A stretch of DNA of 64,000 nt from Oceanobacillus oncorhynchi (GTDB taxonomy: Bacteria > Bacillota > Bacilli > Bacillales > Amphibacillaceae). Under the pieces are notes generated by a model. That model did no database searches. It worked only from the letters and a program-made list of their open reading frames with translations, and had not been told where the DNA came from. This document shows positions 1 to 64,000 of the stretch, in pieces. The translations under genes and the position numbers were made by a program. The stretch is from contig NZ_CDGG01000001.1 in NCBI RefSeq assembly GCF_000821065.1, positions 3,720,001 to 3,784,000 on the forward strand, given 5' to 3'. Numbering within the stretch: the stretch's first letter is position 1; every line of letters begins with the position of its first letter.

Positions 1-132
1 TCTTGTATGGTAATCCTTTTAAATTTTAATCAGTATTTACTCTGAAAGTATAACGCATTTCCAATATAATGAAAAGCACCATTTTAAAATTTAAGTAAAA
101 AAAACGATAACGATGAAGCGAGAAATATAATG

Positions 133-564
133 TTATCCTTCGACACGAATCTCTTTCATTACATCTCCGTTAGACATTGCTTTTGCTAGCTCAACACCGG
201 AGGTCACTTTTCCAAAAACTGTGTGAACGCCATTTAAATGCGGCTGCGGCTCATGAACAATGAAAAATTGAGAGCTTCCTGTATCTTTTCCGGCATGCGC
301 CATAGATAAAGAGCCTTCCTCGTGTTTATGCGGATTCCCTTCTGTTTCACATTTGATTGTATATCCCGCAGAACCTGTACCATTACCGACTGGACAGCCG
401 CCCTGGCTGACAAAACCGGGGATTACGCGATGAAAAGTCAATCCATCATAAAATTTTTCATTCGCTAATTTTTCAAAGTTAGCTACAGTTCCCGGCGCTT
501 CATTTGGATACAATTCAAATTCAATTTTATTTCCATTTTCCATTTCGATATAACCTTTTTTCAT
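133..564 (-). CDS. ppiB: Peptidyl-prolyl cis-trans isomerase B (cyclophilin)
   Basis: Cytoplasmic cyclophilin that catalyses cis-trans isomerisation of prolyl bonds during protein folding. The 143 residues match the short Bacillus PpiB length. The cyclophilin core is clear: the FHRVIPGF segment carrying the catalytic arginine (about residue 47), QGGCP, the SSQFFI stretch and the [11 protein letters not shown] segment near the C-terminus. There is no signal peptide, so it is cytoplasmic. The ATG is preceded by an AAGGAG ribosome site about 10 bases upstream. It follows lysA on the same strand after about 50 bases, so co-transcription is possible. Identity is secure from sequence; regulation is not visible. 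Confidence 0.95.
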
Positions 565-618
565 TTCAGCAAATCTCCTTCTAAAAACAATTATACTTTA
601 TTTTACCACTTATTCCGT

Positions 619-1944
619 TCAAGTAAAGCTCTTTATCCCATCATAAGACAGATCATTTTTAACAATATCTTGATATGTTTCTCTCTTGACGACAAGGTGA
701 TCCTGCCCTTCTTCAATAAACACAACAGCAGGTTTGGTCAAACGATTGTAATGGCTTGCCATCGAGTAATTATACGCTCCTGTCGAGAATACAGCCAGGA
801 TATCCTTATCTTCAATACGCGGCACTGGAAGGTCCCAAATCAGCATATCGCCAGATTCACAGCACTTCCCTGCAATAGAAACTTCTTTTTCCGGACTGGC
901 TTCCGGACGATTTGCAATCACCGCATCATATTTTGATTGGTATAGTGCAGGGCGAATATTATCTGTCATCCCGCCATCAATGGAATAATATTCTCTCACA
1001 CCAGGAATTTTTTTGTTAGATCCGATTGTATATAACGTAATTCCTGCATCGCCTACAATGGAGCGGCCGGGCTCAATCCAAATCTCTGGAAATTTCATCT
1101 TATATTTATCGCAATTTTCTTCCACGCTGTCAATCATATCTTTCACATATTCCGCCAGCGGAAGCGGCTGGTCATCTTCGGTATAACGAATGCCGAATCC
1201 TCCACCTAAATTTAACACATCCGCTTCAAATTTGTATTTCTGCTTCCAATCTTCCAGCTTAGCAAAAAGGATAGCCGTTGCTGCTCGAAAACCATTTGTT
1301 TCAAATATTTGTGAACCAATATGACAGTGAAGGCCTTTCAGATGGATTCTCGGATGTCCCAACACCTTCTTAAGAGCAGCTTCTGCCTGTCCATTTTGCA
1401 GGTCGAACCCAAATTTAGAGTCTTCATTCCCTGTCATAATGTATTTATGCGTCTTTGATTCCACACCAGGGGTTACCCGGAATAACACATCCATCGTTTT
1501 CTCCTGTTTGATAAGCTCTTGGTCCAACAGTGCAATATCATGAAAATTATCAATCACGATACAGCCGATGTCATGCTCCACAGCCATCGCGATTTCCTTT
1601 TCATTCTTATTATTTCCATGCATATGAATTCTTTCAGCAGGAAACTCTGCTTGAAGTGCTGTATATAATTCACCTTCAGAAATCACGTCTAGACATAGTC
1701 CTTCCTGTTTGGCAACCTGTAGCATCGCAATAGTTGAAAAGGCCTTGCTCGCATAAGCAACCCTTCCGGTAATTCCAGCATCACGAAATGCTTGTACAAA
1801 AGCTCTGGCATGCTTTCGGATCATTTCTACATCGTAGACATATAAAGGTGTTCCATATTTTTCTGCTAATTCGATGGTGTCCACACCACCAATTTCTAAA
1901 TGTCCCTTTGTATTGACGGTAAAGGGGTGTGCATCAAGTATCAT
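619..1944 (-). CDS. lysA: Diaminopimelate decarboxylase
   Basis: PLP enzyme that decarboxylates meso-diaminopimelate to L-lysine, the last step of lysine synthesis. In spore formers this sets the balance between lysine and the DAP needed for peptidoglycan. It has 441 residues, the usual length. Visible features are the PLP lysine in VAYASKAF (about residue 67), the HCHIGSQ motif, a glycine-rich phosphate-binding stretch (LNLGGGFG), EPGRSIVG, and the CCESGD motif that supplies a catalytic cysteine from the partner subunit. It lies between spoVAF and ppiB, as in B. subtilis where lysA borders spoVA. No lysine riboswitch was seen upstream. Confidence 0.96.
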   Translation of the reverse strand: MILDAHPFTVNTKGHLEIGGVDTIELAEKYGTPLYVYDVEMIRKHARAFVQAFRDAGITGRVAYASKAFSTIAMLQVAKQEGLCLDVISEGELYTALQAEFPAERIHMHGNNKNEKEIAMAVEHDIGCIVIDNFHDIALLDQELIKQEKTMDVLFRVTPGVESKTHKYIMTGNEDSKFGFDLQNGQAEAALKKVLGHPRIHLKGLHCHIGSQIFETNGFRAATAILFAKLEDWKQKYKFEADVLNLGGGFGIRYTEDDQPLPLAEYVKDMIDSVEENCDKYKMKFPEIWIEPGRSIVGDAGITLYTIGSNKKIPGVREYYSIDGGMTDNIRPALYQSKYDAVIANRPEASPEKEVSIAGKCCESGDMLIWDLPVPRIEDKDILAVFSTGAYNYSMASHYNRLTKPAVVFIEEGQDHLVVKRETYQDIVKNDLSYDGIKSFT

Positions 1945-2068
1945 TCTTTTTCCCCCATTGTTTAAATAATTAAATACTTTATCACAAGACAGTAAATAAT
2001 GAAAGCAAAAAACAATACTTCAGCCAGAAGGAGATGAAACAATCAATAAGCTGTCATAAACAAAGGTT

Positions 2069-2102
2069 GAGGGATTGCTGTATTTCCTTTTCGCAGTCCC
2101 TC
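2069..2102. terminator. Imperfect inverted repeat between spoVAF and lysA
   Basis: GAGGGATTGC at 2069-2078 pairs with GCAGTCCCTC at 2093-2102 (10 bp with one wobble). It sits between the spoVAF stop and the lysA start. Neither side has a clear T-run, so terminator function is tentative. Confidence 0.35.
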
Positions 2103-2163
2103 CATTTTACAGGCGGCAAGTAACTGGAAACCGATCATGCCCCTGTCTTTTTGAATAATCGTT

Positions 2164-3636
2164 TCAAGGACGGCGATAGTTATTACGAGGATGTACAATA
2201 CTCGGGCGATGTTTGTTATTCGGAACCGGCATCCGAAATATAATTTGTTTCATTGCATTTAAGTTAAAAGGAAGCAGAGGCCACATATACGGCGTTCTCA
2301 TCGATCTGATCTGAACAATAAAAAATATATAAAGGGTGATTCCAATCATATAGCCGGGAAAACCGAATAATCCTACCGCAAGGACCAGAATAATTGTAAC
2401 TACCTTATTCGCAACACTTAACTCGTAACTTGGTGTCACATAATTTCCAATAGCAGCCGTTGAAATGTATAAAATAACCTCTGGCGAAAACAATCCGACT
2501 TCAATCGCTATTTCCCCAATTAAAACAGCTGCAATTAATCCCATCGCTGTGGATAAAGGAGTCGGGGTGTGTATCGCTGCCATTCTTAAGAATTCAATCC
2601 CTATCGTTGCAATAATAATCTGAACGGTTATTGGAATGTTCCCTTCATCATTGGGCCCGATAAAACTTAATTTATCCGGCAGCAAAGACGGTTCAACCGC
2701 AAACAGAAGCCAGGTCGGCAAAAGAAATAATGCAGCCAGCACAGCAAGAAAGCGAATAAAACGAATACATGTACCGATTGTCGGCACTTGCCGATATTCT
2801 TCCGCATGCTGCAAGTGATGAAAAAAAGTTGTTGGAATAATAATGGCACTGGGAGAAGTATCGACAAATATAATGACATGACCTTCTAATAAATGACTTG
2901 TCGCTACATCTGGTCTCTCTGTATATCGAACCAGCGGATATATATTCCATTTTTTAACCAGTAAAAATTCTTCTAATGATTTATCAGACATCGACATACC
3001 ATCGACCTGAATTTTTCCAATCAGATTTTTTAAGTGCTTTACTAAATTCGGATTAGCTATATCTTCAATGTAGGTGATACAAACATCTGTTTTCGAACGT
3101 TCGCCAACCTTCATCATTTCATTCCGCAAACTTTCATCCCGCAAGCGTCTTCTGGTGAGCGCTGTGTTTTCTACAATATTTTCTGTATACCCATCTCTTG
3201 ATCCACGAATGACTTTCTCTGTATCCGGTTCTTCTGGAGTTCTTCCGGGATAATTACGCACATCAATAATTTGTGCATATTCTTTTCCATCAATAAATAC
3301 AGCTATCAGACCGCTGAGTACTTCATCAACTGCTTCATCCATTGTTTGAACATGTTCTACCTGCTGATGGACCAGCCGGTTTTCAATGATTTTTCCAATC
3401 TTGTCACTTTCTGATTCATTATCATTGATTTCAACCATTACTCTTAAAATCTGTTGTACAACGGAGGTATCCGTAAGACCATTTACATAGTACATCTGGA
3501 TACGCTGATTCAGGACGACTGTCTCCCTGTAGCCCAAATCATACGATTTTTCTAAGCCTACCCTCTTTTTCATATACGCATAGATATCATCAATATGAGG
3601 AGAGATTGGGCTCTTTTTTTCTTTATCTGTCTGCAT
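2164..3636 (-). CDS. spoVAF: Stage V sporulation protein AF
   Basis: Inner spore-membrane protein of the GerA/SpoVAF family. It acts with the SpoVA channel in DPA movement and germination. The 490 residues match the family. The N-terminal half is a large soluble GerA-type domain. The C-terminal half (from about residue 290) holds several hydrophobic spans, including a conserved proline-rich loop (HTPTPLSTAM) and a Pro/Gly-rich segment (GNYVTPSYELSVANK). The ATG has an AGAAGGTGA site 5 bases upstream. It lies downstream of spoVAA-spoVAB in the same direction after a 121-base gap. The usual intervening genes spoVAC, AD and AE are not here. Confidence 0.93.
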   Translation of the reverse strand: MQTDKEKKSPISPHIDDIYAYMKKRVGLEKSYDLGYRETVVLNQRIQMYYVNGLTDTSVVQQILRVMVEINDNESESDKIGKIIENRLVHQQVEHVQTMDEAVDEVLSGLIAVFIDGKEYAQIIDVRNYPGRTPEEPDTEKVIRGSRDGYTENIVENTALTRRRLRDESLRNEMMKVGERSKTDVCITYIEDIANPNLVKHLKNLIGKIQVDGMSMSDKSLEEFLLVKKWNIYPLVRYTERPDVATSHLLEGHVIIFVDTSPSAIIIPTTFFHHLQHAEEYRQVPTIGTCIRFIRFLAVLAALFLLPTWLLFAVEPSLLPDKLSFIGPNDEGNIPITVQIIIATIGIEFLRMAAIHTPTPLSTAMGLIAAVLIGEIAIEVGLFSPEVILYISTAAIGNYVTPSYELSVANKVVTIILVLAVGLFGFPGYMIGITLYIFFIVQIRSMRTPYMWPLLPFNLNAMKQIIFRMPVPNNKHRPSIVHPRNNYRRP

Positions 3637-3672
3637 GTAATCACCTTCTGTTTGTCAGCTTATATTGGAAAA

Positions 3673-3687
3673 GCAAAACTGTTTTGC
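3673..3687 (-). terminator. Weak hairpin after spoVAB
   Basis: On the minus strand GCAAAA and TTTTGC pair around a 3-base loop, followed by TTTTCC. A second small inverted repeat (AGCTTC/GAAGCT) lies beside it. Either could attenuate transcription between spoVAB and spoVAF, but both are short. Confidence 0.3.
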
Positions 3688-3757
3688 GTCTCAGCTTCTT
3701 GTTTGGAAGCTTAAATTATCAAGAATTAATAATTTTGGATAAAAAACCTGCTGTATT

Positions 3758-4186
3758 TTACCGGACAAAATAAACCCACTGAAACAGCGAACCAAATACT
3801 TTACCCAGCATCAGGGCCATCATAAATAAAATCACATAGCCGTCCATACCTATCCTCCGTGAGAGAATCGGGAAAACATTTAATACTTCTGTTAATGCTG
3901 CAGCAAGCATTCCGTTAAAAATGCCATGAAATAATCCCCATAGCATCAATGCAAACACAGATTGTGATGTGGAAATAGGAGCAAAAGAGAAATAAGTCCC
4001 GATTAATAACCCAATAATAACTGCCGCTCCATAAACTTTGATGTATTTCTCTGTCTTGCTTAATTGAATCAGTCTCGGAATAATCCCCAATACCGTAATA
4101 AAAGCAACAAAACCCGCACCCACTGCAACCCCGCTGCTGAAGCCAATAAAAATTTGCAGGATATTAAGAAGAATTTCTTGGATCAT
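3758..4186 (-). CDS. spoVAB: Stage V sporulation protein AB
   Basis: Small integral membrane protein of the SpoVA DPA-channel operon, expressed in the forespore and placed in the inner spore membrane. It has 142 residues, the usual length. Four or five hydrophobic spans cover nearly the whole chain, including an N-terminal span rich in Gly and Ala (SSGVAVGAGFVAF). The family is known by conservation and synteny; its biochemical role is not resolved. Its start lies inside the end of spoVAA (23-base overlap), which indicates translational coupling. Confidence 0.92.
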   Translation of the reverse strand: MIQEILLNILQIFIGFSSGVAVGAGFVAFITVLGIIPRLIQLSKTEKYIKVYGAAVIIGLLIGTYFSFAPISTSQSVFALMLWGLFHGIFNGMLAAALTEVLNVFPILSRRIGMDGYVILFMMALMLGKVFGSLFQWVYFVR

Positions 4187-4781
4187 TCAATTCATTTTCC
4201 ATTGTATTGATATACTGCTGTAAATCCTGCTGATAATTAAAAATTTCTACTTCCAGCGGACTTGGCTCTTCATTAAATCTTTTTTTAAACCAGTGATTAA
4301 AAAAAAGAATGGTTCCTACGCCGAGACCTAATGAATAAGGAATCTGAATCCATAAAGGATACTCATTTTCGGTGCCAGTCAGGAGAAAATGCAGTTTTTG
4401 CTGGACGGGCTGCATGCTTACATCATAATGAAAGTTCATAATAGTCATTGCCGATCCGACAAACAGCAGCAGCCAGACAAATGTAAGAACCAAAGGATGG
4501 GTTGCTTTTTTACGCGGTTCAATTTGTATCAGCGTTTGTTCCGGTCCGAGCAGCTGAAATTCAATATCGGAATATTCCTTTGTAAGGTGATCAATTACCA
4601 AAAAGCTGTCAATTACCAAGATATTTTTATCTTTTTTGGATAGGCGGTAAATCGACGTATCTTCCAATAATTCCTTTTTGTTTGACTGTGTGGATATATA
4701 AGCAATATCTTTTAGTTTGAGCTCCTGCCATGTTTCTAGGACTATTTTTTTCCGCATTCTTATATATACAAGCTCTGCCAT
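4164..4781 (-). CDS. spoVAA: Stage V sporulation protein AA
   Basis: First gene of the spoVA cluster, required for DPA uptake into the forespore. It has 205 residues (family about 206). The first 110 residues are soluble, beginning with an IRMRKKI segment. Two hydrophobic spans follow (about 97-120 and 145-165), and the C-terminal tail is charged. The ATG has an AAGGGTGAG ribosome site. A good forespore-type promoter lies 36-65 bases upstream, and a terminator isolates the gene from the spoIIA operon. It overlaps spoVAB. Confidence 0.92.
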   Translation of the reverse strand: MAELVYIRMRKKIVLETWQELKLKDIAYISTQSNKKELLEDTSIYRLSKKDKNILVIDSFLVIDHLTKEYSDIEFQLLGPEQTLIQIEPRKKATHPLVLTFVWLLLFVGSAMTIMNFHYDVSMQPVQQKLHFLLTGTENEYPLWIQIPYSLGLGVGTILFFNHWFKKRFNEEPSPLEVEIFNYQQDLQQYINTMENELNDPRNSS

Positions 4782-4816
4782 GGTTAACTCACCCTTATCT
4801 TCATTTCCTTAACCAA

Positions 4817-4846
4817 TAGTATTTGTTAAAAGAGAACAAAATATAA
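4817..4846 (-). promoter_or_regulatory. Sigma-G-type promoter of spoVAA
   Basis: On the minus strand TTATA (4842-4846), an 18-base spacer and AATACTA (4817-4823) match the published sigma-G pattern (GHATR, N18, CATNHTA) with one mismatch in the -35 element and one in the -10. The predicted start leaves a short leader of about 30 bases before the spoVAA ribosome site. B. subtilis spoVA is sigma-G dependent, so function and sequence agree. Confidence 0.6.
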
Positions 4847-4962
4847 GCCTTAAATGTAAAACAAGGCTTTACTCAGCGGGAGTCTTACAAAAGTTCTTCG
4901 ATGTGAGGAATAATCGCAGTCCTAGTCCCAGCTAGTTACACTGCGATAAATACAATTGAACG

Positions 4963-5001
4963 AAAAAAAGCTTATCTGTGTGAGTCACACAAATAAGCTT
5001 T
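4963..5001 (-). terminator. Terminator of the spoIIA-sigF operon
   Basis: AAAGCTTAT (4967-4975) pairs with ATAAGCTTT (4993-5001), with an inner GTGTGA/TCACAC stem. On the minus strand the hairpin is followed by a run of seven T (4963-4969). It lies just after the sigF stop and separates sigF from spoVAA. Confidence 0.85.
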
Positions 5002-5005
5002 CCTC

Positions 5006-5758
5006 TTAGCCTGCATCCATATTTTTTTTCATATCCTCTAAAATCTTTTTCTCCAGTCTGGATACCTGTACCTGAGAAATTCCGAGCCTTTCAGCCACTT
5101 CGGTCTGTGTCTGGTCTTTATAATATCGTAGGTAAATAATTAACCTTTCCCGTTCAGTAAGCGATCGTACGGCTTCCTGAATGGATAATTTCTCAAACCA
5201 TCTGGAGTCCTGCTCCGCGATTTGGTCTAATAAAGTAATGGAATCTCCATCACTTTCATAGACCGTTTCATGAATGGATTGGGGTGATTTTGCCGCCTCT
5301 TGTGCATGTACAATTTCTTCTGGTTCCAGCTCTAAAGCTTCTGCCAGCTCATTTACAGATGGAGAACGACCTAAATCTTTCGACATTTCTTCCCGTTTGC
5401 GGCGGATTTTATTCCCCATCTCCTTCAGAGATCGGCTGACCTTCACACTGCCATCATCACGAATAAAACGTTGTATCTCTCCAATAATCATGGGAACGGC
5501 ATAGGTAGAAAATTTAACATTATAGGATAAATCAAATTTATCCACTGCTTTAATCAGCCCAATGCTCCCAATTTGAAATAAGTCATCTGGATCATATCCC
5601 CGATTAACAAATCGCTGCACAACAGACCAGACAAGCCGGACATTTCGGCGGATCAGCTCTTCTCTTGCTTCGTTATCACCGGATTGGCTTAACCGGATCA
5701 TTTTCTTTACCTGCTCATTGGAAAGCTGCTCTCTTTCCTCCGTTTTATGAATATTCAC
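5006..5758 (-). CDS. sigF: RNA polymerase sigma-F factor (forespore)
   Basis: First compartment-specific sigma factor of sporulation, active in the forespore and held by SpoIIAB until SpoIIAA is dephosphorylated. It has 250 residues. Region 2 is clear (RRNVRLVWSV, the DLFQIGSIGL core-binding motif, then KFSTYAVPMIIGEIQRFIRDD). Region 3 spans about 105-160. Region 4 carries a C-terminal HTH (TQTEVAERLGISQVQVSR). The start is GTG, 11 bases after spoIIAB. It is the third gene of spoIIAA-spoIIAB-sigF and is followed by a strong terminator. Confidence 0.97.
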   Translation of the reverse strand: MNIHKTEEREQLSNEQVKKMIRLSQSGDNEAREELIRRNVRLVWSVVQRFVNRGYDPDDLFQIGSIGLIKAVDKFDLSYNVKFSTYAVPMIIGEIQRFIRDDGSVKVSRSLKEMGNKIRRKREEMSKDLGRSPSVNELAEALELEPEEIVHAQEAAKSPQSIHETVYESDGDSITLLDQIAEQDSRWFEKLSIQEAVRSLTERERLIIYLRYYKDQTQTEVAERLGISQVQVSRLEKKILEDMKKNMDAG

Positions 5759-5768
5759 GACAGAGACC

Positions 5769-6209
5769 TTAATTATATACCGTTTTTGATTTGGATAATT
5801 GCTTTTTCATATAAACGGAAGTCCCTTTTTCAGGAGCAGAAATGACTTCCACGGTATCCATGAAATTTTCAATAATCGTAAAACCCATGCCGGATCGTTC
5901 CATTTCTGGCTTTGATGTATATAAAGGTTCCCTTGCTTCATCAATGTTTAAAATACCTTGTCCCTCATCACGGATGGTCAGCTCTATTTCTCCATCGTAT
6001 AGAACGCAGTCAATATATACCTTATGATGCGGTTCGCTTCCATAGCCATGAATGATGGCATTTGTCACTGCTTCCGAAACAACGGTTTTAATTTCTGTTA
6101 ATTCCTCCATTGTCGGGTCCAGCTGTGTGATAAAAGATGCGACAGCAACTCTGGCAAAAGCCTCATTTTCACTGATACTTGAAAAAGAAAAAGACATTTC
6201 ATTTCTCAT
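5769..6209 (-). CDS. spoIIAB: Anti-sigma-F factor and SpoIIAA kinase
   Basis: GHKL-type serine kinase that either binds and inactivates sigma-F or phosphorylates SpoIIAA. It has 146 residues. The N box ([12 protein letters not shown], about residues 46-57), the G1 box (DEGQG), and the G2 segment ([14 protein letters not shown]) are all present. The ATG overlaps the spoIIAA stop in an ATGA junction, with GGGGGTGA just upstream, so the two are translationally coupled and stoichiometry is kept. Confidence 0.97.
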
Positions 6210-6559
6210 GATGTCACCCCCAAGCCTTGAAGTGCGCGTTCTTCATTTTCTTCTAAACGTATAATTTTGTAAAAGCCTGACATATCAAATAGACGATGCA
6301 GTGAAGGAGACACAGAACAAAGAACCATCTCTCCTCCCAATTGAACAATTTCTTTATAACGTCCTAAAACAACCCCCAGCCCAGAACTGTCCATGAAACT
6401 AACTCCGTTTAGATTCAAGATGATATGTTTAATGGAATGCATATAAATCCAATCCTTCCACGTATCTCTCAATCCTTCTGCCTCATGATGATCCAGCTCA
6501 CCTTCCATACGTACAATCAGCACATCGCCTCTTACTTCAAATGTTGTTTGTAATCCCAT
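6206..6559 (-). CDS. spoIIAA: Anti-anti-sigma factor SpoIIAA
   Basis: STAS-domain protein that, when unphosphorylated, binds SpoIIAB and frees sigma-F. I place the start at the ATG at 6559 (117 residues, the B. subtilis length). It lies 9 bases after GGAGGAG; an upstream TTG at 6565 is too close to that site. The phosphorylated serine is in FMDSSGLGV (about residue 57). First gene of the tricistronic operon. The leader of about 130 bases carries a sigma-H promoter at 6696-6725. Confidence 0.97.
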
Positions 6560-6695
6560 GTGCAAATGCTCCTCCTCTTTGTTGTGAAATAGTTGTGTTT
6601 TTGCTTAAAATACATGTTCAGAAAGTCCGGGAAAGAGAACAGGAAATTTCTTTCTCAAGCTCTTTTTACAGACTTTCGGAACGTCCTTAGTTAGT

Positions 6696-6725
6696 GTATT
6701 CTCTAAACAAATGACTATTTCCTGC
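6696..6725 (-). promoter_or_regulatory. Sigma-H promoter of the spoIIA operon
   Basis: On the minus strand GCAGGAAAT (6717-6725), a 12-base spacer and AGAGAATAC (6693-6704 region, GAAT core at 6698-6701) fit the sigma-H consensus RNAGGAWWW-N11/12-RNNGAATWW with a perfect -35 and one mismatch in the -10. B. subtilis spoIIA is transcribed by sigma-H, which supports the call. Confidence 0.7.
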
Positions 6726-6753
6726 TACTCGACAAAAGAAGTGGAAATCCGTG

Positions 6754-7932
6754 TTAATCGGCTGCTTTCACCATTTTTTGCATGGTACGTTTTGCTAATT
6801 CTAAAACAGATGCTTCGCTGATATCCTCGTTCACAATAAGCGGGGTAGCGTATACAGGCTCATCATTTTCTTTGACGGTGAGCTCTCCAACCACGGTGCC
6901 TTTTTTAACTGGGAATTCCCAATTATCCTGAATGGAAACTTCTGTTGTGACAGCTGCTTCTTCCTGCCCTTTTTTCTGCAGGGTATGCACACTCTGTTCA
7001 GTAACAATATCAAAATGATGCGGGTCTGCTTTTATTTTGTTGAGCTCCATCACAGTTTCTTCTTTGGCAAAAAGCTGTTCTGTTTTGTAGCTTTGGAATC
7101 CATAATCCATTAATCCGGATATCATTTTGTTACGTTCTTTAGGCGTTTCTGCTCCCATAACTACAGCGATAACCCGCATATCATCGCGTTTGGCTGTAGC
7201 TGTAAGACAATACTTTGCTTCATTTGTATAACCCGTCTTCATGCCATCTGCCCCCGGGTATGAACGAATCAGCTTATTTGTATTTACCAGCCAAAACTCA
7301 TTTTCCTCCCCCTGTCGTAAATAATCTTCGTAAATGGATGTATAATTTGTGATATCTTCAAAGTGTAATAATTCTCTCGTCATTACTGCCATATCATAGG
7401 CGCTGCTATAATGATCGGCTGCCGGCAGCCCGGTTGTATTCGCAAAATGAGTATTCTCTAACGCAAGTTCTTCCGCTTTTTTATTCATCGCCCGGACAAA
7501 TTCCTCTTCTGTTCCAGCAATCTTCTCTGCCATGGCAACACTGGCATCATTTCCGGAAGCAATCGCGATTCCTTTTATCAGATCATCAACTGACATTTCT
7601 TCCCCTGCCTCCAAAAATACCTGTGACCCTCCCATTGAAGCAGCATATTCACTGACGACAACAATGTCTTCTTTGGAGATTTCCTCTTTTTCTAAAGCTT
7701 CCATAATAAGAAGCAAGGTCATTATTTTAGTCATACTGGCTGGCGGTAATTGTTCATGCGCATCTTTATCAAACAATACGGTGCCTGTGTTTTGTTCGAT
7801 TAAAACACTGGATAACGCATCCTCAGCTAACTTTGTTTCTTCTTTGTTCTCTTCATTCGCTAAAACAGTTGAATAGTTAAAAAATATCGTTCCAATAAGT
7901 AATCCAATCATGCATAAGATTCGTCTCTTCAT
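6754..7932 (-). CDS. dacF: D-alanyl-D-alanine carboxypeptidase DacF
   Basis: Low-molecular-mass penicillin-binding protein made in the forespore that trims D-Ala from peptidoglycan stem peptides and so controls cortex cross-linking. I choose the ATG at 7932 (392 residues), which has GGAGGG upstream; a TTG at 7947 overlaps that site. There is a signal peptide of about 25 residues ending VLA. The SxxK serine is near residue 66 (PPASMTKIM), the SGN motif is in IASGNDAS, and KTG is in DGMKTGYT. A PBP5-type C-terminal domain follows. It lies directly upstream of spoIIAA, as in B. subtilis, with a sigma-F promoter just ahead. Confidence 0.95.
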   Translation of the reverse strand: MKRRILCMIGLLIGTIFFNYSTVLANEENKEETKLAEDALSSVLIEQNTGTVLFDKDAHEQLPPASMTKIMTLLLIMEALEKEEISKEDIVVVSEYAASMGGSQVFLEAGEEMSVDDLIKGIAIASGNDASVAMAEKIAGTEEEFVRAMNKKAEELALENTHFANTTGLPAADHYSSAYDMAVMTRELLHFEDITNYTSIYEDYLRQGEENEFWLVNTNKLIRSYPGADGMKTGYTNEAKYCLTATAKRDDMRVIAVVMGAETPKERNKMISGLMDYGFQSYKTEQLFAKEETVMELNKIKADPHHFDIVTEQSVHTLQKKGQEEAAVTTEVSIQDNWEFPVKKGTVVGELTVKENDEPVYATPLIVNEDISEASVLELAKRTMQKMVKAAD

Positions 7933-7963
7933 ACTGCTTCCCTCCAAATTACAATAATACTGT

Positions 7964-7993
7964 TAGGATTTCCATATTGACGCTATTTCATAC
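7964..7993 (-). promoter_or_regulatory. Sigma-F promoter of dacF
   Basis: On the minus strand GTATG (7989-7993), exactly 15 bases, then GGAAATCCTA (7964-7973). This fits the sigma-F pattern GYATA-N15-GGNRANANTR with two mismatches in all. It would start transcription about 25 bases before the dacF ATG, consistent with forespore expression of dacF. Confidence 0.6.
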
Positions 7994-8097
7994 TATTTTT
8001 TTGATTAACAAATGAAGGAGAGAGCATCTTTTTTGTTGTTCAGCAAACTCTCATCTATACTAGGATGAGAATTGGGATAAAGAAGGGAGTTTTGGAA

Positions 8098-8820
8098 ATG
8101 AGTCAAGATATCAGGGGAAAAATTGCTTATATAACTGGCGGAAGCAGCGGAATTGGCAAAGCGACTGCGCGCCAATTAGCAAAAGAAGGCGTTCATCTAG
8201 GTTTAATTGCCAGAAACCAGGAAAAGCTGGAGAATGTCCAAAAGGGATTAGAAAATGAAGGTATTTCTGTTGTCACCTGCAGTGCGGATATTTCGAAGCA
8301 TGACCAAGTCAAATCTGCGGTTCAGACGCTAGAACAGCAATTAGGCAAAGCAGATATTTTGATTAATAATGCAGCAATAAGCGATTACGGTAATTTTCAG
8401 GATATGGATGAGGAAGTATGGAAGCATATTTTTGAAGTGAATGTTTTTGGAACATATCATATGCTGAAGGAAGTGCTGCCGCATCTTGTCAGCAAGCAAA
8501 AAGGAGACATTATCAACATTTCTTCCAGCAATGGATTAAAAGCAACCGCAGGCTCAACTGCCTACAGCGCATCTAAATTTGCTATTCAGGGCATGTCAGA
8601 AGCATTGATGCAGGAGGTACGCAGAGAAAACATCCGTGTATTTACCATGACCCCCAGCTTAGTCGCAACTGAGCTAGCTTTTGGCGATGAATTAGAAGAA
8701 AAGAACGAAGATAAGTTTATGCAGCCGGAAGATATCGCCGAATATATCGCAGCTCAATTAAAATTAAATCAGCGTATTTTTATTAAGCAATCTGCACAAT
8801 GGGCGACCAATCCATTTTAA
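8098..8820 (+). CDS. yoxD: Short-chain dehydrogenase/reductase, YoxD/FabG-like
   Basis: NAD(P)-dependent SDR of 240 residues, annotated in relatives as a 3-ketoacyl-ACP reductase-like protein; the real substrate is unknown. Visible features are the TGGSSGIG cofactor-binding turn near residue 14, the NNAA motif, the catalytic serine in NISSSNG and the YSASK motif. The C-terminal segment FIKQSAQWATNPF closely resembles B. subtilis YoxD. I prefer the ATG at 8098, which has GAAGGGAG upstream, over the ATG at 8065. It is an isolated plus-strand gene in a minus-strand region and ends at a strong bidirectional terminator. Confidence 0.85.
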   Translation: MSQDIRGKIAYITGGSSGIGKATARQLAKEGVHLGLIARNQEKLENVQKGLENEGISVVTCSADISKHDQVKSAVQTLEQQLGKADILINNAAISDYGNFQDMDEEVWKHIFEVNVFGTYHMLKEVLPHLVSKQKGDIINISSSNGLKATAGSTAYSASKFAIQGMSEALMQEVRRENIRVFTMTPSLVATELAFGDELEEKNEDKFMQPEDIAEYIAAQLKLNQRIFIKQSAQWATNPF

Positions 8821-8831
8821 AAAAAGAAAAA

Positions 8832-8870
8832 AAGAGCTTTAGACACTATACAGTGATTTCTAAAGCTCTT
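8832..8870. terminator. Bidirectional terminator between the SDR gene and pdp
   Basis: AAGAGCTTTAGA (8832-8843) pairs with TCTAAAGCTCTT (8859-8870). The loop can form an extra CACT/AGTG pairing. A-rich and T-rich flanks on either side let it serve both convergent genes. Confidence 0.9.
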
Positions 8871-8887
8871 TTTCCACTCATCTCTAT

Positions 8888-10180
8888 TTAATGGATAACA
8901 CCAATAACACTTGGATTTACTTGAACGGGAGTTTCTGTAATTGTAATTGCATCCTTTATTTTCTGAATGACAGCTGCATTATCTTCTATATTAGTATGGA
9001 TGGTTGCAAGCTTATCGCCAGCCTCCAGCTTATCACCCAGCTTTACATGAAAGGTGATTCCTACTTGATGATCGATTTGATCATCCTTTGTTTTTCTGCC
9101 GGCGCCGAGCAGCATAGCAGCCTCTCCCATCTGCTGTGTTTCGACAGAAGAAATATACCCTGCCTTCTCTGCAGTCACATCAATAGATTGCTTTGCTTCG
9201 ATTTCATGAATACTGGACATATCCCCATCTTGTGCCTCAATAAAGGTAACAAACTTCTCATAAGCATCTCCATTTTGAATCACTTCTTCAACCAATTTTC
9301 TGCCTTGTTCTTCCGTCGTTGCTTTTCCGGCCAGATAGACCATTTGCGCAGCAATCTCTACAGAGACATCATATAAATCCTGACTATATTCCTGGTCACG
9401 TAATAATTTTACTGCCTCCAGCACTTCATTTCCATTACCGATTTCTGTGCCAAGAGGCTGATCCATATTAGTTAAAACAGCCACGGTTTCCCGATTTAAC
9501 TTTTTCCCGATGGCAACCATTGTTTCCGCAAGCTTCCTTGCTTCCTCTTCTGTTTTCATAAAAGCGCCATTGCCGACTTTAATATCTAATACGATGGCAT
9601 CTGCTCCGGAGGCTATTTTCTTACTCATGATGGAGCTTGCAATTAATGGAATAGAGTCAACCGTACCTGTCACATCTCTTAAAGCATAAATCTTTTTATC
9701 CGCAGGTACTAAATTCCCTGATTGTCCGACCAGCGCGATACCTAATTCTTGCACCTGCTCTTTAAACCTGTCTAACGGAAGCTCTGTATGAAACCCTTTA
9801 ATCGATTCCAGCTTATCTACTGTTCCGCCGGTATGACCGAGCCCGCGTCCGCTCATTTTTGCAAAAGGGATGCCTAAGGACGTGATAATCGGAGCGACTA
9901 CTAAACTGACCTTGTCCCCTACGCCGCCAGTAGAGTGTTTGTCTACAACTGTGGTATTTAAAAAGGATAAATCAATGGTTTCCCCAGACTTCACCATGAA
10001 GTCTGTAAGTGCAGAGGTCTCATCACTGTTTAAACCTTGAAAATATACGGCCATCAACCAGCTTGCGATTTGATAATCCGGTATCGTATCGTTGACATAT
10101 CCATCTATCATATACTCGATTTCTTCATAAGATAATGCTTCTCCGTATTTTTTCTTATTGATTATCTCTACCGTATTCAT
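8888..10180 (-). CDS. pdp: Pyrimidine-nucleoside phosphorylase
   Basis: Cleaves uridine, deoxyuridine and thymidine with phosphate to free base and (deoxy)ribose-1-phosphate. It has 430 residues, the usual length. The family signature is intact (SGRGLGHTGGTVDKL, about 108-122), with the phosphate-binding KHSTGGVGDK segment upstream (about 81-90) and a C-terminal barrel-sandwich domain. ATG follows GGGAG by 7 bases. It lies 18 bases after deoB, so the two form an operon in which DeoB converts the released pentose-1-phosphate to the 5-phosphate. Confidence 0.96.
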   Translation of the reverse strand: MNTVEIINKKKYGEALSYEEIEYMIDGYVNDTIPDYQIASWLMAVYFQGLNSDETSALTDFMVKSGETIDLSFLNTTVVDKHSTGGVGDKVSLVVAPIITSLGIPFAKMSGRGLGHTGGTVDKLESIKGFHTELPLDRFKEQVQELGIALVGQSGNLVPADKKIYALRDVTGTVDSIPLIASSIMSKKIASGADAIVLDIKVGNGAFMKTEEEARKLAETMVAIGKKLNRETVAVLTNMDQPLGTEIGNGNEVLEAVKLLRDQEYSQDLYDVSVEIAAQMVYLAGKATTEEQGRKLVEEVIQNGDAYEKFVTFIEAQDGDMSSIHEIEAKQSIDVTAEKAGYISSVETQQMGEAAMLLGAGRKTKDDQIDHQVGITFHVKLGDKLEAGDKLATIHTNIEDNAAVIQKIKDAITITETPVQVNPSVIGVIH

Positions 10181-10198
10181 GTTAATCTCCCTCTCTAT

Positions 10199-11377
10199 TT
10201 ATTTAATATCGTCTAAAAAGCTCGTACCATGTTCCGGTAATGTAATATTAAAATTGTCTGCAATGGTTGCACCGATATCCGCAAAGGTTGTCCTGACCGG
10301 AAGCTCTTTCCCTTCTTCAATACCTATGTGGTAAACAAGCAGCGGCACATATTCGCGGGTATGATCCGTTCCGTGATGTATCGGATCATTTCCGTGGTCA
10401 GCTGTAATAATCAATAAATCATCTTCCTGCAGCTGATCAAGTATTTCCGGCAGCTGTTTATCATAGGTCTCCAGCGCTTTTCCATATCCCATTGGATCTC
10501 TGCGATGGCCATACTTTGCATCGAAATCAACCAGGTTAAGGAAGCTTAAGCCGGTGAATTCCTTTTTCAACGTATCACTTAATTTCACCATTCCATCATC
10601 GTTATCCTTTGTACGGACTGCCTCTGTCACTCCTTCCCCATCATAAATATCAGATATCTTCCCAAGTGCGATAACGTCAATTCCGGCATCTTTTAATTCA
10701 TTCATCACTGTGCGCCCAAAAGGTTTTAACGCGTAGTCATGTCTGTTGGATGTACGTTCAAAAGCCCCCGGCTCTCCTACGAACGGACGGGCAATGACAC
10801 GCCCTACCATATACTTCTCATCCAGCGTGAGCTCTCTGGCAATTTCACAAATCTGGTACAATTCATCGATTGGAACCACATCCTCATGAGCAGCAATCTG
10901 CAGAACAGAATCTGCAGATGTGTACACAATCAAGCTGCCCGTTTCGACATGTTCTTTTCCAAGCTCTACTAATATTTCTGTTCCAGATGCCGGTTTATTG
11001 CCAATTACTTTTCTTCCAGTCTTTTCTTCTAATGCTTGAATAAGCTCATCTGGGAATCCATCCGGGAACGTTCGGAATGGCTGGTCAATACGGAGTCCCA
11101 TAATTTCCCAATGACCAGTCATGGTATCTTTTCCATTAGAAGCCTCCTGCATTTTTGTATAATGTGCTTTAGGCTTGTCCGCCGGAGCAATCCCTTTAAT
11201 TTCACGAATATTGCTCAGGCCTAGGCTTCCCATCGTCGGCATATCCAGCCCATTCATTTCTTCTGCAATATGGCCTAGTGTATCCGCTCCCAAATCATCA
11301 AACTTCGCGGCGTCCGGTGCCTCTCCAATCCCTACTGAATCCATGACAATTAAAAATACACGTTTAAATGATTTCAT
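10199..11377 (-). CDS. deoB: Phosphopentomutase
   Basis: Mn-dependent enzyme that interconverts (deoxy)ribose-1-phosphate and -5-phosphate, linking nucleoside breakdown to central metabolism. It has 392 residues, as usual. Alkaline-phosphatase-superfamily metal ligands are visible: MDSVGIGE at the N-terminus, the phosphorylated threonine region [10 protein letters not shown] (about 82-91), and the C-terminal ITADHGNDP and HTREYVP motifs. ATG has AGGAGG 8 bases upstream. First gene of deoB-pdp. In B. subtilis the partner is pupG, which is absent here. Confidence 0.96.
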
Positions 11378-11513
11378 TTGTATCTACCTCCTATGTACTA
11401 TATTCCCGAAACTATGGTTCCGTATGATATTTATTATAGATGTTAGATGTCTGACAACAAAAGGTCAATGAAATTTTTGCTGAAACACTTTTTTACATTT
11501 AATAAAGATAAAA

Positions 11514-12404
11514 TTAAGCTCTCGGATGATAAGATTGATAGATATCCTTCAGCCTAGCTTTCGTTACATGCGTATAAATTTGTGTTGTCGATATATCCGC
11601 ATGTCCAAGCATCTCTTGTACAATTCTTAGATCTGCTCCGTTTTCCAATAGATGGGTGGCGAAAGAATGCCTTAAAGTATGCGGAGTGATTGTCTTATGA
11701 ATATCAGCTTTTATAGCCAATCCCTTTAAAATTTTCCAAAATCCCTGTCTGCTTAAAGGACGGCCATGCTGATTTAAAAAAAGTGCACTCTCCTGTTTGT
11801 TTTTCTTCACAAGCTCTTTTCTCGCCGTTTGTATATAATCCTCCAGAGTCTTTCTGGCTGTGTCTCCCAGTGGAACAATCCTTTCTTTCGAGCCTTTCCC
11901 CATACATTGGACAAAGCCCATCGTCAAGTGTAAATCCTCCAGTTTTAAGCCTATCATTTCAGATACACGCAAGCCCGTGGCATATAATAATTCTAGCATT
12001 GCCTTATTGCGCAGTGACAGCGGTGTTGCAGTGTTTATGCTTAATAATCGATCTACTTCCTCCTGAGAAAGTGTATCCGGAAGCTTCCGGTCTTTTTTCG
12101 GAGTTTCAATATGCAGACTGGGATCTGTATCAGCAATTCTCTCCCGTATTAAAAATTGGTGAAAGGATCTGATAGAAGAAATATGCCTCGAAATCGTAGC
12201 AGTCGACTTACCGCTGTCTTTTAGCTCATACAAAAAGCGCATAATATCATTTCGGGTGATTTCATTCCAAACATTATAGCCGATTTGGGTCAAATGTTTC
12301 TCGTAAGCAGTAAGATCTCTCTGATAAGAAGTGATGGTATTATCTGACAATCCCTTCTCTACCCGCAGAAAATGAAAAAAATCCTCTAATGCATATTTCA
12401 ACAT
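11514..12404 (-). CDS. xerD: Tyrosine recombinase XerD
   Basis: Site-specific recombinase that with XerC resolves chromosome dimers at dif. It has 296 residues. A SAM-like core-binding domain spans about 1-90, followed by the catalytic domain with all active-site residues: Arg in TGLRVSEM, Lys in [21 protein letters not shown], the second His in LGHADISTT and the nucleophile Tyr in QIYTHV. ATG at 12404 has GAAAGGGG upstream, and its ribosome site overlaps the end of yqzK. The synteny yqzK-xerD-deoB matches Bacillus. Confidence 0.96.
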
Positions 12405-12406
12405 AT

Positions 12407-12604
12407 TTATTCCCCTTTCAGAAAATCAAATGGAAACCAGGGAATCCCCTCCTCCACCACCTTAACCGCTGGTCCTTCCGGCAAATCATAACGATGCATT
12501 TCTTGAAACTCTTTATATATAAAATGCAGACAAACCGAAAAAAAGCAAGCACCTATCATAAACCAAATAAATATTTTAACAGTTTCCTTAACATGCTTCT
12601 CCAT
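12407..12604 (-). CDS. yqzK: YqzK family (DUF4227) small membrane protein
   Basis: A 65-residue protein with one N-terminal membrane span (about residues 9-28) and a short C-terminal domain ending in a Trp/Pro-rich stretch ([13 protein letters not shown]). Its function is unknown. The identification rests on length, layout and its conserved place directly upstream of xerD. It ends 2 bases before the xerD ATG, so the two are co-transcribed. GGGAGG lies 7 bases before the ATG. Confidence 0.82.
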
Positions 12605-12842
12605 ACTCTAACCTCCCTGTGCTGTTACGCTGTATCGCAGCCAAACACGTTTATAGTTAGAATATGCAAACAAGCTCTTCAAAAATACAAGAAAAAGATG
12701 CGGACAGGAACAAAATCGGTACATCTCCTTCTGTTAATATTATACAATGATTGGAAGCAGAGTTAAACTACAAACACTTTTACACTTTTGTGTCGTCCAG
12801 ATTTTTGCCATACTAAAATTAATCAAAAAGGAGGTCTTACAG

Positions 12843-13703
12843 GTGCTTGAAGAAAAATTAAAACAATTAGGTGACAACTCCGCTATCGAAACAAAGACGC
12901 CCATTTCCGGCGGCGATATTAATCAGGCTTACTATGTAAAAACCGGAAAGCAGGAATATTTTATAAAAGCGAATCAAAGTGCAGCCAGTGATTTTTTTCA
13001 AATAGAAGTAAATGGACTGGAAAAAATTCGTTCGACACAGACAATTGCTGTACCGGAAGTATACTACTTTGATAATTCCGCCGGAAATGAAGAAATGATG
13101 CTGATTATGGAGTGGATTGAGGGAGAAGAAACTGCAGCTGCAGAGCAGCATTTAGGCAAACAGCTGGCCTCGATGCATTTAGTCGGCGGCTCCACAGCAT
13201 ATGGTTTAGATCAGTCAACTTATGTTGGAAAATTAACTCAGTCAAATGAGTGGTACACCAATTGGGTGGATTATTATCGTGAGCATCGGCTTCAGCCCCA
13301 GTTAGATTTGGCGGTGCAGTACAATCGGATGAACCAAAATAGACGTTTAAAACTAGAGGCATTGATTCGTGATTTAGATCTTTATCTCCCCAGTCAGCCT
13401 AAGGTTTCCTTATTACACGGTGATTTATGGGGAGGCAATTGGATTATAGGGGGCGCAGGACAGCCTTATCTGATTGATCCCTCTATACTTTACGGGGACC
13501 ATTTATTTGAACTAGCTTTCACGGAACTCTTTGGTGGGTTTTCCAATACGTTTTATTCGCAATATCAGGAAGCAATGCCACTAGCTGATTATTATCAGGA
13601 CGTGAAGCCGATTTACCAGCTTTTCCACTTGCTTGTTCATTTAAATATGTTTGGCGAGGTCTATGGCGGCAGCGTAGATCGCATTTTAAAAAGATATATT
13701 TGA
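12843..13703 (+). CDS. Fructosamine kinase family protein
   Basis: FN3K-like kinase of 286 residues. The family phosphorylates ketosamines on glycated proteins or small amines, which triggers deglycation; bacterial members often act on ribulosamines or erythrulosamines. Features seen are a conserved ISGGDINQAY nucleotide loop, the HGDLWGGNW catalytic segment (about residue 193) and the LIDPSILYGD metal motif. I choose the GTG at 12843, with AAGGAGG 8 bases upstream, over an in-frame ATG 96 bases earlier that lacks a site. It sits on the plus strand between yqzK and fur, an insertion relative to B. subtilis. Confidence 0.85.
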   Translation: MLEEKLKQLGDNSAIETKTPISGGDINQAYYVKTGKQEYFIKANQSAASDFFQIEVNGLEKIRSTQTIAVPEVYYFDNSAGNEEMMLIMEWIEGEETAAAEQHLGKQLASMHLVGGSTAYGLDQSTYVGKLTQSNEWYTNWVDYYREHRLQPQLDLAVQYNRMNQNRRLKLEALIRDLDLYLPSQPKVSLLHGDLWGGNWIIGGAGQPYLIDPSILYGDHLFELAFTELFGGFSNTFYSQYQEAMPLADYYQDVKPIYQLFHLLVHLNMFGEVYGGSVDRILKRYI

Positions 13704-13722
13704 TTTTCTTCACCGCCTCAGC

Positions 13723-13756
13723 CCGGCGGCAGTATGTAATGACATTCTGCCGCCGG
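13723..13756 (+). terminator. GC-rich hairpin after the fructosamine kinase gene
   Basis: CCGGCGGCAG (13723-13732) pairs perfectly with CTGCCGCCGG (13747-13756). No T-run follows, so termination, if it occurs, is not classical. It is unusually GC-rich for this chromosome. Confidence 0.45.
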
Positions 13757-13801
13757 CTATCCCTGTTGCTGATCAATATGTATTTTGCTCCAAATAAAAA
13801 T

Positions 13802-13830
13802 AAAACCTTTCTCTCCCGGAAAAAGGTTTT
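13802..13830 (-). terminator. Terminator of fur
   Basis: AAAACCTTT (13802-13810) pairs with AAAGGTTTT (13822-13830). On the minus strand ATTTTTATTTG follows. It lies about 12 bases after the fur stop. Confidence 0.75.
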
Positions 13831-13841
13831 ACTCTCATTAC

Positions 13842-14318
13842 TTATGTTGCTTTTTGAACATCTTCTTTTTCTGCTGCAGCTGCTTTTTGACATTGGCGAC
13901 AAATCCCATGAAAGGTTAAGCGATGATCCTTCACCTCAAAGCCCCAGTCATTTTCAACGATTTGTTCTACTTCACCTAATAAATCATTTTCAATCTCTTC
14001 AACAGAGCCGCATTCAATACATACTAAATGATGATGGAAATGCTTTGCGCCTTCTTTACGCAAATCATATCTGGATACACCATCACCAAAATTAATTTTG
14101 TCTACTATTTTCAATTCGGATAATAATTCTAATGTACGATAAACGGTTGCCAGACCAATTTCTGGTGATTTCTCCTTTACAAGAAGATACACATCCTCCG
14201 CACTTAAGTGATCGTCTTCTCTTTCCAGAAGCACTCGAACCGTAGCTTCCCTTTGGGGAGTTAATTTGTAGCTATGCGAATGTAGCTGTTTTTTTATTTT
14301 TTCAATCCGGTGTTCCAT
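13842..14318 (-). CDS. fur: Ferric uptake regulator
   Basis: Fe(II)-dependent repressor of iron uptake genes. It has 158 residues. The winged HTH is in LTPQREATVRVL to IGLATVYRTLELL (about 18-65), followed by the metal-site segment HFHHHLVCIECG (His cluster and the first CxxC) and a second CRQC near the C-terminus that completes the structural zinc site. ATG start. It is a single gene between spoIIM and the fructosamine kinase gene, with its own terminator. An AT-rich palindrome about 80 bases upstream resembles a PerR/Fur box. The choice of Fur over PerR or Zur rests on the sequence and on the spoIIM-fur-yqzK-xerD synteny. Confidence 0.92.
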   Translation of the reverse strand: MEHRIEKIKKQLHSHSYKLTPQREATVRVLLEREDDHLSAEDVYLLVKEKSPEIGLATVYRTLELLSELKIVDKINFGDGVSRYDLRKEGAKHFHHHLVCIECGSVEEIENDLLGEVEQIVENDWGFEVKDHRLTFHGICRQCQKAAAAEKEDVQKAT

Positions 14319-14396
14319 GGATAGTCGCCTCCCTCACTCTACATTTTTATTATATGCATCTATCTTCCATGTGTCAAAGGTATTCTCAATTGTTAA

Positions 14397-14411
14397 TAAT
14401 AATTATTATAA
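14397..14411 (-). promoter_or_regulatory. PerR/Fur-box-like palindrome upstream of fur
   Basis: The minus strand reads TTATAATAATTATTA, which matches the PerR box TTATAATNATTATAA at 13 of 14 defined positions and lies about 80 bases before the fur ATG. B. subtilis fur is controlled by PerR, so this is plausible. The surrounding DNA is very AT-rich, which lowers specificity. Confidence 0.5.
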
Positions 14412-14520
14412 AATAACATAAATTATTATATTAAAACAAATACCTTTTATCAAGCAATAAGCAAGTAATGTAAAATGTAAAGGAGTTAAGATAAAGATAC
14501 TTTATTCTCCCGCAGGAGGA

Positions 14521-15165
14521 TTATCCATGGTACCTCTCTATCCATTCTAACAGAAGTGTATTTGACAGATAAGCTTCCATCAATGCTGCTAATGCTGTAC
14601 ATACAATTAAAATTGCAAAAGTGATAAGCAATCTTATAAAAGGCGGCCATACTTCCTGGTACTGATGCTTTAATAAAAGCTTCTGCCATAAACCAATTGA
14701 AAATATCATAGCCACACTTCCTGCAATGATATATATAGGAATAATCAATAGGTTTTGAGGAGCAATCGATATCGTTGATAAAAGAAGCCCTTGCCCTCCC
14801 AGCTGATTGACCATAAAACCGACTGAAAAACCGACAACGAGCCCTTTCATGAATATCATAATCCAAATAATAGGGAGCCCAATCATACTCAATGCCAATA
14901 ATATAATAAAAGAAAGATACTTAATATGATAAAGAAGACTTTGAATAAATATATCCTGCCGTCCAATAACTTCTCCTTCATTTGTTTGCTGTGTAAAGAA
15001 CCGTTCCAAGTAAAAGAACAGATTTTGTTTTTGTACAAAATCCATACTATTTACCAAGATAGCCCCGAACACGATGCCTGTCAAAAAAAGAATGGCAGTA
15101 AATACATAAATGGTCGTGTGCCGTTTTATATGCCCGATTAATAAATGTTGAGAGGTATTATACAT
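14521..15165 (-). CDS. spoIIM: Stage II sporulation protein M
   Basis: Polytopic membrane protein of the SpoIIDMP complex, which drives septal wall dissolution and engulfment in the mother cell. I choose the ATG at 15165 (214 residues, the family length), which has AGGAGG 6 bases upstream; an earlier in-frame start would lie beyond that site. Five or so hydrophobic spans are visible, with conserved segments GIVFGAILVN near the N-terminus and FMKGLVVGFSVGFMV in the middle. It lies between nudF and fur, as in Bacillus. A candidate mother-cell -10 (CATAGTTT) lies upstream, but the -35 is unclear. Confidence 0.92.
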   Translation of the reverse strand: MYNTSQHLLIGHIKRHTTIYVFTAILFLTGIVFGAILVNSMDFVQKQNLFFYLERFFTQQTNEGEVIGRQDIFIQSLLYHIKYLSFIILLALSMIGLPIIWIMIFMKGLVVGFSVGFMVNQLGGQGLLLSTISIAPQNLLIIPIYIIAGSVAMIFSIGLWQKLLLKHQYQEVWPPFIRLLITFAILIVCTALAALMEAYLSNTLLLEWIERYHG

Positions 15166-15290
15166 TGAGATCCTCCTGACTTCACTATAGTTCCTATACT
15201 TCAAACTATGAGAATCCCTCTTAAAACATACCTATTAATTTTTATCTTTTAATAGAGCAGGTAGAACGCGTCCGGTGAAAACCTTTTTTC

Positions 15291-15833
15291 TTATTTCGTT
15301 AAAGCATGTAAATAAAGAACAGCATAGTTCGTTTTTGCGTCTTGAATACGCCCTTTTTCCACGAGGTCTTTTGCTTCATCTAACGTTACTTCCATGATTT
15401 CCACAAATTCATCGTCATCGCCCGCCGGCGGATTTTCCATTTTAATTAAATCATTGGTGACGTAAACATACACCAGTTCATTAGCAAAGCCTGGAGAGGT
15501 GTAAAAAGAGGTCACTTGCGAGAGATTAGTTGTTGTATACCCTGTTTCTTCTTCCAGCTCACGGACTGCGGCAGTTAATGGATTTTCATTCTGCTCCAGC
15601 TTCCCTGCCGGAATTTCTACTAATGTTCTTTCCAATGGTTTGCGATATTGTTCTACAAGTACAATTTTATTATCTGGTGTAATTGGAATAATCGCTACGG
15701 CTCCTGGATGATAGACAAGCTCTCTTTGAGCTGTTTCTCCATTGGGAAGCCGTACCTCATCTAGTTGTACATCAATAATGTTCCCTTCAAATATTTTTTT
15801 GGATGTCATTGTTTTTTCTTCAAAACGTTGCAT
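15291..15833 (-). CDS. nudF: ADP-ribose pyrophosphatase (Nudix)
   Basis: Nudix hydrolase that splits ADP-ribose to AMP and ribose-5-phosphate. It has 180 residues. The Nudix box starts at the Gly of IPAGKLEQNE and runs through AAVRELEEETGY (about residues 77-99) with all metal-binding glutamates. An N-terminal strand region typical of ADP-ribose pyrophosphatases precedes it. The ATG is preceded by GGTGGAG. It lies upstream of spoIIM in the same direction and divergent from yqkF, as in B. subtilis. No mciZ-like ORF is visible in the nudF-spoIIM gap. Confidence 0.93.
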   Translation of the reverse strand: MQRFEEKTMTSKKIFEGNIIDVQLDEVRLPNGETAQRELVYHPGAVAIIPITPDNKIVLVEQYRKPLERTLVEIPAGKLEQNENPLTAAVRELEEETGYTTTNLSQVTSFYTSPGFANELVYVYVTNDLIKMENPPAGDDDEFVEIMEVTLDEAKDLVEKGRIQDAKTNYAVLYLHALTK

Positions 15834-16222
15834 ATATGCTACTCCACCTTTTCGTCATTTAGTGCAGGTTAACAGGCTGACCCGCCAGCAGTTTGAACAA
15901 GTACTTTTTTATGGACAATCGCCTGTGAAATTCCTGCTGAATGCAATTCCCTTATATGTGTCTTTCCATTCATTTTATTCGCAGAACTCTATTGTAGCAA
16001 GTCTATTTCTTTTTTTCTTCTGATTCGATTTCTTTTTTTATGACAAACGGTATTTTATTTCTTAACCATTCATTACTTTCAGACACTGATTATCATTCCC
16101 ATCCGCCCCACAAACTATTTGATAGAAATGACTTATTTCATTCGTTAAAAAAGTGTATTAATTGTATTCTTTTCTATCACCCTCTACAATATATGCATAC
16201 CGGATTTACAAGGAGGAATAGC
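15834..16222 (+). promoter_or_regulatory. Divergent nudF-yqkF intergenic region with a Fur-box-like site
   Basis: This 389-base region has no credible gene: the open frame upstream of yqkF lacks ribosome sites and looks non-coding. It contains GACACTGATTATCATTCCC (16082-16100), which matches 15 of 19 bases of the classical Fur box. AT-rich promoter-like sequence follows, but I could not fix -35/-10 elements with confidence. Confidence 0.4.
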
Positions 16223-17143
16223 ATGAAGAAACGGCAGCTTGGCAAAAGCGATATCGAAATTTCTGATTTAACTCTCGGCTGTATGTCGCTGGGAACAAAT
16301 GTACAGCAAGGTAAAAAAATGATTGATTATGCGTTAGATAAAGGAATCAATCACTTAGATACGGCAGACCTTTATCACTTTGGCGAGAATGAAAAAATCG
16401 TTGGAGAAGCAATAAAGCATCGCAGATCGGATGTAGTTGTGACTACAAAGGTCGGAAACCATTTTGAAAAAGGTAAAGATGATTGGTTCTGGGATCCTTC
16501 GAAGAAATATATCCACAAAGCCGTCCGGGATAGTTTACAAAGACTGAATACAGACTATATTGATGTCTACATGCTTCATGGCGGCACATTGGAGGATCCA
16601 ATCGATGAAACCATAGAAGCTTTTGATGAACTAAAGAAAGATGGTCTAATCCGCACCTATGGTATTTCGTCCATCCGTCCAAATGTTGTCCGGGAATACG
16701 CCATCCGCTCCTCTATTGATATTTTAATGACACAGTACAGTCTTTTAGACAGAAGACCAGAGGAAGCCATTCTACCGATTGCAGAAGAAAATAAAATCGG
16801 TGTTGTTGCCCGCGGTCCGCTGGCACAGGGGCTACTAAGCAATAAAGCCGATGAAGTTCTCGATAAAAAAGCGGAGGACGGCTACCTCGACTATTCCTAC
16901 AGCGAATTAAAATCACTTTATTATGAATTGGAACAGGCGTTGCCGGACAGTTCTCTGCAGCAATTAGCGATGTATTATGCAGCTAATCATCCTGCGATTA
17001 CGTCAACCGTCTTTGGAGCAAGCTCTCTGGAACAATTAGAAAAAAATATTGCAGTTCACCAATCAATTAACGAAATCACCGATGCAGCTTATCCTATTCT
17101 GCAGCAGCTGTCCAAAGCTTCACAGTATGAGCAGCATCGTTAA
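16223..17143 (+). CDS. yqkF: Aldo/keto reductase YqkF
   Basis: NADPH-dependent oxidoreductase with the AKR TIM barrel; substrate unknown. It has 306 residues from the ATG at 16223, with AGGAGGA 5 bases before. An upstream in-frame ATG at 16040 would add 61 unconserved residues and has no ribosome site. The AKR tetrad is visible: Asp in LDTADLY (about residue 47), Tyr in the same motif, the Lys in VVTTKVG and the His in YMLHGG. The C-terminal cofactor segment resembles TSTVFGASSLEQLEKN. Closely similar to B. subtilis YqkF, which also borders nudF. Confidence 0.92.
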   Translation: MKKRQLGKSDIEISDLTLGCMSLGTNVQQGKKMIDYALDKGINHLDTADLYHFGENEKIVGEAIKHRRSDVVVTTKVGNHFEKGKDDWFWDPSKKYIHKAVRDSLQRLNTDYIDVYMLHGGTLEDPIDETIEAFDELKKDGLIRTYGISSIRPNVVREYAIRSSIDILMTQYSLLDRRPEEAILPIAEENKIGVVARGPLAQGLLSNKADEVLDKKAEDGYLDYSYSELKSLYYELEQALPDSSLQQLAMYYAANHPAITSTVFGASSLEQLEKNIAVHQSINEITDAAYPILQQLSKASQYEQHR

Positions 17144-17193
17144 AAAAGGCGGAGTTTCCGCAACTTCATAAGCCTTTTACAGCATTGCCAAAG

Positions 17194-17245
17194 AAACAGG
17201 TCTGCTTTCACTGAGAGATGATGCTCAGGAAAAGCAGACCTGTTT
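17194..17245. terminator. Bidirectional terminator between yqkF and an SDR gene
   Basis: AAACAGGTCTGCTTT (17194-17208) pairs perfectly over 15 bp with 17231-17245. The loop holds an additional CTGAG/CTCAG pairing. It serves two convergent genes. Confidence 0.9.
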
Positions 17246-17265
17246 TATAAGATATACTTACTCTA

Positions 17266-18072
17266 TTATTTTTTATCAAATTGAGATTGAAGGAGTTTCT
17301 CCATTAACCCTGGAAATAAGCGATACAGAATACTGCCAGCTTCCATCCACCACGGCATATTGATTTCTCTTCTATTAGAAAATAAAGAATGCACTACCTT
17401 TGAAGCTACTTTTTCAGGAGAAAGCATATACTTTTCTACATTCTGCTGGTATTTGCCCTCCTTATCAGCCATCTCAAAAAAGTTTGTTTTCACCGGGCCC
17501 AGATTAACAGAAGTGACCGTCAGGCTGCTTCCCCTTGTCTCTTGTCTGAGTACATTTGTAAAGCCCAGCATCGCATGTTTAGACGCAGCATATCCTGCTG
17601 CTTTTGGTGTTGGCAATTTTGCAGCCTGAGAAACAATATTAATAATATGCGATTTCCCTTTAAACTGCAGAAAATGTGGCAGGAAGGCTTTTGCATATTG
17701 CATCCCTGCTAAAACATTCACCTGAAACATTTCCTCTACCTCATCCATATTTAATTCTTCGATTGAATCAAATACACCAAAGCCTGCATTATTGATTAAT
17801 CCATGAATACGCTTCTCTGTCTCCAACATATCATTAATCTGTTCTTCAATTGCTTCCCTTGAAAATCTGTCAATGGGATAAACCCTGCAAATGCCGTTAT
17901 TTGCTTCTATTTCATCTGCTAATTCTTGCAGCAATTCTTGTGACCTTGCGATTAAAATAGGTATGCCGCCATGAGCAGCGATTTCTATAGCAATCCCTCT
18001 TCCAATTCCTTTTGATGCACCGGTGACAATAATTTTTTTATCTTTAACAAAATGATTTCTTCCTATTCTCAT
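17266..18072 (-). CDS. Short-chain dehydrogenase/reductase (YqjQ-like)
   Basis: SDR of 268 residues, classical type with a C-terminal extension. It has the cofactor motif TGASKGIG near residue 18, NNAGFG, the serine in IVSQAAK and the YAASK catalytic motif. The C-terminal 30 residues hold a hydrophobic, amphipathic stretch (GSILYRLFPGLMEKLL), suggesting membrane association as in DHRS7/YqjQ-type enzymes. The substrate is unknown. It is divergent from the phosphodiesterase gene. ATG with TAAGGG about 10 bases upstream. Confidence 0.85.
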   Translation of the reverse strand: MRIGRNHFVKDKKIIVTGASKGIGRGIAIEIAAHGGIPILIARSQELLQELADEIEANNGICRVYPIDRFSREAIEEQINDMLETEKRIHGLINNAGFGVFDSIEELNMDEVEEMFQVNVLAGMQYAKAFLPHFLQFKGKSHIINIVSQAAKLPTPKAAGYAASKHAMLGFTNVLRQETRGSSLTVTSVNLGPVKTNFFEMADKEGKYQQNVEKYMLSPEKVASKVVHSLFSNRREINMPWWMEAGSILYRLFPGLMEKLLQSQFDKK

Positions 18073-18258
18073 ATTTATCGACCCTTACTTCATATAATGA
18101 TTTAAAGTGTGTGACCTTGCTTTCAAAGTGTGAACATCATTTATTAGATGGATATCCTGTGTTTATATATATTGTACAACGAAACAATCCTCCCGTACAC
18201 TGGTTTAAACATTGACTTACGGGGGAAAATCTAACACAATAAGATTGGGGGTGACACG

Positions 18259-19002
18259 ATGACGTCCATTATCGCACACCGGGGTGCAAGCAATTATGCC
18301 CCTGAGAACAGTTTCCCGGCTTTTGAGCTTGCTTACGAGATGAAGGCTGATGGCATTGAAACAGATGTCCAATTAACAAAGGATAATATTCCTGTCCTTT
18401 TTCATGATGAAGGTTTGCAGCGTATTTTTGGAGTAAAAGGATGGATTACTCAATTTACGCTGGACGAGCTAAAACAATTAGACATGGGCAAATCCTTTCA
18501 CACTGAATTTGCAGGAACACGGATCGTAACACTGGAGGAATTTCTAATCTGGATCAAAGATAAACCTTTGATTCTTCATTTAGAATTAAAAAATAATAAA
18601 ATTGCACATAAGAATCTGGAGAAAATTACATATCAGCTTATTAAACAATATCAAATGCTGGACCGGACATACTTTTCTACATTCTCTGATACCAGTATAA
18701 CGCGCCTGGCAAGTTTTGATGAAATTTCAAATATCGGTTGGTTAACCAAGCGATCAAGAAGAGATTTATTAGCATATGCCTTGTCTATCGGCGCAACAGC
18801 CGTTCATATAAAACACACGCTGCTGCGTCAGCAGCTCATAAATGAAGCGATGAAAAACGGGATTCCGGTAAGAGTGTATACGGTGAATTCAACCCGGCTT
18901 TTAAATCGATGCTTTTCTTACAAAGTAAATAGCATATTTACTGATGTACCCAATCGGGCGTTTGCTGTACGCAAAGCATTATATCGCAGTTTTTTGTCTT
19001 GA
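18259..19002 (+). CDS. Glycerophosphodiester phosphodiesterase
   Basis: Hydrolyses glycerophosphodiesters to glycerol-3-phosphate and alcohol. It has 247 residues with no signal peptide, so it is cytoplasmic (UgpQ/YqiK type). The GDPD motif is intact: HRGASNYAPENS at the N-terminus with the catalytic His and the EN metal ligands, IETDVQLTKD, and the second catalytic His in VLFHDE. The C-terminal VYTVN-x-FTDVPN pattern is typical. ATG follows a strong GGGGGTGA site. The gene lies ahead of rnz in the same direction. Confidence 0.93.
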   Translation: MTSIIAHRGASNYAPENSFPAFELAYEMKADGIETDVQLTKDNIPVLFHDEGLQRIFGVKGWITQFTLDELKQLDMGKSFHTEFAGTRIVTLEEFLIWIKDKPLILHLELKNNKIAHKNLEKITYQLIKQYQMLDRTYFSTFSDTSITRLASFDEISNIGWLTKRSRRDLLAYALSIGATAVHIKHTLLRQQLINEAMKNGIPVRVYTVNSTRLLNRCFSYKVNSIFTDVPNRAFAVRKALYRSFLS

Positions 19003-19102
19003 TTGAAGAGCGCTTCCTAATTTTTGACCTTCTGCGTTGATGATTGTCGTATATTTGGGTAAAATTTTAAATTATAATATAATATTAAGGTGAGATTGAA
19101 AC

Positions 19103-20020
19103 ATGGAAATTACTTTCTTAGGCACCGGAGCAGGACTTCCTTCTAAAGAAAGGAATGTAACAGCCGTTGCACTCAGCATGCTGCAAGAATTAAATGAAGT
19201 CTGGTTGTTTGATTGCGGAGAAGCCACGCAGCATCAGCTTCTTCATACTAAAATTAAACCGGGAAAAATAAATAAAATCTTTATTTCCCATATGCATGGC
19301 GATCATATTTATGGATTACCGGGATTTCTCAGCAGCCGTTCATTTCAGGCAGGCGCAGACAGACCATTAACCATTTATGGTCCGGAGGGTTCAAAGGAAT
19401 TTATCCAAGCTGCTTTGAAATTAAGCTATACGCATTTAACGTATCCTCTTACTGTTATAGAGATAAAAGAAGGACTGTTATTTGAAACGGAAGCCATCGA
19501 AGTATATGCAAAAAAACTTGTCCACGGTGTACCAAGCTTCGGTTTCCGTATTGTTGAAAAAGACAAGCCAGGTGAGCTTCTTGTAGATAAATTAAAAGAA
19601 AAAGGGATACGTCCCGGTCCAGTTTACGGCGAAATAAAAGAAAAACCTTCTGTCACTCTGGAAGATGGCACGATAATTTACCGTTCTGATTTTATCGGCT
19701 CGCCCAAAAAAGGAAGGGTTATTTCGATTCTTGGGGACACCACCTATCAGGCGGCGCATAAAGAATTTGTAAAAAATAGCGATCTGTTAATTCATGAAGC
19801 AACCTTTGCTGCAGATAAAGAGACACTTGCAGAGGACTATTTTCATTCAACAAATATACAAGCCGCTAAAATAGCGCTTGATGCAGGATGTAAACAGCTA
19901 ATCTTGACACACATATCTTCAAGATATCAATTTTCAGATATGGATGCGTTTCTGGAAGAGACAAAAGAAGTATTTTTGAATACATCCATAGCCGGCGATT
20001 TTAGTGTGTTTCAATTATAG
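19103..20020 (+). CDS. rnz: Ribonuclease Z
   Basis: tRNA 3' endonuclease that removes the trailer of pre-tRNAs lacking encoded CCA. It has 305 residues, the short RNase Z form. Metallo-beta-lactamase motifs are all present: [13 protein letters not shown] (HxHxDH, about residues 61-73), the exosite arm in the middle, and the distal His in LTHISSRY, with the aspartate in ILGDTTY. An AAGGTGAG site precedes the ATG. Confidence 0.95.
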
Positions 20021-20080
20021 TTTGTGCATCGTTTACAGCTTGCACATCCTCTTGAAGTGAGAAAGGGAGAGACAGATTTG

Positions 20081-21460
20081 ATGACCTTACAAGAAAACTA
20101 TCAGCAAATTGTTGATGATCATCGAAAATATATTGATCAAGGAAATACCGTTGATTATACGTTTCGTAAACAACAATTAGAAAAAATCAAAAAGATTTTC
20201 AAAGATAATGAAGAAGAGATATATGATGTATTAAAAAAAGATTTAAATAAACCTGATCATGAAATAATACTTACGGAGATTGGCATTATTCAAAGCGAAT
20301 TGGAAGTAGCCATTAAAAATCTCCGCTACTGGATGCAGCCTGAAAAAGTTGCCTCTCCATTAACGCATAAAGGCTCGAAAAGCTATATTATAAAAGAACC
20401 GCTCGGTGTTGTGCTCGTTATTGCACCATGGAATTATCCTTTACAATTATCATTAGTACCTGTTATCGGAGCGATTGCAGCAGGTAACTCAGTTATTCTA
20501 AAGCCGTCTGAACATGCTCCGCATACATCCGATTTTCTTGCCAGAATCGCAGAAGAGCATTTCGACCCGTCTTATTTCACTGTTGTTCAGGGTGCTGTCG
20601 AAGAAACAACAGAGCTGTTAAAACAGCGTTTTGATCACATTTTCTTTACTGGAGGAAGTGCAGTTGGAAAAATCGTGATGCGGGCCGCAAGCGAGCATTT
20701 AACTCCGGTAACGTTAGAGCTGGGCGGAAAAAGTCCTGCAATTGTAGATGAAGATGCAAACATCCAATTGGCAGCTAAACGAGTTGTATGGGGAAAATAT
20801 ACAAATGCCGGTCAGACCTGTGTGGCGCCGGATTATTTATTAGTACAAGAATCTGTTAAATTCAAGCTTTTAAAAGCAATGAAAAAGCAAATAAAGTCTT
20901 TATTTGGCAAGAATGTACTCCAGGGTGAAAATTATTCAAGAATCATAAATCTGGATCATTTTAACCGCTTAAAAGCATTTTTAAATGAAGATCATATTGT
21001 TCATGGCGGAGAATATAATGATGAAGAATTAATCATTGAACCTACTATTCTTGATAAAATAGATTGGGAAGACCCTATTATGCAAGAAGAGATATTTGGA
21101 CCGATTCTTCCCGTATTATCCTTTGAGAATATAGAGGACGCCCTTTCGTTGATTAAATCAAGAGAAAAACCATTAGCACTATACTATTTTGGAGAAAATC
21201 CGAGAATGCAGTCTCAGGTAATGGAATACGTTTCATTTGGCGGCGGTTCTATCAATGATACATTCTTCCATTTAGCAAACCCGTATCTTCCGTTTGGCGG
21301 AGTCGGGCAGAGCGGAATGGGAAGCTATCACGGGAAAGCCAGCTTTGATACATTTTCACATCAGAAAAGCATCTTAAAACAAACAACGAAATTTGATTTG
21401 CCATTCCGTTATTCGGGCGGTACGGTTACTTCAAATATTTTGAAGAAATTCTTATCTTAA
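20081..21460 (+). CDS. Aldehyde dehydrogenase, class 3-like
   Basis: NAD(P)-dependent oxidation of aldehydes, probably medium- or long-chain or aromatic; substrate not known. It has 459 residues from the ATG at 20081, with GGGAGA upstream; the alternative TTG one codon earlier cannot be excluded. Features: cofactor segment FTGGSAVGK, the catalytic Glu in LELGGKSP (about residue 208), the catalytic Cys in NAGQTCVAPDY and the EEIFGP motif. Length and the C-terminal PFGGVGQSGMG stretch fit the ALDH3/YwdH group. It starts about 60 bases after rnz, so co-transcription is likely. Confidence 0.92.
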   Translation: MTLQENYQQIVDDHRKYIDQGNTVDYTFRKQQLEKIKKIFKDNEEEIYDVLKKDLNKPDHEIILTEIGIIQSELEVAIKNLRYWMQPEKVASPLTHKGSKSYIIKEPLGVVLVIAPWNYPLQLSLVPVIGAIAAGNSVILKPSEHAPHTSDFLARIAEEHFDPSYFTVVQGAVEETTELLKQRFDHIFFTGGSAVGKIVMRAASEHLTPVTLELGGKSPAIVDEDANIQLAAKRVVWGKYTNAGQTCVAPDYLLVQESVKFKLLKAMKKQIKSLFGKNVLQGENYSRIINLDHFNRLKAFLNEDHIVHGGEYNDEELIIEPTILDKIDWEDPIMQEEIFGPILPVLSFENIEDALSLIKSREKPLALYYFGENPRMQSQVMEYVSFGGGSINDTFFHLANPYLPFGGVGQSGMGSYHGKASFDTFSHQKSILKQTTKFDLPFRYSGGTVTSNILKKFLS

Positions 21461-21466
21461 AAAAAC

Positions 21467-21515
21467 AAAAGCCTTGATTTTATTCTATTTCAATAGATAT
21501 AAAATCAAGGCTTTT
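21467..21515. terminator. Terminator overlapping the 3' end of dinB
   Basis: AAAAGCCTTGATTTTAT (21467-21483) pairs over 17 bp with 21499-21515, and the loop adds TCTA/TAGA. The right arm encodes the last three codons and stop of dinB on the other strand. One hairpin therefore serves both convergent genes. Confidence 0.88.
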
Positions 21516-22758
21516 TATAATCATCTAGGAAATCTTTTTGAAAGCTTGTCCGTGGCTGCTGTTTGTCCTTCTCTTCATTTTTTAAAGATAAAAATATATC
21601 TTTTCCGTATTTATCCGTTAATGCTTCCATGGTTTCGTAGAGCTTTTCTTTTTTAGCGTTATCGCGGTAAGTAAACAAATCAAGCTGTTCTCCTACTTGA
21701 CTCTTCTCCTCTACACTTTGCAAAGAGACACCCAATAGCCGTACAGGCTCTTCATTCCAATGTTTTTTTAATAGCTCCTTTGCGACAAAAAGAATATCTT
21801 CTTTTTCATCGATATACCCTTGCAATGTTTTACTGCGCGTAATCGTTTGATGGTTGTGAAAACGAATCATTAATTGAACGCTTTTTCCTGTCGCATTTTT
21901 TCGTTTCACTCTTCTTGCTACATTGTCGGTAAGCTGGCCTAACAGCTGGTGAAGTTCATCCCAATCTGTTGAATCATGAGCCAATGTCTGTGAGCTACCG
22001 ATACTTTTGAAATCATGTACCGCTTCTGGATCCACAATCCGATAGTCTATTCCATTGGCCAGGTTCTTCATTCTTTCTCCATTAACCCCTAATAGCTGCT
22101 TTAATTGATAGACATCATGTACAGCTAAATCACCGATTGTATGAATAGATACTTTTCGAAGTTTTTCAGCAGTCTTCTTCCCGATTCCGTGCATTTCTTC
22201 AATTGGAAGTGGCCATAATACGTTAGATAATTCCCGCTTTCGAAGGATAGTTATTCCTAAAGGTTTTTTCATATCTGACGCCATTTTTGCCAGAAATTTA
22301 TTCGGGGCAATACCAAGACTGCATGGGATATCCAGCTCTTTTAATATCCGCTGCTGCAGGTAATTAGCTATTTCTACCGGCGTTCCGAATCCTTCCGTAT
22401 CAGTAATATCCAGGTAGCCTTCATCAATCGAAACCGGCTGGACGAGCGGTGTAATTTCTGAAAGCATCTTAAAAATAGCCCGGGACGCTTCCCGGTATCT
22501 GTCAAAATTAGGCCGCATCAATAATAAATCGGGGCATAATTTTTTTGCCTGCCACACGGGCATCGTCGTTTTCACGCCTTTTGCTCTGGCTTCATAGCTG
22601 CTTGTAACAATAATCCCCTTCCGCTCTTCCGGGTTTCCGGCGATTGCAATCGGCTTTCCTTTTAATTCCGGATTATGCGCCATTTCTACCGAAGCATAAA
22701 AGCAGTTCATATCTATATGGAAGATAACTCGTCTTTTCGAATTGACCGGCTGTTCCAT
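21505..22758 (-). CDS. dinB: DNA polymerase IV
   Basis: Y-family error-prone polymerase for lesion bypass. I place the start at the ATG at 22758 (417 residues), just after AGAGGTG; the longer open frame runs into the neighbouring gene and lacks a site. Catalytic motifs are intact: HIDMNCFYASVE (first Asp, steric-gate region), SSYEARAKGVKTTMP, and SIDEGYLD (paired Asp/Glu). HhH and little-finger domains follow. The C-terminus carries a QLDLF-type sliding-clamp-binding motif (EQLDLF). The gene follows the M20 peptidase gene and resembles YqjH of B. subtilis. Confidence 0.94.
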   Translation of the reverse strand: MEQPVNSKRRVIFHIDMNCFYASVEMAHNPELKGKPIAIAGNPEERKGIIVTSSYEARAKGVKTTMPVWQAKKLCPDLLLMRPNFDRYREASRAIFKMLSEITPLVQPVSIDEGYLDITDTEGFGTPVEIANYLQQRILKELDIPCSLGIAPNKFLAKMASDMKKPLGITILRKRELSNVLWPLPIEEMHGIGKKTAEKLRKVSIHTIGDLAVHDVYQLKQLLGVNGERMKNLANGIDYRIVDPEAVHDFKSIGSSQTLAHDSTDWDELHQLLGQLTDNVARRVKRKNATGKSVQLMIRFHNHQTITRSKTLQGYIDEKEDILFVAKELLKKHWNEEPVRLLGVSLQSVEEKSQVGEQLDLFTYRDNAKKEKLYETMEALTDKYGKDIFLSLKNEEKDKQQPRTSFQKDFLDDYKKP

Positions 22759-22855
22759 CATAACACCTCTATTCTTAACAAAAGAAGAACACACTCCATC
22801 ATGGAATGCATTCTCCTTTTTCACAGAAAGCCGCTCCAAGAATGGAAGCTTTATC

Positions 22856-23977
22856 TTATTTTGCTGCGATTTTAACAATTTCCACAACAAATTCAGTTAC
22901 TTTCACAAGATCTTCCACTTTAATCCGCTCATTGGTCGTATGAATCTCCTCGTAGCCAACTGCCAGATTAACGGTAGGGATTCCATACCCTGCAATCACA
23001 TTGGCGTCACTGCCTCCGCCACTCTGTTCTAATTTACTTTCTCTGCCGATTGCTTTTGCAGCTTCTCTGGCAACTTCAACCACCTGATCTCCCGCTTTAA
23101 AATGATAGCCGGGATAAGCGATTGCTATCTTTACATCAGCGGAACCGCCAAGCTCTTCAGCAGCCTCTTCAAAAGCTGCTTTCATTTTCTCGACCTGTTT
23201 TTCCATCTTCTCTTCAGACAAGGAACGTGCCTCTGCTAAAATTTCTACATGATCTACAACAATATTTGTCTGTTTGCCGCCCTCAAAGCGTCCGATATTA
23301 GCAGTTGTTTCCTTATCAATACGTCCCAAAGGCATTTTAGAAATAGCTTTAGAGGCAATCGTAATGGCAGAAACACCTTTTTCCGGCTCCAATCCAGCAT
23401 GTGCTGTTTTGCCGGTTATGGTTGCATGGATTTTCGCCTGCGTAGGTGCAGCCACAACAATATCACCAACGTTTCCATTACTGTCTAGCGCATATCCATA
23501 ACGAGCATCTAACTTCGAGGAATCTAACGCTTTAGCGCCTACCAGACCAGATTCTTCTCCTACAGTAATAATAAATTGAATCTGGCCGTGAGGAATATTG
23601 TTTTCCTGAAGCACTTTAATCAGCTCAAACATGGCAGCTAAGCCTGCTTTATCGTCTGAACCTAGAATTGTCTCTCCCTCTGAAGAAATCACGCCATCTT
23701 TAATAATTGGATGTATACCCTTCCCGGGAACAACCGTATCCATATGGGAAGTAAAATAAATAGCATCCGCACCGTCTTTGGTTGCAGGCAATGTACAAAT
23801 TAAATTTCCTGCACCATGACCTGTCTGCTCTTTTGCATTATCTTCTTCCACCTGCACACCTAGAGCTTCCATTTTTTTGGTTAAAACCGATGCTATCTCT
23901 CTTTCGAAACCTGTTTCAGAATCTACCTGCACAAGTTCTAAAAATTCATTAACTAATCTTTCTTCATTCACACTCAT
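22856..23977 (-). CDS. yqjE: M20 family peptidase, tripeptidase T-like (YqjE)
   Basis: Zinc aminopeptidase-like enzyme of 373 residues. M20 metal and catalytic residues are visible: TSHMDTVVPG (first metal His and the supporting Asp), ILGSDDKAG (bridging Asp), VGEESGLVGA (catalytic and metal Glu) and the C-terminal HTTNE His. A dimerisation lid domain interrupts the catalytic domain around residues 185-290. Relatives are annotated as peptidase T-like; the substrate is not proven. ATG with a good site. It runs upstream of dinB in the same direction. Confidence 0.9.
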   Translation of the reverse strand: MSVNEERLVNEFLELVQVDSETGFEREIASVLTKKMEALGVQVEEDNAKEQTGHGAGNLICTLPATKDGADAIYFTSHMDTVVPGKGIHPIIKDGVISSEGETILGSDDKAGLAAMFELIKVLQENNIPHGQIQFIITVGEESGLVGAKALDSSKLDARYGYALDSNGNVGDIVVAAPTQAKIHATITGKTAHAGLEPEKGVSAITIASKAISKMPLGRIDKETTANIGRFEGGKQTNIVVDHVEILAEARSLSEEKMEKQVEKMKAAFEEAAEELGGSADVKIAIAYPGYHFKAGDQVVEVAREAAKAIGRESKLEQSGGGSDANVIAGYGIPTVNLAVGYEEIHTTNERIKVEDLVKVTEFVVEIVKIAAK

Positions 23978-24176
23978 TTGCGTAACCTCCTACCTTCTAG
24001 GCTACTATATTTTCTCTTTTTTTTACAGTAGAATGAATTGGAGTCTAAGTTTCTCTCATCCGTTAATTAAAATCCGGAAGAACATTTTAAGAAAAACCAT
24101 ACGATTAGCTTGTCGGATGAATCATTTCACGTTAAAATAGCGGTAGATGATATCGGATTCTAAAGGGGGATATTTC

Positions 24177-24305
24177 ATGGCAGCAAAGCAATCTGTGCAA
24201 AAAAAGCGTTCAAAACGTGAACGCCGCACGAAAATGATTATCTATTTCATGGTCGCTCTAATGCTTATTTCAGCAATTACAGCTGGACTGGCTGCATTTG
24301 TTTAA
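24177..24305 (+). CDS. Prli42-like miniprotein (42 residues)
   Basis: Short gene with an excellent AAAGGGGGA ribosome site 6 bases before the ATG and a 20-bp terminator directly after the stop. The product has a very basic N-terminus (residues 4-19, ten Lys/Arg) and one membrane span (about 21-42: IIYFMVALMLISAITAGLAA). This layout, with the YFMVALML core, resembles Prli42, the miniprotein described in Listeria as the membrane anchor of the stressosome and conserved in Firmicutes. The basic segment here is longer than in Listeria. The call rests on architecture and motif memory; alignment would settle it. Confidence 0.65.
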   Translation: MAAKQSVQKKRSKRERRTKMIIYFMVALMLISAITAGLAAFV

Positions 24306-24309
24306 AAAT

Positions 24310-24354
24310 AAAAGGCTGTGCCAAAATGATTATTTCATTTTGGCACAGCCTTTT
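24310..24354. terminator. Strong bidirectional terminator after the miniprotein gene
   Basis: AAAAGGCTGTGCCAAAATGA (24310-24329) pairs perfectly over 20 bp with 24335-24354, with a 5-base loop. It has TTTTGATATG on the plus side and TTTTATTTTT on the minus side. Confidence 0.93.
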
Positions 24355-24387
24355 GATATGGTTCCAATCTTATGTAAAAAGGAAAAG

Positions 24388-25368
24388 CTAAGCTTCTTTT
24401 TTCCTTTTCTTCCAAGGCGTTACGTCACTTTTTTTGAATTTATTTTTTATAATCAAGTACTCTTCTATTTCATGTAATAATTGAAATAAGTGCGCCCTTG
24501 TTTCAAACGCTTCTCTCGTTTCCGGTAACTCCTCCGCGTGAAATTCCCGCTTTAATTCTTTTAACTGCTCTAAAAAAGTAATTGCTGTATTTCCTGGATG
24601 GACAGCTTTAGATAATCGCTCAAAGAAATCTGCAATCTCAAGGGCAATATGATCTGTCTTTGGAAGATGCGTAACAAGCGGAAGCATTTTCTTCAACAGC
24701 TCAAACTGTCTTTCTCTCATCCTAAAATAATTATAATAGGTATGCTCATTTCGTAATAAATGGTTATCTCTATCCCGGATAACTAACTGTTTTGCTTCAG
24801 CCAGGATATCCTCTGTAGCTGCTATTTCTTTTCCTTGCCACGCGTCATTTTCATCCCGGATATACAAAGAATATTCATATAGAATACGGCTGAAATTCTT
24901 TTCTAACTGTGCTTGCAGCTTCTTTAATTTATTATCCAAGCTTGGCATATAAATATTCAACAGAAGTCCTACCCCCAGCCCAATGGTAATTAGAACGAAC
25001 TGCTCGCCGACCAGAGAAAGTGTTACACCTCCAGAGCCATATAAATTCAGCATGACAACGGAACTGGATGCAATTCCTGGAGTTGCTTTTAATCTAACCG
25101 TTGCTGGAATAAATAAAAGAAGCAGTAAAAATATAGAAATTGTATGATAGCCTATTAATTCAAAAATAACACATGAAAAAACAACGGCTGCTGTACATGC
25201 AATAAACCGCTGCCACGCACTTAAAAAAGAAGATTTTCTCGACGGCTGGATACAGAGAATCGTTAATATTCCAGCGGAAATAAAATTTGAAAGACCAACC
25301 CATTGTGCCAACGAAATTGCAATGGGAGTTCCGATAGCAGTTTTTAGGGTACGATATCCAATTTTCAC
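24388..25368 (-). CDS. yqjA: Aromatic acid exporter family membrane protein YqjA
   Basis: Membrane protein of 326 residues. Four or five hydrophobic spans lie within the first 145 residues, followed by a long cytoplasmic helical domain of about 180 residues rich in Glu, Lys and Leu. This is the layout of the DUF939/ArAE_1 group, which includes B. subtilis YqjA and is related to fusaric/aromatic acid exporters. The transported substrate is unknown. ATG with GGGTGA upstream. It lies just after brxB in the same direction, separated by a small hairpin. Confidence 0.87.
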   Translation of the reverse strand: MKIGYRTLKTAIGTPIAISLAQWVGLSNFISAGILTILCIQPSRKSSFLSAWQRFIACTAAVVFSCVIFELIGYHTISIFLLLLLFIPATVRLKATPGIASSSVVMLNLYGSGGVTLSLVGEQFVLITIGLGVGLLLNIYMPSLDNKLKKLQAQLEKNFSRILYEYSLYIRDENDAWQGKEIAATEDILAEAKQLVIRDRDNHLLRNEHTYYNYFRMRERQFELLKKMLPLVTHLPKTDHIALEIADFFERLSKAVHPGNTAITFLEQLKELKREFHAEELPETREAFETRAHLFQLLHEIEEYLIIKNKFKKSDVTPWKKRKKEA

Positions 25369-25403
25369 CCTTTATAAACCTCCTGATATAAGAATACACA
25401 AAG

Positions 25404-25425
25404 AAGGCTGCCTGATGACAGCCTT
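25404..25425 (-). terminator. Short hairpin between brxB and yqjA
   Basis: AAGGCTG (25404-25410) pairs with CAGCCTT (25419-25425). On the minus strand CTTTG follows, a weak T tract, so read-through into yqjA is likely. Confidence 0.5.
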
Positions 25426-25435
25426 TTAATATCTC

Positions 25436-25867
25436 TTATACTTCTTCGCAATATTGATCAAACAGGCCTTGAAGCTTCGCAGATACTTCCATGGCGCTAT
25501 GTCCTTCAATCTCATTCCGCTCTACCATATCAAGGATTTTTCCGTCCTTAAGCAATGCGAAACAAGGAGAGGATGGCGGATATCCTTCAAAATAAGTTCT
25601 TGCCTGCTCTGTCGCTTCTTTATCCTGTCCGGCAAACACCGTGACTAAGTGATCTGGACGCTTATCATAATGAATCGCATTCCCTGCTGCTGGACGGGCT
25701 ACACCGCCGGCACAGCCGCATGTTGAATTCACCATGACAAGTGTAGTTCCTTCACGAGTCAGCGCGGCATCTACTTCCTCTGCTGTACGTGCTTCCTCAT
25801 AACCTGATTCTGTTATATCTGTTCTTGCAACGTTAACAACATCCTGCATAAATAAATCGAAATCCAT
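25436..25867 (-). CDS. brxB: Bacilliredoxin BrxB (YqiW)
   Basis: Thioredoxin-like protein that removes bacillithiol from S-bacillithiolated proteins. It has 143 residues. The unusual CGC redox motif is present in NSTCGCAGG (about residues 49-57). I prefer BrxB over its paralogue BrxA because B. subtilis yqiW lies next to the bkd genes, as here. The gene is 78 bases after the bkdB stop in the same direction. It implies that the organism makes bacillithiol. Confidence 0.88.
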
Positions 25868-25945
25868 TGTACTTCACCCTTTTTACTTAAAATATAATTA
25901 TAGCTTATCAGCTAGCAGTTAAAAATTCAATCTATTCGTGTTGGC

Positions 25946-27217
25946 TTAATAAAGGGTTATAGTTGAGTCGTTCATCCCTTCAAGGATTTCTTTCACACTA
26001 GATAAAAATCTTCCGCATACAAGACCGTCTAAAATACGATGGTCTAAAGAAAGAGATAAATTCACCATATCGCGGGCAGCAAACATATCATTGATAATGA
26101 CAGGCCGTTTTACGATAGATTCGACTTGTAAAATCGCTGCTTGCGGCGAATTGATTACTCCCATTGACGAAACCGAACCAAAGGAGCCTGTATTGTTGAC
26201 AGTAAAGGTACCGCCCTGCATATCCTCCGGTGACAGCTTACCCTGACGTGCTTTGGATGCTAAGGTAGTAATATCACGGGCAATGGCTTTAATCGTTTTT
26301 TCATCTGCATGCTTAATAACTGGAACAAATAATTCTTTGTCTTTCGCCACAGCAATGGATAAATGTATATCTTTTTTCTGAATAATTTTATCTCCGGCCC
26401 ACATGCTGTTTAATTCAGGAAATTCTTTTAAACCTTGAGCCACAGCTTTTACAAAGAAAGCAAAAGGAGTTAACGAAAAGCCTTCCTGCTGCTTAAATGA
26501 TTCCTTTACACTGTTCCGGTATTTTACTAAATCTGTAACATCTACTTCCACCTGCATCCATGCATGCGGGATTTCCTGTGTGGACCGGACCATATTCTCT
26601 GCAATTACTTTCCGGACACCTTTTACAGGGATTTCAATATCTCCTGCTGCGCTTTGGATACTTTCTTTTTGCGCAGCAGGTGTTTCTTTTCCAGCAGCAG
26701 TATCTGATTTCTTTTCTTGTGAAGGGGCTGGTTCTTCTTGCGCAGAAGCACTGCTTCCAATGTGTTTTTCCACATCTTTTCTGGTAATTCTGCCTCCTCT
26801 GCCCGTTCCTTCGATTTGGTTCAAATCAATGCTGTGCTCTTGAGATAAACGTAGTACTGCCGGTGAATATCTTTTTTTCATAGAGCTTTCTGTATTTTCA
26901 GCATGCTCAGCTGTGTCCTTTTCCACTGTATTTGTTTCTTTTTCAGGAGCTGCTTCCGCATCCTCTGAAGCGGCTTGCTCTGTCTCTATATAACAGATTA
27001 GGGAACCAACTTCTACCGTTTCCCCTTCTTCTGCTGCAAGCTCTGTTATTTTACCTGTATAAGAAGATGGGATTTCGGCGTTTACTTTATCCGTCATCAC
27101 TTCAGCAATCGGGTCGTATTTATTCACTTGATCCCCGACGGAAACCAGCCAGGTACTAATCGTTCCCTCTGTTACACTCTCACCAAGCTGAGGCATTGTC
27201 ATTTTTTCCACACTCAT
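25946..27217 (-). CDS. bkdB: Branched-chain 2-oxo acid dehydrogenase, E2 dihydrolipoyl acyltransferase
   Basis: Core subunit of the BCKDH complex, transferring branched acyl groups to CoA for branched-chain fatty acid synthesis. It has 423 residues. One lipoyl domain is at 1-80 (lipoyl Lys in VMTDKVNAE, about residue 44). An acidic then Ala/Pro/Glu-rich linker follows, then a peripheral subunit-binding domain (YSPAVLRLSQEHSIDL, about 118-155), a second linker and the catalytic domain ending in the HRILDG motif with the active-site His. Last gene of the operon, 14 bases after bkdAB. Confidence 0.96.
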   Translation of the reverse strand: MSVEKMTMPQLGESVTEGTISTWLVSVGDQVNKYDPIAEVMTDKVNAEIPSSYTGKITELAAEEGETVEVGSLICYIETEQAASEDAEAAPEKETNTVEKDTAEHAENTESSMKKRYSPAVLRLSQEHSIDLNQIEGTGRGGRITRKDVEKHIGSSASAQEEPAPSQEKKSDTAAGKETPAAQKESIQSAAGDIEIPVKGVRKVIAENMVRSTQEIPHAWMQVEVDVTDLVKYRNSVKESFKQQEGFSLTPFAFFVKAVAQGLKEFPELNSMWAGDKIIQKKDIHLSIAVAKDKELFVPVIKHADEKTIKAIARDITTLASKARQGKLSPEDMQGGTFTVNNTGSFGSVSSMGVINSPQAAILQVESIVKRPVIINDMFAARDMVNLSLSLDHRILDGLVCGRFLSSVKEILEGMNDSTITLY

Positions 27218-27231
27218 ATTTCTACCTCCAA

Positions 27232-28215
27232 TTAATATTCTGCAAGGTCACGCATTGCTTTTTCCACTTTATCCGGATTTAACATAAAGTATTTTTCCAT
27301 GGACGGTGCATAAGGCATTGCCGGAACATCCGGACCTGCCAGGCGTTCAATAGGTGAATCCAGGTCAAATAAGCAGTTTTCCGAAATAATTGCAGCCACT
27401 TCACTCATTACACTGCCTTCTTTATTATCCTCTGTAACAAGCAAAACTTTTCCAGTCTTACTGGCTGCCTCAATTATAGCTTCTTGATCTAACGGATATA
27501 CCGTACGTAAATCAAGAATATGCGCATGAATGCCATCTGCTGCTAATCTTTCCGCAGCCTGCAATGCAAAGTGAACACAAAGTCCATAAGTGATGACAGT
27601 AATATCATCCCCTTCTCTTTTTACATCTGCTTTACCGATTGGCAGAACATAATCCTCTTCCGGAACCTCTTCCTTTAACAGACGATACGCACGTTTATGT
27701 TCAAAAAATAGAACAGGGTCATTATCTCGGATTGATGCCTTTAATAATCCTTTCGCATCATATGGATTCGACGGCATAACAATTTTTAATCCCGGCTGAT
27801 TCGCAAACAATGCTTCTACTGATTGGGAATGATATAAAGCACCATGTATCCCGCCGCCGTATGGAGCACGGATGGTTATCGGACAATCCCAATCATTATT
27901 GGAGCGATAGCGTATTTTGGCTGCTTCGGAAACAATCTGGTTGACCGCAGGCATAATAAAATCTGCAAACTGCATCTCAGCAATCGGCCGTTTCCCATAC
28001 ATAGCTGCACCGATAGCAACACCGGCAATTGCTGATTCCGCTAATGGGGTATCTAATACACGTTCTTCACCAAACATATCGTACAGCCCGTCTGTTGCTT
28101 TAAATACGCCGCCCTTTTTCCCTACATCTTCCCCAAGAATAAAGACATTCTCATCTCTTTGCATTTCTTCCTTTAAAGCTTTTGTAATTGCTTGTATATA
28201 AGACATCACAGGCAT
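27232..28215 (-). CDS. bkdAB: Branched-chain 2-oxo acid dehydrogenase, E1 beta
   Basis: Beta subunit of the thiamine-diphosphate-dependent E1 of BCKDH. It has 327 residues, as usual. Features seen: the GEDVGKKGGVFKAT N-terminal segment, DTPLAESAIAG, the AEMQFADF stretch that contributes to the ThDP site, YGGGIHGALYHSQS (E1-beta His loop) and a transketolase C-terminal domain with VTEDNKEGSV. It lies 2 bases after bkdAA and upstream of bkdB in one operon. Confidence 0.96.
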   Translation of the reverse strand: MPVMSYIQAITKALKEEMQRDENVFILGEDVGKKGGVFKATDGLYDMFGEERVLDTPLAESAIAGVAIGAAMYGKRPIAEMQFADFIMPAVNQIVSEAAKIRYRSNNDWDCPITIRAPYGGGIHGALYHSQSVEALFANQPGLKIVMPSNPYDAKGLLKASIRDNDPVLFFEHKRAYRLLKEEVPEEDYVLPIGKADVKREGDDITVITYGLCVHFALQAAERLAADGIHAHILDLRTVYPLDQEAIIEAASKTGKVLLVTEDNKEGSVMSEVAAIISENCLFDLDSPIERLAGPDVPAMPYAPSMEKYFMLNPDKVEKAMRDLAEY

Positions 28216-28217
28216 GA

Positions 28218-29222
28218 TTATTCCCCTCCCTTATCCAATTCCTCATAAACATACTTCAACGTATCCTCTGGAGCTGCATATGGGGCTTCTTCTGCATATT
28301 CTGTTGCTTCGTTCACAAGTGTATTGACTTTATCATGAATTTCTTTTTCTTTGGCTTCATCCATTATTTTCTTTTCTTTTAGCTTTTCAGCAAACGTAAC
28401 AATGGAATCCTTCTTTTTAGCTTCTTTTACTTCATCCATTTCACGATAAGCACTGTCATCATCATCACTGGAATGGGCAGTAAAACGATAGGTTACCGCT
28501 TCAATCAATGTCGGCCCCTCTCCTTTTACCGCTCGTTCTCTCGCTTCTTTTACAGTTTGATACACAGCTATTGGATCATTCCCGTCCACAGTAACTCCCG
28601 GCATGCCATAAGATGATGCCCTCTCTGAAACCGTTTTGCTGGCTACCTGCTTATCATACGGAACAGAAATAGCATACTTATTATTTTCCACCATGGTGAT
28701 CACCGGCAGCTGATGAACACCGGCAAAGTTTAATCCTTCATGAAAATCACCCTGATTAGAAGAGCCCTCTCCTAATGTCACAAAGGTCGCAATATCCTTT
28801 TTATCCATTTTCGCTGCTAATGCAACGCCTACTGCATGAGGAACCTGTGTTGTTACTGGAGAAGAACCGGTTAAAATACGATTTTTCTTCTGTCCGAAAT
28901 GACCAGGCATTTGACGTCCGCCTGAATTTGGATCCTCAGCTTTGGCAAAGGCAGATAACATTAATTCTTTTGCTGTCATTCCAAAGCCTAATACAAGACC
29001 CAGATCCCGATAGTACGGAGCGGTATAATCGACCGTTCGATCCAGACCAAAGGCCGCTCCGACCTGTGCTGCTTCCTGTCCCTGACAGGAAACGACGAAT
29101 GGTATTTTCCCCGAGCGGTTTAACAACCACATTCTTTCGTCAATTTTTCTTGCTAATAACATCATTTCAAACATTTCTAAAGCCATCTCATCACTTACAT
29201 TTTCCCAAGATGTTTCTGTCAT
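28218..29222 (-). CDS. bkdAA: Branched-chain 2-oxo acid dehydrogenase, E1 alpha
   Basis: Alpha subunit of the BCKDH E1 decarboxylase. I start it at the ATG at 29222 (334 residues), with AAGGAGGG 8 bases upstream; an earlier TTG lies before that site. The ThDP motif is present as GEGSSNQGDFHEGLNFA through VENNKYAIS (about 150-190). The phosphorylation-loop region HSSDDDDSAYR is near 260. It lies between lpdV and bkdAB in the operon and forms the alpha2-beta2 E1. Confidence 0.96.
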   Translation of the reverse strand: MTETSWENVSDEMALEMFEMMLLARKIDERMWLLNRSGKIPFVVSCQGQEAAQVGAAFGLDRTVDYTAPYYRDLGLVLGFGMTAKELMLSAFAKAEDPNSGGRQMPGHFGQKKNRILTGSSPVTTQVPHAVGVALAAKMDKKDIATFVTLGEGSSNQGDFHEGLNFAGVHQLPVITMVENNKYAISVPYDKQVASKTVSERASSYGMPGVTVDGNDPIAVYQTVKEARERAVKGEGPTLIEAVTYRFTAHSSDDDDSAYREMDEVKEAKKKDSIVTFAEKLKEKKIMDEAKEKEIHDKVNTLVNEATEYAEEAPYAAPEDTLKYVYEELDKGGE

Positions 29223-29280
29223 TATTTTTCCCTCCTTCAGCCATTTCACATGATGACATCATGCAGACTGCCCAGATAGT

Positions 29281-30702
29281 TTAACCATGAATTTGTAACC
29301 CGTCGACTGCCAGTGCTGCTTCACCGATAATTTCTGATAAGGACGGATGCGGGTGAATAGTCTGGCTGATTTCCCATGCTGTTGCGTCGAGCACTTTTGC
29401 TAATCCAGCTTCTGTTATCATATCTGTCACATGGGGACCAATCATATGAACCCCAATTAAATCCTGTGTCTTTTTATCTGTGATTATTTTGACAAAACCA
29501 TCTGATTCACCATAAACCAATGCCTTTCCTACTGCTTTAAATGGGAACTTGCCGATGACAAGGTCATATCCTTCTTCTTTGGCCTGTGTTTCCGTCAAGC
29601 CGACACTTGCAGCTTCCGGACTGGCATAGATACAGCTTGATACCGTCTGGTAGTCTATCTCTTGTGTATATTCCCCTGCCATATGCTCCACAGCAGCAAT
29701 TCCCTCATGGGAAGCCACATGAGCCAGCTGCATGCCTCCAATAACATCGCCAATAGCGTAAATATGTGATTCTTTTGTTTGATAAAACGCGTTTGTGTCA
29801 ATCGTATGATTAGAAATTTGAATTTCCGTATTCTCTAAACCAATATTTTGGATATTCGCTTTTCTGCCGACAGATACAAGCAGTCTGTCAGCTTCAAATC
29901 TTTCTTTTTTATCACCGATTACTGCTTCTATCACGATGCCGTTATTTTTTTCTATTGTATCCGTCTGAACATTGGCTCCGGTTATAATATTGACGCCTCT
30001 TTTTTTCAACTGTTTTTCCATCTCTTTTGCGATATCTTTATCCTCTGTCGGCAAGATTTGCTTTTGAAATTCCAAGACGGTTACATCAACTCCAAAATCG
30101 TTTAGCATGGAGGCCCATTCGATGCCAATAACTCCGCCGCCTACAATAAGCATTGATTTAGGCAGGTCCTTCATTTCTAAAGCTTCATTTGAGCTGATGA
30201 GGTACTCACCGTCAAAGTCCAGACCAGGTAATGTATTCGGCTGCGATCCGGTCGCAATTAAAACATTTTTAGGAAGCAGCATATCATTTTCATTTCCATT
30301 TTCATATTCAACAGAGATAGTTCCAGGCATTGGAGAAAAGATACTTGGTCCAAGAATGCGGCCGAACCCTTGATAGACATCAATCTTTCCCTTTTTCATT
30401 AAACCCTGGACACCTTTATGCAGCTGTTCAATAATCTCATTTTTTCTCTGCTGGACTTTTGAAAAGTTTAAGACTGGTTCGTTTACCTCTACTCCGAATG
30501 CATCTGCTTTTTTTGTCTGCTGAAAAACCTCTGCACTGCGAAGTAATGCTTTAGAGGGTATGCAGCCTCTGTGTAAGCAGGTCCCTCCCAGCTCAGATTT
30601 CTCTACTATTGCCACTTTCATGCCTAATTGAGTGGCACGAATAGCAGAAACATAGCCTCCTGTTCCGCCCCCTAAAATGACTAAATCGTACTCAGTTGCC
30701 AT
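29281..30702 (-). CDS. lpdV: Dihydrolipoyl dehydrogenase (E3)
   Basis: FAD enzyme that reoxidises the lipoyl group of BkdB with NAD. It has 473 residues. FAD-binding ILGGGTGGYVSAI is at the N-terminus, the redox disulfide is in GGTCLHRGCIPSK (about 42-54), NAD-binding VGGGVIGIEWAS is near residue 179, and the C-terminal HPHPSLSE motif holds the catalytic His-Glu pair. One base pair separates its start from the butyrate kinase-like stop, so the genes are translated in tandem. Confidence 0.96.
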   Translation of the reverse strand: MATEYDLVILGGGTGGYVSAIRATQLGMKVAIVEKSELGGTCLHRGCIPSKALLRSAEVFQQTKKADAFGVEVNEPVLNFSKVQQRKNEIIEQLHKGVQGLMKKGKIDVYQGFGRILGPSIFSPMPGTISVEYENGNENDMLLPKNVLIATGSQPNTLPGLDFDGEYLISSNEALEMKDLPKSMLIVGGGVIGIEWASMLNDFGVDVTVLEFQKQILPTEDKDIAKEMEKQLKKRGVNIITGANVQTDTIEKNNGIVIEAVIGDKKERFEADRLLVSVGRKANIQNIGLENTEIQISNHTIDTNAFYQTKESHIYAIGDVIGGMQLAHVASHEGIAAVEHMAGEYTQEIDYQTVSSCIYASPEAASVGLTETQAKEEGYDLVIGKFPFKAVGKALVYGESDGFVKIITDKKTQDLIGVHMIGPHVTDMITEAGLAKVLDATAWEISQTIHPHPSLSEIIGEAALAVDGLQIHG

Positions 30703-31797
30703 CTAATTTGCCTCCTCTGCAACATATATCTTTTCTTTCTGGGTATTGTTTAAAACCTCTAATACGCCCTCATTCATCGCTTCTAAATCATTTTTACCAG
30801 GAAACACCATCACATCGGCAATCCAATTGACTCTTGGAATAACCGCATCAATAACAAAATCATTTTCATTGATTTTTCCAGTAAAAACAATGCCATCTAC
30901 TTCTCCATGCAATACCGTGCTCATTGCTCCAATTTCTTTAGCAATCTGGTATGCCTGTGCCTCAATTACTTCTTTCGTATACTGATCACCTTTCGTCAGC
31001 CGGGAACGGATGATGGAAGGGTCCTCTGTATGCAGATATGCTTTGATTCCCCCATCCTGCTGGACATGATTCCACAAAAAATCTTCATCTGTAGTGTATT
31101 GTTCAGATAGATAAGTCAGAAATCCTTTTAACGGTATACTGCCGGATCGATCGATAGTAAACGGACCCTCTCCGTCTACGCCATTCGTTACATCAATAAT
31201 TTTGCCGCTATGATGGGATGCAATGGTAATCCCTCTTGCAATATGAATGGAAATGAGCTTTAACGAATGATAGGCTGAACCAATTTGTTTTGCCGCAATC
31301 CGGCCGGCATGACGATGATTTAGCGAATGAAAGATACTGGCTCTCTCTATTTCCGGTATACCTGTATATTTTGCAATGGTTTGCAGTTCATCTACTACCG
31401 GCGGGTCAACAATATATGCTTGTATATTTAAATTCTCAGCAATTTCATGGGCTAGAACAGCTCCCAAATTGGATACATGTTCCCCGTAAGCATTTGTTTT
31501 TAAATCATATAGCATCGCGTTATTCACTTTATACGTTCCGCCGCTGATTGGACGCAATAGTCCTCCCCGCCCGCATACACTAATAAAACGTGATGTATTC
31601 ATTCCATCCAAATCAAGCTGTTCAAATATAGCCTGCTTTCTGTACGGCACTTGCTCCATCAGCTGTTCAAAACGATGCAGTTCATCTTCGTTATGTGAAA
31701 TTTTTTGCTGATATAAAAGATGATTTCCTTCAAATACACCGATCGTGGTGAAATACAAGTCGGGGTAGATAACTAAAATACTACCACGTTGATTCAC
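30703..31797 (-). CDS. buk: Butyrate kinase homologue with degenerate active-site motifs
   Basis: Member of the acetate/butyrate kinase (ASKHA) fold by length (364 residues), operon position and several family stretches: GRGGLLRPI (76-84), GEHVSNLG, DPPVVDE (131-137), the GVDGEGPF segment with RSG (217-219) and AYQIAKEIGAM. The three nucleotide/phosphate motifs are altered. The N-terminal loop expected to read NPGSTSTK is YPDLYFTT (11-18). The phosphate-2 loop expected as H-x-GGG is HIARGIT (185-191). The adenosine motif expected as TGGxAYSK is TGKINEND (306-313). The frame is fully open and the start is a GTG with GGAGG 7 bases upstream, so this is a maintained gene, not a broken one. Kinase activity is doubtful. 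Confidence 0.85.
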   Translation of the reverse strand: MNQRGSILVIYPDLYFTTIGVFEGNHLLYQQKISHNEDELHRFEQLMEQVPYRKQAIFEQLDLDGMNTSRFISVCGRGGLLRPISGGTYKVNNAMLYDLKTNAYGEHVSNLGAVLAHEIAENLNIQAYIVDPPVVDELQTIAKYTGIPEIERASIFHSLNHRHAGRIAAKQIGSAYHSLKLISIHIARGITIASHHSGKIIDVTNGVDGEGPFTIDRSGSIPLKGFLTYLSEQYTTDEDFLWNHVQQDGGIKAYLHTEDPSIIRSRLTKGDQYTKEVIEAQAYQIAKEIGAMSTVLHGEVDGIVFTGKINENDFVIDAVIPRVNWIADVMVFPGKNDLEAMNEGVLEVLNNTQKEKIYVAEEAN

Positions 31798-31858
31798 AAA
31801 ATACCCTCCAATATGCCGTTCTTCCAAAGCTGTAAATGATAAGTACAACAGTAAATTT

Positions 31859-32956
31859 CTATTGTCGGCGATCTAAAATATTTCGCTCATTTGTAAGAAA
31901 TTGACTGCGTGATTGTTGTTTTGCTTGAATTCTTTCCTCAGCCAGACGATCAGCCGCAATATAAGTCGGTACCTGATCACGATTAGAAATGGCAAAGACC
32001 TGCTCCAGATTTTTATAGATGCGCTGTACATTATGTAAAGCGCGATCGCGATTGTAACCAACCAGTTCATCTGCAACATTGATTACCCCGCCTGCATTGA
32101 TCACATAATCAGGAGCATATAAAATTCCTTTTTGATGCAGAATATCTCCATGTTCATGACTCTGCAGCTGATTATTAGCCGAACCTGCAATTACTTTAGC
32201 TTTCAGCCTCGGTATCGTATGATCATTAATGGTTGCTCCAAGTGCGCAAGGAGCATAGATATCGCATTCCACATCATAAATATCATCTGGATCGACTGCT
32301 TTGGCATTAAAATCATTTTCCGCACGCTTCACAGCTTCCTTATTAATATCTGTAACAACTAATTCTGCGCCCTCTTCATGCAATAATTCGCATAGGCTGT
32401 AAGCCACGTTTCCGACTCCTTGAACTGCAACAACTTTGCCCTCTAAAGATTCTGATCCGAATGCTTCTTTTGCAGTTGCTTTCATCCCCTGATAAATTCC
32501 CCATGCAGTAACAGGGGAAGGATTGCCGGCAGTTCCGCTGTAGGAGGACAATCCCGTTACATATTCTGTTTCAAGCGCAATTTGATCCATATCTGATTCA
32601 TTCGTTCCTACATCCTCAGCAGTGATGTATCTTCCATTCAAGCTTTGGATATAACGACCGAATGCACGGAACATTTCCGGATTCTTATCCTTTTTGGAAT
32701 CTCCGATAATTACTGTTTTTCCGCCGCCGAGATCTAAGCCGGCTGCCGCATTTTTATATGTCATTCCGCGAGCTAAACGCAGTGCGTCTTCGATAGCTTC
32801 TGCTTCTGAACGATACGTCCACATTCTGGTCCCGCCTAATGCTGGTCCTAATGTCGTGTCATGAATGGCAATAATAGCCTTTAGCCCTGATTGTTTATCC
32901 TGACAGAAAAGTACCTGTTCATAATCGTATTTTTCTAAGTAACTGAAGATTTCCAT
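31859..32956 (-). CDS. bcd: Leucine (branched-chain amino acid) dehydrogenase
   Basis: NAD-dependent oxidative deamination of Leu, Ile and Val to the 2-oxo acids used by the BKD complex. I use the ATG at 32956 (365 residues, the family length), with AGGAGGGG 6 bases upstream. Features: the catalytic Lys in [12 protein letters not shown] (about residue 80), the TAEDVGT segment, and the NAD-binding GVGNVAY Rossmann turn (about 180). It is the first gene of the operon here; in B. subtilis ptb precedes it. bkdR lies upstream in the same direction. Confidence 0.95.
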
Positions 32957-33034
32957 CTTAACCCCTCCTGTAATACATCGTGATTCACTAATCATACATA
33001 CTTATTTAAAATGACAAATGAATCCAACTCCTGA

Positions 33035-33063
33035 ATGGTATGCTATTGTAATACATTTGTCAG
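33035..33063 (-). promoter_or_regulatory. Possible sigma-A-like promoter of the bcd-bkd operon
   Basis: On the minus strand CTGACA (33058-33063), 17 bases, TACCAT (33035-33040). A second possible -35, TTGTCA (33012-33017), lies nearer the gene. A 16-base dyad ACGGAG-aacc-CTCCGT (33079-33094) lies about 20 bases further upstream, a plausible regulator site. I searched this 190-base gap by eye for the -24/-12 pattern TGGCAC-N5-TTGC and found none. Confidence 0.35.
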
Positions 33064-33147
33064 TATTCCCTATTTACCACGGAGAACCCTCCGTAAATTT
33101 TCCACAGCATGATATACCTGCCCTCCCTGCAAAATGTTGCAGACACC

Positions 33148-35190
33148 TTATTCAAGCTGATATTTTTCAAGCTTATAATACAAATTGCGGACAGATATTT
33201 GTAACGCTTTTGCTGTCTTTGTCTTGTTTTTATTACATTGCAGATACACTTCCTGCAAGTATTTTTTTTCAAAACGATCTAACGCTTCCTGTAATTTTAA
33301 TGGTTTATCTGTCTGTACCATATCCGGTCCTGCTGTCATTTCTTTCGTTTGCAATTTAGGCAAATGAGATACTTCAATCTGCTCCTCCATGTTGCCGATA
33401 AATATCATGGAATGACTGATAACATTAGCCATTTCCCTGACATTCCCCGGCCAATGATATGCCATTAGTTTTTTTAACGCTTCATCCGATATCTTTTGCA
33501 CATTTTTTCCATATTCTTCGTTCAGCTGATGGATGATATGCTCCACCAACTCAGGGATATCCTCCTCCCGTTCCTTTAGCGATGGGATGGATATTGGAAG
33601 TTTATTAATGAGATAATAAAGATCTTCACGAAATTTCTCATTCATCACAGCCTTCTCCAGATTTGTATTCGTTCCGGCAATCACGCGGACATCAACCGGC
33701 ACCGAATTGGATGCGCCGACTGGAGTGACTCTGTTCTCCTTGAGTACATGGATTAATTTTTCCTGGATTGATAAAGATAATTCACCAATTTCATCAAGAA
33801 AGATGCTTCCATTGTTCGCCTGTTCAAACAGACCTTCCTTTTTTTTCAAATGTTCTGCCTGCTCCTCTGCCGAACCAAACAGCTCTTTTTCCAGCATTGG
33901 TTCTGACAATGCAGCACAGTTCACACGAATAAATTTATTAAATTTCCGATCACTTTCATGGTGTATTGCATGGGCGAATAATTCTTTGCCGGTGCCGGTT
34001 TCCCCTCTCAAAAGAACAATAGCCGGTGCTTTGGCAGCTACTTTTGCCTGTTCTAAAGCAAGCTTCATTTCGGATGAGTTACCAATAATATCATCGAATG
34101 TATACCTTGCTTCCAAATTACGGATGATTTGTCTGGCACGCTTTAACTCCCTTGTCACAGATTGTAATTCACTGACGTCATGGAGCACGCCGACACTGCC
34201 TTTTATCTTTCCTTGTACAATCACTGGCGCCCCGTTAACGATAACATCTTTTTTTGACGGTCCGACCTTCATATGTACACCGCGAACAGCACGCCGGTTT
34301 TTTAAGACCTTCATGTGCACACTGTCCCCTTCAGATATATCTACTGTTGCCGGCTTCCCTATTACTTCCTCTTCGGTCAGACCAGTGATTCTCGTATAGG
34401 CGGGATTAATAATTAAGCCTTTTCCATGCTCATCCACCACACTGATTGCCTCATCCGAAGATTTAATAATGGCTTCCAGCATGGTTTTGATTTCATTTAA
34501 ATCGGTATTTTCTTCTGCTAATTGCACTACTTCCGTAATGTCTTTAAAAACAGCAAAGGCTCCCACTAAATCTCCTGTTTTATTAATAATGGGGATACGT
34601 GAAGCAATCACTTTCTTGCCATTATCTAAAATTGTCTTTTGGTTTAACTCTTTTCTTTGACTCCTTAACACGTGAGATAAACGATTTGTTTTGAGTAAAT
34701 CTTTGATATGCTTCCCTTTGTAGTCTTTTTCTTTTTTGCCGAGAATTTGTTCCGCCCGGCGATTCAACAGCTGAACCTGTTCCATTTTATTGACAACAAT
34801 CATGCCGTCATTCATATGGTTTAAAATTAATTCCAAACGGCTCGCCTGTACTTTTACTTCATCTGTTAAAACAGTTTTTTCATGAATTAATTCATAAATA
34901 ATATTGGCTACAGAACCAGGGATGATAATTGTCTTTCTTGGAAACAGCTCAATCATCTTTTCAAATAATTCCTCTTCGCCTGTTACGTTAATTACAATAT
35001 CAATGTCATGGTGAATCCAATCTTTCCACTCTGTACTTGTATGAACATCCATTTCTTCCGCAAGCTTCATAGCAGGAGCGTCTGCGTCCTTGTCAACGAT
35101 TGCACAAATCTGCATGCTTTTTGTTTCTTTAAACAGGCGGAATAATGCTGTACCACCTTTACCAGCGCCGACTATCAGAATTTGCTTCAT
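33148..35190 (-). CDS. bkdR: BkdR-type AAA+ regulator lacking the GAFTGA loop
   Basis: Transcriptional regulator of the bkd operon. It has 680 residues from the ATG at 35190 (AAGGTGG 9 bases upstream). Domains in order: an N-terminal Rossmann-like domain with GAGKGG (about 8-13), two PAS domains (about 115-225 and 235-345), an AAA+ domain with Walker A GETGTGKE (396-403), Walker B FLDE (464-467) and the NLxxA/FREDLYY sensor region, and a C-terminal Fis-type HTH (about 647-677). Between ELFG and GLFE, where sigma-54 activators carry GAFTGA, it has SAEEQAEHLKKKE (about 439-451). That loss predicts failure to engage sigma-54. Identity as BkdR rests on domain order and its position before bcd. 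Confidence 0.88.
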   Translation of the reverse strand: MKQILIVGAGKGGTALFRLFKETKSMQICAIVDKDADAPAMKLAEEMDVHTSTEWKDWIHHDIDIVINVTGEEELFEKMIELFPRKTIIIPGSVANIIYELIHEKTVLTDEVKVQASRLELILNHMNDGMIVVNKMEQVQLLNRRAEQILGKKEKDYKGKHIKDLLKTNRLSHVLRSQRKELNQKTILDNGKKVIASRIPIINKTGDLVGAFAVFKDITEVVQLAEENTDLNEIKTMLEAIIKSSDEAISVVDEHGKGLIINPAYTRITGLTEEEVIGKPATVDISEGDSVHMKVLKNRRAVRGVHMKVGPSKKDVIVNGAPVIVQGKIKGSVGVLHDVSELQSVTRELKRARQIIRNLEARYTFDDIIGNSSEMKLALEQAKVAAKAPAIVLLRGETGTGKELFAHAIHHESDRKFNKFIRVNCAALSEPMLEKELFGSAEEQAEHLKKKEGLFEQANNGSIFLDEIGELSLSIQEKLIHVLKENRVTPVGASNSVPVDVRVIAGTNTNLEKAVMNEKFREDLYYLINKLPISIPSLKEREEDIPELVEHIIHQLNEEYGKNVQKISDEALKKLMAYHWPGNVREMANVISHSMIFIGNMEEQIEVSHLPKLQTKEMTAGPDMVQTDKPLKLQEALDRFEKKYLQEVYLQCNKNKTKTAKALQISVRNLYYKLEKYQLE

Positions 35191-35402
35191 ACTTTTCATC
35201 CACCTTGAATTTATTTGCACAGTTTCATCATACGATACCATGCATAATTTAGCAAATGAATTCTATTTCTATTTTTCGACGTATTTTGATATACTTATAA
35301 TGAAGTTTTAAGAAATTATTTGATTAAAAATAAAGAGGCATCTGAACGGACAGAAGATTGATGAATGATTGCAAGTATATCTATAAAGGAGCAGGAGTTT
35401 TT

Positions 35403-35636
35403 ATGCAAAGAAACCTCGCTTTAATCATCCTATTTATTCCAGGGGTGATTGCAGCTTTTGGTATTAAATTGATGCGGGATACGCTTTTTGATACATTTTA
35501 TCCATTTTTTATTTTTGGAAGCATTCAATTTATTGTTGGTTTAATTCTTTTTCTCGGCGGTTTGTTATTCCTTGGCGGCTTTATTGTCTACAGAGACAGG
35601 AAGAAGCGCAGTCAAGAAAAGGAATCAGCAAGCTGA
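35403..35636 (+). CDS. yqzF: YqzF family (DUF2627) membrane protein
   Basis: A 77-residue protein with two hydrophobic spans (about 4-22 and 33-60), a Gly/Leu-rich second span (LILFLGGLLFLGGFIVY) and a basic C-terminal tail. Function unknown. B. subtilis yqzF has the same length and also borders bkdR. I choose the ATG at 35403, with GGAG 5 bases before, over an earlier ATG that adds 15 unconserved residues. Divergent from bkdR; a terminator follows. Confidence 0.82.
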   Translation: MQRNLALIILFIPGVIAAFGIKLMRDTLFDTFYPFFIFGSIQFIVGLILFLGGLLFLGGFIVYRDRKKRSQEKESAS

Positions 35637-35965
35637 TCTATCCTGTTTCATTGAAACGGGATTTTTTCATTTAAACTACATTTCCGCTACACTGTTCATG
35701 CTTGCAGTGATACTAAAAATGGAATTTGATTCATCCCTGCTAAACACTTGTTTTTCCTTCTAAATGGCCTAAAATGGTAAACATTTGTCCAGCAAAGAGA
35801 ATAAAAATGGTATTTTCGTTATTTTTCTTTCTTTTTTTCATTTTCCTCTTTAATTTAACAGAAAATATGTTATATTAGTAAAAATAAAAAATACCACGCA
35901 CTAAAAATCTTCGTAACTAAAATAGCTAGTTTATAGTGGGAATTTTGAAATGGGGTATCATGTAA
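35637..35965 (+). promoter_or_regulatory. Upstream region of the aspartokinase gene
   Basis: This 329-base AT-rich region has no gene. It opens with the yqzF terminator. Nearer the aspartokinase start the RNA could fold: ATACC (35891-35895) with GGTAT (35954-35958), CACTA (35899-35903) with TAGTG (35934-35938), and AACTA with TAGTT (35915-35931). The outer pairing covers the GGGG that serves as ribosome site. I saw no lysine-riboswitch features. Functional meaning is uncertain. Confidence 0.3.
35641..35667 (+). terminator. Terminator of yqzF
   Basis: TCCTGTTTC (35641-35649) pairs with GAAACGGGA (35653-35661), with one G-T pair, followed by six T. Confidence 0.85.
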
Positions 35966-37363
35966 ATGAAAGTAGCAAAATTTGGAGGAAGTTCTGTAGC
36001 AAATGCAAAACAGATTAAAAAGGTAGCGAATATCATTAAGTCTGATTCCTCCCGAAAAGTGATTGTTGTATCTGCACCAGGGAAACGCTTCTCAGATGAC
36101 GTAAAAATGACAGACTTATTAATCGAGCTTTGTTATGCAAAACAGCAAAATCAAGATCATGATTTGCAGTTACAAAACATCATGGTTAGATTTCAAGAAA
36201 TAATAGAGGATTTGAGCCTTGACCAGTCTATTTTAGAAGATATTCAGCAAACCATTGAAAAGTATCTTCAGTTTGATATATCACCTATGGCACAGCTTGA
36301 TGCTTTAAAATCCATCGGTGAAGACAGTTCTGCTAAAATCGTAAGTGCTTATTTAAAGCATTTAGGCTTAAATGCAAGCTATGTCAATCCAAAAGAGGCT
36401 GGAATTTTTGTCAGTAATGAACCTGGAAATGCTCAATTATTGCCGGAAAGCTTTTCTAGAATTTATAAACTCAGAGAACGCGAAGGTGTATCTGTCGTCC
36501 CCGGATTCTTTGGTTATACCGAAAATAATGATTTAGTTACCTTCTCCCGGGGCGGTTCCGATATTACTGGAGCTATCTTAGCTGCAGGTACCAAAGCAAG
36601 CTTGTACGAAAATTTCACAGACGTTGATTCAGTGTTTGCGGTAAATCCAAACTTTGTAGAAAATCCTAAAGATATTACTGTTCTAACATATAAGGAAATG
36701 CGGGAATTATCTTATGCCGGCTTTTCTGTATTTCACGACGAAGCGCTTATCCCGGCTTTTAAAGAAGAAATCCCGGTCTGTATCAAAAACACCAACAACC
36801 CGGAAGCGCCCGGCACAATGGTTGTTGCAGAAAGAGATTCCACAGATCAATGTGTAGTAGGCATAGCAAGCGACGTCGGCTTCTGCAGCTTATACGTCAG
36901 TAAATTCCTGATGAACCGGGAAGTCGGGTTTGGCCGAAAGCTGTTAAATATTTTTGAAGATGAAGGAATCTCCTTCGAGCATGCACCTTCTGGAATTGAT
37001 GATATGTCTGTTATTTTCAGAGATCATCTTTTCACACCTGAAAAGGAACAGATTGTTATTGACCGTATCCGCAATGAATTGCATGTGGATACCGTAAGTA
37101 TTCATCGTGACCTGGCTGTTGTTATGGTGGTCGGAGAAGGATTGGTAAACACAATTGGTGTTGCCGCTAAAGCTACCGCATCGTTTGCTAAAGCGGGTAT
37201 CAATATTGATATGATTAACCAAGGCTCTTCAGAAGTATCCATGATGTTCGGTGTTCACGCAGTTGATTTGGAAAAAGCAATTCAGTCGCTGTACAAAGAA
37301 TTTTTCACAGAGGATGAATCCAATTTAACTTTCCCTTCTGCAGTCGCAAGAGGCCATCAATAA
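35966..37363 (+). CDS. yclM: Aspartate kinase (YclM/aspartokinase III type)
   Basis: Phosphorylates L-aspartate, the first step to lysine, threonine, methionine and DAP. It has 465 residues, the monofunctional long type. Features: the N-terminal VAKFGGSSVAN nucleotide/phosphate motif, the VTFSRGGSDITGA catalytic stretch near 190-203, FTDVDSVF, and two C-terminal ACT domains (about 305-460) for amino acid feedback. The class is the B. subtilis YclM/ThrD (Lys+Thr inhibited) group by length and motif; effector specificity cannot be read. It is monocistronic, with its own terminator, and the leader may fold over a weak ribosome site. Confidence 0.9.
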   Translation: MKVAKFGGSSVANAKQIKKVANIIKSDSSRKVIVVSAPGKRFSDDVKMTDLLIELCYAKQQNQDHDLQLQNIMVRFQEIIEDLSLDQSILEDIQQTIEKYLQFDISPMAQLDALKSIGEDSSAKIVSAYLKHLGLNASYVNPKEAGIFVSNEPGNAQLLPESFSRIYKLREREGVSVVPGFFGYTENNDLVTFSRGGSDITGAILAAGTKASLYENFTDVDSVFAVNPNFVENPKDITVLTYKEMRELSYAGFSVFHDEALIPAFKEEIPVCIKNTNNPEAPGTMVVAERDSTDQCVVGIASDVGFCSLYVSKFLMNREVGFGRKLLNIFEDEGISFEHAPSGIDDMSVIFRDHLFTPEKEQIVIDRIRNELHVDTVSIHRDLAVVMVVGEGLVNTIGVAAKATASFAKAGINIDMINQGSSEVSMMFGVHAVDLEKAIQSLYKEFFTEDESNLTFPSAVARGHQ

Positions 37364-37374
37364 TACGAAAGCAT

Positions 37375-37420
37375 AAAACATCGCATGAGAGCAAAATTTC
37401 GCTCTCATGCGATGTTTTTT
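37375..37420 (+). terminator. Terminator of the aspartokinase gene
   Basis: AAAACATCGCATGAGAGC (37375-37392) pairs perfectly over 18 bp with 37401-37418, ending in a T-run. Confidence 0.93.
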
Positions 37421-37486
37421 GAAACAAATCCCGTTTTGCAAACGTATAGTATAACAGCTATCTACTGACAGAAAGGTGTTTTAGTT

Positions 37487-37981
37487 ATGAAAAATGCTAA
37501 AAAAATCACCTCCTTACTTGCAATATCTTGCATGCTTTGTATTATAGTCGGTCCGTTAGGTATTTGGATGGTATATCAAAAAGCAGCATTCCCAGGAGAA
37601 TTATCAGCAAGTGGAATAGAAATAAATGAATCCTTCTCGCCGGCAGACAATCGTAAAACCACAGAAATTTGGGCCTACCCGGCAACAACTAATGCAAATG
37701 AAGTGCGGTGCATTACAGAAAAGAATAGTGAAGAAGTTTCTTTGGATTCTAAAAATACAGAAGTCACCTTTTCAGATACAGAGGTAACTCACCTTTTTAC
37801 CAATGATGGCGAGTACTCTCATTTTGACCGCATACAATGTCAGGGCGGAGATGTAGAATCCATTTACATTTCCTCTCACTTCTCTGACCAGACGGCGCAT
37901 CGTTTTATTTTTGCTCTCTCTATAGCTACGCCTATTTTAACCGGATCTGGATTTATCTTATATCGCAGGAATCAAAAGTAA
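37487..37981 (+). CDS. Hypothetical membrane protein with an extracytoplasmic domain
   Basis: I do not recognise this 164-residue protein. It has an N-terminal membrane span (about 8-29), an acidic, Ser/Thr-rich domain of about 105 residues that is probably outside the cell, and a C-terminal span (about 139-157) followed by a short basic tail (YRRNQK). The outer domain has two cysteines (about 73 and 118) that could form a disulfide. AGAAAGGTG precedes the ATG, and its own terminator follows, so it is a standalone gene. It lies between yclM and glnA, where B. subtilis has nothing comparable. Confidence 0.7.
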   Translation: MKNAKKITSLLAISCMLCIIVGPLGIWMVYQKAAFPGELSASGIEINESFSPADNRKTTEIWAYPATTNANEVRCITEKNSEEVSLDSKNTEVTFSDTEVTHLFTNDGEYSHFDRIQCQGGDVESIYISSHFSDQTAHRFIFALSIATPILTGSGFILYRRNQK

Positions 37982-37983
37982 AC

Positions 37984-38036
37984 AAATAAAGACACGCAAG
38001 CAGGTTGAAGCACGAACTGCTTGCGTGTCTTTATTT
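37984..38036. terminator. Terminator after the hypothetical membrane protein
   Basis: 37984-38003 pairs perfectly over 20 bp with 38017-38036, with CTGCTTGCGTGTC in the right arm followed by TTTATTT. A-rich left and T-rich right flanks allow function in both directions. Confidence 0.9.
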
Positions 38037-38109
38037 ACAAGAGCAATAAAAAACCATTCCATCATATTTTTTCGAATTATTCCACGCATCCAAAATCTGT
38101 CCCTTTCAC

Positions 38110-38154
38110 AAAAAAAGGTACTGTGCTAAAACAAAAAGTCTATGCACAGTACCT
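38110..38154 (-). terminator. Terminator of glnRA
   Basis: AGGTACTGTGC (38116-38126) pairs with GCACAGTACCT (38144-38154). On the minus strand seven T follow. It lies about 50 bases past the glnA stop. Confidence 0.85.
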
Positions 38155-38206
38155 AAACAGCTGTTATTTATTAATGTTTAAGAGATAGTAATTCTTTACG
38201 TCTGAA

Positions 38207-39544
38207 TTAATAGTTCGTCAGATACTGCTCGCGCTCCCATGGGTGCACAGTTGTACGGAACATATCCCACTCAATATCTTTTGCTTCAATAAAGTGTTCG
38301 AATAAATGCTCTCCTAAAGATTCAACAAGCACTTCATCCTGCTCAAGCAAATCCATTGCTTCTTTTAAAGTAGACGGTAAATCTTTCACACCATTCTCTT
38401 CGCGCTCTGCTTTATTCATAACATAAATGTTGCGGTCGACAGATTCTGGCACGTCTAACTTTCTCTTAATGCCGTCTAAGCCAGAAGCTAATAGTACGGA
38501 TAATGCCATATACGGGTTAGCAGCCGGGTCAACACTTCGTACTTCTACACGAGTACTTAAACCGCGTGAGCTCGGGATACGAACAAGCGGGCTGCGGTTA
38601 GATGCAGACCATGCCACGTAACAAGGCGCTTCGTATCCGGGTACAAGACGCTTATAAGAGTTGACTGTAGGATTTGTTATCGCTGTAAAGTTTGTCGCAT
38701 GATCAATAATGCCGGCGATAAACTGATAAGCTGTCTGACTTAGTTCTAACTCACCTTTTGTATCGTAAAATTTATTTTCTTTTCCTGAGAAAAGGGACAT
38801 ATTTACATGCATTCCTGATCCATTCACTCCAAATAATGGTTTCGGCATAAATGTAGCGTGTAAATTATGCTTTCTGGCAATGGTTTTTACTACCAGCTTG
38901 AAGGTTTGAATATCATCTGCATGCTTCACTGCATCCGAATATTTAAAATCAATTTCATGCTGTCCAGGGGCAACCTCATGGTGAGATGCTTCAATTTCAA
39001 AGCCCATTTCTTCCAGCTCTAATACAATATCACGTCGGCAGTTTTCACCCAGGTCTGTCGGCGCTAAGTCAAAATAACCGCCGTGGTCATTCAATTCCAG
39101 TGTAGGTTCTCTGTTTTCATCCAATTTGAATAAGAAGAACTCCGGCTCCGCACCAATATTAAATGCATCAAATCCTAATTCCTCCATTTTTTTCAGGTTG
39201 CGTTTCAGGTTATAACGCGGGCAGCCTGCAAAAGGAGTACCATCCGGATTATAGATATCACAGATAAAACGCGCCACTTTTCCTTTTTCAGAAGTCCAAG
39301 GGAATACAATGAATGTATCCAAATCAGGATGCAAGAGCATATCTGATTCTTCAATACGGACAAACCCTTCGATGCTGGACCCGTCAAAAGCCATTTTATT
39401 ATCTAATGCTTTGTCAAGCTGGCTTAAAGGGATTTCAACGTTTTTAATGGTTCCGAGCATATCTGTAAACTGCAGGCGGATAAAACGTACATTCTCCTCT
39501 TTAATCTGTGTAATAATTTCTTCTCTGGTTAATTTCTTAGCCAT
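38207..39544 (-). CDS. glnA: Glutamine synthetase, type I-alpha
   Basis: ATP-dependent synthesis of glutamine from glutamate and ammonia. It also acts as a sensor: feedback-inhibited enzyme controls GlnR and TnrA. I choose the ATG at 39544 (445 residues, GSI-alpha length), with AGGAGGAG 5 bases upstream. Motifs: the FDGSSIEGF beta-Asp loop (about 52-60), EPEFFLF with metal Glu, [23 protein letters not shown], and NRSPLVRIP near 340. The adenylylation segment of GSI-beta is absent. It lies downstream of glnR in one operon. Confidence 0.97.
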
Positions 39545-39630
39545 TTGTTCTCCTCCTAAAAATTCATTTAAGTATGAAAAGAAAACCTCCACTACACTGT
39601 CTTTGCAGCGAAAACTCTTTTAACCTGATG

Positions 39631-40038
39631 TTAATGCTTTATAAAAAAGCGTGCCAGTTCTCCTTGCCTCATACTGGCTTTTCCGTATCTTCCCGCTTCG
39701 TTTAATTCATTTTTCAAGATTCCTCTAAGCTCTTTATCCGTTAAATTAGCCGGTGTTTTTTTCTCTTTCTTCGGAGCTTCTTCCGGAGTTTCTTTGTTTT
39801 CTTCATCCAGCAGAAGCTTGATGCCAGCCATATTTAATCCTTTGTCTAAGAGATCCTTGATTTGAAGCAGCCTGTCTACATCGTTAAATGAAAATAGACG
39901 CTGATTTCCTTTTGTCCGCTCGGGAGCAATTAAATCATTTGCTTCATAGTAACGAATTTGTCTCGCAGTCAGTTCGGTTAATTTCATAACTATTCCTATT
40001 GAGAATAAGGGCATTGAACGACGATCTTGATCATTCAA
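39631..40038 (-). CDS. glnR: Nitrogen repressor GlnR (MerR family)
   Basis: Represses glnRA under nitrogen excess after contact with feedback-inhibited GlnA. I start it at the TTG at 40038, 8 bases after GGGGG. This gives 135 residues beginning LNDQDRRSMPLFSIG, the B. subtilis length and N-terminus. The MerR winged HTH is clear (MKLTELTARQIRYYEAND to QRLFSFNDVDRLLQIKDLLDKG). The C-terminal tail, which in B. subtilis restrains dimerisation and contacts GS, is present (ELNEAGRYGKASMRQGELARFF). Upstream lie a consensus promoter and two GlnR-box-like sites. Confidence 0.95.
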   Translation of the reverse strand: MNDQDRRSMPLFSIGIVMKLTELTARQIRYYEANDLIAPERTKGNQRLFSFNDVDRLLQIKDLLDKGLNMAGIKLLLDEENKETPEEAPKKEKKTPANLTDKELRGILKNELNEAGRYGKASMRQGELARFFIKH

Positions 40039-40069
40039 AAGATGACCCCCTTCTTTATATGATACATTC

Positions 40070-40098
40070 AGTATAATGGATGTCAGTTTTAATGTCAA
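40070..40098 (-). promoter_or_regulatory. Sigma-A promoter of glnRA
   Basis: On the minus strand TTGACA (40093-40098), exactly 17 bases, TATACT (40070-40075). This is near-consensus and lies about 32 bases before the glnR start codon. Confidence 0.85.
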
Positions 40099-40120
40099 TG
40101 AAATGTTAGGTTATTTGACA
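40081..40120. promoter_or_regulatory. Paired GlnR operators upstream of glnR
   Basis: TGTTA-N7-TGACA (40104-40120) fits the GlnR/TnrA site TGTNAN7TNACA exactly. TGTCA-N7-TGTCA (40081-40097) is a second, imperfect copy that overlaps the -35 and spacer. Their centres are 23 bases apart, about two helical turns, matching the two-operator layout known for B. subtilis glnRA. Confidence 0.75.
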
Positions 40121-40154
40121 TATAAATTATTCGATACTTATTTTTACCCTCACA

Positions 40155-41396
40155 CTAAGAAATAAAACCTTGATTTTTTAATGTTTTTACTGCTTCGATA
40201 ATGGCAATTTTTACATGCGTATAGGTTAAACCGCCCTGAACATAAGCTGTATACGGAGCACGAATAGGCCCGTCCGCAGACAACTCAATACTCGCCCCTT
40301 GTATAAACGTTCCTGCAGCCATAATCACTTCATCTTCATATCCCGGCATTCCACTCGGATAAGGTGTTACATAAGAATTAATAGGGGAGTTCTCTTGGAT
40401 CGCCTGACAAAAAGCAATCATTTCCTCCGCTGTATGAAAAGTAACTGTTTGTATCAGGTCTGTTCTTTTTTCGTGATAGGACGGCGCTGTCCGGAACCCG
40501 GCCAGCTCCAGAAAACGTGCTGTGAACAAGGCGCCCTTTAAGGCTTCCCCTACGGTATGCGGCGCCATAAAGAAACCCTGATACATTTCCTGAAGCATAC
40601 CGAGAGAAGCTCCTGTTTCCTTGCCCAGACCAGGAGCTGTCAGACGGTTTGCACATAAATGGATCAGGTCTTGACGGCCTGCAATATATCCTCCTGCCCG
40701 GACTAATCCGCCGCCAGGGTTTTTAATGAGTGAACCGGCAATCAAGTCGGCACCGACATGCAGCGGTTCTTTTGTTTCTGTAAATTCCCCATAGCAATTA
40801 TCAACAAATACGATAACAGATGGATCAATAGCTTTCACAAAATCCACCATTTCTTTTATTTCACTAATCGTGAAGGAAGGTCTGGCATCATAACCTTTTG
40901 AACGCTGGATAGCAATAACTTTCGTCTGCTTTGTCCAGCTGCTTTTTATCGCTTCAAAGTCAATTTCCCCTGTTTCTTTTAAGGCAACCTCACGATACCC
41001 AATTTGAAAATCAGCAAGCGATCCTTCTTCTTTGCCGGGCTTCCCGATTACTTCTTCCAACGTATCATATGGATGCCCTGTAATATAAACAAGCTCATCC
41101 TGCGGGCGGAGCATGCCGAATAAAGCTGTTGTAATAGCATGTGTACCCGAAACAATCTGCGGCCGCACAACGGCATCCTCTCCGCCGAAAACCTGCGCAT
41201 ATACCGCTTCTAAGCCTTCCCGGCCTAAATCATCGTACCCATAGCCTGTTGTCCCTTGCAGGTGTGCGTCACTAATCCGATGATTTCGGAAGGCCTCCAG
41301 AACACGTCTTTGATTTTTCTCTACAATTTCTTGTATATACTGGTGACCTTCTAAACAATCTTTTTCTGCTTCTATTATAAGTGATTCTGCTTGCAT
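40155..41396 (-). CDS. ynbB: YnbB family PLP protein (methionine gamma-lyase/aluminium resistance family)
   Basis: PLP fold-type I protein of 413 residues. Relatives are annotated as aluminium resistance or methionine gamma-lyase-like proteins; no activity is established for most. The probable PLP lysine lies in GSLIKNPGGG (about residue 238), preceded by the VFVDNCYGEF aspartate motif and by a glycine-rich phosphate site (IVSGTHAIT). GAGGAG precedes the ATG. It starts 3 bases after hflX and ends 116 bases before glnR; the order spoVK-hflX-ynbB-glnR-glnA is the same as in B. subtilis. Confidence 0.9.
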   Translation of the reverse strand: MQAESLIIEAEKDCLEGHQYIQEIVEKNQRRVLEAFRNHRISDAHLQGTTGYGYDDLGREGLEAVYAQVFGGEDAVVRPQIVSGTHAITTALFGMLRPQDELVYITGHPYDTLEEVIGKPGKEEGSLADFQIGYREVALKETGEIDFEAIKSSWTKQTKVIAIQRSKGYDARPSFTISEIKEMVDFVKAIDPSVIVFVDNCYGEFTETKEPLHVGADLIAGSLIKNPGGGLVRAGGYIAGRQDLIHLCANRLTAPGLGKETGASLGMLQEMYQGFFMAPHTVGEALKGALFTARFLELAGFRTAPSYHEKRTDLIQTVTFHTAEEMIAFCQAIQENSPINSYVTPYPSGMPGYEDEVIMAAGTFIQGASIELSADGPIRAPYTAYVQGGLTYTHVKIAIIEAVKTLKNQGFIS

Positions 41397-41399
41397 CGT

Positions 41400-42641
41400 T
41401 TACTTCTCCTCTACAAATCGGTGAAATGGATGATTTTTTCTGACATAGCCCTGCACATGAAATTGGTTCGTTTCCTCCAGCAGTTCTTTTTTGACAACTA
41501 ACGCTGCTGACTGAAGCTGGTACAACAAATCTCCTTCACTTGAATCTAACACAATGTCAAATAAATCCCATTCTTCTTTTAATACTTCTTCCATTTTGAT
41601 TAATAATGCATGTAAGTCTTCTTCCTCTAATGCACTAATTTGAATATTAGGGAATTGGTTTGCCAAAAAGAAATCGGCCTCCAGCTGATCCTTTTTATTA
41701 TACACGGTCAATACCGGGATATGGCCGGCGTCTAATTCCTGCAAAAGCTTGCGAACGGTTTCCTGCTGCTGTAATAAATCAGGATCTGAGATATCGACCA
41801 CATGCAGAAGAAAATCTGCTTCTGTCACTTCCTCCAGTGTTGATTTAAATGCAGCAATCAGGGCTGTCGGGAGATCCTGAATAAACCCGACTGTATCTGT
41901 TATTAAGCTTTTCAAACCGCTGGGGAATTGAATACGGCGCGTGAGCGGATCCAGCGTTGCAAATAGTTGGTCCTCTTCTAATGAATGACTATTTGTCAAT
42001 CTGTTAAATATCGTTGACTTCCCCGCATTCGTATACCCGACAATCGCTATTTGGAAAACATCGTTTGATCGTCTGCGCTTCCGATATTGATCCCGCTGCT
42101 TCACAACCAGCTGTAAGCGGCGTTTGATATCATAGATTCTTCTTTCGATATGCCGGCGGTCTGTTTCCAATTTTGTTTCCCCTGGCCCTCTTGTCCCGAT
42201 TCCACCGCCAAGTCTGGACAAATTAGCCCCTTGTCCATGCAAACGGGGAAGCAAATACTCCAACTGAGCCAGCTCGACCTGGAGCTTCCCTTCCTTCGTT
42301 TGCGCGCGCATCGCAAAAATATCCAATATCAATTGACTTCGATCAAGGACACGAACATCCAGTGTATCGGCTAAATTGCGAACCTGACCAGCCGATAACT
42401 CATTATTAGCTACTACCAAATCAATTCCCTCTGCGCGAATGATTTGAGCTACTTCCTGAAGCTTTCCTTCTCCGATATAGGTAGCCGGATGGATACGTTC
42501 CCGATTTTGTGTGATAACGTCCTGAACCTGCCCTCCTGCAGTTTTACACAGAGAAACAAGCTCATCTAAAGAAGAATCGAATTGAGGTTCAGATCTTTCA
42601 GATTGGTTAACCGCAATTACTAATACATTTTCTACTGTCAT
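41400..42641 (-). CDS. hflX: Ribosome-associated GTPase HflX
   Basis: OBG-HflX-family GTPase that splits stalled or hibernating 70S ribosomes under stress. It has 413 residues. N-terminal HflX domain with a glycine-rich loop (GGGIGTRGPGE, about 152-162), a coiled-coil linker, then the G domain: G1 GYTNAGKST (about 202-210), G3 DTVGFIQDLP and G4 NKKD. ATG has AAGAGGT upstream. Between spoVK and ynbB, all on the minus strand with short gaps. Confidence 0.94.
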   Translation of the reverse strand: MTVENVLVIAVNQSERSEPQFDSSLDELVSLCKTAGGQVQDVITQNRERIHPATYIGEGKLQEVAQIIRAEGIDLVVANNELSAGQVRNLADTLDVRVLDRSQLILDIFAMRAQTKEGKLQVELAQLEYLLPRLHGQGANLSRLGGGIGTRGPGETKLETDRRHIERRIYDIKRRLQLVVKQRDQYRKRRRSNDVFQIAIVGYTNAGKSTIFNRLTNSHSLEEDQLFATLDPLTRRIQFPSGLKSLITDTVGFIQDLPTALIAAFKSTLEEVTEADFLLHVVDISDPDLLQQQETVRKLLQELDAGHIPVLTVYNKKDQLEADFFLANQFPNIQISALEEEDLHALLIKMEEVLKEEWDLFDIVLDSSEGDLLYQLQSAALVVKKELLEETNQFHVQGYVRKNHPFHRFVEEK

Positions 42642-42690
42642 AGCCTACCTCTTTCTTAAAATAGTTCTTATACTATCATACCCATTATTT

Positions 42691-43602
42691 CTATTCTAGC
42701 AACAAATCCTGGTCTGTTAAAACAATTAAATCTCTGGATACCATTTTGTCAGAGTTAAGCAGCCGGACCGCCTGCAGCCGGATTGCTTTTTCAATTACAT
42801 TCCGCACATATCTCGCATTCGAAAAATTATAGTTATCTTCCCGCAATTTTTTGGCCAAATGATTGCGAAACTTCCATTCCGCCTGTTTTGATAATTGATA
42901 CTGTCTTTCACTCAGCATACGGTTTCCTATATTTAATAATTCATCCACAGAGTAATCATCAAAATCTAAAATAAACGGAAATCGAGATTCGAGGCCGGGA
43001 TTCATCGAAAGAAAACGATCCATTTCGCGCGGATAACCAGCAAGGATGAGAACCATATCTTCCCGTCCGTCTTCCATATGCTTTACAAGCAGATCAATCG
43101 CTTCTTTACCAAAATCTTTTTCTCCGCCCCGAGATAAAGAATAAGCTTCATCAATAAACAGAATACCTCCCATCGCCTTCTGGATAACCGCTCTTGTTTT
43201 TTGCGCTGTCTGGCCGATATATTCTCCGACTAAATCGGCACGCTCCGCCTCTATAAAATGCCCTTTTGAAAGGATATTCATATCATGATAAAGCTTTGCT
43301 AATTTTCGGGCTACCGTCGTCTTTCCCGTTCCCGGATTCCCCTTAAACAGCATATGAAGAACCTGTTTCGAACTTTTTAACCCTTCTTCCTTTCTCTTTT
43401 CATTGATAAGAATACTCGCATAAATCTCTTTAATGGACGTTTTTAAGTCATTTAATCCGACAAACGATGCAAATTCTTTATCGACGATTTCAAGCGGCGA
43501 ATGCTTTTGTTTTTTTACACGGAGATTCGCGCTGGATTGCGGTGTATTCTCACTTAATATAATATTAATACGGCCATTTTTATACCCTTCTGCCTGTGCC
43601 AA
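42691..43602 (-). CDS. spoVK: Stage V sporulation protein K (AAA+ ATPase)
   Basis: Mother-cell AAA+ protein of the CbbX/SpoVK group needed for spore maturation; the remodelled target is unknown. It has 303 residues, a little shorter than B. subtilis SpoVK. Walker A is FKGNPGTGKTT (about 89-99), Walker B is GILFIDEAYSL, and the sensor/arginine region is NPGLESRFPF. Start is TTG at 43602, with GGGGTGA about 8 bases upstream, and no in-frame ATG fits. A pair of small hairpins lies in the leader. Upstream of hflX, as in B. subtilis. Confidence 0.93.
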   Translation of the reverse strand: MAQAEGYKNGRINIILSENTPQSSANLRVKKQKHSPLEIVDKEFASFVGLNDLKTSIKEIYASILINEKRKEEGLKSSKQVLHMLFKGNPGTGKTTVARKLAKLYHDMNILSKGHFIEAERADLVGEYIGQTAQKTRAVIQKAMGGILFIDEAYSLSRGGEKDFGKEAIDLLVKHMEDGREDMVLILAGYPREMDRFLSMNPGLESRFPFILDFDDYSVDELLNIGNRMLSERQYQLSKQAEWKFRNHLAKKLREDNYNFSNARYVRNVIEKAIRLQAVRLLNSDKMVSRDLIVLTDQDLLLE

Positions 43603-43734
43603 TTCTCCATCACCCCTTATTCCCTAACAATATACGCAAATACCTAAAAAGAGGTGACAGATGCCTATAAAGATTCGCCATAGGCTTATCAAAGCATAAT
43701 GCTTTTACCTCCATTAAAAAAAGTATATTCATAC

Positions 43735-43780
43735 AATAAGCGAGTTACCCATCTATGCTTAGACAGGCAACTCGCTTATT
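43735..43780 (-). terminator. Terminator of gltAB
   Basis: AATAAGCGAGTT (43735-43746) pairs with AACTCGCTTATT (43769-43780). It lies 14 bases past the small-subunit stop. The T tract on the minus strand is weak. Confidence 0.6.
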
Positions 43781-43793
43781 TATCACGTTGCTA

Positions 43794-45290
43794 TTACATA
43801 TTCGCAACAGTCGGCAAGGAAGTGGTTCCCATTAAATATTCATCAACCTGGTAAGCCGCTTCTCTCCCTTCATTAATTGCCCAGACAATTAAGCTCTGAC
43901 CGCGGCGGGCATCTCCTGCTGTAAATACATTTTCTTCTGTCGTTAAAAACTTTCCATAAGCTGCAAGCACGCGGTTTCGCATCGTTTTCACCCCAAATGC
44001 TTTAACAGCTGTTTCCTCAGCACCTTCAAAACCGATAGCAATTAACACAAGCTGTGCCGGCCACACTTTTTCAGTTCCCGGTATTTCCTCAAAAAAGAAG
44101 ACACCATTTTCATCCTGTTTTTTCTCCATTTGAATCGTATGCAGCTCTTTTAAATTCCCCTGCGCATCTGTTACAAATTTTTGTGTCTGGATAGAATATT
44201 CACGAATATCCTTCCTGAATTTTTCTTTTGCTTCCTTGTGCGCGTATTCCAGACTGAATACCTGCGGATAAGCCGGCCATTGATTGGAGTCAGCGCGCCT
44301 TACCGGCAGCTGCGGATGCTTTCCGAATTGGACAATGCTTTTAGCTCCCTGACGAAGTGCTGTGGCGATGCAATCCGCGCCAGTATCTCCGCCGCCGATA
44401 ACAATCACATCTTTTCCTTCTGCATTTAACTCCTCTTCCAACTCGATGTCTGCATCAAGCAGCTTTTTCGTTGAACGCGTCAAGTAATCCATCGCAAAAC
44501 GGACTCCCTTTCCATCTCTTCCTTCTAAAGGCAGATCACGATGCTTCTGGGCACCAGTACAAATAATCACCGAATCAAAGCTTGCTTTCATATCCTCGGC
44601 TGAAATATCCTTTCCTACCTCGGTGTTCAATACAAAATGAATCCCTTCCTGCCGTAGCAATTGAATACGCCGTTCAACGACTCCCTTATCCAGCTTCATG
44701 TTTGGAATACCATAGATCAATAATCCGCCGGCACGGTCTGCACGTTCGTAAATAGTTACTTCATGCCCCGCCTGGTTTAATTGATCTGCTGCCGCTAATC
44801 CAGCCGGCCCCGAACCAATCACAGCGATTTTTTTGCCAGTACGCACTTCTGGAATTCGCGGTTCAATCCAGCCTTCTTCAAAGCCTTTATCAATAATTTT
44901 CTGCTCAATATTCTTGATCGATACAGCCGGGTCATTAATTGCTACGGTACAAGAACCTTCACATGGGGCAGGACAAACTCTTCCAGTGAATTCAGGAAAA
45001 TTATTAGTTTTCATTAACCTGTCTAGCGCTTCTCTCCATCTGCCTTTATAAACAAGGTCATTCCACTCCGGAATCAGATTATAGACAGGGCAGCCTGAGG
45101 CTGCCCCCTCGATTTCCATGCCGATATGACAAAACGGAATACTGCAATCCATGCAGCGCGCACCCTGCTGGCTTGCTGCATCATCAGAGAAGGTGCCAGC
45201 GTACTCTTTCCAGTCTTTTATTCTTTCAAGCGGGTCACGCTCCGTTGCTTTTTTTCTTTTGATTTCCATAAATCCAGTTGCTTTACCCAT
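43794..45290 (-). CDS. gltB: Glutamate synthase (NADPH), small subunit
   Basis: Supplies electrons from NADPH to the large subunit of GOGAT (gltD in E. coli naming). It has 498 residues. N-terminal cysteine clusters for 4Fe-4S (ARCMDCSIPFCH and FTGRVCPAPCEGSC), FAD site IGSGPAGLAAADQ (about 155) and NADPH site IGGGDTGADCIA near 300. The C-terminus has the FTAGDARRGQSLIVWAI flavin motif. The ATG overlaps the stop of gltA by 8 bases, so translation is coupled. GGGG lies about 11 bases upstream. Confidence 0.96.
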   Translation of the reverse strand: MGKATGFMEIKRKKATERDPLERIKDWKEYAGTFSDDAASQQGARCMDCSIPFCHIGMEIEGAASGCPVYNLIPEWNDLVYKGRWREALDRLMKTNNFPEFTGRVCPAPCEGSCTVAINDPAVSIKNIEQKIIDKGFEEGWIEPRIPEVRTGKKIAVIGSGPAGLAAADQLNQAGHEVTIYERADRAGGLLIYGIPNMKLDKGVVERRIQLLRQEGIHFVLNTEVGKDISAEDMKASFDSVIICTGAQKHRDLPLEGRDGKGVRFAMDYLTRSTKKLLDADIELEEELNAEGKDVIVIGGGDTGADCIATALRQGAKSIVQFGKHPQLPVRRADSNQWPAYPQVFSLEYAHKEAKEKFRKDIREYSIQTQKFVTDAQGNLKELHTIQMEKKQDENGVFFFEEIPGTEKVWPAQLVLIAIGFEGAEETAVKAFGVKTMRNRVLAAYGKFLTTEENVFTAGDARRGQSLIVWAINEGREAAYQVDEYLMGTTSLPTVANM

Positions 45291-48200
45291 TTACTCTGGC
45301 CCCTTTCTCTTCCTTCATCAAGGATTCCTCATCTAACTTTACGGTCATTTCGTTATTTTTCTTTGCCATAAACGCTTCATAACGCGCATCTTCTGTACCT
45401 AAGCCCTGTTCTTTAAACCATTCAATCTGCTGAAGCATTAATTTATAGTCTGTCGGGATTACTTTGACAAATTTCTTCACTTCTTCCTTCCAGTGCTTTA
45501 AGATAAATGCTGCTTTCTCACTGTTGGTATAATCTAAATGGTTGATAATCAAATCTTTTACTTCTTCCTGCTCTTCCAAATCTGTTATTTCTTCAAATTG
45601 AATCAGCGCCGCATTCGTTAAAGCACGGAAGGCAGGAACATCATCCGGTCTTACATAAGCAATTCCGCCAGACATTCCGGCTGCAAAGTTTTTACCGACA
45701 TTGCCAAGGATAACAACTCTGCCGCCTGTCATATACTCGCAGCCATGATCTCCGACGCCTTCTACAACAATTTTTGCACCGCTGTTTCTGACTGCAAAAC
45801 GCTCGCCTGCATAGCCATGAATATATGCTTCTCCGCTTGTCGCACCATAGAAGGAAACATTTCCAGCGATGACATTATGGCTGGCGTCAATGGTTGTAAC
45901 TTCTGGCGCACGCACAATCACTTTCCCTCCTGAAAGCCCTTTGCCTACATAGTCATTGGCATCCCCACTTACTGTCATGGTCATACCTGAAGGGATAAAA
46001 GCACCAAAGCTTTGCCCGGCTGAACCGGTAAAATGTAAATTGATTGTATCCTCCGGCAGGCCTTCTTCTCCATATTTAGCCGTTATTTCACTGCCGACAA
46101 TCGTGCCTGCCACACGATCTGTATTTTTTATAGAGAAGCTTGCTTCCATTGCTTCGCCTGTTTTTAATGATTCTTGAACAGCAGGCAGGATTTCTTTTAT
46201 GTCTAAGGATCGATCTAATTTATGATCCTGCTGCGTGGTGTTTCTTTTGGTTCCTTCCACCTGATAAACAAGTGTTGATAAATCGAGATGCTTCGCTTTC
46301 CAATGTGCGTCAGCACGCGCTGACCTTTCCAAATATTCTGTCCGCCCAATCATCTCATCCATTGTCCGGAAGCCAAGATCTGCCATAAATTCCCTGACCT
46401 CTTCCGCAATAAACCGCATATAGTTCACAACATGGTCCGGGTCTCCGGCAAACTTTTTACGAAGCTCTGGATTTTGGGTAGCGACACCGACTGGACAGGT
46501 ATCCTTGTGACAGACACGCATCATCACGCAGCCGACAACAATGAGCGGTGCTGTAGCAAACCCATATTCCTCTGCTCCCAGCAAGGCTGCTGTTACCACG
46601 TCTTTTCCAGTTAACAGCTTGCCGTCCGTTTCTAAAATAACACGGTCTCTCAGTCCGTTTAGCATTAATGTCTGATGCGCTTCCGCCAGACCCAATTCCC
46701 ACGGCAGACCTGTATGCTTAATACTTGTTTTTGGCGAAGCCCCTGTTCCTCCATCATAACCGACGACAGAGATAACGTCCGCATTCCCTTTAGCCACACC
46801 GGCAGCAATCGTTCCGACACCTGATTTAGCAACAAGCTTAACACTCACTCTTGCGTTGCGATTCGCATTTTTTAAATCATGAATCAACTGCGCCAAATCT
46901 TCAATGGAGTAGATATCGTGATGCGGAGGCGGAGAAATTAAATCGACTCCAGGTGTGGACCTGCGCACATCAGCAACCCATGGATATACTTTTTCCGCCG
47001 GCAGCTGACCGCCTTCTCCAGGCTTCGCTCCCTGCGCTACTTTAATTTGCAGTTCTTTCGCATTTATCAAATAATTACTGGTCACTCCAAAGCGGCCGGA
47101 TGCTACCTGCTTAATTGCGCTGGATCGTAAATCCCCATTCGCATCCGGGGTGAAGCGTGCTGTATCCTCGCCGCCTTCTCCGCTGTTGCTTTTACCGCCG
47201 AGGCGATTCATGGCAATCGCCAATGTCTCATGTGCCTCTTTACTAATAGATCCGAACGACATCGCTCCTGTTTTAAATCGTTTTACAATCGTGTCCACAG
47301 ATTCTACCTCATCGATAGAAATCGAGTTTGTCTTTTTAAAGTCAAATAGATTTCGTAAAAAGCCGATACGCGCTTCATTTGATTCTTTAGAAAATTGCTT
47401 GAACAGCTTATAGTCCCCACGCCGGCAGGACCATTGCAGCTTATAAATCGTTGACGGATTAAATGCGTGATGTTCACCTGTTTTTCGCCATTGAAACTCA
47501 CTTCCTGAATCCAGAAGCTGATCAAATGCTTCCTGGTACCCTTCCTGATGACGTTTTTCTGTTTCAAGCTGAATCACACCCAAATCAATTCCGTCTATTT
47601 GCGAAGCCGTTCCGGTAAAATAATCTTCAATGACCTGCTTGCTGATGCCGACCGCCTCAAAAATCTGAGCACCGCGATAGCTCTGTACAGTTGAAATTCC
47701 GATTTTAGACATTACTTTGATAATGCCTTCTGTCGCCACGGCAATATATTTTGCCTGTGCTTCTTTTGGATTTAATGCTAATTTACCCGTATCAAATGCC
47801 TGATGGTAGGTTTGATACACGAGATATGGGTAAATCGCATCGACTCCATAACCAAGCATGGCTGCAAAATGATGCACCTCACGCGCTTCCCCTGACTGGA
47901 TAAGAATACTCGCTTTTGTACGGATACCCTCACGAATTAAAAATTGATGCAGCCCGCTGACTGCAAGCAGTGCCGGGATTGCTTTCTGCATTTGATTCAT
48001 TTCTGTATCCCGCAACACCAATATATTTTTCCCTTTATAGATTGCTGCTTTCGCCTGCTCAAACACTTGTTTCAGCGCAGCTTCCAAATCATCTGTAAAT
48101 AATGCTTCAATGACTTCCGCTTTTAAACCGTCTATTTCATTATTTTCAATTTTTTCCATCTGCACATTCGATAAAATTGGTGAATCCAGACGGATTCGTC

Positions 48201-49857
48201 TTTTCTTTTCAGTTTCCGGGTGAAGCATATCCCCCTCGCTTCCAAGCCAGGTCAGCATGGATGTCACTAACTGCTCCCGATAAGCATCAATCGGCGGATT
48301 TGTCACTTGAGCAAAGAGCTGTTTAAAATAATTGAACAGGCTTTGCGGACGTTCGGATAGAACAGCTAACGGAGCATCATTCCCCATTGCACCGATCGGG
48401 TCCTTTCCATCCTGTACAAGCGGAATCAAATACTTTTCAATATCCTCCATCGTATAACCGAATGCTTTCTGTTTATGATACAATTGCGGATCCATTTCCG
48501 TGCTTTCATCAACTTCTGGAGCTAAGACGTCGGTTTGCTCCTTTACCCAATCTTGATAGGGGTATTCTGTTGTAATAGCAGATTTTATCTCTTCATCGGA
48601 AATAATTCTTCCTTTCTCGATATCTATTAACAGCATTTTCCCAGGACTTAATCGTTCCTTTAATAAAACATTGCTTTCCTCTACGTCAACGACACCTACT
48701 TCAGAGGAATAGATAATGTAATCATCCTTCGTCACATAATACCTTGCCGGACGCAGCCCATTTCGATCTAATATTGCTCCGATTTGCTTTCCATTCGTAA
48801 AGGTAATTGATGTCGGCCCATCCCAAGGCTCCATCATCAGACTGTGATATTGATAAAAAGCACGTCTTTCCTGATTCATATGGCTATTCTTATCCCATGG
48901 TTCTGGTATCAGCATCATCGCCGCATGAGCAGGCTCTCTTCCTGCAAGTGTTAAAAATTCCAGTGCATTATCTAATGTTGCTGAATCACTTCCGTCACTG
49001 CGGATAATGGGAAGCAGCTTTTCTAAATCATCGCCAAATGCATCAGAAACAAATTGTTTTTCTCTCGCCCGCATCCAATTGACATTTCCACGTAATGTAT
49101 TAATTTCGCCATTATGGATTAAATAGCGGTTCGGATGCGCCCGTTCCCAGGATGGAAATGTGTTTGTGCTGAATCGGGAATGAACGAGTGAAAAAGCTGA
49201 AACAAAATCCGTTTCCTGTAAATCTAAATAAAATCCATTTACCTGCTCTGGAGTCAGCAAGCCTTTATATACAATGGTTCTGGCAGAAAGACTCGGAACA
49301 TAGAAGCGAATATTCTTTTCCTCAGCCCAATGCTCTGCTTGCTTACGAATCACATACAGCTTTCTTTCAAAAGCCATTTCGTCTGCCGCCATAGTCGACC
49401 GAATAAATACCTGCTTAACTTCCGGGAGCGTTTCTACTGCACCTTTACCGATACAAGCAGTGTCTACAGGCACATCTCTCCATCCAATCAACTGCTGTCT
49501 CTCCCCCGCAATCAGCTGATTGACTTGGTTTATGACTGCTGTTTGCTCTTGTTTATCTTGAGAAAGAAAGATCATACCAACAGCATATTCTCCTGCAGAC
49601 GGCAGTTGAAATTCCGGGCAGACTCTTCTGAAATATTGATCGGGAATCTGCACCATTAAACCAGAACCGTCGCCCGTCATCGGATCACTTCCCTGTCCGC
49701 CGCGGTGCTCCAGCTTACAAAGCATATCCAGCCCTTTTGTAACTGTGTCATGCGTCTGCTTCCCTTTAATATGTGCATATAAGCCAATGCCGCAAGCATC
49801 ATGCTCAAAATCCGGTTGATATAGACCTTGTGCTTTTGGCAAATCTTGAAATATCAT
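45283..49857 (-). CDS. gltA: Glutamate synthase (NADPH), large subunit
   Basis: Transfers the glutamine amide to 2-oxoglutarate, yielding two glutamates (gltB in E. coli naming). It has 1524 residues. The glutamine amidotransferase nucleophile is Cys22 (HDACGIG), so an N-terminal propeptide of about 21 residues is presumably removed. The order is the GATase domain, central domain, FMN-binding synthase barrel (GEGGEDTARF, GAKPGEGGQLP, GGTGASP) with the 3Fe-4S cysteines (CVMMRVCHKDTCPVG), then the C-terminal beta-helix (GXXGG repeats). It is divergent from gltC, whose product activates gltAB in B. subtilis. Confidence 0.97.
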   Translation of the reverse strand: MIFQDLPKAQGLYQPDFEHDACGIGLYAHIKGKQTHDTVTKGLDMLCKLEHRGGQGSDPMTGDGSGLMVQIPDQYFRRVCPEFQLPSAGEYAVGMIFLSQDKQEQTAVINQVNQLIAGERQQLIGWRDVPVDTACIGKGAVETLPEVKQVFIRSTMAADEMAFERKLYVIRKQAEHWAEEKNIRFYVPSLSARTIVYKGLLTPEQVNGFYLDLQETDFVSAFSLVHSRFSTNTFPSWERAHPNRYLIHNGEINTLRGNVNWMRAREKQFVSDAFGDDLEKLLPIIRSDGSDSATLDNALEFLTLAGREPAHAAMMLIPEPWDKNSHMNQERRAFYQYHSLMMEPWDGPTSITFTNGKQIGAILDRNGLRPARYYVTKDDYIIYSSEVGVVDVEESNVLLKERLSPGKMLLIDIEKGRIISDEEIKSAITTEYPYQDWVKEQTDVLAPEVDESTEMDPQLYHKQKAFGYTMEDIEKYLIPLVQDGKDPIGAMGNDAPLAVLSERPQSLFNYFKQLFAQVTNPPIDAYREQLVTSMLTWLGSEGDMLHPETEKKRRIRLDSPILSNVQMEKIENNEIDGLKAEVIEALFTDDLEAALKQVFEQAKAAIYKGKNILVLRDTEMNQMQKAIPALLAVSGLHQFLIREGIRTKASILIQSGEAREVHHFAAMLGYGVDAIYPYLVYQTYHQAFDTGKLALNPKEAQAKYIAVATEGIIKVMSKIGISTVQSYRGAQIFEAVGISKQVIEDYFTGTASQIDGIDLGVIQLETEKRHQEGYQEAFDQLLDSGSEFQWRKTGEHHAFNPSTIYKLQWSCRRGDYKLFKQFSKESNEARIGFLRNLFDFKKTNSISIDEVESVDTIVKRFKTGAMSFGSISKEAHETLAIAMNRLGGKSNSGEGGEDTARFTPDANGDLRSSAIKQVASGRFGVTSNYLINAKELQIKVAQGAKPGEGGQLPAEKVYPWVADVRRSTPGVDLISPPPHHDIYSIEDLAQLIHDLKNANRNARVSVKLVAKSGVGTIAAGVAKGNADVISVVGYDGGTGASPKTSIKHTGLPWELGLAEAHQTLMLNGLRDRVILETDGKLLTGKDVVTAALLGAEEYGFATAPLIVVGCVMMRVCHKDTCPVGVATQNPELRKKFAGDPDHVVNYMRFIAEEVREFMADLGFRTMDEMIGRTEYLERSARADAHWKAKHLDLSTLVYQVEGTKRNTTQQDHKLDRSLDIKEILPAVQESLKTGEAMEASFSIKNTDRVAGTIVGSEITAKYGEEGLPEDTINLHFTGSAGQSFGAFIPSGMTMTVSGDANDYVGKGLSGGKVIVRAPEVTTIDASHNVIAGNVSFYGATSGEAYIHGYAGERFAVRNSGAKIVVEGVGDHGCEYMTGGRVVILGNVGKNFAAGMSGGIAYVRPDDVPAFRALTNAALIQFEEITDLEEQEEVKDLIINHLDYTNSEKAAFILKHWKEEVKKFVKVIPTDYKLMLQQIEWFKEQGLGTEDARYEAFMAKKNNEMTVKLDEESLMKEEKGARVNG

Positions 49858-49948
49858 CTTTGTTCCTCCATTCCGTATCCATTAATATCTGTTTCATTCA
49901 GCGGGATGCTCTTTTCATCTCACACTGCAATAAAAGTGGGTAAAATAT

Positions 49949-49977
49949 ATTTTATGTTTTTTTATTTATCGAAACAA
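49949..49977 (-). promoter_or_regulatory. Candidate promoter of gltAB
   Basis: On the minus strand TTGTTT (49972-49977), 17 bases, TAAAAT (49949-49954). It overlaps a possible gltC -10 (TATAAT at 49980-49985) on the other strand, as in divergent LysR-type control regions. Confidence 0.45.
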
Positions 49978-49998
49978 TATATAATAAACATAGGAATA

Positions 49999-50013
49999 AT
50001 CTAATTTTGATAT
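49999..50013. promoter_or_regulatory. Possible GltC binding dyad
   Basis: ATCTAATTTTGATAT is a partial dyad resembling the ATCT-N7-AGAT type of site recalled for GltC. It lies between the gltC -10 and its ribosome site. Supported only by similarity and position. Confidence 0.35.
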
Positions 50014-50024
50014 GAGGTGGAAAT

Positions 50025-50918
50025 ATGGAACTGCGCCAATTAAGATATTTTGTTGCTGTAGCAGAAAGAGAACATGTATCAGAGGCTGCCTTCGAACTGC
50101 ATGTTGCCCAATCTGCAGTCAGCCGGCAAATTTCAAATTTAGAAAGTGAATTAGGGGTTCAGCTTTTTGAAAGAGCTGGGAGAAATGTACATTTAACACC
50201 TATTGGAAAAATATTTTTAACTCATATAAAATCCGCTTTAAGGGGAGTGGATTATGCTAAGAAACAGGTCGATGAATACTTAGACCCGGAAGGCGGTTCA
50301 ATAAAAATAGGCTTTCCGACAAGCTTAGCCAGTAATCTCTTGCCGACCGTTTTATCCGCATTTAAGAAAAGCTATCCTAATATCCGTTTTCAATTAAGAC
50401 AGGGATCTTATAATTTTCTAATTGAATCTGTCCGGAATAGAGAAATTGATTTAGCATTCCTTGGCCCTGTTCCCGATAATCAGCCGGACATCATTGGCAA
50501 GGTTCTATTTATGGAAAATTTTTATGCTCTTATTCCCAGTTCTCACGCTAAATCAAACGAAGAAAAAATTTCTGTCGCAGAGTTAGAAGCGGAGAATTTT
50601 GTATTGTTTCCTGAGGGGTATGTGCTTCATCAGCTAGTTATTGATGCTTGTATCCGTTCCGGGTTTACACCGAATATTCAATCCCAAGGAGAGGACTTAG
50701 ATGCCATTAAAGGATTAGTTGCGGCCGGGATGGGGATTACGTTACTTCCTGAAAGTGCCTTTAATGATTTAAATACCGCTTATAGCGCCAAGGTAGCTAT
50801 TGATAATCCGCCTCTCAAGCGGGCAGTCGGTATTATCATTCCGAAAAACCGTAACCTGGCTCCATCTGAACGAGTTTTTTATAATTTTATTCAGGATTAT
50901 TTTGATGTTGGGGAGTAA
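50025..50918 (+). CDS. gltC: LysR-type activator of gltAB
   Basis: LysR-family regulator; B. subtilis GltC activates gltAB when 2-oxoglutarate is abundant and is reversed by glutamate. It has 297 residues. N-terminal winged HTH (MELRQLRYFVAVAE, then AQSAVSRQISNLESELG, about 25-45), followed by the periplasmic-binding-protein-like effector domain (about 90-290). ATG follows GAGGTGG by 5 bases. Divergent orientation 167 bases from gltA is the main reason for the specific name. A terminator shared with mtnN follows. Confidence 0.92.
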   Translation: MELRQLRYFVAVAEREHVSEAAFELHVAQSAVSRQISNLESELGVQLFERAGRNVHLTPIGKIFLTHIKSALRGVDYAKKQVDEYLDPEGGSIKIGFPTSLASNLLPTVLSAFKKSYPNIRFQLRQGSYNFLIESVRNREIDLAFLGPVPDNQPDIIGKVLFMENFYALIPSSHAKSNEEKISVAELEAENFVLFPEGYVLHQLVIDACIRSGFTPNIQSQGEDLDAIKGLVAAGMGITLLPESAFNDLNTAYSAKVAIDNPPLKRAVGIIIPKNRNLAPSERVFYNFIQDYFDVGE

Positions 50919-50976
50919 AAGGATACCCGTCCAGGTCTTCAAGGATGATATTTCACAAAGAAATACCAATGCATTA

Positions 50977-51014
50977 AAAAACTCGTATTCGCTCATTAGC
51001 AAATACGAGTTTTT
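50977..51014. terminator. Bidirectional terminator between gltC and mtnN
   Basis: AAAAACTCGTATT (50977-50989) pairs with AATACGAGTTTTT (51002-51014), a 13-bp stem with A and T tracts for both directions. Confidence 0.9.
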
Positions 51015-51027
51015 CTAACTAAACAAC

Positions 51028-51717
51028 TTATAATTCACGAACCATTTTTATAATCACATCCGCTGCATTTTTTGCTGCTTTTTCTAAAAATGCATCAAAT
51101 GAAACCGATGATTTCTTTCCGGCAATATCTGATAATGCTCGAATAATGACAAATGGCGTTTGATATTGATAGCATACCTGCGCAATTGCAGCAGCTTCCA
51201 TTTCTAAAGCAAGCATTTCAGGAAAACGTCCACGGACAACAGCTGTCTGATCCTCACGCTGCATAAATGAATCACCAGTTGCAATAATACCTGTTTCTGC
51301 CTGAATACCTGATTCTAATACTACCTTACCTGCCAAATCTATCAAATCAGGCGAAGCTGTATAGACTGCAGGCATCCCCGGAACTTGTCCATAGACATAA
51401 TTAAATGCTGTCGCATCCACATCATGATGCAATACCTCGGTGGAAATAACAACATCTCCAACCTCCAGGTTTTCAGCAAAACCTCCTGCAGACCCAGTAT
51501 TAATAATTTTATCCGGATTAAACCGTTCATGTAAGATGGTTGCAGACATGGCTGCATTTACTTTCCCGATACCGGATAGCATGAGGACAACTTTTTTCCC
51601 TTCCAGGTAACCTTGATAAAAATGAGTCTTTGCTATTTCAATTTCTCGTACATCAGTCATGCTTTGTTTCAGTAATTCAATTTCTTCATCCATTGCTCCA
51701 ATAATTCCGATAGTCAT
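51028..51717 (-). CDS. mtnN: 5'-methylthioadenosine/S-adenosylhomocysteine nucleosidase
   Basis: Cleaves adenine from MTA and SAH, feeding methionine salvage and the activated methyl cycle. It has 229 residues. Visible are the GAMDEEIELL start with catalytic Glu12, the GSAGG phosphorylase turn (about 76-80), EMEAAAIAQVC near 172 with the ribose-binding Met/Glu, and the RALSDIA aspartate (about 197) that protonates adenine. GGAGG lies 6 bases before the ATG. It follows yrrS after 30 bases in the same direction, so the pair may be co-transcribed. Confidence 0.95.
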   Translation of the reverse strand: MTIGIIGAMDEEIELLKQSMTDVREIEIAKTHFYQGYLEGKKVVLMLSGIGKVNAAMSATILHERFNPDKIINTGSAGGFAENLEVGDVVISTEVLHHDVDATAFNYVYGQVPGMPAVYTASPDLIDLAGKVVLESGIQAETGIIATGDSFMQREDQTAVVRGRFPEMLALEMEAAAIAQVCYQYQTPFVIIRALSDIAGKKSSVSFDAFLEKAAKNAADVIIKMVREL

Positions 51718-51747
51718 TCTAATCCTCCATTATTGTCCCGCGTCAAT

Positions 51748-52464
51748 TTAATTCAATTCTTCTACCTGAGTCGGCTGCCAGCCTTCACCGTCAACCCAGT
51801 CTAGGAATACACGATAATTCTCTGAATTGCTTGAATCGGAAACGGTAGCAATTACTTTGTCAGGTCCATTATTTCCAACCCAGTGCTCTATCATACCATC
51901 TTCACTTAAACCAGTAACTTTAGAGACTGCTCTCTTAATTTCAACACGGTCTGAAGATCCATCACTAAAATCTGTATTATGGTCGCCTTCCTGTTCTGTA
52001 CCGATCGGATCCCAGTCACCGGTATAGGCCTCCGCAACGTCATCACCGGAAGGTTCTGCAGACTCTCTGTCTTCGTAGGAATTATCTTCTTCATTTTCTT
52101 CCTCATTCTCATCTTCTTCATTGGCTGCATCTTCATCAGCATCCTCGTCTTCATCTGCATTGTCTTCTTCTCGATTTGCGTCCTCATTGTCAGATTCATT
52201 GTTATTTTCTTCATCTTCATTAGATTCCGGATCGGTTATTAAGAAGCCATTATCATCTTCTCCGCCGGCCTCCCCATTATCTTCCTCTGACGTATTTTCG
52301 GATGCATCCGATTCAGTACCTTCCTCCGTTGTATCATCTCCGCCGCCAAACACCCATATCGCAAGAAAAATAACTAAGACGATTCCTGCAGCAATAGATA
52401 GAATGGTAATTGCGTTTGTATTTTTTCTTCTTTTTTCAAATTTGTTTGATCTTGTCTGACTCAC
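51748..52464 (-). CDS. yrrS: YrrS family (DUF1510) membrane-anchored protein
   Basis: A 238-residue protein: basic N-terminus, one membrane span (about 17-39), then an extracellular low-complexity segment of about 100 residues made mostly of Glu, Asp and Asn (about 43-145), and a folded C-terminal domain of about 90 residues with several tryptophans (GDWDPIG, GEGWQPTQVEELN). This is the YrrS layout. In B. subtilis YrrS is linked to cell-wall proteins and pbpI lies beside it; pbpI is missing here. Start is GTG with GAGGGGGA 7 bases upstream. Confidence 0.85.
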   Translation of the reverse strand: MSQTRSNKFEKRRKNTNAITILSIAAGIVLVIFLAIWVFGGGDDTTEEGTESDASENTSEEDNGEAGGEDDNGFLITDPESNEDEENNNESDNEDANREEDNADEDEDADEDAANEEDENEEENEEDNSYEDRESAEPSGDDVAEAYTGDWDPIGTEQEGDHNTDFSDGSSDRVEIKRAVSKVTGLSEDGMIEHWVGNNGPDKVIATVSDSSNSENYRVFLDWVDGEGWQPTQVEELN

Positions 52465-52914
52465 CAGAGATTCCCCCTCGCTACACTATTTACTTTATAC
52501 TATCCTATCGAATCCAGCGATTTTTGTCTATTCTATTTTAGCACAAAATTACTGTTTATTTCTTGTTTAAACTTAAAGGATTAAGAGAATGTGATGAAGA
52601 TAGACACCTTATTTAAATCCTTAAAAATTCGGGTATGTAATACTATTCGTACATATTGTTTGGTTTTTAACGTTTTAATTAGAAAACTATTGCGGTTCCT
52701 GTTTTACAACATCGCCGCATTAATACAGCAAACAGGTTTATATTTTCAAACAATATAGAAATATATAGAAGTACGAAAACTTACAGTTGTGTTTAACTGT
52801 AAGTTTTCGTACTTCAAAAATATACGTTTGGATAACCTTTCTACTGGTCAAAGATAATACCTTTTTCTCAGCAGCTTCAATGAGATAAAAGTTTACGCAA
52901 ACGCTTTCCAATTT
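52465..52914. other. 450-bp gap between yrrS and greA with a perfect inverted repeat
   Basis: No open frame with a ribosome site was found. The region is AT-rich. Its main feature is a perfect 21-bp inverted repeat at 52768-52788 and 52795-52815 with a 6-base loop and no T-run on either side. A further shorter inverted pair (TATTGTTTG near 52655, CAAACAATA near 52748) lies within it. B. subtilis has pbpI in the corresponding interval. Confidence 0.6.
52768..52815. repeat. Perfect 21-bp inverted repeat (hairpin)
   Basis: Left arm 52768-52788 begins GAAGTACGAAAACTTAC and the right arm 52795-52815 is its exact complement. The loop is GTGTTT. It could terminate greA transcription, since a U-rich but broken tract follows on the minus strand, or be a relic of a small mobile element. 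Confidence 0.7.
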
Positions 52915-53391
52915 TTATTCAACATTGGTTATGCGGACTTCAATGTCTCCAGCTGGTGTAGCTACGGAAACTTCCTGTCCAATTTCTTGTCCTAACAGGC
53001 TTTTTGCCATTGGAGAATCATTGGAAATTTTCCCTTCAAAGGGATCAGCTTCTGCACTGCCGACGATAGTATATGTTTCTTCATCCCCATCAGGTAATTC
53101 CACAAATGTAACTGATTTTCCCATTCCGACTACATTAGGATCTTCATTATCATTCTCAATAATTACGGCATTGCGAATCATGTTTTCTACTTGGGTAATA
53201 CGCTGTTCCACAAACGCCTGCTCATCTTTTGCCGCATCGTACTCCGAGTTCTCGGACAAATCTCCGAAATCACGAGCTACTTTTATTCTTTCAACGACCT
53301 CTTGGCGACGGTCCGTTTTTAAATAATGCAATTCTTCCTCTAACTTGTCTTTCCCTTCTTGTGTCATGTAAAAGCTTTTTTCTGCAGCCAT
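52915..53391 (-). CDS. greA: Transcription elongation factor GreA
   Basis: Binds the RNA polymerase secondary channel and stimulates cleavage of backtracked transcripts. It has 158 residues. N-terminal antiparallel coiled coil (about 1-78) with the tip acidic pair in [13 protein letters not shown] (about 43-55), then an FKBP-like C-terminal domain with [19 protein letters not shown] lies 9 bases before the ATG. Downstream of udk on the same strand after about 205 bases. Confidence 0.96.
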
Positions 53392-53597
53392 CTTCTAAAC
53401 ACTCCTTCTAATTTCTTTTCTATCTGGTAATAATCGCAGCTTATTCTCAAACCTGGTTTATCCAAAAGAACACAGCTGCCTATTCCTAGTATATATAATT
53501 TAATTAATAAAATTGGCTATATAGCTTATGTGCTAACTCTTCAAAATATACTAATCAATACTATGGCAGATATTACCTAAAATATCAAGAAAAATAA

Positions 53598-54236
53598 TTA
53601 TAAATTTGAATTCTTTACTAAGATATTTTCAATTTTAGATGCCATAATATCCACTGCAACATGATTTTCTCCGCCCTCTGGAATAATCAAATCTGCATAT
53701 CGTTTTGACGGTTCAATAAATTGCATATGTGCCGGCCGGACCACTTGAATGTACTGGTCAATGACTGAATCCAATGTTCTCCCGCGATCTTTAATGTCTC
53801 TTAATAGCCGGCGGATAATTCTCAAATCTGCATCGGTATCGACAAATACTTTTATATCCATTAAATCAACGAGGTTAGCATCCTCTAAAATCAGAATTCC
53901 TTCAACGATAATGACTTCTTTGGGCTCAACATGGATTGTTTCTGTTGAACGGTTATGCACCTTATAATCATATATAGGCTTTTCAATTGATTTATATTCA
54001 AGTAATTGTTGAAGATGCTCTACTAATAAATCGTTATCAAATGCCAAGGGATGGTCATAATTTGTTTTTAATCTTTCCTCAAAAGGAAGATGCGACTGAT
54101 CCTTATAATATGCATCCTGCTCAATTACCAGGATGGACGTTTCCTTAAAACGCTCATAGATAGCTCTTGTAACGGAGGTTTTTCCACTGCCGCTTCCCCC
54201 GGCAACACCGATTACAACGGGTTTATTTTTTTCCAT
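53598..54236 (-). CDS. udk: Uridine kinase
   Basis: Phosphorylates uridine and cytidine to the 5'-monophosphates. It has 212 residues. P-loop [12 protein letters not shown] (about 10-21), the EQDAYYKD substrate loop, [10 protein letters not shown], and [16 protein letters not shown] with the lid. AAGGAG precedes the ATG. It follows trmR after only 21 bases. In B. subtilis the same order holds but with yrrN and yrrO (trhP1, trhP2) in between. Confidence 0.96.
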
Positions 54237-54257
54237 GCTGCTAACTCCTTACACACC

Positions 54258-54896
54258 TTACTTTTTATAGCTAATGGAGACACCATCATCCATCGGTATA
54301 ATCGATGTATGATAATCCGGATGATTCACTAGCATCTCATTGTACGATCTTAATTTCCGTACCAGTGTTTTATATTTTTTAGGCACCTCTTCATTCGAGA
54401 AGACCATGCCCCGAAATAATACATTATCGGTAATCAATACACCTCCGGGCATCAGCATTTTATCTGCTAAATCAAAATAAACTTGATATTGCCCTTTTGC
54501 TGCATCAATAAAAATAACATCATACTGTAATTTTTTTTCAGCTAATTCCTGCATGACTTCTGCGGCGTCTCCAAAAATAACTTCGATTTGATTATCACGT
54601 TTCTGTTCCTTGATATTTGTGATTGCTTCCTGATAACGATTGGCATCTTTTTCAATGGTAACGATATTTGCTTTTGACGCTCCTTCCAGCATACGCAATG
54701 CGGAATAACCAATCGCTGTGCCTACTTCTAAAATCTTTTCCGGCTGCTTCATCTTTAAAATAAGATTAATCATATGCATGCTGCTCCGGTTGATAATCGG
54801 CACATGATTGATTTCGGCATATTTTTCAAGAACGTCTGCAGCTCCTGAAGAAGCAGGAAGCAGATTTTCCAAGTAGCTCTCGATATCTTTTTCCAT
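54258..54896 (-). CDS. trmR: tRNA 5-hydroxyuridine methyltransferase TrmR (YrrM)
   Basis: SAM-dependent methyltransferase of the class I O-methyltransferase group. In B. subtilis YrrM/TrmR makes 5-methoxyuridine at tRNA position 34 from ho5U. It has 212 residues from the ATG at 54896, with AAAGGAA about 8 bases upstream; a TTG 24 bases earlier is possible. Features: motif I VGTAIGYSALRM (about 58-69), acidic ribose site in TIEKD, VIFIDAAKGQY with the metal Asp (about 129-139) and DNVLFRG. It lies directly before udk. Confidence 0.88.
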   Translation of the reverse strand: MEKDIESYLENLLPASSGAADVLEKYAEINHVPIINRSSMHMINLILKMKQPEKILEVGTAIGYSALRMLEGASKANIVTIEKDANRYQEAITNIKEQKRDNQIEVIFGDAAEVMQELAEKKLQYDVIFIDAAKGQYQVYFDLADKMLMPGGVLITDNVLFRGMVFSNEEVPKKYKTLVRKLRSYNEMLVNHPDYHTSIIPMDDGVSISYKK

Positions 54897-55058
54897 TTCA
54901 TCATTTCCTTTTACATTCAACCATTATAATTGGTTCTTCACCAAAATCGATGGGTGACAATGCAGCTTTATTTTTAATATTAACAACCGCTGTGAGGGCA
55001 TGACGGGTTGAGCAATCGCAACCAATTCTTAGAAAAACACGACCCTTTCCTGACGGCT

Positions 55059-55102
55059 AAAAAAGAAAACGGAAAATGGAGAAGCTCTCCATTAGTCCGT
55101 TT
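55059..55102 (-). terminator. Terminator of mltG
   Basis: AATGGAGA (55075-55082) pairs with TCTCCATT (55086-55093), extended by AAACGG/CCGTTT at the base. On the minus strand CTTTTTT follows. It separates mltG from trmR. Confidence 0.8.
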
Positions 55103-55128
55103 AAGAGTGAGCACTTTTGGAACACACT

Positions 55129-56247
55129 TTAATTGATATATTTTTCCCGGTTTTCTACATGTTCATCAAATGTTTCAGCAAAATGAATATTACCATCTTC
55201 ATCATGTAAGAAATACAGATAATCGGAATCTTCCGGTGAGATTACTGCTTTCAAGGAGTTTTCCGCAAAATTCGATATCGGGCCTACCGGCAGTCCATCC
55301 ACCAAATAGGTATTGTAAGGTGACTCGGTTTCTAAATCATCAAAGGTGACCACTGCTTGATGTTCTCCTTTTGCATACAATACCGTTGGATCTGTCTGCA
55401 GCTGGATATCCTCATCCAAACGATTCTGGAATACGCCGGCAATTTGTGCGCGCTCCTCTTCATGAGCAGTTTCTTTTTCCACTACGGATGCAAAGGTTAT
55501 CGCTTCGTGTGGAGTAAAACCTCGATCTGCAATCTCTCCTTCATATTGCTGGAAGATAGAATTTGTTTGTTCTACCATACGATCTATTATCGATTCAATG
55601 GATGGTTCTTCTTCATAAAACTCATAAGTGGAAGCAAACATATAACCTTCTAAAGGGGTACGAATATCTTCATCCAGAATATCCTCCGTCAGTAAGGAAG
55701 GATATTCCTCCATTAATTCCTCAATAAAATCTGGATCATTGGCAACCTCCAGGAAATCTTCCTCCGAAAAAGAAAGCTGCTCACTATATATTTCAGCAAT
55801 TTGGTCTACAGTCAATCCTTCAGGGATTGTAATAGTATGGACCGCATCGACAATAATTCTTCCATGCTGCAGCGATTCAATAATTTCATCCATGCTCATG
55901 GCTGTATTGAATGTATAATTTCCAGCTTGAAATTCGTTCACATTATTAAATTTTGTATAAAAACGAAATACACGGGCATCCTTGATAATTCCGTTTTCTT
56001 CAAGTATCCCGGCTATCGTTGAGCTGGAAGACCCAATCGGGATTTCCACTTCTACAGGAGTTGAATTTTCTTCATCAATAGGCTGTAGTGCAGAATGAAT
56101 ATATAAATAACCTGAAATTCCGCCGATTATTAAGATGAGCGTAAAACAAACAATAATAATTGCGACAATCTTTCTTACTTTAGAAGCATCTTTTGCTCTT
56201 TGTATAAGATTCTTTTGGAATCCGTTATGCTTGTCATCTTTTGACAC
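55129..56247 (-). CDS. mltG: Endolytic murein transglycosylase MltG (YceG-like)
   Basis: Membrane-anchored lytic transglycosylase that cuts nascent glycan strands and sets their length. I choose the GTG at 56247 (372 residues), 7 bases after AAAGGGGG, over an ATG 27 bases earlier that lies before that site. Basic cytoplasmic N-terminus, one membrane span (about 28-50), a LysM-like subdomain, then the YceG catalytic domain with the catalytic Glu in FASVVEKET (about 259-267) and the QTDPTVLYA and SPYNTYLVDGLPVGPI motifs. Upstream of trmR, as in Bacillus. Confidence 0.93.
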   Translation of the reverse strand: MSKDDKHNGFQKNLIQRAKDASKVRKIVAIIIVCFTLILIIGGISGYLYIHSALQPIDEENSTPVEVEIPIGSSSSTIAGILEENGIIKDARVFRFYTKFNNVNEFQAGNYTFNTAMSMDEIIESLQHGRIIVDAVHTITIPEGLTVDQIAEIYSEQLSFSEEDFLEVANDPDFIEELMEEYPSLLTEDILDEDIRTPLEGYMFASTYEFYEEEPSIESIIDRMVEQTNSIFQQYEGEIADRGFTPHEAITFASVVEKETAHEEERAQIAGVFQNRLDEDIQLQTDPTVLYAKGEHQAVVTFDDLETESPYNTYLVDGLPVGPISNFAENSLKAVISPEDSDYLYFLHDEDGNIHFAETFDEHVENREKYIN

Positions 56248-56427
56248 TCTGTGTCCCCCTTTCATCCGCTTCATTATACTAAATTCATATAAAATTATCC
56301 AATATTCCTGTTATTTTATTTCATCCTTCTACATCTTAAACAAAAAGATTCATTTTCAACAGGAATTTTGAAAAAAATATATATTTTAGCAGGTATGAAA
56401 AGGGATAGAAAGCAGCAATTACACGGG

Positions 56428-56471
56428 AAAAGAAAGCTGATGTCACAAAATGTGAATGTCAGCTTTCTTTT
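56428..56471 (-). terminator. Terminator of the ireB-ruvX-yrzB operon
   Basis: AAAAGAAAGCTGA (56428-56440) pairs over 13 bp with 56459-56471; an inner TCAC/GTGA pair extends it. It lies 6 bases past the yrzB stop, with CTTTCTTTT on the minus strand. Confidence 0.85.
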
Positions 56472-56477
56472 ATCTCT

Positions 56478-56753
56478 TTACTCTTCTTCTTCAGCTAATG
56501 TGTTTAACATTTCCTCTACCATGCTCCACTCTTCATCGGAATCAATCGGGTACAGGGTAAAATCTTCATTCTCCTGTTCTTCGTAACGGAATGCGTATAC
56601 CTCTACCTCTTCATCCTCTGCTTGTTCAGCAGGCACGACAGCAATATAAGATTGTTCTGTTTCATCCACATCAAAGGTGAATAGCACTTCAAACAAATGC
56701 TCGTCCCCATTTTCGTCGGGGATAATAATGCGTTCTTTTTCTTCTAATGTCAT
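56478..56753 (-). CDS. yrzB: YrzB family (DUF1292) protein
   Basis: Small, very acidic cytoplasmic protein of 91 residues. It has the DUF1292 pattern: an ERIIIPDENGDEHLFEVLFTF start, YIAVVP, EVYAFRYEE and a C-terminal DEEWSMVEEMLN segment. Function unknown. Its ATG shares one base with the ruvX stop (TAATG), so translation is coupled. Its place after ireB-ruvX is conserved across Bacillales. Confidence 0.9.
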   Translation of the reverse strand: MTLEEKERIIIPDENGDEHLFEVLFTFDVDETEQSYIAVVPAEQAEDEEVEVYAFRYEEQENEDFTLYPIDSDEEWSMVEEMLNTLAEEEE

Positions 56754-57178
56754 TACATAATGCCTCCTTTTGAATCTAGATAACCCTGCAAAATCATTGT
56801 AGCTGCCATCTTATCAATTACTTTTTTCCTTTTCTTACGGCTCATGTCCGCTTCCAGCAGTACACGTTCCGCTGCCATCGTGGTTAAACGCTCGTCCCAT
56901 AATACCACAGGCAATTCATACTTTTCCTTTACATACGCAGCATAGCGCTCGGACGCCTCGCCTCTTTCACCAATCGTGCCGTTCATATTTTTAGGGAGTC
57001 CGATTACAATCAGAGATGCTTCATTTTCCTCAATCAGACCCTTTAGTTCTTCATCTGCAGATTCAAATTCATTCTCATCCCAATAAATAGTGGTTAACCC
57101 TTGCGCTGTCCAGCCAAGGGCATCACTTACGGCAACACCTATTGTTTTTGAACCCACGTCTAAACCTATCGCTTTCAT
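56753..57178 (-). CDS. ruvX: Holliday junction resolvase-like RNase RuvX/YqgF
   Basis: RNase H-fold nuclease of the YqgF group (B. subtilis YrrK), linked to rRNA 5' processing and recombination. It has 141 residues. The first catalytic Asp is in [12 protein letters not shown] (residue about 7), [13 protein letters not shown] follows, the second acid is in LWDERLTT (about 99-106) and the third Asp in [18 protein letters not shown]. The ATG overlaps the ireB stop by 4 bases (ATGA). Confidence 0.93.
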
Positions 57179-57444
57179 GAATTCTCCTTATTCTGTTCTA
57201 GATAAAACTTTACAAGTTCTTCAATAACTTCATCCCGTTCAACTTTACGTATCAAATTACGCGCATCATTATATCTAGGAATGTATGCAGGATCACCTGA
57301 CAATAGGTATCCGACAATCTGATTGATCGGATTATATCCTTTTTCCTGTAATGATTCATGAACAGTCATTAAAATCTTTTTAATATCCTGGTCAAATGGT
57401 TCTTCGGAAAAGTTGAATTTCATTGTTTTATCAATTGAACTCAT
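57175..57444 (-). CDS. ireB: IreB family regulatory phosphoprotein
   Basis: An 89-residue cytoplasmic protein. In Enterococcus IreB is phosphorylated by the PASTA kinase IreK and tunes cephalosporin resistance; in Bacillales it is known as YrzL. The sequence matches the family: an [10 protein letters not shown] start with Thr residues likely to be phosphorylated, [24 protein letters not shown], and LIRKVERDE. First gene of ireB-ruvX-yrzB, about 95 bases after alaS. Confidence 0.92.
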
Positions 57445-57538
57445 AATGACACCTCGTCCTTCATTAACCTTCTACTTCTATTTTAACATGTTTATCTCTA
57501 TCATTATACTTATTAACGAGAAAACATACAACCAAGGA

Positions 57539-60181
57539 TTAAGCATTTGTCACGTCTGTTACATAAGTTAAAGCACTTTGTAATGCTTCTGTAACTTTAG
57601 ATGGGTCTTTTCCCCCAGCCTGTGCCATATCCGGACGGCCACCACCACCGCCGCCGCAAATTGCAGCTGCCTGCTTCACCAAGTTTCCGGCATGGAGATT
57701 TTGTTTCATCAGGTCTTTTGTCACTCCTGCAATAAGCTGTACTTTATTATTATTGACAGCTGCGAGAAGAATTACACCTGATTCTATTTTTTGTTTTAAT
57801 TCATCTACCATCGAACGTAACTGATTCATATCTTTTACATCGACTTGTTTAGCCAGAACTTTTACATTATTTACCTCTTTTATTTCATCTAAAATAGAAG
57901 ATGCTTCGAGATTAGATAGTTTAGCCTGCAGTGAATCTACCTGTTTTTGTGTTTCTTTTAATTCCGATTGTAAAGCAGTCACTTTTTGCGGAATCTGCTC
58001 GTCTTTAGCTTTTAATAATGTACCTGACTGCTTCAACAATTCGATTTTATTATTTAAATAGCTGTAAGCTTCTTTGCTTGTAACAGCTTCAATCCTTCTT
58101 GTACCTGCACCTATGCCGCTTTCTGATACGATTTTAAACAAGCCTATTTCAGCTGTATTGCTCACATGGCATCCGCCGCACAGCTCAATACTGTAATCAT
58201 TGATTTGAACAACCCGGACAACATCGCCATATTTTTCACCGAATAAGGCCATTGCCCCCATCGCTTTTGCTTCTTCAATTCCTTTTGTTTCAATCACAAC
58301 CGGAATCGATTCCCATATTTTTTGATTTACTATTTTTTCGATTTCATCCAGTTCTTCATCCGTTACACTGCTGAAATGAGAAAAATCAAAGCGGAGACGA
58401 TTGGTCCCGTTCAATGAACCTGCCTGATTAACATGAGAACCCAGTACATCTTTTAATGCCTGATGAAGTAAATGCGTCGCCGTATGGTTTTTAATGACAT
58501 CATTCCGAAATGCACGGTCAACAACCGCTTCTGCTTGCTCCCCAACCTGTAATACGCCCTCTTTTACTTCTACACGGTGTATATGCTGGCCATTTGGAGA
58601 CTTTTGCACATCCGTAACGACCGCATAGGCATGATCTGTTTGAATGAAACCAATATCAGCAACCTGCCCACCGCTTTCCGCATAAAATGGCGTTTCCTTC
58701 AGCAGAATATATGCTTCTTGTCCTGCTTCTGCAGATTCTGTTGTTTCTTTGCCCTGAATGATTGCTTGAATGACCGTTTCTTTTTCTAATAAAGAATATC
58801 CTACAAATTCACTTTCTACATCTATCGTTGAAAAAACAGTGTCTTGAACCTGCATGGAATCCACTTTTTGCCGTGCATTTCTTGCTCTTTCACGCTGCAG
58901 CTTCATTTCATTTTCAAAGCCTTCTTGATTCACAGTAAAACCAAGTTTTTCTACATATTCTTCTGTTAATTCCTTTGGAAAACCGTACGTATCATATAAG
59001 CGGAATACTTCTTCCCCAGGAAATATCGTGCTTCCTTTTTCTTTTTCTGCTTCCATAAGTTTGGTTAAGATTTCTAATCCATCATTTAACGTTTCATGGA
59101 AGCGATCCTCCTCCACTTTAATTATTTTTTGAATGTAGTCTGTTTCCTTTACAACCTCCGGATAGAAATCTTTCATAATTTCAGCTACTACCGGAACAAG
59201 ACGGTACATAAAGGCTTCATGGATATTAAGGTCCTTCGCAAAACGGATAGCACGGCGAAGCAGCCGGCGCAGGACATAACCTCTGCCTTCATTCGACGGC
59301 ATGGCCCCATCACCAATGGCAAAGCTGACTGTTCGAATATGATCAGCAATTACTTTAAATGCCGTATCCGCTGCATCATCCTCCCCATATTTGCTGTTTG
59401 CAATCATTTCCGTTGCCTGGATAATCGGCATAAATAAATCTGTTTCATAGTTTGTAGGTACCTCTTGAATAATGGAGGTTAACCGTTCTAATCCCATTCC
59501 TGTATCAATGTTTTTCTTTGGCAGCGGTGTATACGTATCGTCTGGATTATGGTTAAATTGCGAAAACACGAGATTCCAAACCTCTAAATACCTGCTGTTT
59601 TCTCCCCCCGGATAAAGTTCTGGATCAGCCGGGTCATTTCCATAGCTTTCGCCTCTATCATAAAAAATCTCGGTATTCGGTCCGCTTGGGCCTTCTCCAA
59701 TATCCCAGAAGTTTTCTTCCAATCGGATGATCCGCTCTTTTGGCAGACCAATTTTTTGCAGCCAAAGATCATACGCTTCATCATCTTCCGGGTGAACCGT
59801 GACAGATAATTTTTCCGGATCAAAACCTATCCATTTCTCATCTGTCAAAAACTCCCATGCCCATTCAATCGCTTCTTCTTTAAAATAATCACCAATGGAG
59901 AAGTTTCCTAGCATCTCAAAAAACGTATGGTGACGCGCTGTAAAACCGACGTTTTCAATATCATTTGTACGTATTGCTTTTTGTGCATTCACAATCCTAG
60001 GATTATCCGGGATAATCCGGCCGTCAAAATATTTTTTTAATGTTGCCACCCCGCTATTAATCCAAAGAAGCGTAGGGTCTTCATGCGGTACTAAAGAAGC
60101 ACTTGGTTCAACCTGATGCCCTTTCTCTTTAAAAAAATCAATAAACATTTGCCGAATTTCTGCGGAACTTAAAAATTTCAT
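57539..60181 (-). CDS. alaS: Alanine-tRNA ligase
   Basis: Charges tRNA-Ala. It has 880 residues from the ATG at 60181, the start conserved in relatives ([13 protein letters not shown]); another ATG two codons earlier sits closer to AAGGAGGG. Class II catalytic core (about 1-250: [31 protein letters not shown]), tRNA-binding middle domain, the editing domain with HTATHLLH and the CGGCHVSNT zinc motif, a coiled-coil linker, and a C-terminal glycine-rich domain ([18 protein letters not shown]). It is controlled by a T-box leader. Confidence 0.97.
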
Positions 60182-60210
60182 TATCATTTTCCCTCCTTTT
60201 TTTATCAAAC

Positions 60211-60488
60211 AAAAAATCTCCTCTCTGCATCATTGCAGGGACGAGATTTCGCGGTACCACCCTTATTATGAACAATCCATGTTCATCACTTTCATCATTA
60301 TAACGGTATGATACCGACGGGGATTAGCCGTACTCCAGTGTAGCTTTCCATAACAGTATAATTAGGATTCCTTTCAGCCGGGGGAGTCCCTCTCTTGAAA
60401 TATCATGTCATGTACTTAATACCTTCAACGTGTTCTACATGATTAAAAATGACAGTTTTTTATCATTTCCTGTTGTTTGTATGATTAT
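60211..60488 (-). promoter_or_regulatory. T-box leader (tRNA-Ala-sensing riboswitch) of alaS
   Basis: On the minus strand the T-box core AAGGGTGGTACCGCG is at 60250-60264, followed by a terminator stem (60214-60249: AAATCTC/GAGATTT plus TCTCTGCA/TGCAGGGA with a 4-base loop) and six T (60211-60216). Upstream, AGAGAG and GGCTGAAAGG mark the distal part of stem I (60364-60396). A GCT triplet at 60342-60344 is my candidate alanine specifier, but I could not fold stem I fully. Uncharged tRNA-Ala should favour the antiterminator and raise alaS expression. Confidence 0.92.
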
Positions 60489-60494
60489 AGCGTT

Positions 60495-60523
60495 ATTATA
60501 GTGATTTTTCCGCTGTATGTCAA
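60495..60523 (-). promoter_or_regulatory. Consensus sigma-A promoter of alaS
   Basis: On the minus strand TTGACA (60518-60523), exactly 17 bases, TATAAT (60495-60500). Both elements are perfect. The start would be near 60488, at the 5' end of the T-box leader. Confidence 0.9.
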
Positions 60524-60567
60524 TTTTTCGCCTTTAGAAAATACATAATGAAATACTTATTTCTAAT

Positions 60568-61632
60568 TTAGCCGGCTTTTGAAACCTGATACTGCTGAAT
60601 CAATACTTTCAACATGGTAAAAACAGGGACTGAAATAACCATACCAATGACGCCGGCCAGTTGTCCGCCTAATAACAAGGCGAAAATAATGCCGATCGGA
60701 TGAATCTTTACTGTTTTTCCCATTATATATGGCGATAACAGATTACTCTCAATCAATTGAATGACAAAGATGATCACGATAACGAATAATGCTTTTTCCG
60801 GTTCAACCATATAAGCAACGGTTACTACCGGGATAGCACCAAGGATCGGACCAAAATAAGGAATGATGTTGACGATTGCCAAAATGATTCCCAGCAATAA
60901 AGCATAAGGTAAATCTAACCACATCCAGCTCAAGGTGGAAATAACGCCGACTGCTGCGCTGATAATAAACTGTCCACGAATATAACCGCCGAGTCCTTTC
61001 CCTATTTCTTTGCATACATTTCCTGTGTCGCTTCGATATTTATACGGGATAAGTCGAAACAGAAAGGATTTGATAAATGGATAATCCTTTAAGAAATAAA
61101 AGACAAGGACCGGGATAATCGTTAAGAGAATAACCGCATCCATCATTCCATTAAAACCGCCGATGATTTTCCCTGAAAAGTTGTTCATCGCATTCTCTAG
61201 GGATTGAATAAACATATCCATCCTGTCATGTACGGTCTCCGGTAAAAAAGCAGTAGAGGTATATACCTTATTTAACCCGTCTTGGTACAGCGCGATAAAT
61301 TCTGGAAAGTTACGGCTCATTTCCTTCACCTGTTCAACAATTAATGGATACGCGCGATATATTGCGTAGCCGGCACCTCCAAAAAAAAGCAGATATATCA
61401 CTAATATTGCGATCCCGCGATGAATCCGGTATCGATGCAGCCACTCAATCAATGGGTGCAGCAAGAAAGCCAAAATTCCGGCAATCAAAAATGGAAGCAC
61501 CAGCTTAAAGACAAAGGAAAAAAATGCCGCATAATATGGTTTGGTGATAGCTAAAAAATATAAAAGAATAAAAGAAAGGATAGCAATCACAAGGAAATAG
61601 ATGACTTGCTTTGCCTTTATTTTTTTCCACAT
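60568..61632 (-). CDS. AI-2E family transporter (YrrI-like permease)
   Basis: Polytopic membrane protein of 354 residues in the AI-2E/PerM family, whose members are called autoinducer exporters or Na/H antiporters depending on species; the substrate here is unknown. About seven or eight spans are visible, with a periplasmic segment (about 95-150) after the second pair and the conserved NIIPYFGPILGAIPV loop near 260. I use the ATG at 61632, 8 bases after GGGAG. That ribosome site lies in one arm of a 10-bp inverted repeat. Confidence 0.88.
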   Translation of the reverse strand: MWKKIKAKQVIYFLVIAILSFILLYFLAITKPYYAAFFSFVFKLVLPFLIAGILAFLLHPLIEWLHRYRIHRGIAILVIYLLFFGGAGYAIYRAYPLIVEQVKEMSRNFPEFIALYQDGLNKVYTSTAFLPETVHDRMDMFIQSLENAMNNFSGKIIGGFNGMMDAVILLTIIPVLVFYFLKDYPFIKSFLFRLIPYKYRSDTGNVCKEIGKGLGGYIRGQFIISAAVGVISTLSWMWLDLPYALLLGIILAIVNIIPYFGPILGAIPVVTVAYMVEPEKALFVIVIIFVIQLIESNLLSPYIMGKTVKIHPIGIIFALLLGGQLAGVIGMVISVPVFTMLKVLIQQYQVSKAG

Positions 61633-61639
61633 AATAATC

Positions 61640-61678
61640 ACTCCCAGTCCATGGTAGTGTAACCAACAGACTGGGAGT
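61640..61678 (-). promoter_or_regulatory. Inverted repeat covering the ribosome site of the AI-2E permease gene
   Basis: ACTCCCAGTC (61640-61649) and GACTGGGAGT (61669-61678) pair over 10 bp with a 19-base loop. On the minus strand the 3' arm contains the GGGAG ribosome site, so the hairpin could block translation. Confidence 0.5.
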
Positions 61679-61694
61679 TTATAATAGGATGTTC

Positions 61695-61728
61695 AAAAAG
61701 TTACTAAATGATAATCGGCGAACTTTTT
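61695..61728. terminator. Possible terminator between the zinc-ribbon gene and the permease gene
   Basis: AAAAAGTT (61695-61702) pairs with AACTTTTT (61721-61728), 8 bp with an 18-base loop. AT-rich and only moderately stable. Confidence 0.4.
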
Positions 61729-61743
61729 CTTTTTAGCTGACGT

Positions 61744-61792
61744 GGTTTTTCCGATGGGGCTAGGACTGCGGTTACTCGCCCCGCCGAAAACC
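61744..61792. repeat. GC-rich imperfect hairpin element
   Basis: GGTTTT (61744-61749) pairs with AAAACC (61787-61792) and GGGGC (61756-61760) with GCCCC (61778-61782). It is clearly richer in GC than its surroundings and lies between a small gene and its downstream neighbour. Possibly a small dispersed repeat; only one copy is in this window. Confidence 0.35.
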
Positions 61793-61815
61793 ATTGCCCG
61801 ATTTAGAAACCCATA

Positions 61816-62004
61816 TTATAATAATCTTCTTTCTTCTTTTGAAAATAGATCGTCTAATGAACTGAGTGTCCCGTCCGCTTCTACCTGGTGGATGTGTACT
61901 TCCTTTCCAGACACTGTTAATTCAATCGAACACACCCAGCAATAATAACTTGTGGGGCTTAATTTTCCTATTTGTTTTTCCCGGCAATTTGGACATACTA
62001 GCAT
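61816..62004 (-). CDS. Small zinc-ribbon protein
   Basis: A 62-residue protein with CPNC at residues 4-7 and CWVC near 22-25, a likely four-cysteine zinc ribbon, then a polar C-terminal part (VEADGTLSSLDDLFSKEE). Its function is unknown. It resembles short proteins annotated next to recD2 and yrrI in Bacillus (YrzR-like by recollection). AAAGGATG precedes the ATG. It lies 66 bases after recD2 on the same strand. Confidence 0.75.
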   Translation of the reverse strand: MLVCPNCREKQIGKLSPTSYYCWVCSIELTVSGKEVHIHQVEADGTLSSLDDLFSKEERRLL

Positions 62005-62069
62005 ACATCTTCATCCTTTTTCTGCTTCTATCAGTCCAAGTATTGCCCCAAATAAAAATATTTATACAT

Positions 62070-64000
62070 TTAATCCATAAAATCGTAGGGAGACAGTTCT
62101 TCCTCCGGGATGTCCTCTACCGTTTCATATTCCTTCTTCTCCGCTTTTTGATTCGCTAATTGAATGTGCAGCATTTCCTGTAATGAAGTATATCTGCGAT
62201 TCGTATCTTCCGTTTGCACACCTTTAATAAAGGCCTCTTTTTCACCGCAAATAATCAATGACTCTTTTCCTCTTGTAATTGCTGTATACAAAAGATTTTT
62301 TCGCAACATGCGGTGGTGTGAATAAACCACCGGAAGAATCACAATTGGAAATTCACTTCCCTGTGATTTATGAATGGAAATACAAAACGCATGAGTAAAG
62401 TTATTATAATCTTTTCGAATGAAAACAACTTCTTTATCTTCAAATGCAATTACAATCTGTTCTTCATTCTCTGCATTTTCTTCCGGTTTAAACATGGCGA
62501 CAATCTCTCCAATGTCCCCATTGTATATGCCATCCTCAGGCTGATTGATTAACTGTATTACACGATCGCCGACACGATAAACCACATCCTGAAATGCAAT
62601 CTCCCGTTTTTTCTCGCCGGGAGGATTAATCAATTGCTGCAATGCTTCATTGATTGCATGAATGCCAGCTTGCGAACGATACATGGGAGACAGCACCTGA
62701 ATAGAAGAAGAATCAATTCCTTTTTTTTGCGCTTTATCAATAATAGATGTCAACACATCTGTCATCTGATAATCATGACAGGAAATAAAACTGAAATCAC
62801 GCGCATTCTCCAACGAATTTTTATCACAATCGGTGTTTTTAATTTGGTGGGCAAGCTGAATAATTTTAGAGCCCTCTTTTTGACGATATACATCCGTTAA
62901 TGAAATAACCGGCAATACCTCACTTTTCATCAAATCAGTTAAAACCTGACCCGGCCCCACCGATGGAAGCTGGTCTTCATCACCAACCAGAATAATCTGC
63001 ATTGTATCGGGAATAGCTTTAAATAAGTGATTGGCTAACCAGGTATCAACCATGGAAAATTCATCAACAATCAGCAGCTTTCCGGATAATGGTTCATGCT
63101 CATCTTTTTCAAAGCTGCCCATACCGTTCCAGCCAAGTAATCGATGGATGGTCACAGCCGGCAAGCCAGTTGACTCAGACATCCGTTTTGCTGCCCGCCC
63201 GGTAGGAGCTGTTAATATAAACGGAAAATTATCTTTCTTTTGATAATCCGATAGATTTAAAGAAAGCTCGTGGATTTGGGCAAATGCTTGAATAATTCCG
63301 GTGATTACCGTTGTTTTCCCCGTTCCCGGTCCGCCTGTTAAAATCATAATTTTTGAGTGGATTGCCTGAACAATGGCATCAAATTGTTCTTTTCCATAGC
63401 TCAATGACTCTTCTTCCTCAATCTCACCCGTTATCTTCAAAAGCTCCGCCAAAGGCACTTCATCCTCTATCGGTTTGGTAAGAATTTTTTTCAAGCTGGC
63501 AGTAAAGTTATCCTCTGCATAATATAACGAGGGCAGGTAAACACGTTCATCAATGACAATAACTTTTTTCTCTGTATTTAACTGCATAATTACATCAGAA
63601 ACAGAGCCTTGGTCTGGATTAGGCAGATGAAGTAAATAAATAACCTCCTGCATACATTTTTCAAACGGAAGATACACATGACCTGCCTGAATGCTTTGCT
63701 GTAGAATATAAATGACACCTGCACCAATACGGCTTTCATGTGTATGTGAAATCCCTTGTCCGGAAGCTATTTGATCTGCCATTTTGAACCCGAAGCCTTC
63801 AATATCAAAAACATATTGATACGGATCTTTTTTCAGAACCTCTAATGCTTCATCTCGATAAGTCTGATAAATGACCTGAGCCATTTTCAGACCAATTCCG
63901 TACTCTGATAATTTAACAGCAACCCGTTCAAATCCTTGATTTTCCCGGAGACGCTCAGCCAGCTTTTTTCCTGTTTCCTTGGATACGCCGGAAACGCCGT
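62070..64000 (-). CDS. recD2: RecD2-type DNA helicase, 5' end outside the window
   Basis: SF1B 5'-3' helicase of the RecD2/YrrC family, which aids replication-fork progress and repair in bacteria without RecBC. The frame stays open to the right edge, so about 643 codons of a usual 750-800 are present. Visible: HhH-like repeats at the start of the visible part (GKKLAERL; FDIEGFGFKMADQIA), Walker A GGPGTGKTTV, motif Ia (TAPTGRAAKRM), Walker B VDEFSMVD, motif III VGDEDQLPSVGPG, motif V/VI (AFCISIHKSQGSEFP, LLYTAITRGKE). The C-terminus is short and acidic. Confidence 0.95.
   Translation of the reverse strand, partial: GVSGVSKETGKKLAERLRENQGFERVAVKLSEYGIGLKMAQVIYQTYRDEALEVLKKDPYQYVFDIEGFGFKMADQIASGQGISHTHESRIGAGVIYILQQSIQAGHVYLPFEKCMQEVIYLLHLPNPDQGSVSDVIMQLNTEKKVIVIDERVYLPSLYYAEDNFTASLKKILTKPIEDEVPLAELLKITGEIEEEESLSYGKEQFDAIVQAIHSKIMILTGGPGTGKTTVITGIIQAFAQIHELSLNLSDYQKKDNFPFILTAPTGRAAKRMSESTGLPAVTIHRLLGWNGMGSFEKDEHEPLSGKLLIVDEFSMVDTWLANHLFKAIPDTMQIILVGDEDQLPSVGPGQVLTDLMKSEVLPVISLTDVYRQKEGSKIIQLAHQIKNTDCDKNSLENARDFSFISCHDYQMTDVLTSIIDKAQKKGIDSSSIQVLSPMYRSQAGIHAINEALQQLINPPGEKKREIAFQDVVYRVGDRVIQLINQPEDGIYNGDIGEIVAMFKPEENAENEEQIVIAFEDKEVVFIRKDYNNFTHAFCISIHKSQGSEFPIVILPVVYSHHRMLRKNLLYTAITRGKESLIICGEKEAFIKGVQTEDTNRRYTSLQEMLHIQLANQKAEKKEYETVEDIPEEELSPYDFMD

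Follow-up and report, generated by a model that had tools for sequence, protein, structure and literature searches.

A BkdR regulator without the GAFTGA loop in Oceanobacillus oncorhynchi, and the repeated, paired absence of loop and sigma-54 promoter among its orthologues

In Bacillus thuringiensis, the dependence of the bkd operon on sigma-54 and BkdR was established with lacZ fusions and mutants, and an equal sigma-54 dependence is cited for B. subtilis in the same source (PMC4428206). With the BkdR of these species, the protein described here shares two PAS domains, an AAA+ domain, the target operon and a co-directional regulator gene upstream of it. The B. thuringiensis system has a GAFTGA loop and a -24/-12 promoter, TTGGCACGGTATTTGCT (PMC4428206), whereas both have been lost at the locus studied here. 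A second group of described systems comprises activators with a broken GAFTGA motif: according to PMC3162934, TyrR, DhaR and HupR are sigma-70 dependent, and VpsR and YplP have been proposed to be sigma-54-independent and are suspected of acting with sigma-70. Like the present BkdR, Escherichia coli TyrR is a relative of the sigma-54 activators without a working GAFTGA, but it is non-orthologous and belongs to a different pathway; the loop is also deleted or changed in DhaR, HupR, VpsR and YplP, which again serve other pathways. The present protein matches the solved VpsR structure 7v2b in sequence (E 1.6e-44). While activator relatives without GAFTGA are already known, the repeated and paired loss of loop and promoter within one orthologue is, to our knowledge, new. 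The open literature examined on BkdR, GAFTGA and SigL, on Oceanobacillus sigma-54 and on motif loss yielded no report of a loop-less BkdR.

The window, a stretch of 64,000 nucleotides from the O. oncorhynchi genome to which plain coordinates refer below, encodes this regulator on its minus strand. A start at 35190 was preferred over that of the longer ORF at 35241, with AAGGTGG lying 9 nt 5' of ATGAAGCAA, a layout also found in aligned relatives. Operon context, domain architecture and tree position identify the product as a BkdR orthologue. With the NCBIfam equivalog of the TyrR family it scored 261.6 bits, below the cut-off of 576. Its features are as follows.

33148..35190, minus strand: bkdR, 680 aa, BkdR without GAFTGA (ORF reading, Pfam, start comparison)
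34531..34812, minus strand: PAS domain 1, PF13426 (Pfam)
34174..34482, minus strand: PAS domain 2, PF00989 (Pfam)
33982..34005, minus strand: Walker A, GETGTGKE (ORF and alignment)
33835..33873, minus strand: SAEEQAEHLKKKE in place of the GAFTGA loop, residues 440-452 (ORF and alignment)
33790..33807, minus strand: Walker B, SIFLDE (ORF and alignment)
33610..33633, minus strand: FREDLYYL, first arginine finger kept, second replaced by Leu (alignment)
33160..33282, minus strand: Fis-type HTH, PF02954, 32 bits (Pfam)

A sequence-only reading of the window had described this protein as lacking GAFTGA, the loop by which activators contact sigma-54, with Walker A, Walker B, FREDLYY and the Fis-type HTH intact. 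Both points are borne out by the ORF, which reads ELFG-SAEEQAEHLKKKE-GLFE and has its Walker A within RGETGTGKELFA. The residue following FREDLYY, however, is Leu, as against Arg in 98/98 loop-intact orthologues, so the ATPase machinery is only partly intact. The arginine fingers are assigned by analogy with PspF. The AAA+ sigma-54 interaction domain PF00158 is recognized (185.9 bits, cut-off 20.2) and is accompanied by an AAA+ lid. The protein retains one defining feature of a bEBP, PF00158, without GAFTGA, the full pair of arginine fingers or a neighbouring -24/-12 promoter, and it shows the sequence features of a TyrR-like mode, namely the absence of GAFTGA with a conserved AAA+ domain and Fis-type HTH. 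The N-terminal region (34852-35190) carries a Rossmann-like stretch, GAGKGG, with DapB_N and NAD_binding_3 Pfam matches slightly below cut-off, and could possibly be a dinucleotide sensor.

The regulator gene lies directly upstream of bcd-buk-lpdV-bkdAA-bkdAB-bkdB, the operon for the breakdown of branched-chain amino acids.

31859..32956, minus strand: bcd (leucine dehydrogenase type), first gene past bkdR (start taken from alignment)
25946..31848, minus strand: buk, lpdV, bkdAA, bkdAB and bkdB (domain searches and gene order)

The gene following bkdR is bcd, never ptb, in 23/23 loci examined in the genus (30703-33147 in the window). The sole PTA_PTB match of this genome (C1:534970-535914, 433 bits) is perhaps Pta, and buk is nonetheless present.

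The surrounding genome, a single contig of 4.6 Mb, encodes two sigma-54 proteins, a normal SigL (166.9 bits) and a divergent one (89.7 bits). Ten proteins matched PF00158. Six of them exceeded 140 bits: besides BkdR, these are five proteins that carry GAFTGA or GSFTGA. No GAFTGA was seen in the four weak matches (37 bits or less). Five exact TTGGCAYN5TTGCW sites were listed. Two of them lie a short way downstream of the activators at 1.456 and 3.183 Mb, and a third is some 4 kb away from the PF00158 match at 0.805 Mb; one mismatch gave 135 places vs 55 for the reversed control. Since sigL, motif-bearing activators and -24/-12 sites are all present, sigma-54 control appears to be operating in this genome, with BkdR alone among the six strong matches lacking the motif. 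Two checks proposed with the sequence-only reading, for sigL and for GAFTGA in other AAA+ regulators, were thus positive, and a missing sigma-54 is ruled out as the reason for the loss of the loop. The gene for the divergent sigma-54 is found close to a GAFTGA activator of its own and to a cluster that looks catabolic, at L081 in this genome (C1:1665500-1685000) and at L232 (G010:C2:161000-180500). In both genomes this activator is flanked by two promoter-like sites with a normal -24 element but TTTC rather than TTGC at -12, so that the divergent protein could be a paralogue with altered -12 specificity.

Orthologues were found in 23 of 28 genomes of the genus and, at an E cut-off of 1e-110, in 103 of 159 genomes of the family; 95 of the 103 loci were fetched, the remaining eight all coming from one genus code (g36). 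From 75 further, named loci, 39 duplicated existing rows, three were dropped (L208, on a short contig, with an intact loop and its sole promoter-like site at +267; L225, truncated; L231, a non-orthologue) and 33 were added, giving a total of 128. Under a loop rule adapted from the substitutions in PMC3162934, which scored DAFSGA (L111) and GTFSGA (L201) as intact and left L155 to be scored as lost after reading by eye, 98 of these were classed as having a GAFTGA-type loop and 30 as loop-less. Alignment of relatives, as the sequence-only reading had recommended, shows that the loss is a feature of a whole clade and recurs in other lineages. Among the named loci, the BkdR proteins closest to the window's are those of Oceanobacillus jeddahense, O. 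sojae, O. neutriphilus and two further Oceanobacillus species, and the loss is common to eight species-level genomes of this genus. Seven of the eight are among the 23 genus genomes with an orthologue, which also include two members of a second loop-less clade, and the eighth (L160) came from the further loci. Besides these eight rows, loop-less proteins occur in O. luteolus, O. indicireducens and O. alkalisoli (three rows), Sediminibacillus massiliensis and five further species (six), Piscibacillus, Filobacillus and Aquisalibacillus (four) and Cerasibacillus (two), the remaining seven rows being more divergent. As the loop is missing from all eight members of the clade and from several lineages outside it, a sequencing error is ruled out.

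The loss of the loop is mirrored downstream of the gene.

32957..33147, minus strand: 191-bp gap between bkdR and bcd; no -24/-12 promoter, top score 9.5 (maximum 15) (promoter scoring)

The intergenic gap downstream of bkdR was scored for TGGCACG-N4-TTGCA (maximum 15), with a cut-off of 13 that was chosen after the scores were known. A first scoring had spanned -100 to +500, where L155 reached 13 inside ptb; confined to the gap, it scored 11. A canonical promoter (13 or more) follows bkdR in 92 of 98 loop-intact loci vs none of the 30 loop-less ones, whose top score is 11.5, and only 10 of 12,800 shuffled regions, preserving base composition only, reach 13. Fisher's test gave 1e-23 for the association, taking as independent 128 rows that are in fact related. 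A tree computed after removal of the loop columns required at least 7 loop changes and 11 promoter changes. Across six independent pairs on supported branches, the promoter changed in the same direction as the loop in 5.5 on average and never in the opposite one (median p 0.03, range 0.03-0.125). A single origin of the two Oceanobacillus losses was rejected (p-AU 0.000124, careful tree of 32 rows), and the large tree, a quick LG+G4 analysis with several weakly supported deep nodes, placed the window's clade as sister to L064 and L065, both with loop and promoter, with a support of 100. Sites with two mismatches or fewer number 68 in the window vs 68.5 expected, and none falls in the bkdR-bcd gap; a one-mismatch site at 30880-30895 was discarded as lying within buk. 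These comparisons, together with a decay of arginine fingers in 20/30 loop-less vs 1/98 loop-intact proteins, lend strong support to the earlier prediction that this BkdR would be unable to activate a sigma-54 promoter, and strongly suggest that it no longer works with sigma-54.

Six loci (L111, L121, L130, L141, L185 and L201) have a GAFTGA-type loop and no gap promoter; because L111 and L121 are sisters, they represent about five events. In two of them, those with DAFSGA and GTFSGA, the loop itself already deviates. Since these six have a loop without a promoter and 0/30 loop-less loci have a promoter without a loop, the promoter was probably lost first, although in the six loci it may have been relocated beyond the scanned gap. 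L141 also lacks sigL, and it alone among the loop-intact proteins has its first arginine finger changed (to Lys). At least one finger is replaced in the 20 decayed loop-less proteins, the window's included. The second finger, kept in all 98 loop-intact proteins, persists in 16 of the 30 loop-less ones and is lost in 8/8 members of the window's clade; its loss followed that of the loop in 2/6 independent pairs and the opposite never occurred, numbers that do not allow a test. Three loop-less proteins have lost the Asp of Walker B and two have Asp in place of its Glu; the Lys of Walker A and the Arg of the HTH are retained in 30/30. In the family set, sigL was not found in 9/24 loop-less genomes, 1/67 genomes with loop and promoter, and 1/4 with the loop only. 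The switch thus often occurs in genomes that still have sigL, among them the 7/7 tested in the window's clade.

The loop-less gene is nevertheless maintained by purifying selection. All eight clade members have open bkdR frames, and mean dN/dS across five domains ranges from 0.02 to 0.10, as computed from 20-28 of the 28 clade pairs by domain after exclusion of pairs with saturated dS, dS being near saturation in general. The AAA+ domain evolves faster in the clade (0.058) than in 45 pairs of loop-intact proteins with comparable identity (0.027), with PAS1 and HTH slower than in those pairs. The AAA+ values were 0.034 and 0.048 in the nearest loop-intact Oceanobacillus, and 0.032 in another loop-less group. 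Thus, the acceleration is clear only against the wide loop-intact set and is absent from one other loop-less group.

Also retained is a sequence that would be a target for the HTH.

33128..33141, no strand assigned: exact enhancer- or operator-like palindrome TGCAA-N4-TTGCA (alignment, genome pattern search)

In most orthologues this palindrome surrounds the bkdR stop codon. It lies roughly 45-75 bp upstream of the -24 box in loop-intact Oceanobacillus loci, plausibly the place of an enhancer. It scores 9-10 of 10 in seven of the eight members of the window's clade and is lost in one (L058). Scores of 6-7 in the O. luteolus group, Cerasibacillus, L149, L154 and the Piscibacillus group indicate that it may be gone from these loop-less lineages. 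The exact pattern occurs at 9 places in the genome vs 3 for its reverse. We infer that BkdR binds the palindrome. Just 3' of the bkdR stop, the gaps of L076, L077, L099, L111, L121, L125, L151 and L152 contain AAGCGCTTWCA boxes resembling CcpA cre sites.

A candidate promoter for bkdR itself precedes the gene.

35227..35255, minus strand: sigma-A-like bkdR promoter TTGCTA-N17-TATGAT (conserved among relatives)

It is identical in 8/8 clade members and similar in loop-intact relatives, with a score that is weak against shuffles in the clade (p 0.11-0.19). Its spacer, in relatives too, contains a conserved TTGCY-N6-TGCA, spotted by eye and unneeded by sigma-A alone, which is suggestive of an autoregulatory site.

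We regard it as very probable that the window's BkdR is a DNA-binding regulator independent of sigma-54 and kept under selection, and as likely that it is a former sigma-54 activator now working as a ligand-responsive modulator of sigma-A transcription. The ancestor of the clade's BkdR would have been an ordinary sigma-54 activator of the bkd operon. The operon would probably have lost its -24/-12 promoter first, the GAFTGA loop then being replaced and the arginine finger decaying, with the sensor and DNA-binding domains under selection throughout. Most likely responding to a ligand in the manner of TyrR or VpsR, BkdR would act from the palindrome between bkdR and bcd, perhaps with an additional site at its own promoter, and modulate sigma-A polymerase started either upstream of bkdR, by read-through, or within the gap. 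The retained operator-like site and HTH fit the suggestion in the sequence-only reading of a role with sigma-A polymerase or as a repressor, as in TyrR-like proteins.

It is possible, if doubtful, that BkdR is a pure repressor or autoregulator of a bkdR-bkd sigma-A unit, its AAA+ domain being merely an ATP-binding scaffold for oligomerisation. The retained palindrome lies downstream of the bkdR promoter, the second arginine finger is gone throughout the clade, and where ptb follows bkdR the gap measures 18-43 bp in all 12 loop-less loci, vs 49-198 bp in 70 loop-intact loci, suggesting a single transcription unit that begins with bkdR. Where bcd follows, gaps are 57-322 bp in 18 loop-less and 130-280 bp in 28 loop-intact loci. 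Gaps of 18-91 bp suggest read-through from bkdR in the lineages that have them, but that of the window measures 191 bp, and a site between promoter and operon is compatible with either sign of regulation. No terminator-like site was found in the window's gap.

It is rather unlikely that BkdR activates a sigma-A promoter newly arisen between bkdR and bcd, through contact with RNA polymerase as in TyrR or VpsR. The palindrome is still in place upstream, and there is precedent in TyrR, DhaR and HupR (PMC3162934). A CTGACA-N17-TACCAT site at 33035-33063 was considered as a promoter derived from the old -24 box and rejected, as it does not exceed shuffled sequences (p 0.23) and ranks as the best site in none of the seven other clade members; no gap in the eight members has a sigma-A-like promoter above shuffles (p 0.23-0.88). 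That the clade's BkdR is decaying and has ceased to regulate bkd altogether would account for the missing loop and finger and for the one lost palindrome, but it is improbable given the open frames, the low dN/dS in every domain and an HTH arginine retained in 30/30 loop-less orthologues. Least of all do we expect BkdR to remain a sigma-54 activator using a different loop and a promoter too diverged or distant for the scan: sigL and, in this genome and G010, the divergent sigma-54 are present, but the promoter is kept at 0/30 loop-less loci, near-matches in the window are at their expected number, and the second sigma-54 passes the cut-off in only 2/7 clade genomes.

Beyond a ligand-responsive regulator in this clade, we tentatively entertain, at somewhat less than even chances, a repeatable path from sigma-54 control to a regulator that is gated by a ligand, probably deficient in hydrolysis, and acts on a sigma-A unit by binding an operator. 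The -24/-12 promoter, the GAFTGA loop, and the arginine fingers with sometimes Walker B would be lost in that order; the sensors, the HTH and often the old enhancer would be kept; and the departure of bkd would often precede, and may favour, the loss of sigL from the genome.

For loop-less BkdR proteins, the label 'sigma-54-dependent regulator' would be misleading. Single GAFTGA-less activators such as TyrR are known, and their origin is less clear. Here, one orthologous regulator at a fixed locus has switched several times, which amounts to a natural experiment in changing the mode of control. Because each lineage shows whether promoter, loop, arginine fingers and sigL are kept or lost, and the six promoter-less, loop-bearing orthologues are possible intermediates, the order in which a regulator leaves sigma-54 control becomes testable.
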